NCBI RefSeq assembly: GCF_001428525.1
Contig: NZ_LMHW01000001.1
Coordinates: forward strand, 124,705 to 188,704
Source: Flavobacterium sp. Root186
Lineage (GTDB): Bacteria > Bacteroidota > Bacteroidia > Flavobacteriales > Flavobacteriaceae
DNA: 64,000 nt
Reading direction: 5' to 3'
Shown: piece by piece, positions 1-64,000 of the stretch
How positions within the stretch are numbered: position 1 is the first letter of the stretch
Layout: each line of letters begins with the position of its first letter
Made by a program: the position numbers and the translations under genes
The notes under the pieces: model-generated
Seen by the model: only the letters and a program-made list of their open reading frames with translations
What the model was told of the DNA's origin: nothing
Databases searched by the model: none

Positions 1-1843
1 TTTTTACATCGACTTTTAAGGCTTTGGCATATTTTTGAATATTTAAAAGCGCTTCCTGAATAATGCGATAAAAATTTATTTTATAAATATTCTGTACTTG
101 CTCCCATTCAAATCTTTCGTCAACAAAATAGTTAAACTGTGTTTTACTTATTTCATTTTGACTTTTAATTAAATTGGATAAAAGCGTATTAAAATCATTG
201 CTTTCTAAAAAAGAATCCTGGTTCAGATCATGCGAAATTGTCCTGATTTCATTTTCGATGTTCTGCAATTCAAATATATATTGCTTTCTTTTTTCTATCG
301 TTTTCTCATCTGATTTAGAATTAAAAAATCCCAAATTCATTCTTACGCCATAAACCTTATTCATTACACCATCGTGAAGTTCTCTGGCGATTTTATTCTT
401 CTCTTCTTCTTTTGCGGCGTTAATTATATTTTGCTGTTCGCTCAAAAGCTGATAGATTTCGTCGCTGTCACTTTGCTGCTGCTTTACAAATCTTAATTCT
501 TTGTTCTTATATTTTAAATAAATAGCTACCGAAATTGCCGACAAGGCTAAAAACAAAGCAAAAGAAAAGATCAAAATATAAAAGTTCTTTTTAGTTAAAA
601 TCTTATTCTCATCTTCAACCTTTACGGTTTCATATTCAATTCTTGCATATTTATTCTTGGTTCTGCTTTGAATACTGTTTATACTGTCACTTATTGCAAT
701 ATATTGATTGGCATAAAACAGTCTTTTTTTGCTGTCTATTCGGGTAAGGAGTTTTAATGTATTTAAAGTTTCGTTGGTGTTTTTTAATTTGATCGAAACT
801 ATATAAGCTTCCTGCAAAGTCTTTAAGGATTTTAAAGAATCTTTTTGTGTCAGATAAAATTCTCCCAAATGAATCTTTTTATACATAACATCAGAAGTAT
901 ATCCCAGACTGTCTACAATTTTTAAAGACTCTAAAAACATTGATTCAACATTTTTATACTCTTTATTTTTCATTTTAGAATAGGCTAGATTTGATAAAAC
1001 AATGGCATAAAACCGAGGCCAGTTTTTTCTTAAATTTTTAGTCAATAAAGGCTTTAATTCTTTAATTGATTTAGAATAATCGCCTTTAAGATCATATAAA
1101 TTGCAAATATTAATTACAGAAGATATGTTGAAGTTATTCACTTCATCACTATCTGTATTATTTTTTTTCATTGCTCTTAAATTTCTCAACGCTAATTGAT
1201 GATATTTTAAAGCCTGATCGTACATAAACAACTTTTCTAAGCAATTCCCCATTAAGGTATTACATGAATACAGCAATTTTATGTTATCCGAATCTTTTAA
1301 ATATTCAAGACCTTTGGTTAATTCTACCTCACATTCAACATAATTACCATCATAAAAAAGAACATATGCTTTATTAAAATACATTTGTCCTAACTTGTCA
1401 TAGTCCTGAATTTTTAAATAAATTTTTTGAGCCTGCAGATAATAATAGTAGGCACTGTCTTTTTGGGAACTTTCATAGCAGTCTCCAATAAAATAAAGAG
1501 ACTTTGCTATTCTGGAACTATCATTTTCTTGTCTGGATAATTTTAAAGCTGTTAAGCTGGATGAATGTGATTTTTTTATATTATTTAAATAATAATATTC
1601 CTCTCCCGCTTTTAAATATAAATTTCTAACAACGGAGTCATTTTTTTGATGCTTTAAATTACCGACAAGCGAATCTAAATATCTCTCTTTTGCAGTTCCT
1701 GAAATTTTATTAAAGTATTCTGTATCAAAAGTATTCTGATTTTTATTTCTAATTTTTAATTCATCCCTCCTATGATAAAACACTAATAAAATTACTATTG
1801 TTAATAGAAGTATTGGAATATATATTTTCGACTTCAATCTCAA
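1..1843 (-). CDS. TPR-containing sensor histidine kinase, NarL/HisKA_3 type (3' part beyond the window)
   Basis: I translated this by hand. An N-terminal hydrophobic segment (IPILLLTIVILLVFY) is followed by about 400 residues of Tyr/Lys/Leu-rich helical repeats of TPR type. A second membrane segment (about 545-600 on the plus strand) precedes a HisKA_3 H-box (ARELHDGVMNKVYG) and the N-box of the HATPase (QEALLNIQKYAKA) just before the window edge. The G boxes lie outside. No ATG exists near the 5' end. A stop codon sits four codons upstream of the TTG at 1843, and a TATATTTG -7 element lies at 1867-1874, so TTG (or ATT at 1846) is the likely start. The family phosphorylates LuxR-type response regulators, and the divergent regulator at 2280 is the obvious partner. 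Confidence 0.9.
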   Translation of the reverse strand, partial: MRLKSKIYIPILLLTIVILLVFYHRRDELKIRNKNQNTFDTEYFNKISGTAKERYLDSLVGNLKHQKNDSVVRNLYLKAGEEYYYLNNIKKSHSSSLTALKLSRQENDSSRIAKSLYFIGDCYESSQKDSAYYYYLQAQKIYLKIQDYDKLGQMYFNKAYVLFYDGNYVECEVELTKGLEYLKDSDNIKLLYSCNTLMGNCLEKLFMYDQALKYHQLALRNLRAMKKNNTDSDEVNNFNISSVINICNLYDLKGDYSKSIKELKPLLTKNLRKNWPRFYAIVLSNLAYSKMKNKEYKNVESMFLESLKIVDSLGYTSDVMYKKIHLGEFYLTQKDSLKSLKTLQEAYIVSIKLKNTNETLNTLKLLTRIDSKKRLFYANQYIAISDSINSIQSRTKNKYARIEYETVKVEDENKILTKKNFYILIFSFALFLALSAISVAIYLKYKNKELRFVKQQQSDSDEIYQLLSEQQNIINAAKEEEKNKIARELHDGVMNKVYGVRMNLGFFNSKSDEKTIEKRKQYIFELQNIENEIRTISHDLNQDSFLESNDFNTLLSNLIKSQNEISKTQFNYFVDERFEWEQVQNIYKINFYRIIQEALLNIQKYAKALKVDVK

Positions 1844-1866
1844 AATGATACTTTATAAATTAAATT

Positions 1867-1874
1867 CAAATATA
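1867..1874 (-). promoter_or_regulatory. -7 promoter element of the TPR kinase
   Basis: TATATTTG on the minus strand matches the Bacteroidota -7 consensus TAnnTTTG. It lies 23 nt before the TTG start. No convincing -33 TTTG was found at the usual spacing. Confidence 0.5.
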
Positions 1875-1885
1875 TCATAAATAAA

Positions 1886-1923
1886 GAAGACTATAATACT
1901 TCAATATCAGTATTATAGTCTTC
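1886..1923 (-). terminator. Hairpin terminator after the small lipoprotein gene
   Basis: A perfect 15-bp inverted repeat (1886-1900 with 1909-1923, 8-nt loop) lies 22 nt past the lipoprotein stop codon. On the minus strand it is followed by a moderately T-rich tract. It separates the lipoprotein gene from the kinase promoter. Confidence 0.65.
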
Positions 1924-1945
1924 AGTAAATAGGGTCGAACATGTT

Positions 1946-2179
1946 TTATTTAATTTTTGGATTTAGCGGATCTCCGTCGGGTGCGCTCATTTGTAAATTA
2001 TAGCTGATTTTTAGAGAGTCAATTGTTTTGGAGTTAACAGTTTCATCTTTGATGCTTTCATCATTTAGCTTTTTTTTTTCGGTTGAATTAAAATCTTGGC
2101 TTTCAAGATCATCAGTTGTGCAAGATAAATTCATCATTAAAATTGATGCAAAAAGAATACGAATTACTTTACTTTTCAT
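1946..2179 (-). CDS. Small secreted lipoprotein, 77 aa, between kinase and response regulator
   Basis: The N-terminus MKSKVIRILFASILMMNLSC is a signal peptide ending in a lipobox (MNLSC), so the mature form would be a roughly 58-residue acylated peptide. The rest is charged and Ser/Thr/Asp-rich and ends in a short conserved-looking tail (DGDPLNPKIK). The gene sits between the TPR kinase (same strand) and its probable regulator (divergent), with the TTACGGA palindrome in the shared intergenic region. From memory, small lipoproteins with similar tails often accompany TPR kinase/LuxR pairs in flavobacteria. A role as a signal or accessory peptide is inference only. The opposite-strand reading frame over it is a shadow. 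Confidence 0.75.
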   Translation of the reverse strand: MKSKVIRILFASILMMNLSCTTDDLESQDFNSTEKKKLNDESIKDETVNSKTIDSLKISYNLQMSAPDGDPLNPKIK

Positions 2180-2231
2180 GGTATGTTATTTTTATGTTTT
2201 TGCAAAAAAACATCCAAAAAAGTTGCATATT

Positions 2232-2248
2232 TTACGGAAAATCCGTAA
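2232..2248. promoter_or_regulatory. Palindromic operator candidate TTACGGA-N3-TCCGTAA
   Basis: A perfect 7-bp inverted repeat with a 3-bp spacer lies 31 bp before the response regulator ATG and 52 bp before the lipoprotein ATG. Its two-fold symmetry fits a dimeric LuxR/NarL-type regulator, so autoregulation by the 2280 gene product is the simplest reading. Confidence 0.5.
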
Positions 2249-2279
2249 GATTGTTTAATTTTGTTTAAATTTTACGATA

Positions 2280-2948
2280 ATGTCACTTAATATTTTAATT
2301 GTTGATGATCATCCTATGACGGTAGACAGTTATGTTAACCTACTGTCTGACGATTGCTTTGATACAGTTGAACCCACCTTCCTAAAAAAATACAATTGCG
2401 AGACTGCCTATAAAAAAATAATGCTGCTTGAAAAGCAAAACACCAGACTGGATTTTGCTATTCTCGATGTTAATCTGCCGCCTTATGAAGAATTCAATAT
2501 TGCAAATGGAATTGATTTGGCAATAACGATTAGAAAAGTACTCCCTTCATGCAAAATTTTATTGCTGACAATGCATACCGAAGCCTTTATAGTAAACAGG
2601 ATTATAAAAACTATTGCACCCGACGGGTTTATATCAAAAAGTGAAGTTAATTTTGAATCTTTTCCGGCTATTTGTCAAAAAATCCTAAAAGGGGAAATAA
2701 TTTACAGCGATGAGATCGTGAAGTCTCAGAAGAAATTAACGCATCGAAACTTAAATTGGGACGAATACGACAGCCAGATTTTAATTCTGTTATCTCAAGG
2801 TGTTAAAACAGTTAATATTCCAAATCATATTCCGCTTTCAATGAGTTCAATTGAAAAGCGAAAAGCGAATATTAAAAGCCACTTATTGTTAGAAAAAGGC
2901 GGCGATACAGAGCTTATTAATAAAGCGAGACAATTGGGGCTTATATAA
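2280..2948 (+). CDS. Response regulator with receiver and LuxR-like C-terminal HTH
   Basis: The 222-aa protein has a receiver domain with the acidic pair in ILIVDDHP, the phosphoacceptor Asp in FAILDVNLPP, and the switch Thr in LLLTMHTE. The C-terminal third (LILLSQGVKTVNIPNHIPLS and SSIEKRKANIKSHL) is a divergent LuxR/NarL-type helix-turn-helix. The receiver is slightly expanded between beta strands 2 and 3. Its kinase partner is probably the divergent TPR kinase. Transcription ends at the hairpin at 2999. Confidence 0.9.
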   Translation: MSLNILIVDDHPMTVDSYVNLLSDDCFDTVEPTFLKKYNCETAYKKIMLLEKQNTRLDFAILDVNLPPYEEFNIANGIDLAITIRKVLPSCKILLLTMHTEAFIVNRIIKTIAPDGFISKSEVNFESFPAICQKILKGEIIYSDEIVKSQKKLTHRNLNWDEYDSQILILLSQGVKTVNIPNHIPLSMSSIEKRKANIKSHLLLEKGGDTELINKARQLGLI

Positions 2949-2998
2949 ACTTAAAAACTAAACTTGAAATCATAAACAAAAACGTAACAAATAAAAAA

Positions 2999-3032
2999 GG
3001 CAGATGAAACAATTTTCATCTGCCTTTTTTTT
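2999..3032 (+). terminator. Intrinsic terminator, probably bidirectional
   Basis: An 11-bp stem (GGCAGATGAAA 2999-3009 with TTTCATCTGCC 3014-3024), a 4-nt loop and an 8-T run. The A-run before the stem makes it usable from the convergent metQ side too. Confidence 0.9.
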
Positions 3033-3091
3033 ATCAAATAGTCTAGTTGCCAAAGTTCAATTCACAATTAACAACTCACAATTCATAATTA

Positions 3092-3904
3092 TTACCATCC
3101 TTTCACAGCACCGCCTTTAAACTCACGAATAGCTGCGGCTTCAACCTCTGGAGATTGAAAAGCCTGTAAAAACTGTTTTACCTTTTCATCGTTTTTATTG
3201 TCCTCACGACTAACTACCAAGTTTACATAAGGAGAATCTTTATCTTCAACAAATAATGCATCACGTGACGGAACTAACCCAGCCTGAGAAGCAAAAGTAT
3301 TGTTGATAATCGCAATTGAAACATTGGCATCATCTAAAGCACGAGGCAATTGAGGTGCCTCTAACTCTAATATTTTTAAGTTTTTAGGATTACTTACTAT
3401 ATCTGTTACTTTAGGCAGTAAACCAATGCCTTCTTTCAATTTTAATAAACCGTTTTTCTGTAAAAGCAATAAAGAACGTCCGCCGTTTGTTGGATCATTT
3501 GGGATAATAATAGTGCTTTCATTTTTCAATTCAGAAAGGTTTTTTATTTTTTTAGAATAAGCAGCAATCGGATAAACGAATGTATTTCCGATAATTGCCA
3601 ATTTATAACCACGTTGTTTAGACTGCTCGTCTAGATATGGTTTATGCTGAAATGCATTCACATCAATATCACCCTGGCTTAAAGCTTCATTTGGAATTAC
3701 ATAATCGTTGAAAGAAACCAATTCAACCTCAAGTCCGAATTTTTCTTTAGCTACTTTTTTAGCTGCTTCCGCAACTTTTAATTCCGGTCCTGATGCCACA
3801 CCCACTTTTATAAAATGCGGATCGTTATTTTTACTTTTTCCACAATTAGCTAAAACTAGTGATAAAGCTAAAATTACGGCTGTTTTCAAGAAATTTATTT
3901 TCAT
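3092..3904 (-). CDS. metQ: MetQ, methionine ABC transporter substrate-binding lipoprotein
   Basis: 270 aa, the usual NlpA/MetQ length. The signal peptide ends in a lipobox (LVLANCG), so the protein is membrane-anchored and captures methionine for the MetNI permease. Family features include VGVASGPELKVAEAAKKVAK near the N-terminus, NDYVIPNEALSQGDIDVNAF, and FQHKPYLDEQ. It is the last gene of metN-metI-metQ, 45 nt after metI. Confidence 0.95.
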   Translation of the reverse strand: MKINFLKTAVILALSLVLANCGKSKNNDPHFIKVGVASGPELKVAEAAKKVAKEKFGLEVELVSFNDYVIPNEALSQGDIDVNAFQHKPYLDEQSKQRGYKLAIIGNTFVYPIAAYSKKIKNLSELKNESTIIIPNDPTNGGRSLLLLQKNGLLKLKEGIGLLPKVTDIVSNPKNLKILELEAPQLPRALDDANVSIAIINNTFASQAGLVPSRDALFVEDKDSPYVNLVVSREDNKNDEKVKQFLQAFQSPEVEAAAIREFKGGAVKGW

Positions 3905-3949
3905 GACAAATCTATTTTTAATTTTTAATTCCTAATTTTTAATTGATAC

Positions 3950-4603
3950 TTATCTATGATCAAAATGTTTTGATAATCTGTCCCCTATAAACTGAATCAA
4001 GAAAACCAAAATAACCAATAATACCAAAACCGAATTCATCGTTACGGCATCATAACCAATATATCCATATTGATATCCAACTTGTCCTAAACCGCCTGCG
4101 CCAACTGCTCCGCCCATTGCAGAATAACCTACAAGAGTGATTAAAGTAATTGATGCTGCATTTATTAAAGATGGTAAAGCTTCTGGAAGTAATACTTTAT
4201 ATACAATCTGCAAAGGTGTTGCACCTAATGCCCTTGCGGCTTCAATTAATCCTGATGGCAGGCCTAATAAACTGTTTTCAACCAAACGGGCAATAAACGG
4301 CGCTGCGCCAATACTTAACGGAACCAAAGCAGCACTTACTCCAATAGAAGTTCCAACAATGGCTCGTGTAAACGGAATCATCCAAACGATTAAAATAATG
4401 AAGGGAATGGAACGAAAAACGTTTACAATAACAGATAAAGTTCTGTTTAAAACCGGCTGATCCAGTATTTGATTTTTTCGGGTAAGGAAAAGTAAAACTC
4501 CCGTTGGAAGTCCGATTAGGAAACCAAAAAAGCCAGACACAAATGTCATAACAATGGTTTCCCAGGTTCCTTTTAATAATAAGTCAATAATAGAATCAGA
4601 CAT
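3950..4603 (-). CDS. metI: MetI, methionine ABC transporter permease
   Basis: 217 aa with five to six hydrophobic segments. The EAA loop ([20 protein letters not shown]) contacts the ATPase, and conserved [16 protein letters not shown] and [16 protein letters not shown] segments are present. It overlaps the 3' end of metN by 8 nt, consistent with translational coupling. It forms the inner-membrane channel of the MetNIQ importer. Confidence 0.95.
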
Positions 4604-5627
4604 AACCTATGATTTCTGTTTTAATGTGTTTTGAAATAAAATATTGAATTGCAGCGTCGTAGTTTTCTCGTTTTCCCGATAATTCTATCAGCATAACGCC
4701 AAAGTTTACATCTCCGGCCTGATCCATCTGCGCGCTTACAATTTTGAAATTAGTATCAAACAATCTTGAAACCTCAGAAATAACAGGCTCGTTAACTGAT
4801 TTTCCGGTCATTTCAAGCTTTAATAAAGGATTCAAACTTCCGTTATCTACTTTTTGTAGTTTTTCCTGATAAACGTCTGGAATTTCCAAATGAAGCGATG
4901 ACGAAATAAATTCTCTTGTCAATTCATGTTTTGGATCGGCAAAAATTTCGCCCACACTTCCCTGCTCTATTAATTTTCCGTGGCTGATTACTGCAACTTC
5001 ATCACAAATCGATTTAACGACTTCCATTTGGTGTGTAATCAATAAAACGGTAATATTTAAACGACGGTTAATGTCTTTCAATAAATTCAAGATGGAACGT
5101 GTTGTTGCCGGATCAAGCGCGCTTGTCGCTTCATCACACAATAAAACTTTCGGATTATTTGCCAAAGTTCTTGCAATCGCAACTCTTTGTTTCTGTCCTC
5201 CGGAAAGGCTAGCAGGATAATCGTTTGCTTTTTCGGCTAAGCCAACTAATTGCAGTAATTCTAAAACACGGGTTTTAATTGCCGTTTTTGGAGTTCCAAC
5301 CAATTCTAAAGAAAAGGCAACATTTTCAAAAACTGTTCTCGAAGAAAGCAGGTTAAAGTGTTGAAAAATCATTCCGATTTGTCTTCTTTCAATCGCCAAT
5401 TCAGAATTTGATAATTGCATCAAAGCTTTTCCATCTACAATAATTTCTCCAGAAGTGGGTCTTTCCAGAAGATTCACACATCGAATCAGCGTACTTTTTC
5501 CAGCTCCCGAAGTTCCGATAACACCAAAAATTTTCCCGGGCGGCACCTTTAACGAGACATCATCTAAAGCAGAAACGACTCTGTCTTTTTGATAAAAAGT
5601 TTTGGTAACGTTTTTTAATTCAATCAT
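4596..5627 (-). CDS. metN: MetN, methionine ABC transporter ATPase with NIL regulatory domain
   Basis: 343 aa. It has Walker A (GTSGAGKS), the signature [15 protein letters not shown], Walker B ([12 protein letters not shown]) and the H-loop LLITHQ. The last roughly 90 residues form the NIL/ACT-like domain that binds methionine and trans-inhibits transport in characterised MetN proteins. It is the first gene of metNIQ. The 5' leader carries a hairpin terminator 24 nt before the ATG and a 22-codon ORF, so expression is probably attenuated by sulfur amino-acid supply. Confidence 0.95.
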
Positions 5628-5650
5628 TTGTTCAATTCAGATTTAAAAAC

Positions 5651-5685
5651 AAAAAAGCCTTTCATAATTATTTGAAAGGCTTTTT
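5651..5685 (-). terminator. Attenuator-like intrinsic terminator in the metN leader
   Basis: A perfect 13-bp stem (5652-5664 with 5673-5685, 8-nt loop) is followed on the minus strand by a run of T. It lies between the leader ORF stop (5723) and the metN ATG (5627), so leader transcripts must read through it to reach metN. Confidence 0.8.
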
Positions 5686-5722
5686 GAAATAAATAATATC
5701 ATTTTATATATAAGCCAAACAA

Positions 5723-5791
5723 TCACAAAGCATCCCAGCACATTATGCTGCATCTATAATAATTATTCATTTTCTGGCTATTATTTCTCAT
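5723..5791 (-). CDS. Putative 22-aa leader peptide upstream of metN
   Basis: The ATG at 5791 opens 22 codons ending in TGA. The N-terminal half is Asn/Tyr-rich (MRNNSQKMNNYY) and the C-terminal half clusters Cys, Met and Trp (RCSIMCWDAL). It has two Cys and three Met codons including the start. The position, 37 nt before an intrinsic terminator in a methionine-transport leader, is what ribosome-mediated attenuation needs. I could not find a convincing antiterminator by eye. Coding status is inferred from composition and location. Confidence 0.5.
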   Translation of the reverse strand: MRNNSQKMNNYYRCSIMCWDAL

Positions 5792-5932
5792 TGTTGCTGC
5801 AAATTTAAACAGATAATTTTAATTTTAGTATAAAAAACATTAAAACTTTTATTAACCTATCAAAATAGTAGATTATTATAGCGATTGCTTTAATTTAAAG
5901 TGCGTTTTGTCTTTTTGGATTAAAAATAATAG

Positions 5933-6003
5933 CCACAGATTAAAGGATTAAAATGATTTTTTTTCTCCACGAATTCTGAATAAAAAATTCGTGAATTCGT
6001 GGC
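5933..6003. repeat. Interspersed repeat with hairpin, upstream of an HxlR remnant
   Basis: Positions 5933-5957 are identical over 25 nt to 43862-43886, which lies just upstream of the intact HxlR gene. This is followed by a hairpin (CCACGAATTC ... GAATTCGTGG, about 5978-6003). The rest of 5792-6058 is AT-rich and shows no gene. Confidence 0.6.
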
Positions 6004-6058
6004 AGAAAAAAAACTAAATTTTCATAATTAACTTTTTTCCTTCCGTTTTATTCTCACG

Positions 6059-6166
6059 AAGTATTATGCTATTACAGAATATGGAAAATCTGTACTTCCG
6101 GTAACAGAAACTTTAGTAAAATGGGGAATTACACATAGAGAAAAAATTATCGAATCTCTTAAATAA
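6059..6166 (+). pseudogene. C-terminal remnant of an HxlR-family regulator
   Basis: A plus-strand reading frame of about 35 codons ends in TAA at 6164-6166. It encodes YYAITEYGKSVLPV followed by LVKWGITHREKII, the characteristic HxlR wing and C-terminal helix. The same pattern (MIKWGISHRNHIK) ends the intact HxlR protein at 43953-44297. No start codon or N-terminal two thirds is present, and repeat DNA occupies the place of the missing part. I read it as a deletion remnant. Confidence 0.75.
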
Positions 6167-6209
6167 TTAATTCATACGAAACCTTTCAGGTTTAACGCTA
6201 TTTAAACAT

Positions 6210-7694
6210 TTAATCCAGCTTAAACCATTCATTTACTTCTTCGGCTATAGTTTCTTTTATTTCAGGATTTTCAAATTCATTTGTAATTGAATTATATTCG
6301 TAATCTTTCTGCCATTTTTTATAATGTAAAGACACTTGTTCAATTGCATCACAAATAAAATTAAGCTCATCATTTGTCATAATGGGATGCAGTGATAAAC
6401 GTACCCAGCCCGGTTTATTAGTTTGGTTTTTCTCTAAAAGTTCGTTTGTAATAATTGCTGATTTCTTTTCGTTTATATTAAACAAATAATGCGCATAAGT
6501 ACTTGCACATGACCAGCCTCCGCGAACCTGAATCCCGAAACGGTCATTTAAAAGCCTTACGATTAAATTATAGTGAATATCTTCGATTACAAAAGAAACA
6601 CAGCCGATTCTTTCCGTTTTTAAATCTCCTAAAATTGACAACCCTTTTACTTTTTGAAGTCTTGAAAAACAAAGAGCAAGCAATTCTTTTTCTCTGTTTT
6701 TAATGTTTGAAACTCCCATTTTGTCTTTTAATTCTAAAGCTAAAGCAGCTCTTATTACTTGTAGAAAGCCTGGTGTTCCGCCATCTTCTCTAACTTCTAT
6801 GACCTCGCTATAACAATATCTTCCTAACGGATTTGTCCATTTCACATTTCCGCCGCCCGGATTATCGGGAAAATCTGCTTTGTATAATTTTTCATTAAAA
6901 ACCAAAACGCCGCAAGTCCCCGGTCCGCCTAAGAATTTATGCGGAGAAAAGAAAATAGCATCTAATTGCTGTTCCGGATCTTTTGGATGCATATCGATTT
7001 TAACATACGGTGCAGAAGCTGCAAAATCAACAAAACAAAGTCCGCCGTTTTGATGCATAATTTTAGCCAATTCATAATAAGGCGTAATAATTCCTGTAAC
7101 ATTTGAACAAGCTGTAAACGAACCTATTTTTAAGCTTCTATGAGTGTATTTTTTAATTTCTTCGGAAAGAATATTGGGATCAACCAAATTATTTTCATCT
7201 GGTGGTAAAATCACAACATCGGCGTTGGTTTCATACCACGAAACCTGATTAGAATGATGCTCCATATGCGTGATAAAAACAACAGGTTTATCTTGTTCAT
7301 CATTCGTTCGCAAAGCCATTATTCTTTGCAGTTTTGATAAAGCGGCAGTCATTCCGCTTCCTGTAGTCACCAAAACATCCGAAGTATTTGCGTTTACCGA
7401 CTTCTTAATAATATCTCTCGCATATTGATAAGCATGCGTTGAAGTTTTTCCTGTCTGACTAGAAAGTGAATGCGTATTGGCAATCATCGGACCAATTTTG
7501 TTGAGCATAATATCCTCAATTGGAGCGTATAATCTTCCGCTGGCAACCCAATCTGCATAAAGCAGGTTTTGCTTTCCATAAACTGATTTAAAACGGTGAT
7601 TTACTCCTATTGTATTTTCTCTAAATTTAGAGAAGTAACACTCCAATTCAATTGGTTTTGTTGTTGTCTCAATAGCATTCATTTCCTTTATCAT
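6210..7694 (-). CDS. Class V aminotransferase, cysteine desulfurase/selenocysteine lyase-like
   Basis: 494 aa, fold-type I PLP enzyme. Visible motifs are THSLSSQTGK and TTGSGMTAAL near the N-terminus, HMEHHSNQVSW, FVDFAASAPYV (PLP Asp), and the Schiff-base Lys in FFSPHKFLGGPGTCG. It is longer than SufS/CsdA (about 400 aa), with C-terminal GGWSCASTYAHYLF, where a Cys lies in the region of the catalytic Cys of desulfurases. The next Met (MNAIETTT, codon 5) is an alternative start. It lies 73 nt after the TlpA-like gene and may share its SAM-riboswitch transcript. The substrate is not known. Confidence 0.85.
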   Translation of the reverse strand: MIKEMNAIETTTKPIELECYFSKFRENTIGVNHRFKSVYGKQNLLYADWVASGRLYAPIEDIMLNKIGPMIANTHSLSSQTGKTSTHAYQYARDIIKKSVNANTSDVLVTTGSGMTAALSKLQRIMALRTNDEQDKPVVFITHMEHHSNQVSWYETNADVVILPPDENNLVDPNILSEEIKKYTHRSLKIGSFTACSNVTGIITPYYELAKIMHQNGGLCFVDFAASAPYVKIDMHPKDPEQQLDAIFFSPHKFLGGPGTCGVLVFNEKLYKADFPDNPGGGNVKWTNPLGRYCYSEVIEVREDGGTPGFLQVIRAALALELKDKMGVSNIKNREKELLALCFSRLQKVKGLSILGDLKTERIGCVSFVIEDIHYNLIVRLLNDRFGIQVRGGWSCASTYAHYLFNINEKKSAIITNELLEKNQTNKPGWVRLSLHPIMTNDELNFICDAIEQVSLHYKKWQKDYEYNSITNEFENPEIKETIAEEVNEWFKLD

Positions 7695-7767
7695 TTTAAT
7701 TAACTAAATTTATTATTGTTTTAATCTTTCGAATAATTCAAAAGTTTAGAGCAGCTGATTACTACGA

Positions 7768-8757
7768 TTAATTTACCTGTTCTAAAAGCGATTTAAGTGT
7801 AGTCTGCAATTCTTCTCCGTGAAGATTTTTCGCTACGATTATTCCTTTTGAATCGACTAAATAATTTCCTGGAATCGCTCTTACTCCGTATAATTTGGCA
7901 ATGGCACTGTTCCAAAAAAGTAAATCAGAAACATGTAACCAAGTCAGATTATCATCCTGAATTCCCTTAATCCAGTTTTCTTTCTTTTTATCTAAAGAAA
8001 CGCCTACAATGTTAAAACCTTTGTCGTGATACTCTTTATAAGCCGCAACGATATTTGGATTTTCTCTTCGGCAAGGCCCGCACCATGAAGCCCAAAAATC
8101 AACTAAAGTGTAACCTTTTAAATTTTCAGAAAGACGAACTGGTTTACCCTGCGGATCATTTGCTGTAAAATCAGGGGCTTTTTTACCAACCGCTAATCCG
8201 TCTAATACAGTAACCAGTTCTTTTAGTTCTTTCACGTAAGTGGTACTTTGCAGACTTTTATCAAGCAAAGCAATATTTTTAGTAATTTCTTCCGGAGATA
8301 ATCTATAAGACCAGTTTCTGTACAATACATAAGCCGAAACAATAGATTTAGGATTTTCTGTAATGAATTTACTTATTTCTACATCTTTCGATTTTTTATA
8401 AGCTTCGAATAAATTCTGAGATTCAGAGCCTTCAACTACAGAACTTGTATAATATTTTTTTGGGCTTAGTTTTACTGTAATTGGCGTTTTTTCAAGGAAA
8501 ATATACAATGGAGACTCTTCTGTGTTTACACTTAATCCATATAATTCCGGTGTTTTAACTTTAGTTTTAAAACTAAAATTTCCATCTTTTACTTTTACCG
8601 AATCAATTGTGGTAAACATTTTATTATGGAATTTTTGCAGATACACATATTGCGCAACTGTATCTGCAACAGTTCCTTTTAACTGTAAATTACTTTCTTG
8701 CGCCTGAGTTTGTGAAACTCCAAGAAATAAGGCAAAACCTAATAGTATTTTTTTCAT
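7768..8757 (-). CDS. TlpA/ResA-family thiol-disulfide oxidoreductase with DUF4369-like N-terminus
   Basis: 329 aa with signal peptide MKKILLGFALFLGVSQTQAQ. A beta-rich N-terminal domain (about 25-120) resembles DUF4369. After a helical linker comes an AhpC/TSA-TlpA domain (about 190-329) with the active site DFWASWCGPCRREN and cis-Pro region AIPGNY. It should act in the periplasm as a thiol reductant. It is downstream of a SAM-I riboswitch and a 32-aa ORF and upstream of a desulfurase-like gene, which suggests a sulfur-linked role. Confidence 0.9.
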   Translation of the reverse strand: MKKILLGFALFLGVSQTQAQESNLQLKGTVADTVAQYVYLQKFHNKMFTTIDSVKVKDGNFSFKTKVKTPELYGLSVNTEESPLYIFLEKTPITVKLSPKKYYTSSVVEGSESQNLFEAYKKSKDVEISKFITENPKSIVSAYVLYRNWSYRLSPEEITKNIALLDKSLQSTTYVKELKELVTVLDGLAVGKKAPDFTANDPQGKPVRLSENLKGYTLVDFWASWCGPCRRENPNIVAAYKEYHDKGFNIVGVSLDKKKENWIKGIQDDNLTWLHVSDLLFWNSAIAKLYGVRAIPGNYLVDSKGIIVAKNLHGEELQTTLKSLLEQVN

Positions 8758-8882
8758 TTTATTTTGATTTTAAGGTGATGATATGATTTTTATTTTAGTT
8801 TAATATTGGGCAAAAGAATTCCTTTAAGCCAATGTAAAAAGGCTTTCAATAAACGGTATTTAAAAAGAAATGAGAGAGAGAA

Positions 8883-8981
8883 TTAATGCTTTCGCATTCT
8901 GAAACCAGCAAGACTATATTCTTCGAAAATTGAATTCAAAAGTTCGTCACTATCGTGTAAAAAATGCAGTTTGGTTTTCAT
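8883..8981 (-). CDS. 32-aa ORF directly behind the SAM-I riboswitch
   Basis: The ATG at 8981 lies 32 nt after the aptamer. The product begins MKTKLHFLHDSDELLNS and ends SLAGFRMRKH before TAA. It has no signal peptide or recognisable domain. It is the first reading frame that the riboswitch could control. A short intergenic gap of 125 nt follows before the TlpA-like gene. It could be a leader peptide or a small protein. Coding is supported only by position and the intact frame. Confidence 0.45.
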   Translation of the reverse strand: MKTKLHFLHDSDELLNSIFEEYSLAGFRMRKH

Positions 8982-9013
8982 TTTAAAAAATAAATAATTT
9001 TAACAATGATGAC

Positions 9014-9135
9014 CTTATCCAGATTTGCGCCAATCTTTCTTATCTGTCCCGCAAGGCGGGAAGGAATTAGCACCTTATTCCGTAACAGGTTGCCAAGACT
9101 TCATAGGGCCTGTTCCCTCAGTCTTTCTGGATAAG
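9014..9135 (-). promoter_or_regulatory. SAM-I (S-box) riboswitch aptamer
   Basis: On the minus strand P1 is a 9-bp helix (CTTATCCAG with CTGGATAAG). Inside are the conserved S-box strings AGAGGGA-like GACTGAGGGAACAGGCCC, GAAGTCTTGGCAACC, AAGGTGCTAATTCC and GACAGATAAG in the right order. SAM binding normally represses downstream sulfur genes. No intrinsic terminator follows before the ATG at 8981, so control is probably translational or uses a structure I cannot see. Confidence 0.95.
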
Positions 9136-9370
9136 TATCATTCAGAATTTTTCTGTGTTACAAATATATATTAATTCTACAGAATTAGTAGTATTTAAAG
9201 TTATTTTTTTTGAATTTTATTTGAAAAACATTTTATACGCTATACAATTCATTGATATTAAACAAATTAAAACAAGATACAAATTTTAATAATTAATTAT
9301 TTTATAATGGAAATTCATACGTTTGACGGAATAAAATTCGGAAATTCTATTTTTTTACTGTTGAAAAAGT

Positions 9371-9404
9371 ATAAAAAAACTCATTTCGTTTTTGAAATGA
9401 GTTT
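9371..9404 (-). terminator. Intrinsic terminator of the 9408-9962 gene
   Basis: An 11-bp stem (9377-9387 with 9394-9404, 6-nt loop) is followed on the minus strand by a run of T, and it lies directly after the stop codon at 9408. The stretch from 9136 to 9370 upstream of the riboswitch is AT-rich with no supportable gene. Confidence 0.8.
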
Positions 9405-9407
9405 CTA

Positions 9408-9962
9408 TTAAAGCTGAACAACATAATTTTTTATTGTTCCAACATTATGGTTAACATCAAAAAAAAGCTGATCGTTTGAAACACCTGACCATCTTTTAAA
9501 GTTGAAAATTCCATAGAGACTAAACCTATTTATTTTTTTTAATAAATCATCTTTGGAGAGTTTCTCTTTTAATTCGGCAATCAATAAAAAATTAAACAAG
9601 GCAAATAATTCATAAAATACAGCTTCGTTATCTATAAAATGATCTTTTTTCAGTACAATAAAATATTCCTTGTACTTAACTTTTTTGTTTTGAATAAAAA
9701 TATGTTCTTTAAGTAATTTAATATTTTTATCAATTGAATTTTCATATCCCGAATCTCCTAAATATATTTTATGACCTTCATTTTCAGAAGATAAAACTAG
9801 CAGAATATAACCTGAACTAATGCCGTCTTTTTTGAAAAAATACTTCTTTCTATTTAAAAACTTTTCTATTTTTAAAACTCTGAAATTGCATTTTATTAAA
9901 GAATGATTTTTATCCTTTCCTATTTTCGCCGATTCAATTTTAATGTTCTTCTTTAACTTCAT
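9408..9962 (-). CDS. Hypothetical protein, 184 aa, possibly distant GIY-YIG-like fold
   Basis: Lys/Phe/Leu-rich protein with no clear family. The middle (SGYILLVLSSENEGHKIYLG, then LLKEHIF, then a helix with EAVFYELFALFNF) follows the order of elements in GIY-YIG proteins (YxL...YxG, RLxxH, LE at the end). The catalytic Arg and Glu are not convincing, so this is a weak suggestion. No signal peptide. The gene is very AT-rich compared with its neighbours and has its own terminator, so it may be a transferred gene. Confidence 0.55.
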   Translation of the reverse strand: MKLKKNIKIESAKIGKDKNHSLIKCNFRVLKIEKFLNRKKYFFKKDGISSGYILLVLSSENEGHKIYLGDSGYENSIDKNIKLLKEHIFIQNKKVKYKEYFIVLKKDHFIDNEAVFYELFALFNFLLIAELKEKLSKDDLLKKINRFSLYGIFNFKRWSGVSNDQLFFDVNHNVGTIKNYVVQL

Positions 9963-10028
9963 TTAAAAATTATTGATTTGCAGTTACAGTGATTTTCTCC
10001 AAAGCCTGTTAATTAAAACAACCTAAAG

Positions 10029-11114
10029 TTATGATTTTAAATCATTAAAATACGCTGTAGTTTCTTCAATCAAAGAATTCATTAATGCTGCCGCTTTTGT
10101 ATGTTTTAAGATTGGCGAAATTTGTCCGCCCCAAAACAAAATCATATCCCATTTTTGCTGATCAAGAGCCGCTTTTCTCAACGGAGAAATAAAAGTAGTC
10201 TGCAATGGAAAAGGGAGCATGTTTGATTCTTTTCCAATTATATCTTTTGTGATTCTGCTCGTTATTCCGCGTCCGAGTCTTCCTGTGTACGCACGGGAAA
10301 GTGTAGTATATTTAGATGCTTCTGAAAATAACATTTCTCTGTGAATAGGTAATGCATTCGATTCGTCGACAGCTAAAAAAGCGGTTCCAATCTGGGCTGC
10401 GCTTGCGCCTAATGTTAAAGCTGCGGCAATGCCTTTTCCATCGGCTATTCCACCCGCTGCAATGATTGGTGTTTTTATTTTTTCACGCATTAACTGCAGT
10501 AAAACAAAAGTTCCGGTTACAGATGCTTCAGCGTTAGTTAAAAAAGAAGGCCGGTGCCCACCTGCTTCAAAACCAGAAGCGATAATCATATCAACTCCTT
10601 TACTTTCCAGAAAAATGGCTTCATCCAGAGTTGTAGCTACACCAACGGTAACAATTCCTAATCTTCGAAATTGTTCTAAAACATCAGCCGAAGGAACGCC
10701 AAACATAAAACTGAAAACTTTCGGTTTAACATCTAAAATAACTTGTAACTGGTTCTCGAATCTCGATTGAAACGGCGCCGGTTTTTCCGGCAACGGAATT
10801 CCTAATTCGTCATAATAGGGTTTAAAAACTGCTTTTGTTTTTTCAAATTGTTCATTGGTTAAACCACCATCCGGAATGTCATGATCTGAAACCCAAAGAT
10901 TAATATTATACGGTTTATCCGTGGCTGCTTTTATCTGCTTGTCAACTTCGTAAATTTCCTGCGGACTTAAAGTGTAAGCTCCATAGCCGCCCAATCCGCC
11001 CAGATTAGAAACCGTCGCCGTTAATTCTACCGTTGATAAATTGCCCCCAAAAGGGCCTTGCAAAATTGGGTAATCAATTCCTAACAGTTCCTTAGCTTTT
11101 GTATTGTACCACAT
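10029..11114 (-). CDS. Nitronate monooxygenase / 2-nitropropane dioxygenase family FMN enzyme
   Basis: 361 aa TIM-barrel flavoenzyme. Motifs are LGIDYPILQGPFGG at the N-terminus, GVPSADVLEQ, ASGFEAGGHR (catalytic-loop His of the class), IIAAGGIADGKGIAAALTLG and ASAAQIGTAFLAV. Members oxidise nitronates or act as NAD(P)H:flavin oxidoreductases, and the exact substrate cannot be told from sequence. It is the last gene of the 13099-to-10029 operon, 16 nt after the NTF2-like gene. Confidence 0.9.
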   Translation of the reverse strand: MWYNTKAKELLGIDYPILQGPFGGNLSTVELTATVSNLGGLGGYGAYTLSPQEIYEVDKQIKAATDKPYNINLWVSDHDIPDGGLTNEQFEKTKAVFKPYYDELGIPLPEKPAPFQSRFENQLQVILDVKPKVFSFMFGVPSADVLEQFRRLGIVTVGVATTLDEAIFLESKGVDMIIASGFEAGGHRPSFLTNAEASVTGTFVLLQLMREKIKTPIIAAGGIADGKGIAAALTLGASAAQIGTAFLAVDESNALPIHREMLFSEASKYTTLSRAYTGRLGRGITSRITKDIIGKESNMLPFPLQTTFISPLRKAALDQQKWDMILFWGGQISPILKHTKAAALMNSLIEETTAYFNDLKS

Positions 11115-11130
11115 TGCTTCAAATTTTAAA

Positions 11131-11580
11131 TTATTTGCTGGTGTCTGTCAACAGTTTATTGACGATAAGCCATTTGCCATTAATCTTATGGAAAGATAAA
11201 AAATCCCTATAATTAAAGTCGTACATTTTAACATTTAATTCCGCTACAGCGATAGAGTTTACAACACTTATATGCAGAATTTCACCTTTAAAAGGTTTGC
11301 CTGAATCTTTTGGACTTTGTCTGTTTTTAACGCCGTCTAAATACAAATCAACGGTTTTGAAATACGGCTGTCCTTTTATATCACCAAAAAGCAATGCTCC
11401 GGGTTGAAAAATACTGCCAAGCAAAATTTCATCACCTTCATAAATACCTTTAAAGTAATAGTTTTCTATTGCTTCGGTAATGGCCTGAATTTCTATTTGA
11501 TTTTCCATTTTGTTAGTATTTTGAGCTTTTATGCCCTGAAAACTCCAGAGCATAAAAGCAGTTAATAATATAGTTTTCAC
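11131..11580 (-). CDS. NTF2-like (putative lumazine-binding family) secreted protein
   Basis: 149 aa. The N-terminus MKTILLTAFMLWSFQGIKAQ is a signal peptide. The rest fits the NTF2/Lumazine_bd_2 fold: helix EIQAITEAIENYYFKGIYEGD, FQPGALLFGDIKGQPY, then strands VVNSIAVAELNVKM and FLSFHKINGKWLIVNKL. Such proteins are small cone-shaped ligand binders of uncertain function. The ATG lies 1 nt past the SDR stop, so translation is likely coupled. Confidence 0.8.
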   Translation of the reverse strand: MKTILLTAFMLWSFQGIKAQNTNKMENQIEIQAITEAIENYYFKGIYEGDEILLGSIFQPGALLFGDIKGQPYFKTVDLYLDGVKNRQSPKDSGKPFKGEILHISVVNSIAVAELNVKMYDFNYRDFLSFHKINGKWLIVNKLLTDTSK

Positions 11581-11581
11581 C

Positions 11582-12316
11582 TTAATTTAAATTGTGTCCT
11601 GCACCTTTTCCGCCATCAACATTGATGATAGAACCGGTAATAAAATTGCTTTTGGCAACGGTATAAACCATTTCAGAAACATCGTCGATCTCTCCTACTC
11701 TGTTTAATAAATGTAAACCGGCACTTTGATCTGCGTTATCACCGTGCATTGGCGTGCGAATTACACCCGGAGCAACCGTATTGAAACGAATATTTTGTTT
11801 ACCAAATTCTGCAGCCAGCTGAATTGTCAAAGCATGAATTGCACCTTTACTTGCAATTGGCGCCGAAGCCGGCCATCCGCCTAAACCGTGATTTACTAAT
11901 GGTGTTCCGATATTAATGACAACTCCGCCTTGTTGTTTCAGCATTTGCGGAAGCACTGATTGTGTTGTAAAATAAGTTCCTTTTAGGTTGGTTTTCAAAA
12001 ATGTATCTAAATATGCTTCGTCCACTTCCAAGAATGGTTTGCTGGCAAAGATTCCTGCATTGTTGATTAATACATCTACAGAACCAAATTTTTCTAAAGC
12101 AATTTTTACCAATTGTTCTCCTGTTCTTTTATCGCTTACATCTCCGGCAAACATGGCCAGATTTTCGCCTGCGCCAAATTCATTGAAAGTTTTTTCTAAT
12201 GAAGATGCTGTAACTGAGTTTATAACTACATTATCGCCTCTGTCTAAAAAATATTTAGCGATTCCTTTTCCGATACCTGAAGCTGCTCCGGTAACGATTA
12301 TTGTTTGTTTTTTCAT
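11582..12316 (-). CDS. Short-chain dehydrogenase/reductase with altered active site
   Basis: 244 aa Rossmann protein. The cofactor motif VTGAASGIGKGIA and LINNAGIF are intact, and the C-terminus GSIINVDGG is typical. The catalytic YxxxK is not: the segment reads ASAPIASKGAIHALT, so the Lys is present but Pro occupies the Tyr position. The usual catalytic Ser region reads VINIGTPL. The protein may not reduce carbonyls in the standard way. It is in an operon with a tautomerase, an NTF2-like protein and a flavoenzyme. Confidence 0.9.
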   Translation of the reverse strand: MKKQTIIVTGAASGIGKGIAKYFLDRGDNVVINSVTASSLEKTFNEFGAGENLAMFAGDVSDKRTGEQLVKIALEKFGSVDVLINNAGIFASKPFLEVDEAYLDTFLKTNLKGTYFTTQSVLPQMLKQQGGVVINIGTPLVNHGLGGWPASAPIASKGAIHALTIQLAAEFGKQNIRFNTVAPGVIRTPMHGDNADQSAGLHLLNRVGEIDDVSEMVYTVAKSNFITGSIINVDGGKGAGHNLN

Positions 12317-12321
12317 GATGT

Positions 12322-12540
12322 TTATTTTTTATCGGCTGTTATGCCTTTTTCTCTTAATACTGAAACCTGTTCTCCTGCATAACCCCAATCGTCTAATTCA
12401 ATTTCCTGAATTACAACGTGAGTCAAATGCGGATCTTTATTTAATACTTCTGTAATCAGGTTGGTAATTCCGCTGATTAATTGTTGTTTTTGCCCGCGTG
12501 TTACTCCTTCGCGGGTCAATTCGATTTTTACGTAAGGCAT
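12322..12540 (-). CDS. 4-oxalocrotonate tautomerase-like protein
   Basis: 72 aa. I start it at ATG 12540 rather than at upstream in-frame codons because this puts the catalytic Pro at position 2 (MPYVKIELTREG), the amino-terminal proline after Met removal. The pattern VTRGQKQQLISGITNLITEV and the later VIQEIELDDWGYAGE are typical of the family. These enzymes tautomerise enol/keto acids in aromatic degradation or act on related unsaturated acids. It is 5 nt from the SDR gene. Confidence 0.85.
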   Translation of the reverse strand: MPYVKIELTREGVTRGQKQQLISGITNLITEVLNKDPHLTHVVIQEIELDDWGYAGEQVSVLREKGITADKK

Positions 12541-12544
12541 GATG

Positions 12545-13099
12545 TTAGTTTTTAGATTGTCCTGAAAAAACAGCTTTGGCAGTGATATTAAAATCAAGCT
12601 CAAAGTCGTTGTAGATTAAAGTATCTCCCAAATCTTTGAAGAAATTTCCTGAACGGAATTTGATGTCGTATTTGGTACGATCGATAATCAATTTACCTCC
12701 AAGTGAAATGATATTATGGTTGTTTTCTACTTGTGCTTCAAACCCAACAAGATGTGTAATGTCTTTTATAGTCAGATTTCCTTCTAGATGGTAAGTTGTA
12801 TTTGATATTTCTTTTACGCTTAAAATATCTAATGTCGCTGTTGGGAATTTTTCGATAGAGAAAAAATCGTCAGATGCAAGATGTCCTGCAAATTGAGTGT
12901 TCGTTGCCGGATCTGTTACATCCAGAATTTTAATAGAAGTGGTGTCGATAACAACATTTCCTCCTTTTATTTTTCCATCATTAAAGATGAAATTACCATT
13001 TTTGATACCAATTGTACCATTATGTGCACCAGTAACTTTTCTACCAGTCCATTCTACGCTGCTGTTTGAGCTTACGATTTCAAAATTTATTGTTTCCAT
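12545..13099 (-). CDS. YceI-family lipid-binding-like protein, cytoplasmic form
   Basis: 184 aa starting at ATG 13099 (METINFEIVSSNSSVEWTG). The lipocalin-like YceI pattern is clear: SSVEWTGRKVTGAHNGTIGI, then a DVTDPATNTQFAGHLASDDF loop, FPTATLDILSV and LTIKDITHLVGFEAQV. No signal peptide, unlike many YceI proteins. Family members bind polyisoprenoid or quinone-like molecules. It is the first gene of the operon, with a CRP/FNR-type site and a -7-like element (13125-13132) upstream. Confidence 0.85.
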   Translation of the reverse strand: METINFEIVSSNSSVEWTGRKVTGAHNGTIGIKNGNFIFNDGKIKGGNVVIDTTSIKILDVTDPATNTQFAGHLASDDFFSIEKFPTATLDILSVKEISNTTYHLEGNLTIKDITHLVGFEAQVENNHNIISLGGKLIIDRTKYDIKFRSGNFFKDLGDTLIYNDFELDFNITAKAVFSGQSKN

Positions 13100-13124
13100 T
13101 TTTATTGTATTTAAAAGTACAGTA

Positions 13125-13173
13125 CAAAGGAACGGCGACAATAAAAATTGGTTACGTGATGTAGATCACATTC
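13125..13173 (-). promoter_or_regulatory. Promoter with Crp/Fnr-type operator upstream of the YceI operon
   Basis: The minus strand reads TGTGA-TCTACA-TCACG (core GTGAT-N4-ATCAC at 13156-13169), a CRP/FNR-class palindrome. It is centred about 31 bp upstream of a TTCCTTTG sequence (13125-13132), one mismatch from the TAnnTTTG -7 element. This is the class II activator position. The Crp/Fnr gene next door (13428-14000) is the natural candidate. Confidence 0.6.
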
Positions 13174-13183
13174 TTTTTTTTAA

Positions 13184-13330
13184 AGGTTCTAAGGGACTAA
13201 GTTGCTAAGGTTCTAAGTTTTTTTTATATCTATATAGAATTTAAAAACATAGCCAGCGGTTTCAACCGCTGGAACGCAAAGTATTGTCATAACCAACATC
13301 CCTGTGGTTAAAAACACAGGCAATATTCCT
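13184..13330. repeat. Intergenic repeat block
   Basis: The block contains a CTAAGG-type repeat (13186-13217; a similar block lies at 39907-39946) followed by short hairpins around AGCGGTTTCAACCGCT and CCTGTGGTTAAAAACACAGG. These are typical flavobacterial intergenic repeats. Positions 13331-13427 hold further AATCTGCGG-type repeat text and no gene. Confidence 0.6.
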
Positions 13331-13427
13331 ATAGCGATAAAATAATCTGCTCAATCAGCAAAATCTGCGGAAACCAAATCTGTACAAACAAAAAAATAAT
13401 CTGTAAAATCTGTGGCCAAACAAAGAA

Positions 13428-14000
13428 CTAAGAATTATAAAGTCGGCTCAAAGTTTCTCTTGAAACGCCCAAATAAGCCGCAATTAAATGCTTTGGAACT
13501 AAATTGTATAATTGAGGATACAAAGCCAAAAGTTCTTCGTAACGTATTTTGACATTATTATTCATAAAAGACAAAAGTCTTTTTTGAGAAGCAATGTAAC
13601 CTTTATTCGTTCTCCAGCGAAAGAAATGTTCAACCTGATGAAATTCGGTGCAGAGTTTTTCGCGATCGGCGCTGGATAGACAAAGCACTACGGCATCTGT
13701 AATGCAATCGACATTTATAGCTGCCGGACTTTGATTGTATAACGCATTATAATCTGATGTCCACCAGGTTGGCATTGCAAACTGCAGAATATACATTTTG
13801 ATTTCATCATTAATATAAAAGGCTTTCAAACAACCCGAAATCACAAAATACTCACAATCCACTTTATCGCCTGCGCTGATAATTGTTTGCCCTTTTTTAA
13901 AAGATAACATTTTAAAATGCGAAAAGAAATATTCGAATTGTTCTTCTGTCAAAGAAGCTGTTTTGGCGATATGTTCCTTTAAAAGTGTTTTGGTTTCCAT
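13428..14000 (-). CDS. Crp/Fnr-family transcriptional regulator
   Basis: 190 aa. An N-terminal cyclic-nucleotide-binding-type jelly roll (about 15-115: LSFKKGQTIISAGDKVD, EYFVISGCLKAFYI) lacks the Arg-Ser cAMP signature. A long helix and a C-terminal HTH follow (YNLVPKHLIAAYLGVSRETL, SRL). This architecture is common in Bacteroidota one-component regulators. It probably acts at the palindrome at 13156-13169 upstream of the redox operon. Its own promoter may use TAACTTTG at 14038-14045. Confidence 0.9.
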   Translation of the reverse strand: METKTLLKEHIAKTASLTEEQFEYFFSHFKMLSFKKGQTIISAGDKVDCEYFVISGCLKAFYINDEIKMYILQFAMPTWWTSDYNALYNQSPAAINVDCITDAVVLCLSSADREKLCTEFHQVEHFFRWRTNKGYIASQKRLLSFMNNNVKIRYEELLALYPQLYNLVPKHLIAAYLGVSRETLSRLYNS

Positions 14001-14066
14001 TTTAAATGGTGACTATTTTGGTTTGAAAATCTTTTGCAAAGTTATAAAATCAAATGAACTTATTGA

Positions 14067-14142
14067 TTGTCTATTTGGGATTTGAATTTGTCCGTTTCAC
14101 CAAAACTTGAATATGAAATCGGCTGCCATTGACGCAATTTTG
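14067..14142 (+). promoter_or_regulatory. Tandem-repeat operator and -7-like element of the DoxX gene
   Basis: Two direct copies (TTGTCTATTTG 14067-14077 and TTGTCCGTTTC 14088-14098) are 21 bp apart. Exactly 36 nt after the proximal copy is CAATTTTG (14135-14142), one mismatch from the -7 consensus. The same arrangement precedes the hydrolase (21257-21332) and cupin (21975-22050) genes. Confidence 0.6.
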
Positions 14143-14171
14143 TCCTGTTTAACAACTTAAAATTTAAAATC

Positions 14172-14573
14172 ATGAATGCAAAAACAACAAAAATTATTTA
14201 TTGGACAGGAATTATTTTAACTTCTTTATGGTTTGGTGCCAGCGGATTTTTTGAATTGACAACCAACAAATTAGTTTGGGAAATTACACAACAATTGGGT
14301 TATCCTGCACATTTTATTTACATCCTTGGTGTAATGAAAGTTTCAGGAGTAATCACCTTATTAATCCCGAATAAATTATTACGATTAAAAGAATGGGTAT
14401 TTGCGGGAGTATTTTTTGATATTATTTTCGCTTTCTTTTCAAAATTGGTTGTATTAGGTTTTCCTGCAACTATTGATGCTATTATTGCTTTTGTTATGGT
14501 AAGTGTTACTTATATAATGTTTAGAAAATTATACAGTGTAAACTATACAGCAAGAGTTTCAGAGGAAAATTAA
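14172..14573 (+). CDS. DoxX-like four-helix membrane protein
   Basis: 133 aa with four hydrophobic segments (IIYWTGIILTSLWFGASGF, FIYILGVMKVSGVITLLI, WVFAGVFFDIIFAFFSKLVV, IIAFVMVSVTYIMF). The order and the LxG...KVxG..LL pattern fit the DoxX/DUF4870-type family of small inner-membrane proteins linked to quinone or redox stress. It is monocistronic, preceded by the shared tandem-repeat operator and divergent from the Crp/Fnr gene. Confidence 0.8.
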   Translation: MNAKTTKIIYWTGIILTSLWFGASGFFELTTNKLVWEITQQLGYPAHFIYILGVMKVSGVITLLIPNKLLRLKEWVFAGVFFDIIFAFFSKLVVLGFPATIDAIIAFVMVSVTYIMFRKLYSVNYTARVSEEN

Positions 14574-14631
14574 GATTCTAAAGTATTATGTTTTTTTAAT
14601 CTCACAAAGTCGCAAAGATTAATTTTTTTTA

Positions 14632-14757
14632 TTGCCTCCAGCTTTAGCTGGAGGTTTCTTTATTTAATATCAAATGGCTTTAGCCGAACACACAATTTTG
14701 GCTAAAGCCTCTAAAACATACTTCTGTTAACCTCCAGCTAAAGCTGGAGGCAATTGA
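14632..14757. repeat. Nested palindromic repeat element
   Basis: The element is bounded by two near-identical palindromes built on CCTCCAGC/GCTGGAGG (one with TTTA, one with TAAA at the centre). Inside is a second inverted pair (GGCTTTAGCC and GGCTAAAGCC). The transcript would fold into a long hairpin. It lies between DoxX and SDR genes and encodes nothing. Together with 14758-14846 it fills most of the gap 14574-14944. Confidence 0.75.
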
Positions 14758-14846
14758 AATAATGATAATTTTAATTAATAATAATATACTAGATATAATC
14801 CTTATAATCTGTGGCAAAAAAAACCTCTGCACCTTTATAACTTCAA

Positions 14847-14919
14847 AAACTTGAGCTTTAAAACAAATAAACTTGAGCTTTTCAACAAAACAATAACCTT
14901 CATTCCCGACGTAACTTTG
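14847..14919 (+). promoter_or_regulatory. Direct-repeat operator and -7 element of the SDR gene
   Basis: AAACTTGAGCTTT occurs at 14847-14859 and 14869-14881, 22 bp apart, and is followed by TAACTTTG at 14912-14919, a match to the -7 consensus. Two helical turns between direct repeats is the geometry of AraC-type sites. An AraC-family gene follows at 16172. Confidence 0.55.
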
Positions 14920-14944
14920 TAATGAACTTAAAAACACAATTACA

Positions 14945-15823
14945 ATGAACAAAATATGGTTTATTACAGGAAGCTCTCGAGGATTAGGTCGTAATCTTAC
15001 TGAAGCAGTTTTAGAAAGCGGTGACAAAGTTGCAGCAACCGCAAGAGACATTAATCAGTTAAATGATTTAAAAGAAAAATTTCAGAATCAGATTCTGCCT
15101 TTGAAATTAGATGTTACCAATTATGATGAAGTTCATCAGGCCGTAAACAAAGCTGTTGAGCATTTCGGAAGAATCGATGTTTTGGTTAACAATGCCGGAT
15201 TCGGAATAATTGGTGCTGCAGAAGCTTATACCAACGAACAAGTTCGCAGTCAGTTAGAAACCAATTTATATGCGCCAATTGAAATTACGCGTGCCGTTCT
15301 GCCTTTTATGCGTAAACAAGCTTCTGGTCGAATTTTACAAATAAGCTCTGTTGGCGGACGCGTTGGAAATCCGGGTTTAACAATGTATCAGGCAGCAAAA
15401 TTTGGCTTAAGCGGCTTTACTGAGGCTTTAGCCAAAGAAGTTGCACCACTCGGAATTTTAGTAACCAGCGTTGAACCAGGCGGATTCCGCACGGATTGGG
15501 CCGGAGCATCAATGACGTTTGCTGAAGATATTGAAGGTTACGAAATAGTGAAACAACGTACAGATTTCTTTAAAGCTGGAAATTTTGTTCCGGTTGGAGA
15601 TCCTGAAAAAGCGGCAAAAGTTATGGTTGATCTGGCTTCGCATCCAAATCCGCCAGTACATCTTGTGTTGGGAAGCGAAGCTATTGGAATTTTACAAATT
15701 GCTGATCAAAACAGAACCGAAGAAATGGAAAAATGGATGAATATTAGTTTATCTACGGATCATCAAGATTCTGAAAGTTTTTTAGATTCAGCGCAAGCTA
15801 AATGGTTTAGTGGTAAGAAATAA
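14945..15823 (+). CDS. Short-chain dehydrogenase/reductase
   Basis: 292 aa classical-type SDR. It has FITGSSRGLGRNL (NADP-type glycine motif with SR), VNNAGFG, catalytic Ser in LQISSVGG, YQAAK as the YxxxK pair, and VEPGGFRTDW. The extended C-terminus (about 45 residues past the core) fits the oxidoreductases often annotated as SDR family NAD(P)-dependent in flavobacteria. Substrate unknown. Preceded by a direct-repeat operator and followed 348 nt later by an AraC regulator. Confidence 0.92.
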   Translation: MNKIWFITGSSRGLGRNLTEAVLESGDKVAATARDINQLNDLKEKFQNQILPLKLDVTNYDEVHQAVNKAVEHFGRIDVLVNNAGFGIIGAAEAYTNEQVRSQLETNLYAPIEITRAVLPFMRKQASGRILQISSVGGRVGNPGLTMYQAAKFGLSGFTEALAKEVAPLGILVTSVEPGGFRTDWAGASMTFAEDIEGYEIVKQRTDFFKAGNFVPVGDPEKAAKVMVDLASHPNPPVHLVLGSEAIGILQIADQNRTEEMEKWMNISLSTDHQDSESFLDSAQAKWFSGKK

Positions 15824-15931
15824 CAGTAAAAAAAATGCAATATCAATGATAAACGTATAATTTTAAACACATAGAAACATAGTTTTTCATTCTTTATAAG
15901 GGCGTTTCACTTTTTTAAACAAACATAGCTT

Positions 15932-16017
15932 TTTTTTTCACGCAGATTTATGCAGATTAAATTTTAAAAAAAAAAATCTGCCAAATCTGCTTAAATCATT
16001 AAAATCTGCGTGAAATA
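15932..16017. repeat. AATCTGC-type intergenic repeat
   Basis: Inverted arms TTTCACGCAGATT and AATCTGCGTGAAA flank several AATCTGC/GCAGATT units. The same text recurs at 19022-19170 and 19253-19334. The gap 15824-16171 contains nothing else that I can support, apart from a TAAATTTG sequence at 16160-16167 just before the AraC gene. Confidence 0.7.
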
Positions 16018-16171
16018 TTTTAAACACAAAGCATGTATAAAAATCTAGATTTTTCATGTATCTTTTATTTAGAATATAATCTATGCTTCTCTATGTTTCA
16101 AAATAAATCTTTAATTTTAAATCAGGGAGTGCCTTAAATTCTTACTGCTTGATTTTTTATAAATTTGTGAT

Positions 16172-16984
16172 ATGAACGATTCAAAAATAAATCAAAAAAC
16201 ATCGCCCATTGCTTATTCCTGCTATTACACCCAAAATCGGGAAGGCGAGCAATTTGCTGCAGAACATGTTTTGAGTTTTCAGATTTCGGGAATTTTGACT
16301 TTAAATAATGGAAATAAAGAATATGTTTTTAATCCGGGCGATTTTAGATTTATCCGAAGAAATCAGCTCATTAAATTCATCAAACAGCCCGATCCGAATA
16401 CGGCTTTTCAGTCTATTTCAATTTATTTGAATCAGGAAGCACTTCGTGATTATTCGATACAATACAATCAAAAAACAAGTTTAATTAAAAGCCCGGAAAC
16501 GGAAATGGTTTTGCAGTTAAAAGAAGTTCCGTTATTGAAAAGCTTTATGGATTCGCTGATTCCTTACATCAACGAAGATCAGCTTATTACCGAAGAACTT
16601 CAGACTTTAAAAGTAAACGAAGCCATTACGATTTTACTGCAATGCAATCCGGAATTAAAAGATATTTTATTCGACTTTAACGAACCTGAAAAAATTGATC
16701 TCGAAGCGTTTATGAAAAAGAATTTTCATTTTAATGTACAGTTAGATCGTTTCGCTTATTTAACGGGAAGAAGTCTGGCTACTTTTAAAAGAGATTTTCA
16801 GCGTATTTTCGATATTTCTCCAAGCCGTTGGTTAATTCAGAAAAGATTACAGGAAGCGTATTACCAAATTAAAGAAAAAGGAAAAACACCTTCTGAAGTT
16901 TATTTAGAAGTGGGTTTTGAGGATTTATCGCATTTTTCATTTGCTTTTAAGAAACAGTTTGGAATGCCGCCTTCAAAAGTTTAG
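16172..16984 (+). CDS. AraC-family transcriptional regulator
   Basis: 270 aa. An N-terminal cupin-like sensor (about 1-150: EHVLSFQISGILTLNNGN, EYVFNPGDFRFIRRNQL) and a C-terminal double HTH (about 180-270: LDRFAYLTGRSLATFKRDFQ, then PSEVYLEVGFEDLSHFSFAF, KKQFGMPPSKV). This layout matches regulators found beside SDR and cupin genes. TAAATTTG at 16160-16167 would place transcription start near or at the ATG. Likely targets are the 14847 direct repeats. Confidence 0.92.
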   Translation: MNDSKINQKTSPIAYSCYYTQNREGEQFAAEHVLSFQISGILTLNNGNKEYVFNPGDFRFIRRNQLIKFIKQPDPNTAFQSISIYLNQEALRDYSIQYNQKTSLIKSPETEMVLQLKEVPLLKSFMDSLIPYINEDQLITEELQTLKVNEAITILLQCNPELKDILFDFNEPEKIDLEAFMKKNFHFNVQLDRFAYLTGRSLATFKRDFQRIFDISPSRWLIQKRLQEAYYQIKEKGKTPSEVYLEVGFEDLSHFSFAFKKQFGMPPSKV

Positions 16985-17032
16985 TGCTCAGTGATCAGTT
17001 TTTTTTAGTGATCAGTAGCAGGATTTAATCAC

Positions 17033-17140
17033 AGTTTGTCATTTCGAGGAACGAGAAATCGCACCAGATATTCCACACAGTAATTCTCCAATCTTTGTCG
17101 AGTTTCGTGTGCGATTTCTCGTTCCTCGAAATGACAAACT
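17033..17140. repeat. Long-hairpin intergenic repeat, copy 1
   Basis: A perfect 32-bp inverted repeat (17033-17064 with 17109-17140) contains the core CGAGGAACGAGAAATC. A second imperfect outer pair (TGATCAGTTTTTTTTAGT and ACTAAAAAAAACTGA type) surrounds it. Related copies lie at 34387-34498 and, degenerate, 37951-37998. It lies between convergent genes and could also terminate transcription. Confidence 0.8.
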
Positions 17141-17213
17141 GCATTAGGTTAATTCTTTAAACTGATACTAAAACTGATCACTAAAAAAAACTGACCACTG
17201 ACCACTAAAAAAA

Positions 17214-17981
17214 CTATCTATTCTCAAGCCAGCTCAAAAACGCCGTTGCTTTCTCCTTCCCAACCAATAATTTTTCCTCAGTTGGAATAGTAAGTTTTAG
17301 AATCAATTTTCTTGAAAAATAATGCTCTGCTTCTCTTATAGCAGAAAAGTTTACCAAATATTGTCTGTTGATTCTGAAAAACTGAATGGCCGATAAAAGT
17401 TTATGAACTTCATCCAGAGATTGTGTAATTTGATATTCAGTTTTATCAAAAGTTACTATTGTTGGTGTTTCATTTTTGATGTAGAAAAAGGCAATATTTT
17501 CTGTCTGAATGGTTTGGTATTTATTGTTTTTGAAAACCAAAAAACTGCTTTTTCCTTTATTCTCACCCGTTCTCGTTAAGAGATAATCGAAATCGGGCAT
17601 CATTTTTTTATTTCTTTGGAAGAAGTTTTTCAGTTCACCCGCTTTTTTAATCGCTTGTGAAATACTTTCTCTTGAAAAAGGTTTTAAAACATAATCGATT
17701 CCGTTTGATTTGAAAGCGTCGATGGCATAATCATCAAAAGCGGTACAGAAAATTACGGGAGATAAAACTTCTACATTTTTGAAAATTTCAAAGCTCAAAC
17801 CATCTGCAAGCTGAATATCCATAAAAATTAAATCGGGCTGATCGTTTTCTAAAAGATAACTTACCGCCCCATCTATACTTTGAATATACGACAAAATTTG
17901 AGCATCGGGTCTGATACTCAAAATTAGCTGACCAAGTGCTTTGGCCGTTTTTACTTCATCTTCAATTATTACGATAGTCAT
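17214..17981 (-). CDS. LytTR-family response regulator
   Basis: 255 aa. Receiver domain with VIIEDE acidic pair, phosphoacceptor in LIFMDIQLADG, VIFCTAFDDYAIDAF switch region and KPF Lys motif. The C-terminal LytTR DNA-binding domain (about 150-255) has FLVFKNNKYQTIQTENIAFF and FFRINRQYLVNFSAI. It overlaps the upstream kinase by 20 nt, so the pair is co-translated. LytTR regulators bind pairs of direct repeats, but the target is unknown. Confidence 0.95.
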   Translation of the reverse strand: MTIVIIEDEVKTAKALGQLILSIRPDAQILSYIQSIDGAVSYLLENDQPDLIFMDIQLADGLSFEIFKNVEVLSPVIFCTAFDDYAIDAFKSNGIDYVLKPFSRESISQAIKKAGELKNFFQRNKKMMPDFDYLLTRTGENKGKSSFLVFKNNKYQTIQTENIAFFYIKNETPTIVTFDKTEYQITQSLDEVHKLLSAIQFFRINRQYLVNFSAIREAEHYFSRKLILKLTIPTEEKLLVGKEKATAFLSWLENR

Positions 17982-18978
17982 AGATCAGTGGTATTTTTAC
18001 TTTAAAAAGGGTTTCGGTTTTATCAATTTCAATTTCTTTGTTAACCAAATGCAGGAATCGCTGGTTAATATTGTTTAATCCAACGCCGGTTGATACAGTT
18101 CCTCGTTTTAGCTGAATTGGATTTTCAATTACCAGAAAATCATTTTCAGTATATAATTTAATTTTCAAAGGTTTATCAAGCGAAACGACATTGTGTTTGA
18201 TACAATTCTCGATTAATAATTGCAGCGAAAAAGGCGGAATCGCACAATCGTATTGTTTGTCATCTATTTCTTTTATGACTTCAAATCCATCTTCAAAACG
18301 GGCTTTCAGCAGATATACATATGAATCTAAAATTTGTAATTCTTCTTTTAACGGAATCAAATCCATTTTTCTGCTTTCGAGAGTAAATCGGTAAAAATCA
18401 GATAATTTCAGGATAAAGTCAGAACTCTGCGGATCCTGCATATCGACCATCGATTTTAAAGTATTCAGACTGTTGAATAAAAAATGCGGGTTTACCTGTT
18501 GCTTCAATAATTCGTATTGCGCTCCTAAATGTACTGCTTTGGTGCGTTCCAACTCTACTCCCATTTGCTGTGTTTGATAATTCTGAAAAAGTAAATGCAG
18601 AAACATATATACTATCAAATTGATCAAAATACCCCGAAGTTCGAACATGATTGGCGCGTCCATTTTTGAAACCTGAAAAAGTTCCTGATGTGCAATTACG
18701 AGAATCACCATCAGTAAAATCCCCAAAACAACACTCAATAAAAGTTTCCAGTTAAACAGACTTTTATTGGTACGCTGCGATGAAAATTTTGGTAAACTAT
18801 AAATATTGTAATACCATATAAAAAGGGAGAACAGCAGTGTAATTGAAGAGTTTATGATGATGTCTCCAGGCGTAGAATCGGCATCAAATAATTTGGGGAT
18901 TGAAGCCAGAATTGCGAGTGCAATCGAGCTTCCCCAAATAATTTTGAGCGAAACCTGAAAACGTTTTGATTTTTCCAT
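17962..18978 (-). CDS. LytS/YehU-type sensor histidine kinase
   Basis: 338 aa. Four hydrophobic segments in the first 150 residues, then the His_kinase domain with phosphoacceptor in QVNPHFLFNSLNTLKSMV and a HATPase with IPPFSLQLLIENCIKHN (N-box) and VGLNNINQRF (G2). There is no extracellular domain, so it probably senses within the membrane. Partner of the overlapping LytTR regulator. Confidence 0.95.
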   Translation of the reverse strand: MEKSKRFQVSLKIIWGSSIALAILASIPKLFDADSTPGDIIINSSITLLFSLFIWYYNIYSLPKFSSQRTNKSLFNWKLLLSVVLGILLMVILVIAHQELFQVSKMDAPIMFELRGILINLIVYMFLHLLFQNYQTQQMGVELERTKAVHLGAQYELLKQQVNPHFLFNSLNTLKSMVDMQDPQSSDFILKLSDFYRFTLESRKMDLIPLKEELQILDSYVYLLKARFEDGFEVIKEIDDKQYDCAIPPFSLQLLIENCIKHNVVSLDKPLKIKLYTENDFLVIENPIQLKRGTVSTGVGLNNINQRFLHLVNKEIEIDKTETLFKVKIPLIYDYRNN

Positions 18979-19021
18979 AATTGTATCCGTTTTTTATCCT
19001 GTTGGTCAAAGATAAGTTTAT

Positions 19022-19335
19022 TTGAAAAAAGATTTTATGCAGATTTAAAAAGATAATTTAAGTTTGTTTTTAATCTCGCAAAGTCGCAGAGGCGCAAAGT
19101 TTTTATTCGCAAATTATATGGGAATAGAATCAAAAAATCTCCAAAATCTGTCTGAATCTGCGTGAAACATATTTTAACCCATAGGAACATAGATTAATTA
19201 AAGAACTAAAAGAAAATCTAGATTTTCACATATAGTTTTGCACTTGAAATATTTCACGCAGATTCCGCAGATTAAAGCAGATACAGCAGATTTTTTAATT
19301 TGATCTGCATAAATCTGCTGAATCTGCGTGAAAAA
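19022..19335. repeat. Array of AATCTGC/CGCAAAG-type intergenic repeats
   Basis: Three blocks are visible: CTCGCAAAGTCGCAGAGGCGC near 19074-19098, AATCTGCGTGAAAC near 19147-19168, and a hairpin with arms TTTCACGCAGATTC / AATCTGCGTGAAA at 19250-19334. Same family as 15932-16017. No gene is supported in 18979-19362. Confidence 0.7.
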
Positions 19336-19362
19336 CAATAAGCTATGTGTGTTTAAAAAAAA

Positions 19363-20103
19363 TTAAACTCGTTTTACTTCTAAAATTGCCCCTGAATTCA
19401 TATCCTGAACAAACCCGACGATTTCGAAATCCTGTGCATTATAATTTTTAGGAAGATGAACCGAAGTTGTCCCTTTTTTAACTTTGTTTAAATCTACAGA
19501 TTGAAGATTACGAACAATTTGATAGTGCGATAAAACTCTGTGTGCGTTCTCTCCTCTTTTTACATTGCTTTTGGCTTCTTTTTGAACTACAGCAATCAAT
19601 AAGCGGCTGTTTTTTGAAGTACCTTCAACATTATAATTTACAGCAAGAGAATTGGAGTTTTGACTGGCTTCTAAACTTAAATTCGTCGAAGCTGGTTTTG
19701 AAAGTGCCGATTTAATTCCGTTTCGTAAACTTGTTTCCTGAGAACCGATATAATCGATTTTTCCGTTAATGATTACTTGTGGCGTATAAATGGGATCTTT
19801 GCCCATATATTTAGCATAATCGTATTGTCTTTTTGTATAATCGGCATTGCTGAAGATGTCTTTCCAGCCTTGTTTGTCCCAATAATCTACGTGATACGAG
19901 AGTACATAAACATTTTTATCCTTTAATTCATTTTGAATTTTACCAAGTAATTCATCTGCCGGCGGACAGCTCGAACAGCCTTCTGAAGTATATAATTCTA
20001 AAAGGGCAAAGCCTTTTTTATCTGGATTGCTTTGACTGAAAATGGTGTTTCCGGTTAAGAAAAATAGCATTGCAAAAGCACTTATTATTTTTATCTTTTT
20101 CAT
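19363..20103 (-). CDS. DUF1223 secreted thioredoxin-fold protein
   Basis: 246 aa with signal peptide (MKKIKIISAFAMLFFLTGN). The DUF1223 hallmark LLELYTSEGCSSCPPADELL carries a CxxC-type motif (CSSC), followed by YHVDYWDKQGWKDIF and PQVIINGKIDYIGS. The C-terminal half is beta-rich. Family members are periplasmic thioredoxin-like proteins of unknown role. The gene is 102 nt downstream of the hydrolase gene and may be on its transcript. Confidence 0.9.
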   Translation of the reverse strand: MKKIKIISAFAMLFFLTGNTIFSQSNPDKKGFALLELYTSEGCSSCPPADELLGKIQNELKDKNVYVLSYHVDYWDKQGWKDIFSNADYTKRQYDYAKYMGKDPIYTPQVIINGKIDYIGSQETSLRNGIKSALSKPASTNLSLEASQNSNSLAVNYNVEGTSKNSRLLIAVVQKEAKSNVKRGENAHRVLSHYQIVRNLQSVDLNKVKKGTTSVHLPKNYNAQDFEIVGFVQDMNSGAILEVKRV

Positions 20104-20205
20104 GATTTTTGAAGTTGTGAATTATTAATTGTGAATTGTGAATTTTATATGCTTGATATTGATTTGTGAAATGTGAGATGTAAAAGGTAATTAATCATTA
20201 ACCAT

Positions 20206-21210
20206 TTACAATTTACCATTAGCTACGTCTATAATCGCCTGCGCAAATGATTTCGGGTCTTCTTGTGGAACGTTGTGTCCAATTCCTTTTAGAATTCTGT
20301 GGGTATATTTTCCTGTGAATTTGTTGGCGTAGGCTTTTCCATCCGCGAAAGCGCCGTCAAAATCGCTTCCTATTGTAATTGTCGGCACTTTTATTTCAGG
20401 TCTTGCTGCAAGGCGTTTTTCTAAACTGTCGTATTTAGATTCTCCTGCTTCCTGAGATTGTCTCCATCTGTAATTGTGAATTACGATTGCTACGTGATCC
20501 GGATTATTAAAAGACTGCGCCGTTTGATCGTAAGTTGCTTTGTCAAAATTCCATAACGGAGAAGCGATCTGCCAAATTTGCTTGTTGAATTCATAAGTGT
20601 TTTGGCTGTAGCCGAGTTTTCCTCTTTCGGTTGCAAAATAATATTGGTACCACCATCCTAATTCTGCTTTTGGAGGCAATGGTTTTAAGTTGGCTTCCAA
20701 ATTCACTACCAAATAACCGCTTACCGAAACCAGACCTTTTACACGTTCCGGCCAAAGTGCTGCCATAACTACTGCTGTTCTAGCCCCCCAATCGAATCCG
20801 CCAACTACGGCTTTATCGATTTTTAAGGCATCCATAAAAGCAATAATATCACTTGCTAATGCTGCTTGCTGTCCGTTTCTGAAAGTAGTTGCAGAAAGAA
20901 AAGTTGTGGTTCCTGAACCTCTTAAATAAGGCGTAAATACATGATAGCCTTTTGAAACTAAAATAGGCACTACTTCATTGTAACTGTGAATATCATAAGG
21001 CCAGCCGTGAAGTAAGATTACCGGAGTTCCGTTTGAAGGACCGGCTTCTGTATATCCTACATTTAATAATCCGGCGTTGATTTGTTTTAAAGTCCCTAGT
21101 GAACCTTCTGGTTTTTCTGTTTGTGCAATTACTGCTGCGTTTACTAAAAGAAAGGCAATTAAAAGAACTGCGTTTGTAATACTGTTTTTGATTTTTACTA
21201 TCGTTTTCAT
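20206..21210 (-). CDS. Alpha/beta hydrolase, epoxide hydrolase/dehalogenase-like, secreted
   Basis: 334 aa with N-terminal signal peptide (LIAFLLVNAAVIAQ). Oxyanion motif VILLHGWPYD, nucleophile elbow VVGGFDWGARTAV with Asp as nucleophile, as in epoxide hydrolases and haloalkane dehalogenases. The catalytic His is in KGIGHNVPQEDP. A cap domain lies between. It probably acts outside the cytoplasm on a hydrophobic xenobiotic or lipid. Its promoter carries the tandem-repeat operator. Confidence 0.9.
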   Translation of the reverse strand: MKTIVKIKNSITNAVLLIAFLLVNAAVIAQTEKPEGSLGTLKQINAGLLNVGYTEAGPSNGTPVILLHGWPYDIHSYNEVVPILVSKGYHVFTPYLRGSGTTTFLSATTFRNGQQAALASDIIAFMDALKIDKAVVGGFDWGARTAVVMAALWPERVKGLVSVSGYLVVNLEANLKPLPPKAELGWWYQYYFATERGKLGYSQNTYEFNKQIWQIASPLWNFDKATYDQTAQSFNNPDHVAIVIHNYRWRQSQEAGESKYDSLEKRLAARPEIKVPTITIGSDFDGAFADGKAYANKFTGKYTHRILKGIGHNVPQEDPKSFAQAIIDVANGKL

Positions 21211-21256
21211 AATTATTATTTTTTTTGATTAGTTGATTATCAGTTAATTTCTTCGT

Positions 21257-21332
21257 CAAAGGTATCTTGACAATCCTCGTTTTAAAAGGAGAAAAAAGGT
21301 GAAGTGGACAAAGTAAAAGTTGAAATGGACAA
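21257..21332 (-). promoter_or_regulatory. Tandem-repeat operator and -7 element of the hydrolase gene
   Basis: The minus strand reads TTGTCCATTTC (21322-21332) and TTGTCCACTTC (21301-21311), 21 bp apart. Exactly 36 nt further is TACCTTTG (21257-21264), a consensus -7 element. The sequence around the -7 is nearly the same as in the cupin promoter (GTTAATTTCTTCGTCAAAGG versus GTTAATTTCTTGGTCAAAAG). Confidence 0.7.
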
Positions 21333-21389
21333 TGGTTGAGTTATGAATTTTGAGTTATGAGTTATGAATGAAATGCGAATGAATTCAAC

Positions 21390-21512
21390 CGCAAAGGGCG
21401 CTAAGATTTACGCAAGGTTCGCAAAGTTTTTTTTGTACAGCTTTTCGATCTTTGCGTTTTTTAAAGAATCTTACAAGCCAAATATCTTTGCGTGCTTTGC
21501 GGTTAAATTATT
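21390..21512. repeat. ACCGCAAAG-type long inverted repeat
   Basis: Arms AACCGCAAAGGGCGCTAAGAT and TTTGCGTGCTTTGCGGTTAA form an imperfect hairpin with an inner CGCAAAG/CTTTGCG pair. A related element lies at 22105-22236. It occupies most of the 21333-21518 gap. Confidence 0.65.
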
Positions 21513-21518
21513 TGCAAA

Positions 21519-21932
21519 CTATTTCTTCATCACCAAAACCGGTTTTCCTTTTTCGACTATATAAGTGGCCAGTTCTGATGCTTTTACATTGGTATTGTTT
21601 TTAGCCGAGTGAACAACTCCTGCCGGGATAAAAAGTACTTCTCCTGCTTTTAAGGTTACTGGCGGCTGGCCTTCTACTTCATATTCAAGTGAACCTTCTA
21701 ATACATAAATGATTTCTTCACCCGGATGAGAATGTTTTCCGAAAGCGGTATGTCCGTCAAAATCAATTCGGGCCTGAACGGTTTCTCTTCCCGGAATACT
21801 TAAATCGTGTTTTTGTAAATCAGTACGTTTTATTCCGTTTTGTGCTGCGATTTGATTTGGAATCAAAAAGGCGATTATTCCTAAAATGATAATGGCGATT
21901 ATTACCCATGTTTTTTGTTTTTTAGTTTCCAT
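21519..21932 (-). CDS. Membrane-anchored cupin
   Basis: 137 aa. One N-terminal hydrophobic segment (TWVIIAIIILGIIAFLIPN) then a single cupin barrel. Motif 1 (GKHSHPGEEIIYVLEG) has the His-His-Glu metal ligands, and motif 2 (LFIPAGVVHSAKN) supplies the last His. It may be a metal-dependent enzyme or a sensor-like binder. Expressed from the shared operator-bearing promoter. Confidence 0.88.
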   Translation of the reverse strand: METKKQKTWVIIAIIILGIIAFLIPNQIAAQNGIKRTDLQKHDLSIPGRETVQARIDFDGHTAFGKHSHPGEEIIYVLEGSLEYEVEGQPPVTLKAGEVLFIPAGVVHSAKNNTNVKASELATYIVEKGKPVLVMKK

Positions 21933-21974
21933 AACTTTTGATTTAAATTATTTTGTTGTTGTTAATTTCTTGGT

Positions 21975-22050
21975 CAAAAGTAGAACGGTAACCCTTCTTA
22001 CGAAATGAGAAAATAGTCCAAACGGACGAAGTTTGAGGTGAAACGGACAG
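21975..22050 (-). promoter_or_regulatory. Tandem-repeat operator and -7 element of the cupin gene
   Basis: The minus strand reads CTGTCCGTTTC (22040-22050) and TCGTCCGTTTG (22019-22029), 21 bp apart. Exactly 36 nt further is TACTTTTG (21975-21982). The 13-mer GGTGAAACGGACA at 22037-22049 is identical to the complement of 14089-14101 in the DoxX promoter. Confidence 0.7.
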
Positions 22051-22104
22051 TCTTGGAGTTAGGAGTTTTGAATTATGAGTTATGAGTTTGAAATGCGAAT
22101 AACT

Positions 22105-22236
22105 TAACCGCAAAGTGCGCAATGATTTTGACTCGTAAGACTTACTATAAACGCAAAGTTCGCAAAGCTTTGTAAATAAAACTTTGCGAACTTTTGTTAA
22201 ACCTTAGCTCCCGATAGTTATCGGGATTGCGGTTAA
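22105..22236. repeat. ACCGCAAAG-type repeat, second copy
   Basis: Contains CCGCAAAGTGCGCAATGAT, ACGCAAAGTTCGCAAAGC, a CTTTGCGAAC return arm and GATTGCGGTTAA at the end, with a small CCCGATAGTTATCGGG palindrome inside (22210-22225). Same family as 21390-21512. No gene in 21983-22275. Confidence 0.65.
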
Positions 22237-22275
22237 AAAAATCAACTCATAACTTATAACTAATAATTCATAACT

Positions 22276-23019
22276 TTAAGAAAGAACCATTCCTCCATCC
22301 ATAATGAAATCTGCTCCGGTGATGAATTTTGCTCCTTCACTGCTTAAATACGAAACCATCTTGGCAACATCTTCTGATTTTCCCATTTGTTTTAACGGAA
22401 CTTTCTCAACAACAATATCCATAATACCATTTACGGTAGCTTCGTCTAAACCTACTTTTTTCATGACTTCGGTTTGGGTTGGGCCCGGACTAACTGAATT
22501 TACCCTGATTTTTCTAGGCGCTAATTCCAAAGCTGCTGATTTCATAATTGAATTCAAAGCCGTTTTACTCGCCGAATAAACCGAAGATCCCGGCCCGGGC
22601 ATACTCGCCGTATTTGAAGAAAGAAATACAACCGACGCTCCATCCTTTAAAATTGGAATAAAACGGCTTAATGTGAAATACGCTCCTTTAAGATTCACAT
22701 TCATAATATTGTCGAATTGTTCTTCTGATGCCTGTTCTATATTTCCTAATCCGGCAATTCCGGCATTGATGAAAAGAATATCGACTTTACCAAAATCCTG
22801 TTTAACTTTTAAAGCCAGACCTTCAATATCGGAAACAATCGCTTGGTCTGCTGTTATTGCCGTAACGCCCAATTCCAGTGCTGCTTTTTCTATGGCTTCT
22901 TTTCTTCTTCCGGTAATAATAACTTTTGCTCCCTGCTCTTTTAGTTGTTTTGCTGCAGCATAACCTATACCGCTGTTTCCGCCTGTTATTACGGCTACTT
23001 TATCTTTTAAATTGTCCAT
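22276..23019 (-). CDS. Short-chain dehydrogenase/reductase
   Basis: 247 aa classical SDR. AVITGGNSGIGYAAA (glycine motif), INAGIAG, catalytic Ser in VVFLSSNTASM, YSASK as the YxxxK pair, and VSPGPTQT; the C-terminus ends GADFIMDGGMV. Typical of 3-oxoacyl reductase/glucose dehydrogenase-like SDRs that cannot be assigned a substrate. A TAACTTTG -7 element lies on the minus strand at 23045-23052. Confidence 0.93.
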   Translation of the reverse strand: MDNLKDKVAVITGGNSGIGYAAAKQLKEQGAKVIITGRRKEAIEKAALELGVTAITADQAIVSDIEGLALKVKQDFGKVDILFINAGIAGLGNIEQASEEQFDNIMNVNLKGAYFTLSRFIPILKDGASVVFLSSNTASMPGPGSSVYSASKTALNSIMKSAALELAPRKIRVNSVSPGPTQTEVMKKVGLDEATVNGIMDIVVEKVPLKQMGKSEDVAKMVSYLSSEGAKFITGADFIMDGGMVLS

Positions 23020-23044
23020 TTTTATATGTTTAAAATTAATGGGA

Positions 23045-23052
23045 CAAAGTTA
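23045..23052 (-). promoter_or_regulatory. -7 element of the SDR gene
   Basis: TAACTTTG on the minus strand, 25 nt before the SDR ATG. It lacks the tandem-repeat operator of the neighbouring cupin and hydrolase genes. The remaining divergent gap to 23290 shows nothing recognisable. Confidence 0.5.
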
Positions 23053-23290
23053 AATTGGAAAGGCTATTGCTTTTTTAAAGGTATCATGGAGTATACTGCA
23101 AACTAGAAATTAACATTTGAATATTCTCAAAAATCAATTTCAGGCAAAAATTAAAAATTAGTGTTAAATATATGCATCGAATTTGCATTTATTTGGTTAA
23201 AATTATCCGATTTATTCATATTTACAGTCGCTTTTTCTTAATTTACTTTTAAAACTTCATTAAACAGCTGTTAAATCTTAACAAGAATTC

Positions 23291-23321
23291 ATTGTAAATC
23301 GTGTAGGAAAACGTATATTTG
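23291..23321 (+). promoter_or_regulatory. Promoter of the kai operon
   Basis: ATTG (23291-23294), 19 nt, then TATATTTG (23314-23321) matches the Bacteroidota -33/-7 pattern. It lies 23 nt before the GTG start of kaiC. Confidence 0.65.
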
Positions 23322-23344
23322 AGAGAATACTGAATTTTATTATC

Positions 23345-25018
23345 GTGCAAGAAAAAACAAAATCACATCATTTTATATTTCCAAAAACTCCAACCGGAGT
23401 TGACGGACTAGACGAGATTACGGATGGAGGATTTCCGCAAGGACGCCCAACTTTAATCTGCGGCGGCGCCGGATGCGGAAAAACATTATTATCAATGCAA
23501 TTCCTTATTAAAGGCATTACAGAATTCAACGAACCCGGAGTTTTCATGTCTTTTGAAGAACCTTCGGATGATCTTACCCTAAATGTAAAATCTCTTGGCT
23601 TTGACCTCGAACAACTTAAAAAAGATAAAAAACTCGTAGTCGATCATGTTCGCGTCGAAAGATCAGAAATTGAAGAAGCCGGCGAATACGATCTTGATGG
23701 TTTATTCATAAGATTGGGCCACGCCATCGATTCTATAAAAGCGACTCGTGTTGTTCTGGATACTATCGAATCTTTATTTGCAGGTCTTGATAATCAGGCA
23801 ATCCTGCGAGCCGAATTACGAAGATTATTCCATTGGCTCAAAACAAAAGGCGTTACAGCTGTTATTACCGGAGAACGAGGTGAAGCAACCTTAACCCGTC
23901 AGGGATTAGAAGAATACGTTTCAGACTGCGTTATTGTTCTCGACCATCGTGTTATTGAACAGGTTTCGACCCGAAGACTCCGAATTGTAAAATACAGAGG
24001 TTCAACACACGGAACAAACGAATATCCGTTTTTAATTGATGAAGAGGGAATTTCAGTACTTCCTATTACGTCGTTAAAACTGGATAACGAAGTTTCTTCA
24101 GATGTAATTCCAACAGGTGTTCCCGGATTAAATGAGATGTTTCATGGCGGAGGTTTCTATCGCGGAAGCAATATTTTGGTATCAGGAACGGCGGGAACGG
24201 CCAAAACTACCGTTGCCTGTTATTTTGCCAACGAACAATGCGAAAAGAACGAAAAAACAATTTATTTTGCTTTTGAAGAATCGCCGCAGCAATTGGTTCG
24301 CAACATGAAATCGATTGGTATTGACCTTGAAAAACACATTAAAAAAGGCATTCTGCAAATTCATTCTTCACGTCCGTCATTAAACGGACTTGAACTGCAT
24401 TTACTTACGCTTAGAAAATTAATCAAAGAATTTGAACCTACCACTATTATTATTGACCCAATCAGCAATCTTATTACCGTAGGAAGCGAACATGAAGTTC
24501 GTTCTATGCTCGTACGATTAATCGATATGCTTAAAGCCAACAATATTACGGCCATGTTTACGTCTTTAAATAAACAGACAGATAATTTCAGACCAGATTT
24601 GGCCGAAGAATCCGTTTCGTCTTTAGTAGATACCTGGATTACCGTTCGTGATATGGAAGGCGTAGGCGAAAGAAACCGTGGTATTTTTATCATCAAAGCC
24701 AGAGGAATGGGACATTCTAACCAGGTAAGGGAATTTGTGATAACTGGTAAGGGAATCGAGTTACTGGATGTAGAATTAGGCCCGCAGGGAATCCTGACCG
24801 GAGCTGCGAGAAAATCACATCAGTTTAAGAAAACCATTTCGGATATTAAGCTTCAAAACGAAATTAGCCGAAAAGACCGTGAAATCGAACGCAAACGTAA
24901 AGTCCTTGAAGCCAATATTGAAGCCTTAAGAACCGAATTTGAATCGGCAGAAGAAGAACTGAGTATCCTTAAAGCAACAGAAGAATTGCAGGAAAAACTG
25001 TCTTCTAAGAAAAAATAA
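23345..25018 (+). CDS. kaiC: KaiC-family double-domain ATPase
   Basis: 557 aa, GTG start. Two tandem RecA-like domains as in cyanobacterial KaiC: the first with Walker A GGAGCGKT (40-47) and catalytic Glu pair [10 protein letters not shown], the second with GTAGTAKT and [10 protein letters not shown]. The position of the cyanobacterial Ser/Thr autophosphorylation pair reads SVSSLVDTW, so two hydroxyl residues (Ser-Ser) are kept. A charged C-terminal coiled coil of about 55 residues replaces the cyanobacterial tail. Followed at 7 nt by kaiB. There is no kaiA, so a KaiBC-based stress or timing switch is more likely than a full oscillator. Confidence 0.95.
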
Positions 25019-25025
25019 AATTAAA

Positions 25026-25319
25026 ATGAAAAAAGAAGTAGCCGAATGGCAATTATTGCTCTATATAGCGGGTCAAACGCCAAAATCGATCAAGGCGCTG
25101 GAGAACATAAAAAAATACGCCGAAGAACACTTAAAAGGAAAATACAGCATCGAGATTATCGATTTGCTGAAGAATCCGCAATTGGCAGAAGGCGATCAAA
25201 TTTTGGCTGTACCAACCCTGGTGAGAAAATTTCCTGAACCTATTCGTAAAATTATAGGTGACCTTTCTAATGAAGAAAGAGTGCTTGTAGGACTTAATAT
25301 TAAACCTGTAAACGCTTAG
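25026..25319 (+). CDS. kaiB: KaiB-family protein 1
   Basis: 97 aa, close to the usual KaiB length. The thioredoxin-like KaiB core is clear: [60 protein letters not shown]. KaiB proteins bind the KaiC first ring after a fold switch and can recruit output kinases. It lies between kaiC and a second kaiB paralogue with 2-nt spacing. Confidence 0.95.
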
Positions 25320-25321
25320 AC

Positions 25322-25621
25322 ATGGAAGATTCATCTGATGGCACAAGTACAACCAAACATAAGTTCAAACTTTTTGTTTCAGGTATGTCTGTTAAATCAG
25401 GACATGCAATCGAAAATTTACGCAGAATATGCGATACTTATCTCAACAACAATTACGAATTAGAAATTATAGATATCAGCCGTGATAAGGAACAAGCCGT
25501 GATTCATCAAATTGTGGCAATCCCAACATTAATCAAAATACATCCTGAACCCAAAAGAATCATTTTGGGCGATTTATCAGATAAAGAAAAGGTCTTGTAT
25601 ATATTAAACATTGAACAATAA
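25322..25621 (+). CDS. kaiB: KaiB-family protein 2
   Basis: 99 aa. Same fold as its neighbour but divergent: FKLFVSGMSVKSGHAIENLR, LEIIDISRDKEQAVIHQIVA, IPTLIKIHPEPKRIILGDLS. The conserved NPQLA segment is replaced by DKEQAV. Two unequal KaiB copies beside one KaiC suggest alternative binding partners or a heteromeric ring. Its 3' end overlaps the putative start of the downstream kinase. Confidence 0.92.
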   Translation: MEDSSDGTSTTKHKFKLFVSGMSVKSGHAIENLRRICDTYLNNNYELEIIDISRDKEQAVIHQIVAIPTLIKIHPEPKRIILGDLSDKEKVLYILNIEQ

Positions 25622-26879
25622 TTTGGAGGTAAAAAAAAGAAATATAGAATCGTTATTAGCAGAAATAGAATCCTTAAAAGAAGAACTTTTTGAATCTAAT
25701 AGTATTGTAAATGCAATAAAACAAGGAGATGTTGATGCTTTAGTCGTAAGTAACAACGGAGTTCCGGAGCTATACTCTCTCGAAACTGCCGATTATACTT
25801 ACAGGCTTCTTATTGAAAAATTCCGACAGGGTGCGCTTAGTATTTCGCGCAAAGGACTCGTATTGTATTGCAACGATTATTTTTCAGAACTCGTTGGCAT
25901 TCCTTCAGAGCAGATTATCGGGACGTATTTAAATGAATATTTTGATAATCCCACGCAGTTTGTCCAGCTTATTCAGGCGCTTCGATACGGAATCGCCACG
26001 CACGAAATTCTTTTTAAATCGAATAACGACAAAGAAACTTTTCCGGCTTATATCGCCTTAACCGATCTCGAACCTGCCGTAGAAGCAATTGGAATCGTAA
26101 TTACCGATTTAACCGAAAAGAAAAAACACGAGGAAGCCTTAATTCGTCATCAGCAGGAATTAGAAGAAAAAATAAAAGAGTTAAACCGAATCAATACCAA
26201 TCTCGAAGAATTTATTCATGTTATTTCACATGATTTAAAAGAACCGCTTCGGAAAATTGTAATGCATAATGACCGAATTGACGGAAGTTATCTTTCTGAA
26301 ACCGATGCCAAATCCATGAATGTTCTAAAATCATCTGCATTGCGGTTGAATTCACTTGTTGATGATTTGGTCCAGTATTCATCGCACACGGCGCAGGAAG
26401 AACGAACCGAAATTAATTTAGCCTCTATAATTGGTGAAGTTATTGAAGATCTCGAAATTATTATTACTGATAAAAAGGCCAAGATTCAAATAGGAAAACT
26501 CCCTGCCATAAAAGCCTCTAAAGTCCAAATTCGACAGCTTTTTGGCAACCTGATTACCAACGCCATAAAATACAGCAAAGAAGCTGTCGCTCCGTTTATA
26601 GAAATTTATCAGGCCGAAAATTTAAACGCCGAAATGCCAAATCAAAACGCTAAATTTGTAAAGATACAGATCAAAGACAACGGAATTGGCATGGAATCAA
26701 GCCATCTTCTTAAAATCTTTACCATTTTTCAGCGCCTTCATGCCCGAAACGAATATTCAGGAAACGGTATTGGCCTTGCGATTTGTAAAAAGATCATGGA
26801 AAACCATTCCGGAAACATAACCGTCGAAAGTACGCTCAACGAAGGCACAACATTTAATCTTTACTTTCCCATTGTATAA
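25611..26879 (+). CDS. PAS-domain sensor histidine kinase of the kai operon
   Basis: 422 aa, cytoplasmic. Coiled-coil N-terminus, PAS domain (about 55-175: YRLLIEKFRQGALSISRKGL, VLYCNDYFSELVG), HisKA with phosphoacceptor in HVISHDLKEPLRKI, and HATPase with LFGNLITNAIKYSK, IKDNGIGM and GNGIGLAICKKI. No ATG is available: the start is TTG at 25611 (inside kaiB2) or TTG at 25623. It probably reads the KaiBC state and phosphorylates the receiver protein that follows. Confidence 0.93.
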   Translation: MNNNLEVKKRNIESLLAEIESLKEELFESNSIVNAIKQGDVDALVVSNNGVPELYSLETADYTYRLLIEKFRQGALSISRKGLVLYCNDYFSELVGIPSEQIIGTYLNEYFDNPTQFVQLIQALRYGIATHEILFKSNNDKETFPAYIALTDLEPAVEAIGIVITDLTEKKKHEEALIRHQQELEEKIKELNRINTNLEEFIHVISHDLKEPLRKIVMHNDRIDGSYLSETDAKSMNVLKSSALRLNSLVDDLVQYSSHTAQEERTEINLASIIGEVIEDLEIIITDKKAKIQIGKLPAIKASKVQIRQLFGNLITNAIKYSKEAVAPFIEIYQAENLNAEMPNQNAKFVKIQIKDNGIGMESSHLLKIFTIFQRLHARNEYSGNGIGLAICKKIMENHSGNITVESTLNEGTTFNLYFPIV

Positions 26880-26880
26880 A

Positions 26881-27285
26881 ATGCCACAAAAAAACAACCT
26901 ACATATCATAATTGCCGAAGATGACTTTGATGACGCTGACGTAATCTGCGAAACCTTCAACCAAAACCCGAATTTCGGAAAAGTAAGCCTTGTAGCCAAT
27001 GGCGAAGAACTGCTCAATTACCTTAAAGACACGGCAAACGAAAACCCCGACGTAATCCTGACCGATATCAACATGCCCATAGTCAACGGCATCGAAGCCT
27101 TACAGCAAATTTTGAATAACAACGATTTAAAAACGATTCCGTGTTTTGTATATTCTACAAGCATCAATCCCGCTTACAAAGAAAAATGCGACGCGCTGGG
27201 CGTAAAAGCTTATCTTATTAAACCTTATTCTTTTGAGGCTTTCGCCGAAATTCCGAAGACTATTTTGAGGATTATTGAAGATTAA
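26881..27285 (+). CDS. Single-domain response regulator of the kai operon
   Basis: 134 aa receiver only, of the Rcp1/CheY-like type that accompanies PAS and phytochrome kinases. IIAEDDFDDADVI supplies the acidic residues, VILTDINMPIVNG the phosphoacceptor, VYSTS the switch residue and LIKPYS the Lys. I start it at ATG 26881, 1 nt after the kinase stop. With no output domain it probably passes phosphate or binds a partner. Confidence 0.93.
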   Translation: MPQKNNLHIIIAEDDFDDADVICETFNQNPNFGKVSLVANGEELLNYLKDTANENPDVILTDINMPIVNGIEALQQILNNNDLKTIPCFVYSTSINPAYKEKCDALGVKAYLIKPYSFEAFAEIPKTILRIIED

Positions 27286-27298
27286 AGCCCGTGTTTAA

Positions 27299-27397
27299 AA
27301 CGAAGCTCTCCAGCAAAAAATAATCAAATTAGAAAACAGCTTTTATTGGCTCAATGAATTTGACGAGATTTTGAATCCTTATTTGGATTTGGAGTAA
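27299..27397 (+). pseudogene. C-terminal gene remnant at the edge of the methyltransferase operon
   Basis: An open frame of 32 codons with no start, bounded upstream by a stop (27296-27298) and ending TAA at 27395. It encodes LQQKIIKLENSFYWLNEFDE then ILNPYLDLE, which has protein-like composition. I do not recognise the parent gene. It lies between the kai operon and the 3' end of the methyltransferase operon, so it may mark a recombination border. Confidence 0.4.
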
Positions 27398-27418
27398 ATT
27401 TCTGTTTTTTATTTTTTT

Positions 27419-27448
27419 ATACTCTTGATTTAAACAAATCAAGAGTAT
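27419..27448. other. 13-bp stem-loop after the protease-like gene
   Basis: A perfect inverted repeat (27419-27431 with 27436-27448) between the remnant and the stop codon at 27488. Neither strand has a T-tract directly after the stem, so it is not a textbook terminator. It may stabilise the 3' end of the operon transcript. Confidence 0.5.
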
Positions 27449-27487
27449 AAAATTATATGATATTCAATTATAAAACTTTAACTATCA

Positions 27488-28159
27488 CTAATATTGTAAA
27501 CAGTTATATCCCATATTCTTTTTCAAATCATTTAAGAGATTTAGCATTGCTTTCTTTTTTTCTATACTTTGCTTAGTTCTTAAAACATTCACAATTTCTT
27601 TATTTATTCTTATTCTTATTCTATTATAAACTCTCTTAATATCATAATCATCTATAAGCCAATCAAATACAGAATTGCCAATTATTCGAATCAATTTACC
27701 TTTAAACTCTTCAATAATTTCTTTATCAACGTTTTCATAGATTGTATTTTCAAATTCACGCGCTCCCAGAACTTCATCCATATCTGAAGGAATATCGTCA
27801 AATCCTATATAGCTAAAATTCTTAACATATCTAAAAAAGTCAATTGATTTACATGAAAAACTAAGTACATTTTTGTTTTTAAAAATTTCTAAATCATTCT
27901 TTCCAATAAAAATTTCTTTAGAATATATTTCATTTTTTGCGCCTTTTAAACTAGTTGAAGTTCCATGACCCAAAAAGAGAATATTATCTCCATCAAAATT
28001 AGAAATTTCTTTTAAAACAAGAGAATGCTCATCGTCTGTAAAGGCAATATTGTATAAACTTATCTTATCATCGAATTGCTCCAACAAAAAACTCCATATT
28101 GAGTTTAAAAATTGTGTCGTAACATCTTTTGGATGAATAATAAGTAATCTATTCATCAC
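27488..28159 (-). CDS. Putative caspase/CHAT-like cysteine protease, last gene of the methyltransferase operon
   Basis: 223 aa. Residues 58-66 (GDNILFLGHG) and 96-105 (KNVLSFSCKS) give a His65/Cys103 pair in the arrangement of clan CD proteases: hydrophobic strand plus HG, then hydrophobic strand plus C, about 38 residues apart, as in CHAT and caspase domains. A Ser/Thr/Gly loop follows the His. The last 70 residues are Lys/Arg/Ile-rich helices. No signal peptide. Its start overlaps the receiver gene by 11 nt. I infer an intracellular effector. No family match can be verified here, and the dyad is the whole case. Confidence 0.55.
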   Translation of the reverse strand: MMNRLLIIHPKDVTTQFLNSIWSFLLEQFDDKISLYNIAFTDDEHSLVLKEISNFDGDNILFLGHGTSTSLKGAKNEIYSKEIFIGKNDLEIFKNKNVLSFSCKSIDFFRYVKNFSYIGFDDIPSDMDEVLGAREFENTIYENVDKEIIEEFKGKLIRIIGNSVFDWLIDDYDIKRVYNRIRIRINKEIVNVLRTKQSIEKKKAMLNLLNDLKKNMGYNCLQY

Positions 28160-28856
28160 TATGATTTTTTAAGTCAACCAGAAAAGCTATAGATTCTTCA
28201 ATTAATCCTTTTTTAAAATGAATACTTCTATCAGGATCATTTTCGATAATTGAAGCAATTTCAGCAAAAGTCAAGTTTTCAAATTTTTCAAAATTACCAA
28301 GAAATTTTAAATCACTATTGTTTCTTAGTTCTTTTACTAATACTGTTTCCAAACTTGGATTATTTTTATGCAAATACTTTACTATTGCCATTTCATATTC
28401 ATCCCTGTCTTTAAAATCAACAATATCAATTTCGACTAAAGTTTTTATTTGATTCCAAGCTTTCTTAAATTCAATTTTTTCGTCTTTATATAAATTTAAC
28501 AAGCCCTCCATTTCAACTTTTAATTCTCCTGAATACAGGAGTTTAGGTGTAGATCGACGAAGTTTGTTGTCTTGAAAGCATTTAATAAGTTCAACACCGT
28601 TAATTTCATCATCATCCAATGACCAATCAAATGCAATCAAATCAAAAGTAATTCCTCCATATTGTTTATGAAATTCTGCTATCACTTTTTTTAAGTCAAT
28701 TTTATTATCAGTCAAAAATTCAGGATTATTTGTTGAACCCACATTAAATTGATAACATTTTATTGTAGTTCCTATTTTTTTTCCCTCACGTTCGATAGTC
28801 TCGATGCTCGAAATTTGATTTTCGTTATCTATTAATAAACATGTTTTTTCTTCCAT
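28149..28856 (-). CDS. Divergent receiver-domain protein of the methyltransferase operon
   Basis: 235 aa from ATG 28856 (an upstream ATG at 28871 overlaps the previous gene). The first 115 residues follow the receiver pattern: CLLIDNEN (Asp10, Glu12), LIAFDWSLDDDEINGVELIK with Asp77 at the phosphoacceptor position, and KLLYSGE with Ser109 as switch residue. The expanded acidic loop after Asp77 is unusual. The C-terminal half is helical and of unknown fold. It follows the dual-GHKL gene by 1 nt and overlaps the protease-like gene, so it plausibly links sensor and effector. Confidence 0.75.
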   Translation of the reverse strand: MEEKTCLLIDNENQISSIETIEREGKKIGTTIKCYQFNVGSTNNPEFLTDNKIDLKKVIAEFHKQYGGITFDLIAFDWSLDDDEINGVELIKCFQDNKLRRSTPKLLYSGELKVEMEGLLNLYKDEKIEFKKAWNQIKTLVEIDIVDFKDRDEYEMAIVKYLHKNNPSLETVLVKELRNNSDLKFLGNFEKFENLTFAEIASIIENDPDRSIHFKKGLIEESIAFLVDLKNHSDE

Positions 28857-28857
28857 T

Positions 28858-31314
28858 TTAAATAAAATCAATTTTAAATGTTGCTCCAGACAATTTTATT
28901 CCATTCCCAACAAAGGAAATTTTCGCTTGCATTTGATTTAATGCGTTCCTAACGGAATTTAGACCAATACCTGAACCATCAGTTGTTGTAATTCCTAATT
29001 CAAATATTTTTTCAGGTCTATCCAAAAAAACATTACTTAACCCTTTTCCATCATCAGAAAATAATATTTCAAGTCCATTCTGGATATCAATCTGAATAAT
29101 TTTAGCTCCAGCTTTTTCAGAATTGGAAATTAAATCATCTATAATTAATGACAATTCTAAGATACTTAATCTCTTTTCAAATACTTCTACGCTATTATTA
29201 TTGAATACAAATTGTAATTTTGAATTCTCATACATATCTGAATATATAGAAATATATTGTTCTATATATCTAACAACATCGACTATTTGTGTATTGGCTT
29301 GTGTTTTAAAATTTGATCTAGTAATCAGTTTACTAATTTTTAAGGCCTTTTCAGAATTGAAGTTTATAACTTCTAACCTTCTAATCAATTCTTTATCTTT
29401 AATTTCTTTGTTTCTAATTTTTTCAATTAAGGTATGTACATTTGATTGAATATTTTTAGAAGTTATCTTTATATTATGTATCAATCCTTTTGCATCTTCG
29501 CTTAAACCCCTACTTGAATATCTTAAATAAGTATTCTTTTCAATTTCAAATTGTAACTCTTCTTCTAATTTCTTTTTTTCAGCCTCTAATTTTTGTCTTT
29601 CTCTTTCTACTTCTAATTTTTCTAATTGAAGGCTTGAAAATTGATTTAATGCTTCGGTTAATTTTTTTTGTATATAATCAAATTTTTCAATACCAAATTC
29701 ATTAGATTCACTAATTTTCGTGTCAGATTGCAATATTTCGACTTCGTTTATTTTTCTCTTTAAATTTGATGTAATTTTTTCTAGATCTTCTATAGTATAA
29801 TTTTCAGCTATATTCCCTATTAGCTCATCAACTTCATTGCTTTTCTTTTCGATTTCTTTATCTATAATATTGCCTATAAACTTTTCATTAATCTGCAAAG
29901 TTTTAATTTCATCTTTTTTTAGACCAATTATTGGAACTATACTATTTAATGCACGTCTAATTTTTACAAGTTCGTCTTCCTTAAACTCTTCTTTACTTTC
30001 GTCCCAACTTTCACTTAGTACTTTTTTTTCAATATTCTCATCTTTTTCTCTAGCACTATCCCATTTTAATCCTTCAACAACATATCGTTCTAATCTTCTA
30101 TGCGTTTTAAAATAAAAGCCATAAGGTGCTGATTCTTTAGTTAATTCCTCAAAAACATCATTATTAACTATTCCAGCTCGACTGGAAATAATCTTAAATT
30201 GGCTATTATGATCAATAACCTCAATTCTTCCTAATAATTCTCGAGCACCGATAAATCTATTATATCCCTGACCTTTTCTTAATTCAAGATTTAACCAATC
30301 GTCTCCATCATCTCCATAAGGCGGAATTCGGAAACCATTTATAAATAAAAATATTGAACCAAAATGAACAGATCTTATTCCAGTTTGTCTAGTGAAATAT
30401 GCTTTAGCATAAGGGTTAAGATAAAAAATGGTAATCTTAATATCTTTTAAAAGAGAATATCTATTTTCTTCTGTTAGAGTAAATACATTTACTCCTCTAT
30501 CAAATAATTTTGTTGTTATAATTTTGCCTTCTGAATCAATTGTAGACTCAATTGAGGTGGATTTAAAGTTTAATTCATCAAATACTCTATTTCCAACTTC
30601 TCCATTTATTTTCTGATGATATGGTAGATTATTATCATCAATTTCATTGGCAATAATTTCTATTTTGAATTTATCATTTGAAAAAGCTTGATTAGGATTA
30701 ATCAATTTTTCTAAGTTATTTTTAAGATTGAGAATCTTATTATAATCCCATTCTCTTCTTAATTTTTTGATTTCTAATATTGTTCCACTACTAAAGCTAT
30801 CATAGCCAGTATAAGTTATAAATTCGTCAACACTTAATTTGACCAATCTCAAATCAATATCTTGAATATTTAATTCTAAATTATCATCTATTTCAAACTT
30901 TGTCCAATCAATGTAAAGATGATTTATCGTTTCATCATTCGAGGTTCTTGTGTAGAGATTTAAATATTCTCCTAATCTATCACAAGAAAATCTTCCAACT
31001 CCTTTATTTCCTGCTAATAGCCTATCTCCAATATTTTTTGAATTCTTTTTCTCTGAATAAGCTATGTTTAACCATTTATCCTGAATATCTTTTTCATTCA
31101 TTCCTTTTCCAAAATCCTGAATAACTAATTTTGAATTTTCAATGTTTTCATCGAAAATATTACTAAAAATTATATTTACAGATTTAGATAATGCATCAAA
31201 AGAATTTTTTACTAATTCTAAAACTGCAATGTTGTCATCAGTAATTAAATCTTTTCCAATTATACTTTTTAACAGAACATTGGTTTTAAAATGTAGTTTT
31301 TCAGAATCACCCAT
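28858..31314 (-). CDS. 818-aa dual-GHKL protein: MORC/Hsp90-type ATPase plus histidine-kinase-like module
   Basis: The N-terminal GHKL ATPase (about 20-220) has N-box AVLELVKNSFDA (Glu33, Asn37, Asp40), G1 VIQDFGKGM (67-71), the MORC/MutL-like WLNIAYSEK and G2 GNKGVGRFS (102-109). A transducer-like region follows (to about 430), then a long Glu/Lys/Leu coiled coil (about 470-610). The C-terminus carries an H-box-like GLIHNIKITSKNIQS and a second complete HATPase: LIIDDLISNSEKAGA, FSDDGKGLS and GSGIGLNSV. Having both modules in one chain is uncommon. It overlaps the methyltransferase gene by 8 nt. I infer a sensor or clamp-like ATPase that signals to the receiver protein. Confidence 0.85.
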   Translation of the reverse strand: MGDSEKLHFKTNVLLKSIIGKDLITDDNIAVLELVKNSFDALSKSVNIIFSNIFDENIENSKLVIQDFGKGMNEKDIQDKWLNIAYSEKKNSKNIGDRLLAGNKGVGRFSCDRLGEYLNLYTRTSNDETINHLYIDWTKFEIDDNLELNIQDIDLRLVKLSVDEFITYTGYDSFSSGTILEIKKLRREWDYNKILNLKNNLEKLINPNQAFSNDKFKIEIIANEIDDNNLPYHQKINGEVGNRVFDELNFKSTSIESTIDSEGKIITTKLFDRGVNVFTLTEENRYSLLKDIKITIFYLNPYAKAYFTRQTGIRSVHFGSIFLFINGFRIPPYGDDGDDWLNLELRKGQGYNRFIGARELLGRIEVIDHNSQFKIISSRAGIVNNDVFEELTKESAPYGFYFKTHRRLERYVVEGLKWDSAREKDENIEKKVLSESWDESKEEFKEDELVKIRRALNSIVPIIGLKKDEIKTLQINEKFIGNIIDKEIEKKSNEVDELIGNIAENYTIEDLEKITSNLKRKINEVEILQSDTKISESNEFGIEKFDYIQKKLTEALNQFSSLQLEKLEVERERQKLEAEKKKLEEELQFEIEKNTYLRYSSRGLSEDAKGLIHNIKITSKNIQSNVHTLIEKIRNKEIKDKELIRRLEVINFNSEKALKISKLITRSNFKTQANTQIVDVVRYIEQYISIYSDMYENSKLQFVFNNNSVEVFEKRLSILELSLIIDDLISNSEKAGAKIIQIDIQNGLEILFSDDGKGLSNVFLDRPEKIFELGITTTDGSGIGLNSVRNALNQMQAKISFVGNGIKLSGATFKIDFI

Positions 31315-32542
31315 CTAAAAGCCCTTTCATAATTATTGCGCTTTGTTCTCCAAATAAAGGTGGTATAGCGTTACCTATTTGTGAATATCTAGGAACTTCT
31401 TGAGTTCGTCTTTTACCTCCTGTTGTATATTTACCTCTAAACTGATACCAATCATTGAATGATTGTATTCTTGCATATTCTCTCACAGTGAAAATTCTGG
31501 GTTCACAATAATGGATATAATCATCAGGAAGAGTAGTAATTGTTGCTGTTGGAGTATTTCCTGAAAGTGGTATAATTGTTCGTTTTTTTAAATCAAATAT
31601 ATTTTTTATTGTATCAGATAAAGTTTTATTCTTCTCTGCATTATTTAAAATATATTCAAATTTTTCTAATGTAGATTTAGCATGTTTTGCAAATCTATGA
31701 CTATCAGGAACTAATCTATCATCTACACCTTGACGTAGTAATTCTTGATAGTTTGATTTTACACTGCCATACATTCCTGCTTTAAAACTCTTTGTGTCTG
31801 GAGATTCTACTTCTTTGCCTTCTTTTAATAGATCTGAAATAGCCTGTTCAAGATTATTAGTGACACCTATGTTTTTAGTAATTAGAAAAGATTCTTTATT
31901 TTCATCCAAAGATTTAAAGAATGATGATGCTTTATTTTTATTCAAAAGCCCTTTTTTTATTCCCACTAAAATAAAACGAGTTCGTTTTTGGGGTATTCCA
32001 TATAGCGAAAAATCTACTAATTTGCCATAAACGTCATAACCAGGAAAATCGTTAGTCTTGGCTCTTAAAGCTTTTAGAACATATTCTGAATAGGCTTTTC
32101 CTTTACTTTTGTTTTTATCAAATTTTTGAGTAAACCCTTTTACATTTTCAAAAAAAATCATCTTTGGTTGAACAAGTCTGATAAAATTAATATAAGATTT
32201 TATAAGTTTATTTCTTTCATCTGTTTCAATTCTTCTCCCAGCCGTAGAGAATCCTTGACATGGAGGACCTCCTGCTACTAAGTCGATTTTACCTCTAAGA
32301 TCTTTAAGTTCAGGGCTATATTCTTTAAGAATAAAATTAATATCTAACTCTTTTTCTGGCAACCAATTTGGCCATTCAAAATGTTTTTTTGATCTAATTA
32401 GATTATAACTCAGTGTTTCAAAGGCATCTTTATTTTTTTCTACAGCAAACAACCCTTTCCAAAGTCCTGAATTATGTAACCCTAAAGAAAGCCCACCGCA
32501 TCCAGCGAATAAATCAATATATAAAGATTTATTTTTATCCAT
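31307..32542 (-). CDS. DNA (cytosine-5-)-methyltransferase
   Basis: 411 aa from ATG 32542. All key C5 motifs are present: I DLFAGCGGLSLGL, IV GGPPCQGFSTAGRR with the catalytic Cys, VI FFENVKGF, VIII QKRTRFILVG, and X QIGNAIPP near the C-terminus. The target-recognition region lies between about 230 and 350. The reading frame extends upstream to 32665, but a promoter at 32564-32594 rules that out; ATG 32557 is the only other credible start. No restriction endonuclease is encoded nearby. It heads the four-gene operon and would mark host DNA. Confidence 0.95.
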   Translation of the reverse strand: MDKNKSLYIDLFAGCGGLSLGLHNSGLWKGLFAVEKNKDAFETLSYNLIRSKKHFEWPNWLPEKELDINFILKEYSPELKDLRGKIDLVAGGPPCQGFSTAGRRIETDERNKLIKSYINFIRLVQPKMIFFENVKGFTQKFDKNKSKGKAYSEYVLKALRAKTNDFPGYDVYGKLVDFSLYGIPQKRTRFILVGIKKGLLNKNKASSFFKSLDENKESFLITKNIGVTNNLEQAISDLLKEGKEVESPDTKSFKAGMYGSVKSNYQELLRQGVDDRLVPDSHRFAKHAKSTLEKFEYILNNAEKNKTLSDTIKNIFDLKKRTIIPLSGNTPTATITTLPDDYIHYCEPRIFTVREYARIQSFNDWYQFRGKYTTGGKRRTQEVPRYSQIGNAIPPLFGEQSAIIMKGLLDG

Positions 32543-32563
32543 AGTGTTTTTTTTCATTTTATA

Positions 32564-32594
32564 CAAAAATATATAAAAAAGAAATATATTCAAT
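32564..32594 (-). promoter_or_regulatory. Promoter of the methyltransferase operon
   Basis: On the minus strand ATTG (32591-32594), 19 nt, TATTTTTG (32564-32571). This is the same spacing as the kai promoter. The start of transcription would fall around 32557-32560, giving a leaderless or very short leader mRNA. Confidence 0.6.
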
Positions 32595-32672
32595 GCTTTT
32601 TTTAAAGTATAAAAACTTACTAATTTAATAAATATAAAAACGATTTTTAGATAAAATTTGGGCAAAGAATAC

Positions 32673-32711
32673 TTAATACTCCATCCTCAAATAATTCCCC
32701 TCAAAACTAAT
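32673..32711 (-). pseudogene. 3' remnant of an aspartic-protease paralogue
   Basis: The minus strand encodes ISFEGNYLRMEY followed by TAA, closely matching the C-terminus of the neighbouring protease (ISFDGNYLRLED at 33052). Nucleotide identity is obvious over about 35 nt. An in-frame stop directly upstream shows that the rest of the gene is gone. It lies between the small 46-aa gene and the methyltransferase promoter. Confidence 0.75.
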
Positions 32712-32724
32712 CTACCACGACATG

Positions 32725-32755
32725 AAAAGAGACAGTATTAAACTGTCTCTTTTTT
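32725..32755 (-). terminator. Hairpin terminator after the 46-aa gene
   Basis: A 12-bp stem AAAAGAGACAGT / ACTGTCTCTTTT (32725-32736 with 32742-32753) and 5-nt loop. It has T on the plus-strand side and a shorter T-run on the minus side. It lies 20 nt past the stop codon at 32773. Confidence 0.65.
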
Positions 32756-32772
32756 CTTGAAGTCATAATTCA

Positions 32773-32913
32773 TCAATCTTTTGGTTTATGAATATGAGGT
32801 TTTAAAGGGCGATAATCTTCCTTTTTTTCAGGAGTTACACGTCTTCTTTCATCTAACGACCCATCTTCCTTTTTCGGTTTTGGACCAGATTTAATTGCTT
32901 GAATTGTTTCCAT
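32773..32913 (-). CDS. Small charged protein, 46 aa
   Basis: Translated by hand from ATG 32913 to TGA. It begins METIQAIKSGPKPKKEDG and continues with DERRRVTPEKKEDYRP before a His/Lys-Pro tail (HIHKPKD). No signal peptide or hydrophobic segment; probably disordered. Its own terminator follows. Function unknown. It may belong to the aspartic-protease transcript upstream rather than to the methyltransferase operon. Confidence 0.6.
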   Translation of the reverse strand: METIQAIKSGPKPKKEDGSLDERRRVTPEKKEDYRPLKPHIHKPKD

Positions 32914-33051
32914 TAATGTATTTTTAAATTAAACATTTATATTATGATTAGAAATTTAAACTTCTAATCTTGGAAACAAATAACATTAATAAATTCAAGA
33001 TTATATTATGGAAAACCATAACTCAAAATATATTTAATACAACCAGAAAAC

Positions 33052-34308
33052 TCAATCCTCCAACCTCAAATAATTCCCATCAAAACTAATCACAACCTTT
33101 TCAAATTGCCCCAATACATCCTGCCCAATATTTCCAAAATTCACATCGCCATAAACACCATAATCCTTTTGGTCAATTTCCATTTTTGAGAGTTTGATAA
33201 GTTTTTTTCCAAGATATATTTGCTGGTCTTTTAAAACCAAAACTTCTGTAGCAACCACTTCTGCGCCAGCGCTGGAGGATTTAGACGTTTCTAAAGTCCC
33301 CATACTATCAAGGTCGGTTTTGAAGGTTTCGTAAAACGCCTTGTTGAAAAGGCTTTCTTTTGCTCCGCTGTCAAAATTAAACGGCAGGGTTTTGCCTTTA
33401 TACGTGAGCGTAACAATCGCTCTGAGTTCGTCTACGAATAAGTTTTTTTCAATTGCATTGGTCTCTAATTCTTTAGAAAAGGTAAGTTTATCTTTTTCAA
33501 TCGTAATCGTTCCTAACTCTTTTACTATAGGAAAACCAATAATTCCGTTAATGACATAAGCACCATCTGCAAATGTAAAAGCCTTATCAGGATATACTAA
33601 AAACACCGCATTATGAATTTTCAATTCACCTAAATTAATTTCGGGTGCTACGCCTATACGAACTTTGTTTTTTTGTCCCGTAAAACTCGCCACCGAAATA
33701 TTATTATCCGGCAGAATTTTAACTCCCATTTTCTTCGCCACACTTTCGGTAATACAGCTAATTCCTGCTCCGGTATCAAAAACAAAATTAATCTGAGTAT
33801 CATTTGCCTTAACTTCTGTGGTAATTAAACCCGCTTTGTCTTTTACTGCAGCAACTGAAATTGTAGAAAATTTATCAATTGTCTGTGCGCGTGTATTGCG
33901 TAAAGTCTGCCAGATTCGCTGTGTGTTTAATTCGTCCTGAAGTTCCTCTTCGGTATACTGTTTTTGAAATTTAAGGGTTAAAACTTTAGAAGCCGTATAA
34001 GCCAAATTGTAATTAAAGAGTTTGATATAGTTGTCATTTTTCAGCTTCGCAAATTCGTAAGTATTGGTCAGTTCATTGTTTTTTAAACTGTCTAAATACT
34101 GGTTTGACAACTTGGGTTTATTGCATACATTGGCATATAAACCTTTATAAAAATAATAGTCTTTGCCTTTTTCCTTATTGTTCAAACTATCCATTTTAGC
34201 ATATTGATGCTGTTTGCTCAATTGCTTTAAACTAATGTCAGGGTTTGTCTGTCCTAATAGTATTTGTCCTGTAAATAAAAGACAAAGTAAAAGTGTGTTA
34301 TAGTTCAT
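33052..34308 (-). CDS. Secreted retropepsin-like aspartic protease, two-lobed
   Basis: 418 aa with signal peptide (MNYNTLLLCLLFTGQILLGQ). A helical region (about 25-150) is followed by two aspartic-protease-like lobes. The first carries FVFDTGAGISCITES (DTG) and IIGFPIV, the second FNFDSGAKESLFNKA (DSG) and VLGQFEKVVISFDG. One chain thus holds both catalytic Asp motifs, as in pepsins but with retropepsin-like sequence. It should act in the periplasm or be exported. A 3' remnant of a paralogue lies at 32673. Confidence 0.85.
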   Translation of the reverse strand: MNYNTLLLCLLFTGQILLGQTNPDISLKQLSKQHQYAKMDSLNNKEKGKDYYFYKGLYANVCNKPKLSNQYLDSLKNNELTNTYEFAKLKNDNYIKLFNYNLAYTASKVLTLKFQKQYTEEELQDELNTQRIWQTLRNTRAQTIDKFSTISVAAVKDKAGLITTEVKANDTQINFVFDTGAGISCITESVAKKMGVKILPDNNISVASFTGQKNKVRIGVAPEINLGELKIHNAVFLVYPDKAFTFADGAYVINGIIGFPIVKELGTITIEKDKLTFSKELETNAIEKNLFVDELRAIVTLTYKGKTLPFNFDSGAKESLFNKAFYETFKTDLDSMGTLETSKSSSAGAEVVATEVLVLKDQQIYLGKKLIKLSKMEIDQKDYGVYGDVNFGNIGQDVLGQFEKVVISFDGNYLRLED

Positions 34309-34386
34309 TTGTCTGATTTTTTTGAAGGTTAAATATAAGGAAATTGTTTTGTTTCAAGTTTTATGTTTCAAGTTTCAAGTTTTTAT

Positions 34387-34498
34387 AATCTTGTCATTTC
34401 GAGGAACGAGAAATCTTCGTTAGAAACTCTACAAAGATTGGCGACATACTGTACGGAGCTACTTGCGAAGATTTCTCGTTCCTCGAAATGACAAGATT
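34387..34498. repeat. Long-hairpin intergenic repeat, copy 2
   Basis: A perfect 33-bp inverted repeat (34387-34419 with 34466-34498) with the same core as the copy at 17033. The loop includes TTAGAAACTCTACAAAGATTGG, part of which recurs at 37977-37998 (shared text split here: TTAGAAACTC, TACAAAGATTGG). No gene in 34309-34580. Confidence 0.8.
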
Positions 34499-34581
34499 GC
34501 GTTGGAATTTGGGTTCTTAAATTTTAAATTAAAACTTTACTTCTTGTTTCTTGTCTCTTGCTTCTAACTTCTCACAACAAA

Positions 34582-34620
34582 AAAATCAGGTCTGGCAATA
34601 TCATTACCATTCCTGATTTT
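34582..34620 (-). terminator. Terminator of the Gly/Tyr-rich lipoprotein gene
   Basis: Stem AAATCAGG/CCTGATTT with an inner GGTAAT/ATTGCC helix, followed on the minus strand by a T-run (34577-34585 complement). Confidence 0.8.
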
Positions 34621-34647
34621 CCTATTATAATCAACCTTTACTTTTAT

Positions 34648-37104
34648 TTATCTTCTGCCTCGAAAGCCTCCGCCGCCTCTAAAACCGCCACCGCCTAAAC
34701 CACCCTGATGCTGGAAGTTTTGAAAGTTTCGGGTTTGCGATTCTCCTCTATCTCTGGACAAAGCAGATCGATCGAGATCGTTTTTAATATCAGAACGGCC
34801 TGCTTCGCCAAGCGGTTTATTCGGCTGTCCGAGCGTTTGATCTGCTTTTGGGAAATTATCACGCTGGGTTCTGTCGCCTAATCGGGTTTCGCCGCCTAAG
34901 TTTTGTTCGGGTTTCGGCAGATTATCACGCTGAACCCTCTCTCCTGCTCCATTGGCGCCCAATCCCTGATTGGGTTTATTACGCTGAATCGCTTCACCTG
35001 ATTTTTTTGATGAACCTAAAGTTCCGGCTTGTGTCCAGCCACCGTTGCCGTTATTATAATGACTCCAGTTTCCGTTAGCATCTCTTTTATACACATGTCC
35101 GTCGTGCCCCGCATATAGATTATTATTGGTATGAATCGTAGTTCCTCCGCCTCTGTGATGCGTAATTACGCCTTTATTTCCACCGGAAGTTTCATAACCA
35201 ATTGCCGTTCCGCGTCTGGTGGTAACATGTCCGGTCTGAACCCATTGATTGCCATTTGTAGCAGCAGAATGTCCCCATTGTGCATACGCATTATGTCCCT
35301 GATTGGTTCTGGCGTAATTTCCCGTCCACGGATTGTAAGTACTCGCAACAGTTCGACCGCCATACCATCCCTGAACACTTGCAGAACGCCCGTATCTTCC
35401 CGTTGCCGGATTATACCAGGCCGAAGTTCCGGCAGCACCATAAGGTCCGTAAACGCGTCTTCCGACAGCATAACCGCCCGTCCAGGGATTGTAAACCGCT
35501 CCTCCTCCATACGCATAAGGCCACGGACGGTAAATAGGATATAATCCGCCATAATACACATAAGGCGGATAATACCATCCTGTACCATATGTTAGTATAG
35601 CGCCTACTGTAGCACCAATAATAAAAGCACCTAAATATCCTGCCGTTGAACTGCTTTCGACTGTTGTATCAGTTGTGGTTTGAGTAACATACGTTACATT
35701 ATATACCGGAGAACTTGGCGGAATGGTATAAATTTCTTTCGGAACAGAATCGGCTGTTTTCCAAGGCCCATTAGGACTTGTCGACATAAACCAAACCGCC
35801 TGAAAACACAAATAATACAAATCGCCTACTTTTATAATTTTCTCCTGTGTATTGCTTGCGTATTGCATTTTCGTTCCTTCAATAGGTTTAAATTGAGGGG
35901 CTCCGTCATATGTTACTTTTACTTTAGCTTCGGCATCTGATTTCTTTAAAATAGCTGTTGTGGGAACTTGCGATAACATTACAGCATCGTTAGCTTCCTG
36001 CGTTCCGGGCACAGACGACAATACATTTGCCCGCGGTGAATCTTTAGGGATTTTGGCAAAATCAGCAGGAAGGTTATTTCCGGCATACGACCACGGTCCG
36101 GTTAAGTCTTTCGATTTAAACCATCTTCCGGATAATAATACATAATATTGACCATCGCCTTCATCGGCAAAAATATCATTTTCGGTATTATCAATGTACA
36201 GCAATTTGGTTCCAGCAATTTTAATAAATTTAGGATTTCCGTTTACGGCAATCAATTCAGCAGGTTTATTGCTGTAGAAAACTTCTGGCGTCTTTCCGGT
36301 TGAAGGAGGCGGAATCATCTTTTTGACATCATCAAAATTCTGTCCCGAAGGCAGATTAATTAATCCCGAAGGCAGTTTCCCTGTTTTAGTCCATTTTCCT
36401 TCTATTTTTTTGGAAGTCAGCCAGACATTCTCAGCTAACAAATAATAATCTTTAGAAGTTTTATCAAAAAACAAATCCCAGTTTGTATTGACCACATATT
36501 GAATATCTGTTTTTTCTACGGGCACTAAAACGGGTTCTCCCTGCACAATTAATAAAATAGCAGGATTGGTACTGTAAAAAATCGCAGGAGGATCATTTTT
36601 AGCCGCAATTCCTTTTGCAGGACTTTTAGTCTGGCTTAAATCTGCCAGAATACGATCTACAGAAACGGGATCTCCGCTTTTAGGCAGTGTTTCTTTAAAC
36701 AGTTTTTCCATTTCGGGAACTTTTTTTTCGTCGAGAGCAGGAAAGCGCACATCGGTTACCTGAAGGTTTTTAATAAAAGCGCTTCGGTTGTCTTTATCAA
36801 CCAATGTTTCGGCTTTTAAAGAAGCTACGCCCAAAACCTGTTTTCCATCTTTTGGTGTCAAAGAAAAAGCCAGTCGGGCTGTAATTTCTTTATAATCTTT
36901 CCAGTCATCTACCTGCGGCTGATAATAAACGAGTTTTGTACCGTTATTTTCAGCTTCGCGAGGCCAGCCGTTATCGGCAAATGCAGCATCAGCAGTATCA
37001 GACTTTACAGCTTCCGAATTTACTTGATCAGTATCTTTATCTTTTTTGCAGGAGAACAAAACTGTACTCCAACAAATTACAATTATTAGAAAAGCTTTTT
37101 TCAT
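34648..37104 (-). CDS. Large lipoprotein with repeated beta modules and Gly/Tyr-rich tail
   Basis: 818 aa from ATG 37104, which gives a proper lipoprotein signal (MKKAFLIIVICWSTVLFSCKK); the frame extends further upstream without a signal. Residues about 60-470 hold repeats of a module with PPxIFYSxxPAxLLxVxGxP..(I/V)..T.. and a YYxLxxxxWFxSxxxxGPW end. A hydrophobic Gly segment near 490 is followed by a Tyr/Gly/Trp-rich region (WYNPATGRYGR, YNPWTGNYAR) and an RGGGGFRGGGGFRGRR end. From memory, such proteins are annotated as carbohydrate-binding family V/XII in flavobacteria. Surface function is inferred. Confidence 0.75.
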   Translation of the reverse strand: MKKAFLIIVICWSTVLFSCKKDKDTDQVNSEAVKSDTADAAFADNGWPREAENNGTKLVYYQPQVDDWKDYKEITARLAFSLTPKDGKQVLGVASLKAETLVDKDNRSAFIKNLQVTDVRFPALDEKKVPEMEKLFKETLPKSGDPVSVDRILADLSQTKSPAKGIAAKNDPPAIFYSTNPAILLIVQGEPVLVPVEKTDIQYVVNTNWDLFFDKTSKDYYLLAENVWLTSKKIEGKWTKTGKLPSGLINLPSGQNFDDVKKMIPPPSTGKTPEVFYSNKPAELIAVNGNPKFIKIAGTKLLYIDNTENDIFADEGDGQYYVLLSGRWFKSKDLTGPWSYAGNNLPADFAKIPKDSPRANVLSSVPGTQEANDAVMLSQVPTTAILKKSDAEAKVKVTYDGAPQFKPIEGTKMQYASNTQEKIIKVGDLYYLCFQAVWFMSTSPNGPWKTADSVPKEIYTIPPSSPVYNVTYVTQTTTDTTVESSSTAGYLGAFIIGATVGAILTYGTGWYYPPYVYYGGLYPIYRPWPYAYGGGAVYNPWTGGYAVGRRVYGPYGAAGTSAWYNPATGRYGRSASVQGWYGGRTVASTYNPWTGNYARTNQGHNAYAQWGHSAATNGNQWVQTGHVTTRRGTAIGYETSGGNKGVITHHRGGGTTIHTNNNLYAGHDGHVYKRDANGNWSHYNNGNGGWTQAGTLGSSKKSGEAIQRNKPNQGLGANGAGERVQRDNLPKPEQNLGGETRLGDRTQRDNFPKADQTLGQPNKPLGEAGRSDIKNDLDRSALSRDRGESQTRNFQNFQHQGGLGGGGFRGGGGFRGRR

Positions 37105-37217
37105 AAATTTAAAAGTTAGATTATTCATTAAAAATTTATTCTCTGGGTATTCCTGTAAAATTGTTTCGAATAAAATTAAATTGACAGAACATATAAAACT
37201 AAAAATCAATCGCTTAG

Positions 37218-37245
37218 TTGGTTTCAAATTGTAACTTGAAACCAA
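37218..37245. promoter_or_regulatory. Inverted repeat upstream of the large lipoprotein gene
   Basis: TTGGTTTCAA (37218-37227) and TTGAAACCAA (37236-37245), perfect 10-bp arms with 8 bp between, 114 nt before the ATG. It could be an operator or an mRNA leader stem. The rest of 37105-37403 is AT-rich and shows no gene. Confidence 0.45.
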
Positions 37246-37403
37246 AAAACTGATAATTAATCATCCTTTCAGCTTAGATTTAAAATTTTATAAGAAAAAA
37301 AATTATAATCTAAAGTTTTGATCTGCCCTTATAAAACCTATAATTATAAATTAATTTTATAAGTGTCAAAAATTATTAATTTGATTAATAAATGCCTTCG
37401 CCA

Positions 37404-37411
37404 TAAATTTG
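37404..37411 (+). promoter_or_regulatory. -7 element of the OsmC gene
   Basis: TAAATTTG matches TAnnTTTG, 62 nt before the ATG. No clear -33 was found. Confidence 0.45.
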
Positions 37412-37473
37412 TCTCATCAAAATCAAACAAATGATTTGATCATCTTAAAAAATAACTTTAAAAAATAGAAATC

Positions 37474-37890
37474 ATGAAATTTACAAGAAGAGCAAACGCA
37501 AACTGGAAAGGTACAGGAATGGAAGGAAAAGGAACCATTAGTACTCAAAGCACAACTTTAGATAATGCACAATTATCTTTTAAAACCCGTTTCGAACAAG
37601 GTGTAGGGACAAACCCTGAAGAATTAATCGCAGCGGCACATTCTGGCTGTTTTACCATGCAGTTAAGCTTTTTATTATCTGAAGCTGGTTTTGTTCCGGA
37701 AGATTTAGATACAACTGCTAAAGTAACTTTTGAAGACGGTACCATTACTTTAATTCAATTAGAATTGACTGGAAAAGTTCCTGGAATCTCTGAAGAAGAT
37801 TTTCAAAAAGCGGCACAAAAAGCCAAAGAAATTTGTCCGATTTCTAAATTATTGAACACTGAAATTACTTTGGCAGTAACTTTAAATTAA
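37474..37890 (+). CDS. OsmC/Ohr-family peroxidase-like protein
   Basis: 138 aa. The first redox Cys is in LIAAAHSGCFTMQLSFLLSE and the second in KAKEICPISKLLN, the two reactive positions of OsmC. The glycine-rich N-terminus (MEGKGTISTQSTTLDNAQLS) is typical. OsmC proteins reduce organic hydroperoxides using lipoyl thiols. The oxyR gene 1.0 kb away on the other strand makes peroxide control plausible. Confidence 0.93.
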   Translation: MKFTRRANANWKGTGMEGKGTISTQSTTLDNAQLSFKTRFEQGVGTNPEELIAAAHSGCFTMQLSFLLSEAGFVPEDLDTTAKVTFEDGTITLIQLELTGKVPGISEEDFQKAAQKAKEICPISKLLNTEITLAVTLN

Positions 37891-37950
37891 ATTCCAATAT
37901 CTGAAATTCCAAATTCCAACTGCTGTAAAATAAAAGTAAACGCAATTTTG

Positions 37951-37998
37951 TTATTCTGAGGAACGAAGAATCTCGTTAGAAACTCTACAAAGATTGGA
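37951..37998. repeat. Degenerate copy of the CGAGGAACGA repeat
   Basis: Contains TGAGGAACGAAGAATCTCG and the TAGAAACTCTACAAAGATTGG-type loop (split: TAGAAACTC, TACAAAGATTGG) of the 34387 copy but has lost the return arm. It is surrounded by AATTCCAAATTCCAA-type text that also builds the terminator at 38870. Confidence 0.65.
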
Positions 37999-38084
37999 AA
38001 ATTTGGAATTTGGAATTTCAAAAAATTGGAATTTCAAATAAAACAACACAACAATTTAAAACAACAATTTAAAATCTAAATAAA

Positions 38085-38855
38085 ATGAAAACACTATTTA
38101 AAAGCTATTTAGCATTCGCAGCAATAATCTTTAGTCTGTTATTTACAACAGCAAATGTAAACGCGCAAACTGCGCCTAAAATTAAAAATGTGGTATTGGT
38201 ACACGGTGCTTTCGCAGACGGTTCAGGATGGAAAGGTTTGTACCAAATTTTAACTAAGAAAGGTTACAACGTAACCATTGTTCAAAATCCGTTAAGCTCT
38301 TTAGAAGACGATGTTAAAGCAACAAATTTAGCTCTTGACAAACAAGATGGGCCAACAATTTTGGTTGGACACTCATGGGGTGGAACTGTAATTACAGAAG
38401 CCGGAAATCACCCAAAAGTTGCCGCTTTGGTTTACGTTGCCGCTTTACAGCCTGATAATGGAGAAAACTCTATTCAATGGTTACAAACTGCGCCTCCAGC
38501 TCCGGAAAATGGTGTACTGCCTCCAGATGACAAAGGAATTGCTTATTATGACAAAGCTAAATTTCATGCTGGTTTTGCAGGTGATTTAAGCAAAGAAGAT
38601 GCGGAATTTATGTTTGCTTCGCAAGGTGCTTTTTATGCAAACGGTTTTGGAACTCCAATTACTAAAGCGGCATGGAGAACTAAACCTTCTTACGGAATCG
38701 TAGCAACTGAAGATAAAAGTATTAATCCTGATATCGAGCGTGCTATGTACAAACGTTCTAACACAAAAATCACTGAAATAAAAGGAAGCCACGTGGTTTT
38801 TATTTCTCAGCCGGCTAAAGTTGCTGATGTGATTATTACTGCTTCTAAAGGGTAA
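38085..38855 (+). CDS. Secreted alpha/beta hydrolase (esterase-like)
   Basis: 256 aa with signal peptide ending NVNAQ. Oxyanion motif VVLVHGAFADGSGWKG, nucleophile elbow LVGHSWGGTVI with Ser, acid near VATEDKSINPD, and catalytic His in IKGSHVVFISQP. This is the compact EstC/salicylate-esterase-like group without a large cap. Substrate unknown. Together with OsmC and OxyR it may belong to a stress-response neighbourhood. Confidence 0.9.
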   Translation: MKTLFKSYLAFAAIIFSLLFTTANVNAQTAPKIKNVVLVHGAFADGSGWKGLYQILTKKGYNVTIVQNPLSSLEDDVKATNLALDKQDGPTILVGHSWGGTVITEAGNHPKVAALVYVAALQPDNGENSIQWLQTAPPAPENGVLPPDDKGIAYYDKAKFHAGFAGDLSKEDAEFMFASQGAFYANGFGTPITKAAWRTKPSYGIVATEDKSINPDIERAMYKRSNTKITEIKGSHVVFISQPAKVADVIITASKG

Positions 38856-38869
38856 ATTTTTCAATTTTA

Positions 38870-38917
38870 AAATTCCAAATTCCAATTCGTAACAAAATTG
38901 GAATTTGGAATTTTTTT
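38870..38917. terminator. Bidirectional terminator between the esterase gene and oxyR
   Basis: A perfect 18-bp stem (38870-38887 with 38896-38913, 8-nt loop) made of AATTCCAAATTCCAA repeats, with T on the plus side and A-rich text on the other. The genes converge here. Confidence 0.85.
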
Positions 38918-38931
38918 ATTGGAATTTACTT

Positions 38932-39903
38932 TTAAGAAACTTTACTAATCGCTTTTACAAAATATGGCGAATCGTTCCAGCGTATTTTTTTATAGGCAAA
39001 ATCTTTTTTGAGAGCATCGGGAAGACAGTTCCAAACGGCTTCGTTCATTTTTTCTAATAATAACTTCTTCGAAAAAGAATCTGAAACTACCAAACTGATT
39101 TCCCTTACTGGAATGGGTTCTTTAAAAGGTTTAAAAAGTCCTGACGCTGCTTCGTTTAAAATAGAAAGCTGTGGAATAATCGCAAATCCTAAATGTGCCC
39201 GAACGAGGTTTTTTAAGGTTTCGATTGAATTAATATCGTAGGTAAACTGTTCCTTAATTTTGTCTGATGTTTTTAATCCGCAGATATCCAGAAGCTGAGC
39301 GTTATAACAATATTCGTGATGAAGAAGCAATAGTTCTGTTTTATCTCCGGGCTGAAGTTCGTAAAAATCTTCGTTTGCCATTGGATGTGATTCATTCAAA
39401 TAGGCTACAAAAGGTTCTTTAAAAATAACATGTTCAATCAAATTGGGGTTTCCGGTTGGTGTCGCCATAATAGCCACATCAATCGCACCGATTTCTAAAT
39501 CTCTCATTAAATGTCCCGTATAGCCTTCTTTAATGATGAAATGTACTTTTGGCGCCGCTTCTTTCATTGCATTTATAAACAACGGAATGAGATAAGGCGA
39601 TAAAGTGGAAATAATTCCAAGCTTCAACTCCCCTTCTAAAAGATTTTTTTCATTAACCACAAAATCCCTAATTTCATCCGCTTCACGAAGAATTTTCCTT
39701 GCTTTGTTGATGATCTCAGTCCCGAGAATTGTGGGCGTTAATGGTACTTTATTTCGGTCAAAAATCTTGATTCCGATTTCTTCTTCAAGATTCTTTAACT
39801 GAATTGTCAATCCGGGCTGCGTAACCATACAAACTTCGGCCGCTCTTGCAAAATGGCGTTCATCATCTAAAGCTACTATATATTTTAACTGCTGAATGGT
39901 CAT
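38932..39903 (-). CDS. oxyR: OxyR, LysR-family peroxide sensor
   Basis: 323 aa from ATG 39903 (MTIQQLKYIVALDDERHF), the standard LysR start; the frame runs further upstream but only through repeat text. HTH at about 17-50 (FARAAEVCMVTQPGLTIQLK). The segment LLLHHEYCYNAQLLDICG places cysteines exactly at residues 199 and 208, the same numbers as the redox pair of E. coli OxyR. It should activate peroxide-defence genes on disulfide formation. OsmC at 37474 is a likely target. Confidence 0.93.
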   Translation of the reverse strand: MTIQQLKYIVALDDERHFARAAEVCMVTQPGLTIQLKNLEEEIGIKIFDRNKVPLTPTILGTEIINKARKILREADEIRDFVVNEKNLLEGELKLGIISTLSPYLIPLFINAMKEAAPKVHFIIKEGYTGHLMRDLEIGAIDVAIMATPTGNPNLIEHVIFKEPFVAYLNESHPMANEDFYELQPGDKTELLLLHHEYCYNAQLLDICGLKTSDKIKEQFTYDINSIETLKNLVRAHLGFAIIPQLSILNEAASGLFKPFKEPIPVREISLVVSDSFSKKLLLEKMNEAVWNCLPDALKKDFAYKKIRWNDSPYFVKAISKVS

Positions 39904-40168
39904 TGGATCTAAGGTTCTAAGGTACTGAGATGCTAAGGTACTAAGTTTTTTTTCTTTTTTGTTGAGAATAAAATTTGTCGAAGTTTGCTCAATGAAATAT
40001 TTGTAAAACTTTAACAATACTTTCAAAACCAAAAATATAGAATTTATCGTACATATATAAAATGGTGTTTGCGGAATGGAGTAAATTCAGATGGTATTTG
40101 TTTTTGGAGCATATTGAGTTTATCATTCTTATAATATCGTTTGATGTTCCACTAAAATAATTTAACTA

Positions 40169-40198
40169 AAAAAGCGATCTTATACAGATCGCTTTTTC
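40169..40198 (-). terminator. Terminator of the siderophore-interacting protein gene
   Basis: Stem AAAAGCGATC (40171-40180) / GATCGCTTTT (40188-40197), 7-nt loop, with T-runs on both strands. A CTAAGG-type repeat (39907-39946) fills part of the gap to oxyR. Confidence 0.85.
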
Positions 40199-40218
40199 TT
40201 TTTTGTTTTTTAGAAAAA

Positions 40219-40944
40219 TTAAAGCCCAACTTTTCCTTCTGCCCAATACGGCTGCGTGTGAATGTTTTTATTTGAAACACCTTTTTCTCTTAAGGCTTTT
40301 CTAAATGCCTGAATAGATTTGGCATTTCCCATTAAATAGAAATAACCTTTTTTCCATAAATCCCAGATTTCTGCATCTAAATTTTGAAGTGATTTTATCG
40401 CTGATTCGGCTTTATTGGCAGATTTTGGAACAACATCTACAACCAGTCCAAGTTTTTTAGGAATTTCAACCGAAAGTTCATCCAGTTCTAAAATACCTAA
40501 ATAATTGTTTTCGCTGCGGTTAATTTCATCTTTGATGCTTTTGAAAACGCTGATGCAGGTTTCGTCTCCGAAAAAGAAATGGTATTGCGCTTCATTATTA
40601 AAAATCTTAAAACCTCTTGGCAGACCAACGGTAATTTGATCATGTGGTTTTAGACTATTAATAAATTCACTTCCAGGCCCGTTGTGGTGAATATGAAAGA
40701 TAACTTCAAATGTTCCCGTTTCACTATTCCATTTACTTGGGGTGTAATTTCGGTAATTGGTATCATCAATCCGAATTACAATTGCTTGTCCGATCTTGAA
40801 TTTAACATGTGGAAAAGTACCTTTAAAATTGATTATTTTTATATTGGGACTTGGTGTTTCTATAGTCGCAACGTTTACTTTGCAGATTTTATTGGTAAAT
40901 GCCATTTCCATAAAATCACCAATAATTTTGGGCATTGAACTCAT
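40219..40944 (-). CDS. Siderophore-interacting protein, FAD/NAD(P)H ferric reductase
   Basis: 241 aa. FAD-binding barrel with the flavin motif RNYTPS, then HIHHNGPGSEFINSLKPHDQ and GLPRG, and the NAD(P)-binding half with FFFGDETCISVFKSI and FYLMGNAKSIQAFRKAL. The C-terminus HTQPYWAEGKVGL is the typical SIP ending. It reduces ferric siderophores in the cytoplasm. The AraC gene 82 nt upstream on the same strand is a likely regulator. Confidence 0.93.
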   Translation of the reverse strand: MSSMPKIIGDFMEMAFTNKICKVNVATIETPSPNIKIINFKGTFPHVKFKIGQAIVIRIDDTNYRNYTPSKWNSETGTFEVIFHIHHNGPGSEFINSLKPHDQITVGLPRGFKIFNNEAQYHFFFGDETCISVFKSIKDEINRSENNYLGILELDELSVEIPKKLGLVVDVVPKSANKAESAIKSLQNLDAEIWDLWKKGYFYLMGNAKSIQAFRKALREKGVSNKNIHTQPYWAEGKVGL

Positions 40945-41025
40945 AATTCTTAGGTTTTAAAATTCAATTCAAAATTGAAAATAAAACCCTAAAGAGTCAT
41001 TGAATAATAAATGGTGATGATTGGA

Positions 41026-41874
41026 CTATTCACGGAATTTTTTGCGAAACGAAAGTGGTGTTTCTTTGGTAATTTTTTTAAACAATCTTGAAAAATAAGT
41101 ATGATCTTCAAATCCAAGTGTAAAAGCGATTTCTTTTACTTCACTTTCTGTATAATAAAGTAATCGTTGTGCCTCGATAATCATAGCATTTTGAAGCCAA
41201 TACGTAACTGATTTGCCCGAAGAAACATTTACACAATCATTTAAGTGTGAGGTTGTGATATTTAATTTCTTTGCAAAATAAGAAGGACTTTCTAAAAAAG
41301 TACGATCTGAAATCAGTTTTTTAAAATTAGCATAAATTAATCCTGATTGATTTTTTAGTTCCTTTACCTGACTTTTTGTATCCGAATATATATTAGCCAA
41401 GTTGTAAATCAAGGCATTAAAAAGACCATTAATGATTTGTGCTTTATTTGGATTGAAACTTTTAAAGGAACGGTGCAGTAAATAAATGGTTTCTAAAAGT
41501 TCTTCCTTATACGCCGGATCAATTGCATTGAGCTGTTCTGAAATTTTTAAATTCTGAAAAATCTCAATACAATTATTAGGAATAAGAAAAGGCGCTACAC
41601 CAATATAATATCCTGCTGCATCAATAGTACCATCTTGTCCATGATGAACCTGAAGCGGTTTGATCATCAATACATTGGTTGCTTTTATTTCAATATCGAT
41701 CATATCACATTGAAGAATGGCCTGCCCTTTTGTGAGCACAAAAAATATATAAAAATCATCTCGATGCGCCTCTAATTTAGTATCAAAATTGGCCAGGTCG
41801 TCAGCAGAATGATAAGCAATGAAAATACCGCCAACAGCTTCCGGACTTTGATTGTATATGGGTATCTTTTTCAA
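41026..41874 (-). CDS. AraC-family transcriptional regulator
   Basis: 282 aa. Cupin-type N-terminal domain (about 20-130: FFVLTKGQAILQCDMIDIEI, IKPLQVHHGQDG) and C-terminal double HTH (about 190-282: SYFAKKLNITTSHLNDCV, then VKEIAFTLGFEDHTYFSRLF, KKITKETPLSFRKKF). It is just upstream of the siderophore-interacting protein gene on the same strand and probably controls it or its substrate uptake. Confidence 0.92.
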   Translation of the reverse strand: MKKIPIYNQSPEAVGGIFIAYHSADDLANFDTKLEAHRDDFYIFFVLTKGQAILQCDMIDIEIKATNVLMIKPLQVHHGQDGTIDAAGYYIGVAPFLIPNNCIEIFQNLKISEQLNAIDPAYKEELLETIYLLHRSFKSFNPNKAQIINGLFNALIYNLANIYSDTKSQVKELKNQSGLIYANFKKLISDRTFLESPSYFAKKLNITTSHLNDCVNVSSGKSVTYWLQNAMIIEAQRLLYYTESEVKEIAFTLGFEDHTYFSRLFKKITKETPLSFRKKFRE

Positions 41875-41910
41875 TGATTTCGGTATTTGGAATGATTTTC
41901 AAATTTCAAC

Positions 41911-41939
41911 AAAAAAGCGATCCTTTTAAGATCGCTTTT
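41911..41939 (-). terminator. Terminator of the small-protein/DUF6934-like pair
   Basis: Stem AAAAGCGATC (41913-41922) / GATCGCTTTT (41930-41939), 7-nt loop, T-run on the minus strand. The stem sequence is the same as in the terminator at 40169. Confidence 0.8.
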
Positions 41940-41958
41940 ATTTATTTTTAACTAAAAT

Positions 41959-42117
41959 TTAAATTGGTAATTTTACATCTTGTAATGTCTTTTCTACAAG
42001 TGCAGTTTTTTCAGGAAATAAATCTTTCCCTTTTACTTCATCCAGAATCTTAGTAAGCCTTTTTTTTGCTGCCTCCGACATAGGAATTACATTTATTTTT
42101 TTCTCTTCTTTTTCCAT
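41959..42117 (-). CDS. Small protein, 52 aa, partner of the DUF6934-like gene
   Basis: Hand-translated from ATG 42117 (an alternative ATG is 9 nt upstream at 42126). Sequence parts: MEKEEKKINVIPMSEAAKKR, LTKILDEVKGKDLFP, ALVEKTLQDVKLPI. Charged and helical. It starts 29 nt after the stop of the 192-aa gene and shares its terminator. A small partner next to a DUF6934-like protein suggests a toxin-antitoxin-like pair, which is inference. Confidence 0.6.
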   Translation of the reverse strand: MEKEEKKINVIPMSEAAKKRLTKILDEVKGKDLFPEKTALVEKTLQDVKLPI

Positions 42118-42146
42118 AACAATCATCTTACTATATACAAAATTAT

Positions 42147-42725
42147 CTATTTTTTCTTATAAATTAGTATTGCAGTGTATTTATTTTTAGGCACATACTC
42201 GACAAATATTTTCAATTCTTCATCAAATCCATAAAACATATAATCCTTCAAAAAGTTTAAATAGTTTTTATCTAAAAAATAAGTATAAATTCTAATTCGT
42301 CGATTTTTATTTTTACAGATTTGAGTACAATTTTTAGAACATTTATTTCTACATTCTTCTTCAAATGAATCTTTACTATCACTTCCTTGAAAATAAATTG
42401 GAAAATCTGGATTGTCTCGAAAAAATTCAGGTATCGTATTTAAAACCGTATTAAATACAATTCTTACATCTCCATTATTACTATTTTCGCTATCAGAAAT
42501 ATTTTTGCTTTCTAAATTATAATCTCCAAAACCCAAATTGTAAAACATTTCATTACTTTTGGTTTTCATTTTCGAATACTGTACTGCTTTGAGAATTTTC
42601 CTTTTGCCTTCTGTTTCAAAAAAATATTGGATGATCGAGTTTTCTATTGAAGAAGCAATATAATAAATATCAATATTGGTCAATTTTTTTCTTGCAATGT
42701 TACTAAAGTTTAAGCAAAATCGCAA
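42147..42725 (-). CDS. DUF6934-like protein with Cys-rich insertion
   Basis: 192 aa. The pattern KILKAVQYSKMK ... YNLGFGDYNLESKNISDSEN, SNNGDVRIVFNTVLNTIPEF, FPIYFQGSDSK ... RRIRIYTYFL and ILIYKKK follows what I remember of the Bacteroidota family DUF6934. In that family the segment corresponding to GSxxxRTRLY is short. Here it is expanded by an insertion with CRNKCSKNCTQIC, a Cx3Cx3Cx3C array that could bind a metal. Frame and length otherwise fit. Possibly one half of a toxin-antitoxin-like pair with the 41959 gene. Confidence 0.6.
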   Translation of the reverse strand: MRFCLNFSNIARKKLTNIDIYYIASSIENSIIQYFFETEGKRKILKAVQYSKMKTKSNEMFYNLGFGDYNLESKNISDSENSNNGDVRIVFNTVLNTIPEFFRDNPDFPIYFQGSDSKDSFEEECRNKCSKNCTQICKNKNRRIRIYTYFLDKNYLNFLKDYMFYGFDEELKIFVEYVPKNKYTAILIYKKK

Positions 42726-42756
42726 TTAAAAAGTAGTATTATTTTTACAAATAAAA

Positions 42757-43242
42757 TTACTTCTCCCCTTCACTTTTCAGCTGCAAAGCCCGCTGCAAAA
42801 AACTCTGGTGTACTATTTTATTCTCCGCTTCATTAATGGCCTGAAGCAGATTATTTTGATTATCGGCAATTTCACTCAAGGCTTTTTTCATAACGTCCCA
42901 AACAGGTTTCATTTGCTCGATTAATTCCTGACCTTTTGCAGTAAGCTGAAGAAGTCTTTTTCGTTCGTCGATTTTATCTTTTTTAGAACGAATCAGTTTT
43001 TGTTTTTCCAGTTCTTTTAATAAACTTATGGTCGATGGGTGTGTGTAACCTATTTCATTGGCGATTTCAACCACACTTAAAACTTCTTTATGATACAAAG
43101 TATAAATTACCGGAAACCATTTGGGTTCAAAATCAATTCCGTACGATTTATAAAATAAAGCGCCGTCTTTACGCAATTGTTCGCTTAATCGCTGCAATCG
43201 TGTCGAAAGGGCCAATATTCCTGATTCGTCTATAATATTCAT
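42757..43242 (-). CDS. MarR-family transcriptional regulator
   Basis: 161 aa from ATG 43242, which avoids overlap with the upstream GNAT gene. Winged HTH at about 50-110 (LSVVEIANEIGYTHPSTISL, LLKELEKQKLIRSKKDKIDE, RKRLLQLTAKGQ). The stop of the GNAT gene is 2 nt upstream, so they form a two-gene operon in which MarR may sense a ligand and control the acetyltransferase. Confidence 0.92.
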   Translation of the reverse strand: MNIIDESGILALSTRLQRLSEQLRKDGALFYKSYGIDFEPKWFPVIYTLYHKEVLSVVEIANEIGYTHPSTISLLKELEKQKLIRSKKDKIDERKRLLQLTAKGQELIEQMKPVWDVMKKALSEIADNQNNLLQAINEAENKIVHQSFLQRALQLKSEGEK

Positions 43243-43244
43243 CT

Positions 43245-43736
43245 TTATTTCTTTAAAATTAAATGACAAAAAACATTGTCCGGTGCCATTAAAGGAAAGG
43301 CTTTTGGAAGCTTTTCTTTCTCTATTCGTACAAAATTATTCTTTTCATAAAAGCGTAACGCAGCTTCTAAAATTGAAACTGTTCCCAAATATAAATCATC
43401 GATTCCGTTTTCTTTGCAATATGCAATTAAAGTCTCTACTAATTTCTGAGCGATCGAAAACTCTTTTCCGCGAAATTCTTTCTTTACAAACATCTTTCTT
43501 ATCGCTGCTTCAGTATCAGAAAATTTAACCAAAGCGATCGTTCCTACTAATTCTTCATTTATAAAAGCTCCCCAAAACCCTCCTCCGCTGGCGTAATAGA
43601 AATCATTAATAGTAAGCAGATCCGGCTGGTCTTCGATAGTAATGGGTACATTAAATTCTTTTTGCTGAATGTTTAATATTAAATCAACAATAACATTTGA
43701 ATATTGGTTTTCTACAAGTTTAATTTTTGGTTCCAT
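43245..43736 (-). CDS. GNAT-family N-acetyltransferase
   Basis: 163 aa. Central acetyl-CoA region: GTIALVKFSDTEAAIRKMFV then KKEFRGKEFSIAQKLVETL (the R/Q-x-x-G-x-G/A-like pyrophosphate loop is degenerate) and a C-terminal LYLGTVSILEAALRFYEKNN (motif B). Found in many MarR-GNAT pairs. Substrate unknown. Confidence 0.9.
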   Translation of the reverse strand: MEPKIKLVENQYSNVIVDLILNIQQKEFNVPITIEDQPDLLTINDFYYASGGGFWGAFINEELVGTIALVKFSDTEAAIRKMFVKKEFRGKEFSIAQKLVETLIAYCKENGIDDLYLGTVSILEAALRFYEKNNFVRIEKEKLPKAFPLMAPDNVFCHLILKK

Positions 43737-43861
43737 GATATTTTATTTTTGTATTACAAAACTACGTAGTTAAATACATAAATAAAAACATTTATTCAAT
43801 TTTATGATTTATTTTATACTTTTGTTATCCTATGCCACAAAGGCACAAAGTTTTTTTAATA

Positions 43862-43886
43862 CCACAGATTAAAGGATTAAAATGAT
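43862..43886. repeat. 25-nt repeat identical to 5933-5957
   Basis: An exact 25-nt match, here 67 nt upstream of an intact HxlR gene; the other copy precedes an HxlR remnant. Confidence 0.8.
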
Positions 43887-43952
43887 CTTGTGAGATTTAT
43901 GTAAACCCAAAAAAACTTAAATTTCTTATATAACTTATATGGTTTAAAAAAT

Positions 43953-44297
43953 ATGGCAAGAAATCAGAAAGAAGAGTTTCAGGCTCTTCAGGATACTTTA
44001 TATGTTTTAGGCGGAAAATGGAAACTGCCTATTATAAATTCTATCTGTAACGGAAATAATAGATTTAAGGAAATTAAGGAAAGTATTCCGGGAATTACTT
44101 CGCGAATGTTATCGAAGGAATTAAAAGATATGGAACTGAATAATCTCGTAAAAAGAACCGAAGACCGTGATGCAAAAGTTTCTATCCTTTATGAATCAAC
44201 TTCATATTGTCAATCCTTCGGGCCAATTATTTCTGAAATGATTAAATGGGGAATTTCACATCGAAATCATATTAAGAATAGAGAAACAAAGGTTTAA
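43953..44297 (+). CDS. HxlR-family transcriptional regulator
   Basis: 114 aa, typical single-domain HxlR. LYVLGGKWKLPIINSI, RFKEIKESIPGITSRMLSKE (recognition helix) and LVKRTEDRDAKVSILYESTS wing. A cysteine in STSYCQSFG could be redox-active, but the usual N-terminal sensing Cys is missing. No obvious neighbouring target gene. Confidence 0.93.
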   Translation: MARNQKEEFQALQDTLYVLGGKWKLPIINSICNGNNRFKEIKESIPGITSRMLSKELKDMELNNLVKRTEDRDAKVSILYESTSYCQSFGPIISEMIKWGISHRNHIKNRETKV

Positions 44298-44456
44298 ATG
44301 TTGTTTATAATCTCAGAAATTTAGATACAGCTCTAAAAAAATATTTTAAAAATTCCGGAAAATTATTAAAACTAAATTATCGATTTACTCGTAAGTACGG
44401 AAGATTAGATTTTAGTATAATTATTTATTTTCTATTAATTTTAAAAGATTGAAAAC

Positions 44457-44711
44457 GTGGACAGATTGAGCATTCAAAGATTAAAAAAAACTTTGTCATA
44501 CCTTGAAAGCAAACAGCGTGAACTGAATAAGCATAATAACAGCGATACAAGAAGTGTTGAATCAATGATAAAGTATTTAAAAAAAGAGATGCTGGAACAG
44601 TTTAACTTAACCAAATATGATATCTATATTAAAGGAGAAATTATAAATACTGAAACTTTTATTCGCAGTGTCAAAAATATAATAGATGAACATTCGTCTT
44701 GTGAAGTTTAA
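44457..44711 (+). CDS. Hypothetical protein, 84 aa
   Basis: GTG start at 44457. Helical, charged protein (IQRLKKTLSYLESKQRELNK, MIKYLKKEMLEQF, FIRSVKNIIDEHSSCE). No recognisable domain, no signal peptide. Followed 75 nt later by a long hairpin. Confidence 0.55.
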   Translation: MDRLSIQRLKKTLSYLESKQRELNKHNNSDTRSVESMIKYLKKEMLEQFNLTKYDIYIKGEIINTETFIRSVKNIIDEHSSCEV

Positions 44712-44786
44712 AATTTAGGAGATCGCTTACCGAAGTTATTCTTCAAAATTATAAAAATGCGTTAATATCATCTAAGGATATTCTCT

Positions 44787-44865
44787 AAATAAACTGTCAG
44801 GAACTTTTTTCGAAAGCCTTAACAAATAAGGAAACGAAGATATAGTTCCTGACAGTTTATTTTTT
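44787..44865 (+). terminator. Long composite hairpin with T-tract, possibly a small RNA
   Basis: A perfect 19-bp outer stem (44787-44805 with 44844-44862) encloses smaller nested pairs (TTCG/CGAA and CCTTA/TAAGG). It ends in a T-run. It probably ends the 44457 transcript. Its size also allows a structured small RNA. Confidence 0.6.
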
Positions 44866-45396
44866 ATTACTTCTCTAAATCAATATATTATACAATAATA
44901 TATTTTATTTACCTCGAAAAAATCTGACAAATATTTAATTTCAAATTGTAAGCTTTTATTTATCTTTATTTCATTCTTTCTTAGCGAAGAAACTTACAAA
45001 CCAAAAAACACAGGTTAAATCAATTTTGCTTTAACTCTTTATTACGCAAAAAACCTTATAAAATTTACCTTACAAGCCTTTATACTAAAAGCAATTTCAT
45101 GACAAGAAAAACCTGTTCTATGACATATTTTTCCCTGTTAAGCATATAGCGATATAATTTTAAACCTGAATTAAAACCAATAAAAGTTTAGCGATTTAAT
45201 TTTAAAATGTAGGAACTATTTTTTTTTATCAAAATACTTTCTACTTCAAAACAGGTATAAACACCTGTTTTAAAAATAGTTACATTCAAGTAACTTAGCG
45301 TTGTAATAAAAAACTGTCAGAGTATTTTTTTAAACCAAATCTGGCAAATTATTAATAAATCAAAAAAACTAATACTAACTATTAAATTAAAAGATT
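44866..45396. other. 531-nt intergenic leader region of the surface cluster
   Basis: No gene supported. Two stem-loops are visible: AAAACAGGT/ACCTGTTTT (45248-45271) and GTTAC/GTAAC (45279-45294). TAGCGTTG at 45295-45302 is one mismatch from the -7 element. A long 5' leader for the 45397 gene is possible. Confidence 0.4.
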
Positions 45397-45990
45397 ATGA
45401 ATGAACCTTTCTTAGGAGCAATTTTGGCTTTTGGATTTACTTTTAATCCTAGAGGCTGGCAAACTTGTAGTGGCCAATTAATATCAATAGCTCAAAACAC
45501 TGCCCTTTTTTCATTACTTGGCACTACTTACGGAGGAAATGGACAAACTACTTTTGCTTTGCCAGATTTAAGAGGCCGCAGCATGGTTGGTGTTGGTAAC
45601 GGACCTGGCTTAACCCCTATTACTTATGGGCAAGTTGGTGGAACTGAAACTACTACACTAACAATAAACAATATGCCGCAGCACAATCACCAGCTTATTC
45701 CTGGAACTTTAGCTGGTCAGGTAAATTTAGCTTACACTGCAAATGCTTTTACTGGTGGTACAAATTCTAATGAAACTGACGGCGGTAACAACTTCCTGGC
45801 AGCTGCCGGAGCTACACCAGCTATTTATAGTGAGCCAACTGCAAATACAACCAAAATTGGAGGTATAACTGCAAGTATATCTGGTTCTACATCTATAGTA
45901 GGAGGTTCTCAGGCATTTAGCATTAGAGATCCATATTTGGGTATTAATCTTTGTATTGCTATGGAAGGAATTTTCCCTTCTCGTAACTAA
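45397..45990 (+). CDS. Phage tail-collar-domain protein (microcystin-dependent-protein type)
   Basis: 197 aa. N-terminal collar domain: FLGAILAFGFTFNPRGWQTC, GQLISIAQNTALFSLLGTTY, GGNGQTTFALPDLRGR, then Gly/Thr-rich beta region with NNMPQHNHQLIPG and C-terminal YLGINLCIAMEGIFPSRN. This is the standard length and layout of MdpB-like proteins found singly in bacterial genomes. No other phage gene is near. It is likely part of the surface cluster with the giant adhesin. Confidence 0.92.
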   Translation: MNEPFLGAILAFGFTFNPRGWQTCSGQLISIAQNTALFSLLGTTYGGNGQTTFALPDLRGRSMVGVGNGPGLTPITYGQVGGTETTTLTINNMPQHNHQLIPGTLAGQVNLAYTANAFTGGTNSNETDGGNNFLAAAGATPAIYSEPTANTTKIGGITASISGSTSIVGGSQAFSIRDPYLGINLCIAMEGIFPSRN

Positions 45991-46002
45991 TATCAAATTA
46001 TA

Positions 46003-46034
46003 AAAACAGAGGTATTCCTGCCTCTGTTTTTTTT
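46003..46034 (+). terminator. Intrinsic terminator between collar and binding-protein genes
   Basis: A 10-bp stem AAAACAGAGG (46003-46012) / CCTCTGTTTT (46021-46030), 8-nt loop, T-run to 46034. It lies only 12 nt before the next ATG, so the downstream genes depend on read-through or on partial termination. Confidence 0.8.
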
Positions 46035-46045
46035 AATCTAATTTT

Positions 46046-47182
46046 ATGGATAACGACATCAAAATAGGGATTTTAATTCCAAAGTCACAACAGTATCCTG
46101 GTCTGGATAAAGATTTTATGCGAGGTTTAAAACTTAACAATCTCAAAACAAAATTTTTTGTCGAAAGTATAGGTATTGCTGCAGACGATAAAATAATAAT
46201 TGAGAAAATTCAGAAATTAAATTTTCAGGAAGATGTATCTATTATTATAGGTTTTTTTGGTCATTATAATGTAGACGAAGTTTATAAATATGCTTCAAAC
46301 AATGATATTTTATTAATAGCAGCAGATTTGGGAGCAACAATACCTTATGAAACTGTAACTCCAAAAGGAGTGTACATTAATTCATTTGGATTAACTGAAT
46401 CCTGCTATCATTTAGGAAATTATCTAACAACAAGCAAAAAGTATAAAAAAATTGCCACTTCGACTTCGTTTTATGACTCTGGTTATGGTATGCTGAGCGC
46501 TATTGAATATGCATTTAAGGAAGATAGTAATTTTTCAGGACATTACATTACTCCTTTTGTGCCAAGAGAAGATGAAGCCATATATATGGATCAGACTATT
46601 AATAATCAGGAACCTGATGCCGTTTTTGCATTTTACAGCGGTATATATGCCGAAGAAAATGCTGGTTTTGTAAGTCAAAATAAGATTACACAAAAATATC
46701 CTTTTTATGTAACTCCTTTTTTTATCAATGATAAAATATTAGAAGACTACAAAACCAATCCACACAATCTTTATGTAGTAAGTTCATGGATGCAAAATGA
46801 TACTGAAGCATTAGATTTCACCTCCGAATATCTAAACATTTATTCAGAAAGTCCATCAGTATTTTCAATTTTAGGATATGAAAACGGACTCATATTAAAG
46901 AACATTCTTCTAAATGCAAAAGACTTTAGTTTGAATTCTTTAATTGAAGAGATAAACAAATTAAATATTGTGGGTCCCAGAGGGGCTATTTGCTTTGACA
47001 AGGAAACAAACAGAACAATATTTAATCATTATATCTACGAATTAAATTTAGATTCCCTTAATAATATAAGCTTTAGGAAAATTGAGACATTGATAAATGA
47101 CGGAAATTTTATTAAGGCTTTCACTTCATTTACAAAGCCTGATCAACAAGGCGGTTGGCAGAATGCTTATTTATGTCATTAA
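46046..47182 (+). CDS. Periplasmic-binding-fold protein (Peripla_BP_6-like) without signal peptide
   Basis: 378 aa. The fold of branched-chain amino-acid/ABC substrate-binding proteins: IKIGILIPKSQQYPGLDKDF, SIIIGFFGHYNVDEVYKYAS, LLIAADLGATIPYETVTPKG, IATSTSFYDSGYGMLSAIEY, PDAVFAFYSGIYAEEN. The N-terminus (MDNDIKIG) has no signal peptide, so it is cytoplasmic, unlike transport receptors. No permease or ATPase is near. Located between the collar protein and the giant adhesin (14 nt upstream of its start), so its job is probably tied to that cluster. Confidence 0.8.
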   Translation: MDNDIKIGILIPKSQQYPGLDKDFMRGLKLNNLKTKFFVESIGIAADDKIIIEKIQKLNFQEDVSIIIGFFGHYNVDEVYKYASNNDILLIAADLGATIPYETVTPKGVYINSFGLTESCYHLGNYLTTSKKYKKIATSTSFYDSGYGMLSAIEYAFKEDSNFSGHYITPFVPREDEAIYMDQTINNQEPDAVFAFYSGIYAEENAGFVSQNKITQKYPFYVTPFFINDKILEDYKTNPHNLYVVSSWMQNDTEALDFTSEYLNIYSESPSVFSILGYENGLILKNILLNAKDFSLNSLIEEINKLNIVGPRGAICFDKETNRTIFNHYIYELNLDSLNNISFRKIETLINDGNFIKAFTSFTKPDQQGGWQNAYLCH

Positions 47183-47196
47183 CTAAAACGTATGTT

Positions 47197-50100
47197 ATGA
47201 AAAAAAAATTACTCTTATTTATTATGCTCTTGTGCACCTTTTTTGTGCAGCAAAAAGCAAATGCCCAACTGGGACCGGGAGATATAGCCTTTATTGGTTA
47301 TAATACAAATCCTCTGGATGGTTTTTCTTTTATTGTTTTAAAAGATATACCAGCCGGAACAGTTATTTATTTTAGTGAACGTGGATGGAATGGTACAACG
47401 TGGAATGTTGGAAGTGCTGAATCACATCTTCAATGGACAGTACCTTCTTTGACCACAGTAGGAACTATTGTTTCGGTAATGGAAACAGGAATTGATACTT
47501 TTACAGTTACTGGTACAACTGGTATTGGTTTTGCTCCTGGTTTTACAGGATTTAATCTTAACGGTGGTGATCAGATTTTAGCTTATCAGTCATCTGTTGG
47601 CGCTCAACCTATTTTACCAAACCTTCCAACTTTTATCGCAGGTATTAATGGTGATTATAATTCAGGTGATTATGACCCAACAACAAAATGGAATCTGGCC
47701 GGTACAACTGGCGGAAATTCAAGTGCATTACCATCAGGATTAGTTAACGGTTCAACTTGTATTTCTTTATTTAATCCACCGTTAACTCAGGAATATCCGA
47801 ATGCGAAATATAATGGTACGCTAACAGGGAATGTTACTACTTTATTAGGTCTTATTAATAATCCGGCGAACTGGCTTAATGATACTGGTACTACTCCAGC
47901 TAACTATCCTATAACAGCGGCTAGTTATCCAACTCCATCTATATCTACAACGCCACCGGTATTTACTTTGCAGCCAACCAGCAAAACTATTTGCCCTGCT
48001 GCTAATACTTCATTTTCAGTTGCCGCAACTAATGCTACTAGCTTACAATGGCAGGTAGATGACGGAAGTGGTTTTGTTAACGTTTCGAATGGTGGTGTTT
48101 ACTCAATCGTAACTTCTATAGGTACAAGCAGTACCTCTACACTAACTATAACAGGTGCTACATCTGGAATGACTGCTTATGATTATCGATGTGTGGCTGG
48201 AGGGGCTTCTTCTGTAAATTCTTCTACTGCAACATTAACCGTTCCAACGGCACTTGGCAGTTCAATTTCATCACAAAGTAATGCGAGTACATACGGTGCT
48301 AATAATGGTTCGGCTACAATTAGTGTTACGGGCGGAACTACTCCTTATTTCTATTCATGGTCTCCATCTGGAGGAACAGCAGCTACTGCTTCTGGTCTTA
48401 CTGCGGGGACTTATACTGTAACGATTACAGACAGCACTCCAAATGGAATCGGCGGCTGCTCTAAAACTCAAACTGTAACTATTACTGAACCTGCGGGTTC
48501 TATTGTATCAACAACATCATTGAGTGCTTTTACAAGCTGCAGTGGAGCTTCTACCGCACAGAGTTTCACGATAAGTGGTGGTGGTTTAACCTCATCATTG
48601 GATGTACTAGCTCCAACTGGTTTTGAAATTTCTACATCAGTAGCTGGTATTTACACCAACAATATTTCTTTTCCTAACGTAGGCGGTGTTGTAACAACTA
48701 AAACCATATATGCTCGTTTAGCGGCATCAGCTACAGGAACGCCATCTGGTAATATTACTGTTTCTTCAACAGGTATAACAACTAAAGATGTCGCTGTTAC
48801 AGGAAGTATGAATACTATAGCTTTTACAGCTCAGCCATCTGCAAGTACAATTTGTGCAGGGGCTAATACTACTTTTTCTGCAACAGCTTCAAATGCTACA
48901 GGATATCAATGGCAAGTAGATCAGGGTGCTGGTTTTGGTAATGTTCCAGCTTCTGCACCATATTCTGGTACAACTACTGCAACATTAACTATAACTGGCG
49001 CAACTGCAGCATTAAATGGATATATCTACAGGGTTGTAGCTTCAGGAACATGTCCATCTGCGACTTCAAATAACGCAGCGTTGACTATTAATACGGCTCC
49101 GGCGATTACTGCTCAGCCATCTGCAAGTACAATTTGCGCAGGGGCTAATACTACTTTCTCTGCAACTGCCTCAGGTGCTACAGGTTACCAATGGCAGGTA
49201 GATCAGGGTGCTGGTTTTGCTAATGTTCCTGCTTCTGCGCCATATTCTGGTACAACTACTGCAACATTAACTATTACAGGTGCAACTGCGGGATTAAGTG
49301 GATATATCTACAGAGTTGTTGCTACAGGTGCATGTACTCCTAATGCAACTTCAAATAGTGCATCTTTAACGGTAAATCAAGCTCCGGCAATTACTGCACA
49401 GCCATCTGCAAGTACAATTTGTGCAGGTGCTAATACTACTTTCTCTGCAACAGCTTCAAATGCTACAGGATATCAATGGCAGGTAGATCAGGGTGCTGGT
49501 TTTGCGAATGTTTCAAACGGCGGAGTTTATTCTGGTGCTACTACAAATACACTTACTATAACAGGTGCAACTGCCGGTTTAAATGGATATATTTACAGAG
49601 TCATTGCAACAGGTTCATGTACTCCTAGTGCCACTTCAAATGCTGTGGCTCTTACAGTTAATTCTGCTCCGGTAATTACCGGACAGCCATCTGCAAGTAT
49701 AATTTGTGCAGGGGCTAATACTACTTTTTCTGCAACGGCATCAAGTGCTACAGGATATCAATGGCAGGTAGATCAGGGTGCTGGTTTTTCTAATGTTCCA
49801 GCTGCTGCACCATATTCTGGTACAACTTCTGCAACATTAACTATCACTGGCGCAACTGCGGGATTAAATGGATATATATATAGAGTTGTTGCTACAGGTT
49901 TATGTACTCCTAATGCAACTTCAAATAGTGCATCTTTAACGGTAAATCAAGCTCCGGCAATCACTGCACAGCCAACTGATAGTGCTATTTGTTCGGGATC
50001 TAATACAACATTTAGTGCTTCAGTTTCAAATGCTACAGGATATCAATGGCAGGTAAACTCAGGAGCTGGATTTAATAATATTGCAAGTGGAGCTCCCTAC

Positions 50101-53100
50101 TCTGGAGAAACTACAGCAACACTTACTATAACAGGCGCAACTGCTTCATTAAATAATTATCAATATCGTTTAATAGCAACTGGAAATTGTACTCCAGCTG
50201 CAGTTTCAAATGCTGTTACATTACAAGTTTCTAATATAGCTGCATCTTCAACACAAGTAGACATTAGCTGCAATGGAGCTGCTAATGGTTCATTATCAGT
50301 TGTACCATTAGGAGGTGTAGGATCTTACACTTATCTTTGGTCAAATGCTGCTACATCTTCTTCTATTAGTAATTTAGCACCTGGAAATTATACTGTTAGT
50401 ATAAAAGATGCTATTCTATGTGAAAAAATATTAAACTTTACTATAACAGAACCACCTGTATTAGTGGCTTCTCAGGGAACTATAAATAATGTAAGCTGTA
50501 ACTCTGGAACAAATGGAACAGCAACAGTAGTAGTAACTGGAGGAACTCCTGGTTATACTTATTCATGGTCGCCTTCTGGAGGAACGGCAGCTACTGCTTC
50601 TAGTCTGGCTGCAGGAACCTATACAGTTACTGTAACTGACGCTAATAACTGTCAAACTACACAAAGTTTTACTATTTCAGAACCAGCTGCTCTTGCGGTT
50701 GTACCATCACAAACTGATGTTTTATGTAACGGTGCTGCAACTGGATCTGCTAGTGTAGCCGTTTCGGGAGGAACTAGTGCTTACACTTATTCTTGGTCAC
50801 CTTCTGGAGGAACGGCTGCAACTGCAACTGGTCTAACAGCGGGAACCTATACTGTTACAGTTACTGATGCTAATAGCTGTCAGATAACACAAAGTTTTAC
50901 TATTACAGAACCTACTGCTTTAGTAGCATCACCAGTAGCACAAACTAACATAGCTTGTTTTGGTGGTAACACTGGGTCGGCAACTATAAGTGCAACAGGA
51001 GGAACTGGAGGATATACTTATTCTTGGTCACCTTCTGGAGGAACTGCTGCTACAGCTACAGGATTAACAGCTGGAACATATACTGTTACAGTTACTGATA
51101 GTAATTTATGCCAGGCAACTCAAAGTTTTACACTTACTGAACCTGCTGCTGCACTTACAGCTACTGCTGGTGGACAAATAGATGTTTCATGTAATGGAGG
51201 AGCTAATGGATCTGCTACAGTTTCTGTAAGCGGAGGAACTCCTGGATACACTTATTCTTGGGCTCCAACCGGAGGAAATACTGCTAGTGCAAATGGGCTA
51301 TCGGCAGGAACCTATACTGCTACTATTACCGATGCAAATGGTTGTCAAACTACTCAAAGCTTTACTATTACCGAACCAGCCGCTCTTGTAGCTAGTTTTG
51401 GTTCTCAAACTAATGTTTCTTGTAACGGTGGTACAAATGGTACTGCAACTGTAAATGTAACTGGTGGAACCGGAGCTTACACTTACTCGTGGTCTCCTAC
51501 CGGAGGAAATGCTGCAACTGCATCTGGTTTAGCACAAGGAACTTACACAGTAACTGTTACAGACGCTAATGCATGTCAAACTACACAAAGTTTTACAATT
51601 ACAGAACCTGCAATTTTATCGTTAACACCATCACAAACTGATGTTCTGTGTAATGGTGGTGCAACGGGAACGGCTTCAGTAATTGCATCTGGAGGTACAG
51701 CACCATATACTTATTTATGGTCACCTTCTGGAGGAACTGCTGCAACTGCTACAGGACTAGCAATAGGAAATTATAGTGTTTTAGTAACAGACTCTAATGG
51801 CTGTTCAATAACACAAAGTTTTACAATCACACAGCCAAGCGCCTTATTTGCTACACAAAGTCAAATAAGTGCAACCTGTTCAACTGGTGGTCAGGCTGCT
51901 GTAAGTGTTAGCGGTGGTACAACTCCATATTCTTATTTATGGTCACCATCTGGCGATACAACAGCAATAGCAACCGGATTAACTGCCGGAGCTAATAGTG
52001 TTCTTGTTACTGATGCTAATGGTTGTACAATAACAAGAAACTTTACAATTACTACAACAAATACTTTAGTTGCCACTACTTCTCAGACGGATGTATTATG
52101 CTTTGGGGCTAATACAGGATCTGCTGCTGTAGTTCCAAGCGGAGCACCTGGACCTTTTACTTATGTATGGTCACCTTCTGGCGGCAATGCTGATACAGCA
52201 ACTAATCTTACAGCTGGTAATTATTCTGTAACAATTACATCTGCTAACGGATGTTCTATTGTAAAAAACTTTACTATTACAGAACCAACTGAACTTATAG
52301 TAACTCCAAGTCCGCAAATAAATACTTCTTGTAATGGAGGAGCAAACGGATCTGCAACTGTTGTTGTTACAGGAGGAACCGGAGCTTATACATACTCTTG
52401 GGCTCCAACTGGAGGAAATAATGCAACCGCAAATGGTCTTTCTGCCGGAACATATACAGTAACTGTACAAGATGCTAATTTATGTACCAAAACACAAAGT
52501 TTTACTATTACAGAACCAACAATTCTTGCTGCAACAACATCACAAACAGATGTTTCATGCAACGGAGGAACTAATGGAACTGCTACAGTAAATGTAACTG
52601 GAGGAACTGGAGCATATACATACTCTTGGTCTCCAACTGGAGGAAATGCTGCAACTGCTTCTGGTCTTGCTGCTGGAACTTATACTGTAACTGTACAAGA
52701 TGCTAACTTCTGTCAGACAACTGAAACTGTTACCATTACAGAACCAGCTATTCTTGCGGCGACAATATCTCAAACAGATGTTACTTGTAATGGATTAAAC
52801 AACGGAACTGCTACAGTAATTCCAACTGGAGGTACAGCACCTTATACTTATTCTTGGTCTCCTTCTGGAGGAACTGCTGCAACAGCTTCTGGTTTAAGCC
52901 CGGGAACTTATACTGCAACAATTACAGATGCTAATGGTTGTACTACAACTCAATCTGTTACAATTACAGAACCTTCTGTAATTGCTTTAACTCCATCTCA
53001 TACAGATGTTTCTTGTAATGGAGGAGCTAACGGAACTGCAACTATAACTGCTGCTGGAGGAACCGCTCCTTATACTTATTCTTGGAGTCCTTCTGGAGAA

Positions 53101-56100
53101 ACTACTGCATTGATAAACAATCTTATTCCAGGAACTTACACTGTAACCGTTACAGACGCTAATGGTTGTATTGCAACTGAATCTATTGTTATTACAGAAC
53201 CAACTGCTATGACAACATCTGCATCACAAACAGATATTTCTTGTAATGGAGCAGCAAACGGAACTGCAACTGTAACTGTATCTGGAGGAACTGGAGCATA
53301 TACTTACTCTTGGTCTCCTTATGGAGGAACTGCTCCAACTGCAACAGGTCTTGCCGCTGGACTTTTTACAGCAATCATTACTGATGCTAATGGATGTCAA
53401 ACAATACAAACAGTAACAATCATTGAACCTGCTGTTCTTTCTGCAACAATATCTCAAACAGATGTTTCTTGCAACGGAGGAACTAACGGAACTGCAACAG
53501 TAACTGCAACTGGAGGAACTGCACCATATACTTATTCTTGGTCACCATCAGGTGGAACGGCTGCAACAGCTTCTGGATTAAGCGCTGGAACTTACACTGC
53601 TACCATTACAGATGCTAACGGATGTACTGCAACACAATCTGTAACTATTACAGAACCAGCAATTCTTACTGCAACAGCATCTAAAACAGATGTTTCTTGT
53701 AACGCAGGAACTAACGGTACTGCAACGGTAACTGCAGCTGGAGGTACAGCACCATATACTTATTCTTGGTCACCATCAGGTGGAACTGCTGCAACTGCTT
53801 CTGGATTAAGTGCTGGAACTTATACTGCAACTATTACAGACGCTAACGGATGTACTACAACACAAACAGTAACAATCACTGAACCTTCTGCCCTTTCTGT
53901 AACAGCATCTAAAACAGATGTTTCTTGCAACAGCGGAGCTAACGGATCTGCAACTGTAAATGTAACTGGAGGAACTCCTGGTTATACATACTCTTGGGCT
54001 CCATCTGGAGGAACAAATGCAACAGCAAATGGATTAAGCGCAGGTACTTATACTGCAACAATTACAGATGCTAACGGATGTACTACAACACAATCAATTA
54101 CTATTGCTGAACCAGCAATCCTTGCTGCAACAACATCTCAAACTGATGTTTCTTGCAACGGAGGAACTAACGGAACTGCAACGGTAACTGTAACTGGAGG
54201 AACTGGAGCTTATACTTATTCTTGGGCACCTTTTGGAGGAACAGCTGCAACAGCAACTGGATTAAATGCAGGAACTTATACAGTAACTGTAACTGATGCA
54301 AATGCGTGTCAGACAACACAAAGTATTACTATTACAGAACCAGCGATTCTTTCTGCAACAGCATCACAAACAGATGTTTCCTGCAACGGAGGAACTAATG
54401 GAACTGCAACGGTAACTGCAACTGGAGGTACAGCACCATATACTTATTCTTGGACACCAGTCGGAGGAACTGCTGCTACTGCTTCTGGATTAAACGCAGG
54501 AACATACACTGCTACAATTACAGACGCTAACGGATGTACCACTACACAATCTGTAACTATTACTGAACCAGCAATTCTTGCCGCAACAATATCTAAAACA
54601 GATGTTTCTTGTAACGCAGGAACTAACGGAACTGCAACTGTAACCGCAGCTGGAGGTACAGCACCATATACTTATTCTTGGTCACCTGTTGGAGGAACTG
54701 CTGCAACAGCTTCTGGATTAAGTGCCGGAACTTACACAGCAACAATTACAGATGCTAATGGTTGTACTGCAACACAAACAGTAACAATCACTGAGCCTTC
54801 TGCCCTTTCTGTAACAGCAACTAAAATAGATGTTTCTTGTAACGGTGGATCTAACGGATCTGCAACAGTAAACGTAACTGGAGGAACTGGAGCTTATACA
54901 TACTCTTGGACACCATCAGGTGGAACAGCTGCAACAGCAACTGGATTAAGCGCAGGAACTTATACTGTTACATTTACAGATGCTAACGGTTGTACTGCAG
55001 CACAAACTGTTACTATTGCTGAACCAACAATCATTGCAGCAACAACATCTAAAACTGATGTTTCCTGCAACGGAGGAGCTAACGGATCTGCAACTGTAAA
55101 CGTAACTGGAGGAACCGGAGCTTATACATACTCTTGGGCACCAGCCGGAGGAACGGCTGCAACAGCAACTGGATTAAGTGCAGGAACTTATACTGCAACA
55201 ATTACAGATGCTAACGGATGTACTGCAACTCAAACAGTAGTTATCAATCAACCAAGTGCTCTTGCTGCAACAACATCTAAAACTGATGTTTCTTGCAACG
55301 GAGGAACGAACGGAACTGCAGCGGTAACTGTAACTGGAGGAACTGGAGCTTATACATACTCTTGGGCACCTACTGGTGGAACGGCAGCAACAGCAACAGG
55401 ATTAAGCGCAGGAGCTTACACTGTAACTATTACAGATGCCAATGGATGTACATTAACTCAAACAATAACTATTATTACAACTCCAGACGTAACAGCGCCA
55501 GTACCAACTGTAGCTAATCTTCCGGAAATAAGTAATTATTGTGCAGTTTCAGCATCAGATATCGCGATTCCAACTGCTGCAGATAATTGTGCAGGAATTC
55601 TAAATGGAACTACAACTGATCCTTTAAGCTACAATGCTGTAGGAACTTATGTAATTACATGGAAATATGATGACGGAAATGGAAACATTACGACACAAAC
55701 GCAAACAGTAAAAGTACTTGCTTCTCCATTGAATGCTGTAACTTTTAGCGGCGCTCAATTTACATACGATGGAAATGCTCATGCATTACAGGTTGCGAAT
55801 CTTCCAACAGGAGCAACTGTAACTTATTCTGCAAACAATACGTCAACAAATGCTGGTACTTATGTAGTTACTGCTACAGTAACACCATCAGCTAGTACGC
55901 CAAATTGTGCAGTAGTAACGCTAACAGCAAATCTTGTTATTAATAAAGCAGCACAGCAAATTACATTTAATGCAATTCCGGTTCAAACACTTGGAGCAAA
56001 CAACACCTTTAATTTAACAGCGACTTCAAATTCAAATCTAGCTGTTACTTACACATCAACATATACTGCACCATTAGCTCCTGCAACAGTTTCTGCTACA

Positions 56101-56979
56101 GGCGTGGTAAATATGTTGAGATCTGGTGATGTATTAATTACGGCTCATCAAGCTGGAAATAACAACTATCTTCCTGCAGCCGATGTTTCACAGTTGTTAG
56201 TTATCTTAAATAACAATATCGATGTTAAGAAAATCACTATAGGAACAAAAGTTTTTGATAACCCTGGAAAAACAATTTTTTATGTACTGCCATGTGGGGA
56301 AACAAATCCAAATGTATCTATCTTAAATGAATCGGGTGCAGTTATAACTCCGTCTCCTAATTTTACAATTCAAACTCCTAAACCAGGAATTTACAGCCAG
56401 AATGTAACAATTACATCACAAGATGGAAGTTTATCTGCAACTTATTCTATCGTAGTTGTGAAACCGTTTAATTTCTTTGACATCGTTAAACAGAAATTTA
56501 ACAACGTGCTTCTTGTAAATAACAATCCGCAGACAAATGGTGGTTATGAGTTTGCTTCTTATGAATGGTTCAAAAACGACCAGCCAATAGGAACTGGCCA
56601 GTATTATTCTGCAGGAAACAGTCTTACTTCTCTATTAGATCCAGCTGCAGATTATAGTGTAAAAATGACAACTAAAGATGGAAAAGTACTATATGTATGT
56701 GCTTCTAAAATCACTTTGACAAATACACTACAGGCAAAACTTTATCCTAACCCTATTGAAATTGGAAAAGTTATTACTGTCGAAGCAGATTTCCCTGCAG
56801 AAGAATTAGAGAAAATGCAAATTAGTCTTTATACTGTTACAGGTCAATTGGTAAAAACTGTACAATCATCTACAGCTAAAACTGAAATACAATTACCTCA
56901 AACAACTGAAAGCAATATGTACATGGTAGTTCTTGAAACGCCTAACATCAAAAAATCTTTCAAAGTAATTGTAAAATAA
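47197..56979 (+). CDS. Giant SprB-repeat adhesin with T9SS C-terminal domain
   Basis: 3260 aa from ATG 47197, which gives a clean signal peptide (MKKKLLLFIMLLCTFFVQQK then ANAQ); an upstream in-frame ATG overlaps the previous gene and lacks one. After an N-terminal domain (about 25-240) come six Ig-like repeats (TICAGANTTFSATAS, YQWQVDQGAGF) with one early SprB unit, then about 23 tandem SprB repeats of about 76 aa (QTDVSCNGGTNGTATV, PYTYSWSPSGGTAATA, GTYTVTVTDANGC, TITEP) over about 50240-55470. An HYR-like and an MBG-like domain follow. The C-terminus LYPNPIEIGK ... SFKVIVK is a type A sorting signal. It should be secreted and anchored or moved on the cell surface by the T9SS and gliding machinery, which is not in this window. 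Confidence 0.95.
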   Translation: MKKKLLLFIMLLCTFFVQQKANAQLGPGDIAFIGYNTNPLDGFSFIVLKDIPAGTVIYFSERGWNGTTWNVGSAESHLQWTVPSLTTVGTIVSVMETGIDTFTVTGTTGIGFAPGFTGFNLNGGDQILAYQSSVGAQPILPNLPTFIAGINGDYNSGDYDPTTKWNLAGTTGGNSSALPSGLVNGSTCISLFNPPLTQEYPNAKYNGTLTGNVTTLLGLINNPANWLNDTGTTPANYPITAASYPTPSISTTPPVFTLQPTSKTICPAANTSFSVAATNATSLQWQVDDGSGFVNVSNGGVYSIVTSIGTSSTSTLTITGATSGMTAYDYRCVAGGASSVNSSTATLTVPTALGSSISSQSNASTYGANNGSATISVTGGTTPYFYSWSPSGGTAATASGLTAGTYTVTITDSTPNGIGGCSKTQTVTITEPAGSIVSTTSLSAFTSCSGASTAQSFTISGGGLTSSLDVLAPTGFEISTSVAGIYTNNISFPNVGGVVTTKTIYARLAASATGTPSGNITVSSTGITTKDVAVTGSMNTIAFTAQPSASTICAGANTTFSATASNATGYQWQVDQGAGFGNVPASAPYSGTTTATLTITGATAALNGYIYRVVASGTCPSATSNNAALTINTAPAITAQPSASTICAGANTTFSATASGATGYQWQVDQGAGFANVPASAPYSGTTTATLTITGATAGLSGYIYRVVATGACTPNATSNSASLTVNQAPAITAQPSASTICAGANTTFSATASNATGYQWQVDQGAGFANVSNGGVYSGATTNTLTITGATAGLNGYIYRVIATGSCTPSATSNAVALTVNSAPVITGQPSASIICAGANTTFSATASSATGYQWQVDQGAGFSNVPAAAPYSGTTSATLTITGATAGLNGYIYRVVATGLCTPNATSNSASLTVNQAPAITAQPTDSAICSGSNTTFSASVSNATGYQWQVNSGAGFNNIASGAPYSGETTATLTITGATASLNNYQYRLIATGNCTPAAVSNAVTLQVSNIAASSTQVDISCNGAANGSLSVVPLGGVGSYTYLWSNAATSSSISNLAPGNYTVSIKDAILCEKILNFTITEPPVLVASQGTINNVSCNSGTNGTATVVVTGGTPGYTYSWSPSGGTAATASSLAAGTYTVTVTDANNCQTTQSFTISEPAALAVVPSQTDVLCNGAATGSASVAVSGGTSAYTYSWSPSGGTAATATGLTAGTYTVTVTDANSCQITQSFTITEPTALVASPVAQTNIACFGGNTGSATISATGGTGGYTYSWSPSGGTAATATGLTAGTYTVTVTDSNLCQATQSFTLTEPAAALTATAGGQIDVSCNGGANGSATVSVSGGTPGYTYSWAPTGGNTASANGLSAGTYTATITDANGCQTTQSFTITEPAALVASFGSQTNVSCNGGTNGTATVNVTGGTGAYTYSWSPTGGNAATASGLAQGTYTVTVTDANACQTTQSFTITEPAILSLTPSQTDVLCNGGATGTASVIASGGTAPYTYLWSPSGGTAATATGLAIGNYSVLVTDSNGCSITQSFTITQPSALFATQSQISATCSTGGQAAVSVSGGTTPYSYLWSPSGDTTAIATGLTAGANSVLVTDANGCTITRNFTITTTNTLVATTSQTDVLCFGANTGSAAVVPSGAPGPFTYVWSPSGGNADTATNLTAGNYSVTITSANGCSIVKNFTITEPTELIVTPSPQINTSCNGGANGSATVVVTGGTGAYTYSWAPTGGNNATANGLSAGTYTVTVQDANLCTKTQSFTITEPTILAATTSQTDVSCNGGTNGTATVNVTGGTGAYTYSWSPTGGNAATASGLAAGTYTVTVQDANFCQTTETVTITEPAILAATISQTDVTCNGLNNGTATVIPTGGTAPYTYSWSPSGGTAATASGLSPGTYTATITDANGCTTTQSVTITEPSVIALTPSHTDVSCNGGANGTATITAAGGTAPYTYSWSPSGETTALINNLIPGTYTVTVTDANGCIATESIVITEPTAMTTSASQTDISCNGAANGTATVTVSGGTGAYTYSWSPYGGTAPTATGLAAGLFTAIITDANGCQTIQTVTIIEPAVLSATISQTDVSCNGGTNGTATVTATGGTAPYTYSWSPSGGTAATASGLSAGTYTATITDANGCTATQSVTITEPAILTATASKTDVSCNAGTNGTATVTAAGGTAPYTYSWSPSGGTAATASGLSAGTYTATITDANGCTTTQTVTITEPSALSVTASKTDVSCNSGANGSATVNVTGGTPGYTYSWAPSGGTNATANGLSAGTYTATITDANGCTTTQSITIAEPAILAATTSQTDVSCNGGTNGTATVTVTGGTGAYTYSWAPFGGTAATATGLNAGTYTVTVTDANACQTTQSITITEPAILSATASQTDVSCNGGTNGTATVTATGGTAPYTYSWTPVGGTAATASGLNAGTYTATITDANGCTTTQSVTITEPAILAATISKTDVSCNAGTNGTATVTAAGGTAPYTYSWSPVGGTAATASGLSAGTYTATITDANGCTATQTVTITEPSALSVTATKIDVSCNGGSNGSATVNVTGGTGAYTYSWTPSGGTAATATGLSAGTYTVTFTDANGCTAAQTVTIAEPTIIAATTSKTDVSCNGGANGSATVNVTGGTGAYTYSWAPAGGTAATATGLSAGTYTATITDANGCTATQTVVINQPSALAATTSKTDVSCNGGTNGTAAVTVTGGTGAYTYSWAPTGGTAATATGLSAGAYTVTITDANGCTLTQTITIITTPDVTAPVPTVANLPEISNYCAVSASDIAIPTAADNCAGILNGTTTDPLSYNAVGTYVITWKYDDGNGNITTQTQTVKVLASPLNAVTFSGAQFTYDGNAHALQVANLPTGATVTYSANNTSTNAGTYVVTATVTPSASTPNCAVVTLTANLVINKAAQQITFNAIPVQTLGANNTFNLTATSNSNLAVTYTSTYTAPLAPATVSATGVVNMLRSGDVLITAHQAGNNNYLPAADVSQLLVILNNNIDVKKITIGTKVFDNPGKTIFYVLPCGETNPNVSILNESGAVITPSPNFTIQTPKPGIYSQNVTITSQDGSLSATYSIVVVKPFNFFDIVKQKFNNVLLVNNNPQTNGGYEFASYEWFKNDQPIGTGQYYSAGNSLTSLLDPAADYSVKMTTKDGKVLYVCASKITLTNTLQAKLYPNPIEIGKVITVEADFPAEELEKMQISLYTVTGQLVKTVQSSTAKTEIQLPQTTESNMYMVVLETPNIKKSFKVIVK

Positions 56980-56988
56980 ATAAACCCT

Positions 56989-57012
56989 GCCAGTACTAGA
57001 AATAGTACTGGC
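56989..57012 (+). other. Intercistronic stem-loop with GAAA tetraloop
   Basis: GCCAGTACTA-GAAA-TAGTACTGGC, a perfect 10-bp stem closed by a GNRA loop, between the adhesin stop and the barrel gene. No T-tract follows, so it is more likely an mRNA processing or stability element than a terminator. Confidence 0.6.
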
Positions 57013-57027
57013 ATAATATAACTTAAG

Positions 57028-57879
57028 ATGAAAAAAAATATTTACAGCTATATCACATCCATTGCCATTTTTACGGCATTTTTAGCAGCGTCTTTAAATA
57101 GTTATGGCCAGGATAAAAAACAAGAATTTTCGATTTCTTTGGGAGGGCCATTTTCCTATATCGATTCTGATTCATCAGGAAAAACTGTACCAGGAATTGG
57201 TGTAAGTGCCGGTCTTCGTTATTCGTATTATTTAAGCGAAAGTTTAAGTTTAGGAATTGGTGTTGAATATCAAACTTACAATTCAGATTTAAAATTCAAT
57301 TCCTTATACGGAGCATCTGCAGCTACCGATGCTGAAAATGAAAATTTCCAGTTTAGATACAGAGCTACAAATGTAAGAGAAGAACAAAAACTGGCTTATA
57401 TCAATGTGCCAATTAATATTCAGTTTGAAACTCCGGGAACATCAAAATTATATGTTGCCGCAGGTGCTAAAATTGGTTTCGCTTCAAGCGGAAGTTATAA
57501 AACAACTTTTCAAAATCTAACTACAAGCGGTTACTATCCACAATACAATGTAGAGTTGTTTAGTCCGGCTTTTGCAGGTTTTGCAAGCACAAATAATTTA
57601 GTAACCGGCGAGCAGGATCTTGATACAGAAGTTTCTTATTCAGCAACTTTCGAAACTGGTTTAAAACAAGAATTAGGCAATAGAAATTCTATATACATTG
57701 GTGCCTATTTTGAATACGGCCTAAATAATATCTATGATAAAAACGGAAATGGACAGCTTGTTCAATACAATGCAGAACAGCCGGTACAATTAGGATATGA
57801 CACTTTACTCAATTCTCCTTTAAGCAGCTGTACAAGAATTGTTTCATACGGTCTTAAATTAAGATTTGCATTGCGATAA
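57028..57879 (+). CDS. Outer-membrane beta-barrel protein
   Basis: 283 aa with signal peptide ending SYGQ. Alternating amphipathic strands (FSISLGGPFSYID, VSAGLRYSYYLSESLSLGIG, AYINVPINIQFET, LYVAAGAKIGFA, NSIYIGAYFEYGLNNIYD) and C-terminal SYGLKLRFALR ending in aromatic/Arg as usual for barrels. It follows the adhesin by 48 nt, as does the PorP/SprF-like partner of other T9SS adhesins, but the strand pattern is closer to general OMP_b-brl proteins. A role in adhesin anchoring is inferred. Confidence 0.85.
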   Translation: MKKNIYSYITSIAIFTAFLAASLNSYGQDKKQEFSISLGGPFSYIDSDSSGKTVPGIGVSAGLRYSYYLSESLSLGIGVEYQTYNSDLKFNSLYGASAATDAENENFQFRYRATNVREEQKLAYINVPINIQFETPGTSKLYVAAGAKIGFASSGSYKTTFQNLTTSGYYPQYNVELFSPAFAGFASTNNLVTGEQDLDTEVSYSATFETGLKQELGNRNSIYIGAYFEYGLNNIYDKNGNGQLVQYNAEQPVQLGYDTLLNSPLSSCTRIVSYGLKLRFALR

Positions 57880-57897
57880 TTAATTTTTGACCAATTA

Positions 57898-57931
57898 AAA
57901 AAAGCTATTCAGTATTGAATAGCTTTTTTGT
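57898..57931. terminator. Bidirectional terminator
   Basis: A 14-bp stem (57898-57911 with 57916-57929), 4-nt loop, T-run on both strands, between convergent genes. Confidence 0.9.
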
Positions 57932-57955
57932 TTTACAGAATGTAAGTTTAAACTA

Positions 57956-58135
57956 TTACCCTCTTTTCTTTTGCTGACCAGGAGCATAAGCTTTTGCACT
58001 TTTGCTGCCCGACGCTTTTTTAGCCTGTCCAGGAGGAACTTTACCTGATGATGATGAGTTATGAACACTACAGCTCACAATGCATACTATCAATAAAGTA
58101 AAAGAGAAAAATTTAATAAATTTTGCGATTTTCAT
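57956..58135 (-). CDS. Small lipoprotein with PGQ-K repeats, 59 aa
   Basis: Start ATG 58135 (MKIAKFIKFFSFTLLIVC) with lipobox IVSCS. The mature part has two related basic motifs (KVPPGQAKKASGSKSAK and AYAPGQQKKRG). From memory, such proteins are listed as quinol oxidase subunit 4 in flavobacterial genomes, though nothing in the sequence supports an oxidase role. The longer in-frame start is less likely because it places a charged stretch before the signal peptide. Confidence 0.75.
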   Translation of the reverse strand: MKIAKFIKFFSFTLLIVCIVSCSVHNSSSSGKVPPGQAKKASGSKSAKAYAPGQQKKRG

Positions 58136-58191
58136 ACGTTTGTTTTTTTTTATCAAAAATACTATTTTCAATAGTAAAAAACTTTATAACC

Positions 58192-58251
58192 ATTATAAAC
58201 AACAAAAAACTGCAAGAGATTTTTCCCTTACAGTTTTTTGTTGTTTATAAT
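58192..58251 (-). terminator. 21-bp perfect hairpin
   Basis: 58192-58212 pairs with 58231-58251 (18-nt loop). It directly follows the stop of the 58261 gene and provides T-rich arms. Probably a terminator; its symmetry and length would also suit a small mobile repeat. Confidence 0.65.
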
Positions 58252-58260
58252 ATTTGGATT

Positions 58261-58464
58261 CTATTTTTTAACCGAATCTGTTGTAATAGTTCTAACTGTA
58301 TCATTTGTAACTGTATCAACCTCTGGACCTACAGTATCAATAATCGTTTCTGTCGAATCTGTATAACCCGGAGACTCCGTTTTATTCTCGTTCTTCTTGC
58401 ATGAAAATGCTAATCCCGTCAACAGGACTAACATAGCAATTTTGGTTTTTAATAGCGTTTTCAT
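58261..58464 (-). CDS. Small lipoprotein, Thr/Asp-rich, 67 aa
   Basis: Signal peptide and lipobox in MLVLLTGLAFSCKKN. The mature part is acidic and Thr-rich (TDSTETIIDTVGPEV, TVTNDTVRTITTDSVKK) and probably unstructured. No known domain. Monocistronic with a hairpin right after the stop. Confidence 0.75.
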   Translation of the reverse strand: MKTLLKTKIAMLVLLTGLAFSCKKNENKTESPGYTDSTETIIDTVGPEVDTVTNDTVRTITTDSVKK

Positions 58465-58672
58465 AATTATATTTTTTTCTGTTTGTATTCGTTTTATATT
58501 TCAAATTTAAACTACTGTATACCAATATCATTACATAATTTCTGCAATCCTTTATATGAATCAAAGAAATGTGTTAAACTATTGTTATAAAATGCAAAAT
58601 CTATAAATTGAAAATTTAATTATATAACTGTGTAATCATAGTTTTTGGGAAATTTGTAGAAACAATATTAAA

Positions 58673-59329
58673 ATGAAAACTTATTTTCGCAATAATGGTT
58701 TGTGTATCTGTTTTTTGATACTGTTTGCCGGAACTTTAATTGGCCAGACTTTATTCGGTTTTAAAGAGCACAATAAAGAACTCATAAGCGAAGGAGGGAA
58801 AATAATTAATCTCAGTTCGTACCTTTTATCAGGACATTTCATCGAATCTACTTTTGAAAATTGGGAAAGTGAATTTCTTCAAATGGGTCTTTTTGTTGTA
58901 TTTACTATTTTTTTAAAACAAAAAGGATCATCAGAATCAAAAAAAATGAATCAAAAAGAAGAAGTTGACCGCAAGCCTGATCCTAAACGAAAAAATGCTC
59001 CATGGCCTGTTAAAAAGGGAGGTTTTATTTTGACATTATATAAACACTCTCTTTCGGCTGCCCTATTGTTACTATTCTTTATTTCCTTAATAATTCATTT
59101 CTATGGAAGCCTTAAAGATGAAAATGAGAAACTGCTTCTCGAAGGAAAACAATTAGAAACGATTTCCTCCTATTTACAAAATTCAAGATTTTGGTTTGAA
59201 TCTTTTCAAAATTGGCAGAGCGAATTTCTATCGGTCTTTGCTATTGTAATATTATCAATATACCTGCGCCAGATTGGTTCTTCGCAGTCAAAACCTGTCG
59301 ATGCACCCAATATGGAAACGGGTGCATAA
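58673..59329 (+). CDS. DUF6766-like membrane protein with internal duplication
   Basis: 218 aa with four hydrophobic segments. The two halves are duplicated: FENWESEFLQMG ... FLKQKGSSESK and FQNWQSEFLSVF ... YLRQIGSSQSK, each preceded by a helix ending in L-S-S-Y-L. The linker between is basic (KRKNAPWPVKKGG). It fits what I remember of the DUF6766 family. Function unknown. Confidence 0.75.
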   Translation: MKTYFRNNGLCICFLILFAGTLIGQTLFGFKEHNKELISEGGKIINLSSYLLSGHFIESTFENWESEFLQMGLFVVFTIFLKQKGSSESKKMNQKEEVDRKPDPKRKNAPWPVKKGGFILTLYKHSLSAALLLLFFISLIIHFYGSLKDENEKLLLEGKQLETISSYLQNSRFWFESFQNWQSEFLSVFAIVILSIYLRQIGSSQSKPVDAPNMETGA

Positions 59330-59487
59330 TTCAAATTATAATTTTTAAGTTTTTGAGTTCTGAATAATCTAAAAATCAGACTGGGAATGCTATAAAATAT
59401 TGACAATAAACATGTAAGCATATTTTTTATTGTTGTTTGTAGTTTTGATTACACTTATATGATTTTCATTTATTTAAAAATTACAAT

Positions 59488-61065
59488 ATGAATAATTCAG
59501 ACAGCTTAAATGAAGGAAGCATAACTTCTGGAGATAATATTTCTTTTTGGATCGATACCACTCCAATTTTATCTTTTGAAAAACCAAGTCAGGATATTTC
59601 AACAGAAGTACTTATCATTGGAGGTGGAATTGCAGGCTTAACAACTGCTTACAAACTTTTAAAAGCAGGAAAAAAGGTAGTTTTAGTCGAAGATGGATTT
59701 ATAGGAAGCGGTGAAACCGGAAGAACCACAGCACATTTAACCTGCGCACTCGATGATAGATATTACTATCTTGAAAATACTTTTGGCAGAGAAAGTGCGC
59801 ATCTTGCAGCCGAAAGCCATACTGCTGCAATTGATGAAATTGAAAAAATAGTTACCACATTACAGATAGACTGCGATTTTAAAAGAGTAAATGGTTATTT
59901 ATTTCTTCATCCTAGCGATAAAGAAAAAAATCTGGATAAAGAATTTCAGGCAGCAAAAGATGCCGGACTCCAAACGTCACTATTAAACTATACGCCATAT
60001 TTAAACGGAGCAGAAAACCAAAGATCTATTGAATTTAAAAATCAGGGGCAGTTTCATATTTTATATTATTTAAAAGGACTTGCCGAAGCTGTTGCATCTC
60101 TCGGTGGAACCATTTTCACTGAAGCACATGCCGACAATATTACAAAAGAAGGAGCTTCAGTAAATGGTTTCAATTTTAATGCAAAACACATAGTTGTGGC
60201 AACCAACACGCCAATCAACGATGTATTAACCATGCATACCAAACAGCACGCTTACAGAACTTATGTTATTGCCGGAAAAATTCCAAAAGGAACTTTACCC
60301 TATTCGCTATGGTGGGACACAGGCGATATGGAATCCAAATGGGTTTCGCAACCCTATCATTATGTTCGTTTAGAAAGCTTTGATCATAAATATGATTTAT
60401 TGATTTCAGGCGGAGAGGATCATAAAACCGGACAAGAAGATGAAGAAGGAATTTCTGCATTATCAAGATATGAAAGACTTGAAATTTGGACTAGAAAATA
60501 TTTTCCAATGCTGGATGAAATTAACTACAAATGGTCTGGGCAGGTAATGGAACCTTTTGATTCTTTAGGATTTATGGGGAAAAACCCAGGAGATGAAAAC
60601 ATATATATTATTACCGGAGATTCTGGAAATGGTATGACACACGCTACAATTGGCGCCATGATTATAACAGATCAAATTTTGGGTGTTAAAAACAAATGGG
60701 AAGATTTATACAATCCATCGAGAATTACTTTTAAAGCCTTGGGAGATTTTATGAAAGAAGCCGGAAATATGGCGGCACAATATCTGGATTGGATTACTGC
60801 ATCTGATGTAAATAATACCGCAGACTTAAAAGCCGGCGAAGGCGGAATTCTCTCTCTGGGATTAAAAAAAATTGCCGTTTATCGGGATTATGATAATACG
60901 CTGCAGGCTTTTTCTGCAGTCTGTCCGCATTTAGGCTGTATTGTACAGTGGAATCCCGATGAAAAATCGTTTGATTGTCCTTGTCATGGTTCAAGATTTG
61001 CCGCCGACGGAACAGTTATAAATGGTCCCGCAAAAACCGATCTGCACAAAATTCAAGTTAAATAG
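59488..61065 (+). CDS. FAD-dependent oxidoreductase with C-terminal Rieske domain
   Basis: 525 aa. N-terminal DAO-type FAD domain with VLIIGGGIAGLTTAYKLLKA and ETGRTTAHLTCALDD. The C-terminal Rieske [2Fe-2S] domain has CPHLGCIVQWNPDEKSFDCP and CHGSRFAADG, both Cys-His pairs intact. This fused layout is known from glycine/D-amino-acid oxidase-like proteins of unknown substrate. No signal peptide. It should pass electrons from FAD through the cluster. Confidence 0.92.
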   Translation: MNNSDSLNEGSITSGDNISFWIDTTPILSFEKPSQDISTEVLIIGGGIAGLTTAYKLLKAGKKVVLVEDGFIGSGETGRTTAHLTCALDDRYYYLENTFGRESAHLAAESHTAAIDEIEKIVTTLQIDCDFKRVNGYLFLHPSDKEKNLDKEFQAAKDAGLQTSLLNYTPYLNGAENQRSIEFKNQGQFHILYYLKGLAEAVASLGGTIFTEAHADNITKEGASVNGFNFNAKHIVVATNTPINDVLTMHTKQHAYRTYVIAGKIPKGTLPYSLWWDTGDMESKWVSQPYHYVRLESFDHKYDLLISGGEDHKTGQEDEEGISALSRYERLEIWTRKYFPMLDEINYKWSGQVMEPFDSLGFMGKNPGDENIYIITGDSGNGMTHATIGAMIITDQILGVKNKWEDLYNPSRITFKALGDFMKEAGNMAAQYLDWITASDVNNTADLKAGEGGILSLGLKKIAVYRDYDNTLQAFSAVCPHLGCIVQWNPDEKSFDCPCHGSRFAADGTVINGPAKTDLHKIQVK

Positions 61066-61100
61066 AAAAATTATAAAAGGATTCATAGCCTATTTAAAAT

Positions 61101-62702
61101 CTATTCCTCATACATTTCCATCCAAAGACGTGTTTCCTCAAGATCGAGTTCTTTTTCTATTTTACGAAAAATCTCCTCGTTTACTGAACCCGCTTTATGC
61201 ATAACTTCGAGTTTGCCGCGTTCTACATTCAAAAGATCAATTTGAATTTTGGTAAAATCATTAAAAATTTCATTTCCAAATACTTTTCCGTTTCCAAAAA
61301 AATTCGCCGGAAGTTCTGTCTTCTGCAAACGATTAAATTTTACTTCATATTTACTTTTAATATTATGCAACAATTCATCATCAAGCAATGAAAGATTATC
61401 TTCGATATGCGCTATAGTTTCAGAAACAATAATATTTCGAACATCATATTCCTCTGCCAAAATTGAATATCGCACAATTTTAAGCTTTTTAATAAGCCAT
61501 GGAAGCGTAAGCCCCTGAATTACCAAAGTGGAAAGAATGACACAAAAAACCAAATAAATAATCAGATTACGAAGCGGAAATTCTTCGGTTTTATTCAGCA
61601 TTAATGGAAGTGCCAAAGCCGCAGCCATCGAAACCACGCCGCGCATTCCCGACCATCCAAAAACAATCATGTTTCGATAATCAAATTCTTCTTTCATTCG
61701 GATTTTTTTACTGAGCATCCTCGGAATCATTGTGGCCGGAACTACCCATAGAAAACGAACAACGATCACAACAATACTAATTACAGCTCCCCAAATGAAT
61801 AGCGAATCTCCAGAATAATTACTGATTCCTTCAATAATCTGTCGCAGCTGCAATCCAATTAAAATGAAGATTAAACCGTTTAGAATATTACTTAAAACAT
61901 CCCATATTGTATTGGTCATGATTCTGCTTTCATGCGAAAAAATAGTACCTGATCTTGCAGCCAAAAAAAGTCCGGTAGCTACTACAGCCAAAACTCCCGA
62001 GCCATGAAAATGCTCGGCAATCAGATAAGATGAAAAGGGTGTCAATAACGTAAGTGTTACCTCAATAATATCATCGCAAACAAATCTTTTGTGGATATAA
62101 TACATTATAAAACCAACAGCCAAACCTATTGCAATTCCTAAAACCGACATCAAAACAAAATTTAGTCCTGCCTGCCACAAAACGAAATTTCCTGCTGTAA
62201 TTGCAGTTAAAGCATATTTATACGCCACAAGACCGCTGGCATCGTTCACCAAACTCTCCCCTTCAAGAATGGCAATTAATCTTGGGTGCAGACCTAAGCC
62301 TTTAGTTATGGATGTTGCAGAAACTGCATCGGGAGGCGAAACAATAGCTCCAAGCAAAAAAGCTAACGGCCAGGAAATATCATCTATAAGCCAGTGTGCA
62401 ACTACAGCAACCAATCCGGTTGTAAAAAAAACCAAACCAACAGCTGCCAAGGTTATCGGGCGGATTGTCTGCTTAAAATCAGACCAGCTTGTATGCCATG
62501 CGGCGTGATATAAAAGCGGCGGCAGGAAAATGATAAAAACAACTTCAGGACTCAGCGCAATAACCGGAAGTCCCGGAACAACACTAATAATTACACCGCA
62601 AAGTACCAGTACAATTGGTATTGGAAAATTATATCTTTTACTTACTAAACTAAGAAAAGCTACGCCAAAAAGTAACATTATAATTACTGTGATATTTTCC
62701 AT
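61101..62702 (-). CDS. CPA1-family Na+/H+ antiporter
   Basis: 533 aa, about 12 membrane segments. The family motifs are visible: FLPPLLYHAAWHTSWSDF, LGAIVSPPDAVSATSI (ion site in the SPPDA region), LEGESLVNDASGLVAYKYAL (ND motif) and MIVFGWSGMRGVVSMAAALA. The C-terminal roughly 120 residues form a soluble helical tail. It exchanges Na+ or K+ for H+ at the inner membrane. Convergent with the FAD/Rieske gene. Confidence 0.95.
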   Translation of the reverse strand: MENITVIIMLLFGVAFLSLVSKRYNFPIPIVLVLCGVIISVVPGLPVIALSPEVVFIIFLPPLLYHAAWHTSWSDFKQTIRPITLAAVGLVFFTTGLVAVVAHWLIDDISWPLAFLLGAIVSPPDAVSATSITKGLGLHPRLIAILEGESLVNDASGLVAYKYALTAITAGNFVLWQAGLNFVLMSVLGIAIGLAVGFIMYYIHKRFVCDDIIEVTLTLLTPFSSYLIAEHFHGSGVLAVVATGLFLAARSGTIFSHESRIMTNTIWDVLSNILNGLIFILIGLQLRQIIEGISNYSGDSLFIWGAVISIVVIVVRFLWVVPATMIPRMLSKKIRMKEEFDYRNMIVFGWSGMRGVVSMAAALALPLMLNKTEEFPLRNLIIYLVFCVILSTLVIQGLTLPWLIKKLKIVRYSILAEEYDVRNIIVSETIAHIEDNLSLLDDELLHNIKSKYEVKFNRLQKTELPANFFGNGKVFGNEIFNDFTKIQIDLLNVERGKLEVMHKAGSVNEEIFRKIEKELDLEETRLWMEMYEE

Positions 62703-62945
62703 TTACTGCGGGTATTTATTTGTTTTGGATGATAATTTGTGGCTACTAAATTAATATTTTATGATAATTAAATTAGAATATCACCGAAAAAATTACAGCT
62801 TACTATTCATACAAATATCAAAAATAATTACTTAAAAAGATGACGTTTTATCCACTCAAATAGTTAAAAACAACGATTCAAATTCCATTTAACATATTCT
62901 GTTTTAAATGATAGAAAAAATTTAAAAATGGTCAGTTTTAATTTA

Positions 62946-62953
62946 TACATTTG
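62946..62953 (+). promoter_or_regulatory. -7 element of the TonB-receptor gene
   Basis: TACATTTG matches TAnnTTTG, 52 nt before the ATG. No clear -33 partner. The rest of 62703-62945 is AT-rich with no gene. Confidence 0.45.
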
Positions 62954-63005
62954 AACTGTTTTTATTTAGTCTAAATAATATGAATTAAAATCAACCATTA
63001 AAACC

Positions 63006-64000
63006 ATGAATCTTAAAAATCAAAGAATTACCAAATTCGCATTATTACTATACCTGTTCTTTTCGGCACTGATCGTTCAGGCACAGCAAAATAATGGAAA
63101 AATAAAAGGAACAATCACAACATCAGATGGTGATCCTGCATCGTTTGTAAATGTAATTTTAAAAAATACAAAATTCGGTGTCTTTACCAATGAAGACGGT
63201 ATTTTTGAATTTAATAGAATAAAACCGGGAACTTATACGGCTCAAATTTCTCTTACCGGATATGAAACCCTTGAAGAACAAGTTACCGTTACAGAAAACA
63301 CCACTACTCCACTCAACTTACAATTGAAAGTTTCTAATAAAGAACTTCAGGAAGTAATTATAACCAATGATAAAAAGAAAATATCTTCTAAGGAAAGTGT
63401 TTACGTAGCCAGAATGCCGCTTAAAAACTTAGAAAATCCGCAAGTATATTCGGTTATAAATTCAAAAATAATCGAACAGCAGGTTTTAACGAATTTTGAT
63501 GATGCCTTAAAAAGTGCAGCCGGAGTTGTTTCGGGAGGATCTGAACCTGGTGTAAGATCGTATTCCTATTTAAGAGGATTTGACGATCAGGCTTTTTACA
63601 GAGATGGAAAAATGCTTGGAAACTGGACCGAAAATGATATGGCAAATATCGAAAATATTGAAGTGATTAAAGGGCCGTCTGGAACTCTATTTGGCGGACA
63701 TGGACGTGCAAACTACGGCGGAATCATTAACCGCATCACTAAAAAACCATACGCAGCTTTTGGCGGAAACATTAACTACATCACAGGCAGTTACGGTTAT
63801 AATCGTTTAACAGCTGATATTAATAGTCCGTTAAGTAAAGACTCTACATTTTTAGGCCGAGTAAATACAGCTTACAGAAAAGAAAAAAGTTTTCAGGATT
63901 ACGGCTGGGCCGAAAGTTTTTTTGTCGCACCGGCTTTTACATACAAAGCAAGCGACAGACTTCAGTTTATTGTTGAAGCTGATATTTATAAAATCAACGG
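63006..64000 (+). CDS. TonB-dependent receptor, siderophore type, N-terminal part
   Basis: The gene runs off the window after about 331 codons. Signal peptide ending IVQAQ, then a CarboxypepD_reg-like domain (GKIKGTITTSDGDPASFVNV, FTNEDGIFEFNRIKPGTY), then the plug domain with EVIITND, SYLRGFDDQAFYRDGKM and the NIENIEVIKGPSGTLFGGHG motif. The plug pattern (FDDALKSAAGVVSGG) is closest to ferrichrome/FhuA-like siderophore receptors. It imports ferric siderophores across the outer membrane with TonB energy. Confidence 0.93.
   Translation, partial: MNLKNQRITKFALLLYLFFSALIVQAQQNNGKIKGTITTSDGDPASFVNVILKNTKFGVFTNEDGIFEFNRIKPGTYTAQISLTGYETLEEQVTVTENTTTPLNLQLKVSNKELQEVIITNDKKKISSKESVYVARMPLKNLENPQVYSVINSKIIEQQVLTNFDDALKSAAGVVSGGSEPGVRSYSYLRGFDDQAFYRDGKMLGNWTENDMANIENIEVIKGPSGTLFGGHGRANYGGIINRITKKPYAAFGGNINYITGSYGYNRLTADINSPLSKDSTFLGRVNTAYRKEKSFQDYGWAESFFVAPAFTYKASDRLQFIVEADIYKIN

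Follow-up and report, generated by a model that had tools for sequence, protein, structure and literature searches.

What might a KaiC protein with two different KaiB partners do in a bacterium that lacks KaiA? This question is raised by a locus of Flavobacterium sp. Root186. Within the window (the whole 64,000-nucleotide stretch that was analyzed), gene calls place kaiC, two kaiB genes, a PAS histidine kinase, and a lone receiver in one compact KaiA-less operon at positions 23292-27285. The kaiC gene (23345..25018, + strand) is separated by 7 nt from kaiB-a (25026..25319, +), which lies 2 nt from kaiB-b (25322..25621, +), and 1 nt separates the kinase gene (25623..26879, +) from the receiver gene (26881..27285, +). 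The tight spacing described in the sequence-only reading thus held, except for an overlap at the kinase start that is probably unreal. As judged from related sequences, the TTG at 25623, 1 nt past the kaiB-b stop, is the likelier start, with a second TTG at 25611 as the alternative. A start codon stands at the position of TTG 25623 in 29 of 48 relatives tallied (28 TTG, 1 ATG); 18 others have a TTG seven codons further upstream, and 1 has neither.

The products match their Pfam families above the cut-offs, which confirms that KaiC is accompanied by a pair of unequal KaiBs, the PAS kinase, and the receiver. KaiB-a (97 aa) and KaiB-b (99 aa) score 92.6 and 88.5 bits against PF07689 (cut-off 27), KaiC scores 396 bits against PF06745, and the kinase contains PAS, HisKA, and HATPase_c domains. 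Gene order is identical in 63/63 Flavobacterium-type loci (62 in one survey plus L022), and the receiver gene was not found in three of the 63 (L061, L070, and L073). A strain of F. johnsoniae (L028) is among the carriers of the operon. Median dN/dS against the window ranges from 0.026 to 0.097 across the five genes (pairs with dS of 0.2-1.5 were kept, 18 to 43 of 48 per gene). The conserved order and low dN/dS indicate that the operon is more than a chance arrangement. The kaiC-kaiB-kaiB-kinase order was found again in several phyla, and the gene set is present in several phyla, Flavobacterium and Hymenobacter among them. The kind of operon is already known: the available text of published reports describes kaiC-kaiB-PAS/HK operons in R. 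palustris and R. sphaeroides (PMC4794148), kinases or GGDEF/EAL proteins adjoining kaiBC (PMC3164672), and Bacteroidetes with KaiB2/KaiC2 only (PMC5520375).

The absence of KaiA and SasA, also proposed from the sequence, was borne out at the level of the genome. A search with PF07688 found no KaiA at E 0.001, and in a control search of 14 genomes this model matched in S. elongatus only. The KaiB family occurs at two places in the genome, both inside the operon, so there is no kinase with a recognizable KaiB-like domain; the operon kinase has no PF07689 match and is not a SasA by this measure.

The promoter expected ahead of the operon probably lies at 23292..23323 (+), with TTG at 23292 and TATATTTG at 23314-23321, within a conserved block, GAAAACGTATATTTGAG, that has few changes in the window and the 29 of 63 Flavobacterium-type loci that were aligned. 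The Bacteroidota -7 consensus is TAnnTTTG. Upstream of it, the palindromic block AAACAGCTGTTAAA (23262..23275, no strand assigned) is a possible operator, being mostly kept across 30 aligned upstream regions and changed in L024, L026, L033, L041, L045, and L064. It was rejected as a regulon marker because the 5.53 Mb genome contains it in exact form only once, upstream of kaiC; with one mismatch, it occurs at 25 places versus 8 for a reversed control pattern. Four terminator candidates were found, all on the - strand, and none lies 3' of the receiver on the + strand.

KaiC (557 aa, GTG start) consists of two RecA-like domains, each with a Walker A motif (GGAGCGKT at 40 and GTAGTAKT at 281) and a catalytic Glu pair (71/72 and 311/312), as in KaiC2 and KaiC-RS. 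Both Glu pairs and the Ser-Ser phosphosite, here located at Ser425-Ser426, had been recognized previously. Its best solved relative is 8dba (residues 13-550, E 7.6e-181). The protein extends 86 residues beyond the CII core, and its coiled-coil-like tail (about residues 490-557; 24812..25015, +) aligns with the R. sphaeroides KaiC tail through residue 550, consistent with a C-terminal extension of the type with about 50 residues of coiled coil. The best match, the tail, and the Ser-Ser site together assign this KaiC to the KaiC2 / R. sphaeroides type; the KaiC2 class is defined by two Ser in the available text of PMC5520375. KaiC of R. sphaeroides is described as running without KaiA, as an ATP/ADP-driven hourglass (PMC10076222, available portion).

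The kinase carries the H-box SHDLKEP as well as N and G boxes, and its PAS domain (PF00989 / PF13426) spans 25800..26120 (+). In front of the PAS domain, at the kinase N terminus, is a 65-residue module, here called NT (25641..25835, +), which the sequence-only reading, otherwise partly supported, had missed. By eye, NT appears as a heptad-like helix, after which two short strands run into PAS. An NT model, built from 25 of the 110 ORFs that it matched, was run against 14,331 ORFs of 151 loci; all 110 lie directly 3' of a kaiC-kaiB pair. Across 919 genomes, the distance to a KaiB is 27-284 nt for each of the 44 strong matches. The idea that NT is simply a general feature of PAS proteins was rejected, as 0/119 PAS/HK ORFs located elsewhere than after kaiC-kaiB match. 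In two large samples, 38 genomes with kaiC followed by kaiB have NT and four do not (L172, L177, L179, and L227). The module is joined to HisKA, HWE, hybrid HK, HD-GYP, and GGDEF-EAL outputs, and the kinase adjoining the R. sphaeroides timer also begins with it. By sequence comparison, NT appears to tie the Flavobacterium kinase to kaiC-kaiB operons of other phyla. Such operons would thus share a small extra module that is perhaps a timer reader.

Comparison of NT with known families gave weak matches and none that was convincing: those in the PDB were mostly coiled coils (best E 0.0054), and in Pfam, matches to LysR_substrate came from 9/25 members (best E 0.00063) and matches to coiled-coil families from a few. 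These matches and the by-eye appearance would suit a rival view, in which NT is no more than the helical linker and the PAS cap found in a single kinase/effector lineage that accompanies kaiC-kaiB; it would dimerize or sense a small ligand and make no contact with KaiC or KaiB. We consider this unlikely, however, because NT is kept while the outputs vary, and a plain linker would be expected elsewhere too, whereas no strong match lies away from kaiB in the 919 genomes. Docking of NT on the KaiC tail was also considered, and it is weakened by three Flavobacteriaceae (L182, L183, and L185) in which NT is present and the tail is absent. No NT-like module of KaiC2-linked kinases was found in the open-access literature searched, as far as its available text goes.

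The receiver has the motifs EDDFDD, TDINMP, STS, and KPYS and matches PF00072 only, in agreement with the earlier description of a receiver without output. The regulator next to the kinase is thus a receiver domain with no DNA-binding output matched, different from the SasA-RpaA arrangement.

We then compared the two KaiBs. In KaiB-b, DKEQA stands at the site of NPQLA in KaiB-a, and the sequence-only reading held that, with this loss, KaiB-b may compete with or block KaiB-a. Competition for the CI site remains plausible, since it agrees with the predicted fold described below; a block by NPQLA loss is improbable. While some second KaiBs of other groups lack PxLA (L084 and L184), others retain it (L079 as QQPQLA, L085 as QNPHLA, and L082, L095, and L161), so NPQLA loss is no mark of second KaiBs. 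Moreover, the replacing segment sits in a helix in the KaiB-b model, and its loss alone therefore gives no explanation of a block.

Two trees set the first-position KaiBs and the R. sphaeroides KaiB (KaiB-RS) apart from the second-position KaiBs, and KaiB-a groups with KaiB-RS by sequence. In the 167-row tree, in which Flavobacterium rows were thinned, a 55-row set (SH-aLRT 96) contains all 47 first-position rows, KaiB-RS, 6/18 single KaiBs, and the orphan L228, and holds zero second-position rows. The 89-row tree additionally leaves out the Anabaena KaiB, Lpp1115, L172, L227, a total of 12/18 single KaiBs, and every upstream KaiB except five; it groups 45 first-position, single, and RS rows with support of 93/80 and places all 39 second-position rows on one side with weak support (55/58). 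That last placement, together with the presence of kaiB-b in 63/63 Flavobacterium-type loci, argues against the view that KaiB-b arose recently from KaiB-a as a redundant duplicate and is on its way to being lost. KaiB-b does evolve faster (dN/dS 0.097 vs 0.026), lineages with a single KaiB exist, and a constraint joining Flavobacterium KaiB-a with KaiB-b was not rejected at 5% (p-AU 0.06), but the KaiB-b ratio is low all the same, and we regard such a copy as very unlikely. KaiB-b is optional, as 15/44 NT genes have one KaiB nearby. This weakens the idea of a split SasA, in which KaiB-b would supply the KaiB-like domain that the kinase lacks, and so does the finding that KaiB number does not predict output type in nine scanned effectors. 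Inspection of the L182/L183 gap by eye in three frames revealed no recognizable kaiB-b remnant.

Both KaiBs were modeled with AF2 from matched 13-row alignments, and the best of five models was taken for each (mean pLDDT 80.9-68.1 for KaiB-b and 76.3-57.4 for KaiB-a). One state was obtained per protein. The KaiB-a model adopts the ground state, matching 2qke with a TMq of 0.88 and switched chains with at most 0.45, whereas KaiB-b is predicted in the thioredoxin, KaiC-binding fold (4kun_B, 0.82; KaiC-bound 8fwj_M, 0.75; SasA-N 6x61, 0.64-0.68). In these models, the predicted fold is a stronger difference between the two proteins than NPQLA loss. Comparison across operons suggests that a second KaiB with a different fold is often present. 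I68R and V83D belong to a triple mutant that turns KaiB-RS to the switched fold, as the available text of PMC10808063 describes. When these positions were transferred to other KaiBs with an offset of 2, both were hydrophobic in 96/96 first-position KaiBs, and position 68 was R, K, E, or Q in 57/64 Flavobacterium KaiB-b proteins (K in the window). Only 11/32 second KaiBs outside Flavobacterium are polar at position 68, and the predicted fold may thus not hold group-wide. The Gly and Asp of GDLS are retained in 64/64 Flavobacterium KaiB-b proteins. In the available part of PMC5520375, the conserved Gly of the KaiB2 class is read as a hint that the free protein may not favor the switched state; this Gly counts against a thioredoxin fold for KaiB-b.

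Taken together, we infer that the operon encodes a KaiC2 timer or energy-state switch that works independently of KaiA and is read by its own two-component system via NT-PAS, with KaiB-b as an always-switched competitor of KaiB-a; we give this reading a probability of about 0.5. By analogy with R. sphaeroides, KaiC would autophosphorylate at Ser425/Ser426 without KaiA. KaiB-a would rest in the ground state and need to switch fold before binding phosphorylated KaiC. KaiB-b, already thioredoxin-folded, could occupy the same CI site without the fold-switch delay and, like a free SasA N-domain, would compete with KaiB-a and time the closure of the KaiB-a ring. Cyanobacterial SasA and KaiB are reported to compete for KaiC (PMC6769508, available text). 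The NT-PAS front of the kinase would dock on and sense the KaiC/KaiB state, and the kinase would phosphorylate the lone receiver to pass the signal on. More tentatively, at somewhat under even odds, NT may be the dedicated reader of KaiA-less KaiC2 timers, a counterpart of the SasA N-domain with a different make-up and swappable outputs, and KaiB-b, fixed in the switched state, may either nucleate the KaiB-a ring or block it.

The operon could instead be a stress or energy-status sensor in which KaiC reports ATP/ADP to the kinase and no delay or timer is involved. Flavobacterium is not phototrophic, which fits such a sensor. In Legionella and in Pseudomonas, kai genes have been linked to stress, according to work cited in the available text of PMC11372060, and the R. 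sphaeroides hourglass depends on external resetting (PMC10076222, PMC11372060, in part). Legionella KaiC2 in particular is linked to the stress response, as cited in the available text of PMC5520375, so a timing role does not follow here. We nevertheless find a pure sensor doubtful, because the operon retains the slow parts of a timer: the two phosphosites, the two ATPase sites, and KaiB-a, whose predicted fold is the ground state.

If KaiB-b is indeed permanently switched, a single operon would carry the two states of a metamorphic protein, each as its own gene. No KaiB pair with opposite folds within one operon was found in the available text of the open-access literature searched. Two such genes would allow the ground and switched roles to be separated genetically. 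NT, so tightly tied to kaiC-kaiB operons, is a concrete candidate for the link from a KaiA-less KaiBC timer to the cell, and it also lies beside the C. sphaeroides timer, the only timer of this kind whose structures have been solved.

In the phototroph Cereibacter (Rhodobacter) sphaeroides, an NT-PAS kinase (WP_011331301) lies directly downstream of the timer, as in Flavobacterium, but it is of the HWE rather than the HisKA type. The C. sphaeroides timer also differs in having one KaiB and no receiver annotated beside it and in its location on plasmid pB. Its KaiC-KaiB pair shares the coiled-coil-tailed KaiC, the Ser-Ser site, a first-position-type KaiB, and the lack of KaiA (PMC10076222), and the main text of that report, in its available portion, mentions neither SasA, an operon, nor a histidine kinase. 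Rhodopseudomonas palustris has the same order of kaiC, kaiB, and PAS histidine kinase, with a single KaiB as described in the available text of PMC4794148. In Ramlibacter, kaiC adjoins a kinase as here, but KaiB is absent; the N-terminal region of that kinase, RtaNt, was proposed to be SasA-like (PMC3164672, in part). NT is absent from the genes adjoining kaiC in two kaiB-less stretches, Variovorax L253 and Sphingobium L254. The cyanobacterial KaiABC and SasA-RpaA system has KaiC, KaiB, a kinase, and a receiver output in common with this operon, whereas Flavobacterium lacks KaiA, its kinase starts with NT instead of a KaiB-like domain, and its receiver has no output domain. The best structural match of KaiB-b, Legionella pneumophila Lpp1115 (4kun), is a KaiB relative crystallized in the thioredoxin fold; in the 167-row tree it falls among KaiBs encoded upstream of kaiC, on a long branch that makes the placement unsure. 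Thermosynechococcus KaiB-TV4 (8ubh), which differs from KaiB-b in being cyanobacterial and having an N-terminal extension, is described as a KaiB variant locked in the thioredoxin fold, the state predicted here for KaiB-b (PMC10808063).

Five genes, encoding KaiC, two KaiB proteins, a PAS histidine kinase and a single-domain receiver, lie head to tail on the plus strand at window positions 23345-27285, as the sequence-only reading had claimed. We named the KaiB proteins KaiB-a and KaiB-b in order of position to avoid confusion with the Synechocystis KaiB1/2/3 classes. With the kinase starting at TTG 25623, which relatives favor over TTG 25611, the intergenic gaps are 7, 2, 1, and 1 nt; the earlier spacing of 7, 2, and final 1 nt is thus retained, while the proposed overlap at the kinase probably gives way to a 1-nt gap. 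The genome (17 contigs, 5.53 Mb), whose near relatives among the named genomes are Flavobacterium, yielded no KaiA, in keeping with the same reading, and no KaiB-family places outside the operon. Upstream of kaiC, a palindromic block at 23262-23275, AAACAGCTGTTAAA, is mostly conserved across 30 aligned Flavobacterium-type upstream regions and is possibly the operator of the operon; it has one exact copy in the genome and 25 one-mismatch copies versus 8 for a reversed control. Facing the operon on the minus strand is a convergent cassette (27488-32665) with genes for a C5 cytosine methyltransferase, for an 818-aa protein that carries a pair of GHKL ATPase domains (HATPase_c_3 plus HATPase_c), and for two further proteins with no match in Pfam or PADLOC. 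It could be a modification or defense cassette.

The N terminus of the kinase is a module of about 65 residues, termed NT, with the consensus LxxExxELRxRLxEAEETLxAIRxGxVDALVVxGxxGxQIYTLxxADxxYRxLIExMxEGA and 4 invariant columns in an alignment of 25 diverse rows. No Pfam family matched the window row at E 1; 9 of the 25 rows touched LysR_substrate (best E 0.00063), the other hits being chance-like coiled-coil families, and the top PDB match was a coiled coil (E 0.0054). A search with the NT profile through three phyla (395, 398, and 126 genomes, respectively) gave 50 matches at E 0.001, 44 strong (E <=2.8e-9) and 6 partial (E >=7.8e-6). All 44 strong matches lie 27-284 nt from a KaiB match, with two KaiBs nearby in 29 and one in 15, as against none of the 6 partial ones. 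Additional copies may have been missed, since the best 15 first-look candidates were scored per genome in many of the 395 and 398 genomes; all were scored in the 126-genome rows shown.

We also compared 151 loci, comprising the window, 70 fetched regions, and 80 named loci (the best 80 of 103 relatives from a scan with the window KaiC). NT is present on 110 of their 14,331 stop-to-stop ORFs, every one directly 3' of a kaiC-kaiB pair; 25 of these 110 served to build the profile. It was found in none of the 119 PAS or histidine kinase ORFs elsewhere in these loci and none of the 7 beside other KaiBs. Eight genes following a kaiC-kaiB pair lack NT, 7 of them in kaiB-kaiC-kaiB clusters. In three loci (L172, L177, and L179), kaiC-kaiB is present but NT is absent, and their kaiB is not directly followed by a PAS or histidine kinase gene; among the NT exceptions, KaiB is very divergent in L227 and a contig end falls in L228. 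The profile did not match the genes adjoining kaiC in kaiB-less Variovorax and Sphingobium stretches or the Aquisphaera gene preceding kaiB-kaiC. Four loci (L162, L187, L225, and L226) have kaiB adjoining histidine kinase genes with no kaiC within the fetched stretch.

The output domains attached to NT vary. The window kinase carries HisKA, and among nine other NT proteins scanned, NT is joined to an HWE kinase (L216), a HATPase-receiver hybrid (L220), HD-GYP-type HD_5 (L168, L174, and L085), or GGDEF-EAL (L205, L093, and L090), PAS and GAF being the only matches in L218. NT also starts the kinases of Pararhizobium (95.4 bits, two KaiBs), Rhizobium BG4 (74.5), and Sinorhizobium B11 (73.1), and likewise the HWE kinase adjoining kaiC-kaiB in Cereibacter sphaeroides 2.4.1 (58.8 bits).

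The kaiC-kaiB-kaiB-kinase order occurs in 63/63 Flavobacterium-type loci, 60 of which also have the receiver, in Hymenobacter and Pseudohoeflea, and in MAGs labeled by their records as Methylococcaceae, Lentisphaerae, Oscillochloris, Opitutaceae, Ignavibacteria, Gemmatimonadetes, and others. Two KaiBs lie downstream of kaiC in 96 of the 151 loci. In even samples, KaiB matches at E 0.001 were found in 39/395 genomes of the window's own phylum (37 above the Pfam cut-off) and 38/398 of the Pseudohoeflea phylum (37 above it). A recurrent alternative layout, in most of L190-L212 (not L205 or L207), is receiver, receiver, kaiB, kaiC, PAS protein, and receiver-histidine kinase-receiver hybrid, sometimes with a second kaiB after kaiC, and has no NT. 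KaiC2-type operons are plasmid borne in C. sphaeroides (pB), Pararhizobium, and Rhizobium, the latter two plasmids being typed conjugative; such modules may therefore move.

The window KaiC contains Walker A together with the Glu pairs and Ser-Ser phosphosite that had been claimed for it; two Ser residues are described as the KaiC2 hallmark (PMC5520375). Its top solved relatives are R. sphaeroides KaiC structures (8dba and 8fwi; E 7.6e-181, residues 13-550), versus E 2e-111 to about 1e-93 for the remaining full-length KaiC chains. The match extends through the C-terminal tail, which in R. sphaeroides is reported to form a coiled coil linking two hexamers (PMC10076222). The tail has at least 81 residues in the kaiC-first operons tabulated, except for 8-14 in L182, L183, and L185; the 63 Flavobacterium-type rows were summarized without tail lengths. 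These three Flavobacteriaceae loci have KaiC without the coiled-coil tail yet retain NT on the kinase.

The two KaiBs are predicted to adopt opposite folds. Following a small-alignment AF2 approach modeled on PMC10808063, each KaiB was submitted with relatives from the same 12 loci. KaiB-a was modeled in the ground state (2qke, TMq 0.88; switched chains <=0.45) and KaiB-b in the thioredoxin fold (4kun, 0.82; KaiC-bound KaiB-RS, 0.75; SasA N-domain, 0.64-0.71). Positions 68 and 83, both among the sites changed in a fold-flipping triple mutant of KaiB-RS, are hydrophobic in 96/96 first-position KaiBs. In Flavobacterium KaiB-b, position 68 is R/K/E/Q in 57/64 (K in the window) and position 83 is R/K/E in 46/64 (Y in the window); in Flavobacterium, these residues agree with the predicted folds. 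However, all 64 Flavobacterium KaiB-b proteins retain the GDLS Gly, which counts against a switched fold, as the conserved Gly of the KaiB2 class is described as a sign that this state may not be favored (PMC5520375). Position 68 is polar in only 11/32 second KaiBs outside Flavobacterium; the contrast, still a prediction, is thus firmest for Flavobacterium.

The pair looks old on 95 alignment columns, with limited support, because trees part first- from second-position rows and a Flavobacterium-only duplication is disfavored, not rejected (p-AU 0.06). In a 167-row tree with 31/163 inner branches well supported, one 55-row set (SH-aLRT 96) holds 47/47 first-position KaiBs, KaiB-RS, 6/18 single KaiBs, and one orphan; second-position KaiBs are absent from it and do not form one set. 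A second, carefully built tree of 89 selected rows places first-position, single, and RS rows together on one side (93/80), and on a separate, weak branch 39/39 second-position rows fall on one side (55/58). KaiB-b is less constrained than KaiB-a in Flavobacterium (dN/dS 0.097 and 0.026), constrained nonetheless.

In the likeliest scheme, the window KaiC would undergo a KaiC2 phosphorylation cycle that follows ATP/ADP without KaiA, by analogy with KaiC-RS, for which this is known. KaiB-a would bind after a fold switch, whereas KaiB-b, if always switched, would bind immediately and compete, as SasA is reported to compete with KaiB in cyanobacteria (PMC6769508). NT-PAS would sense the KaiC/KaiB state and signal through the kinase to the receiver; we infer NT docking from gene linkage alone. 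Of the partners of kaiC-kaiB, NT is the most constant, while KaiB-b and the output domain differ between operons; NT therefore makes the better reader candidate, and KaiB-b the better candidate for a modulator.

Our literature searches found no report of NT or its near-exclusive kaiC-kaiB linkage, of its shuffling among outputs, or of two KaiBs that recur as a pair and are predicted to fold in opposite ways. Published accounts describe kaiC-kaiB-PAS/histidine kinase operons (PMC4794148), kinases or GGDEF/EAL proteins adjoining kaiBC (PMC3164672), Bacteroidetes with KaiB2/KaiC2 (PMC5520375), and switched KaiB variants (PMC10808063).
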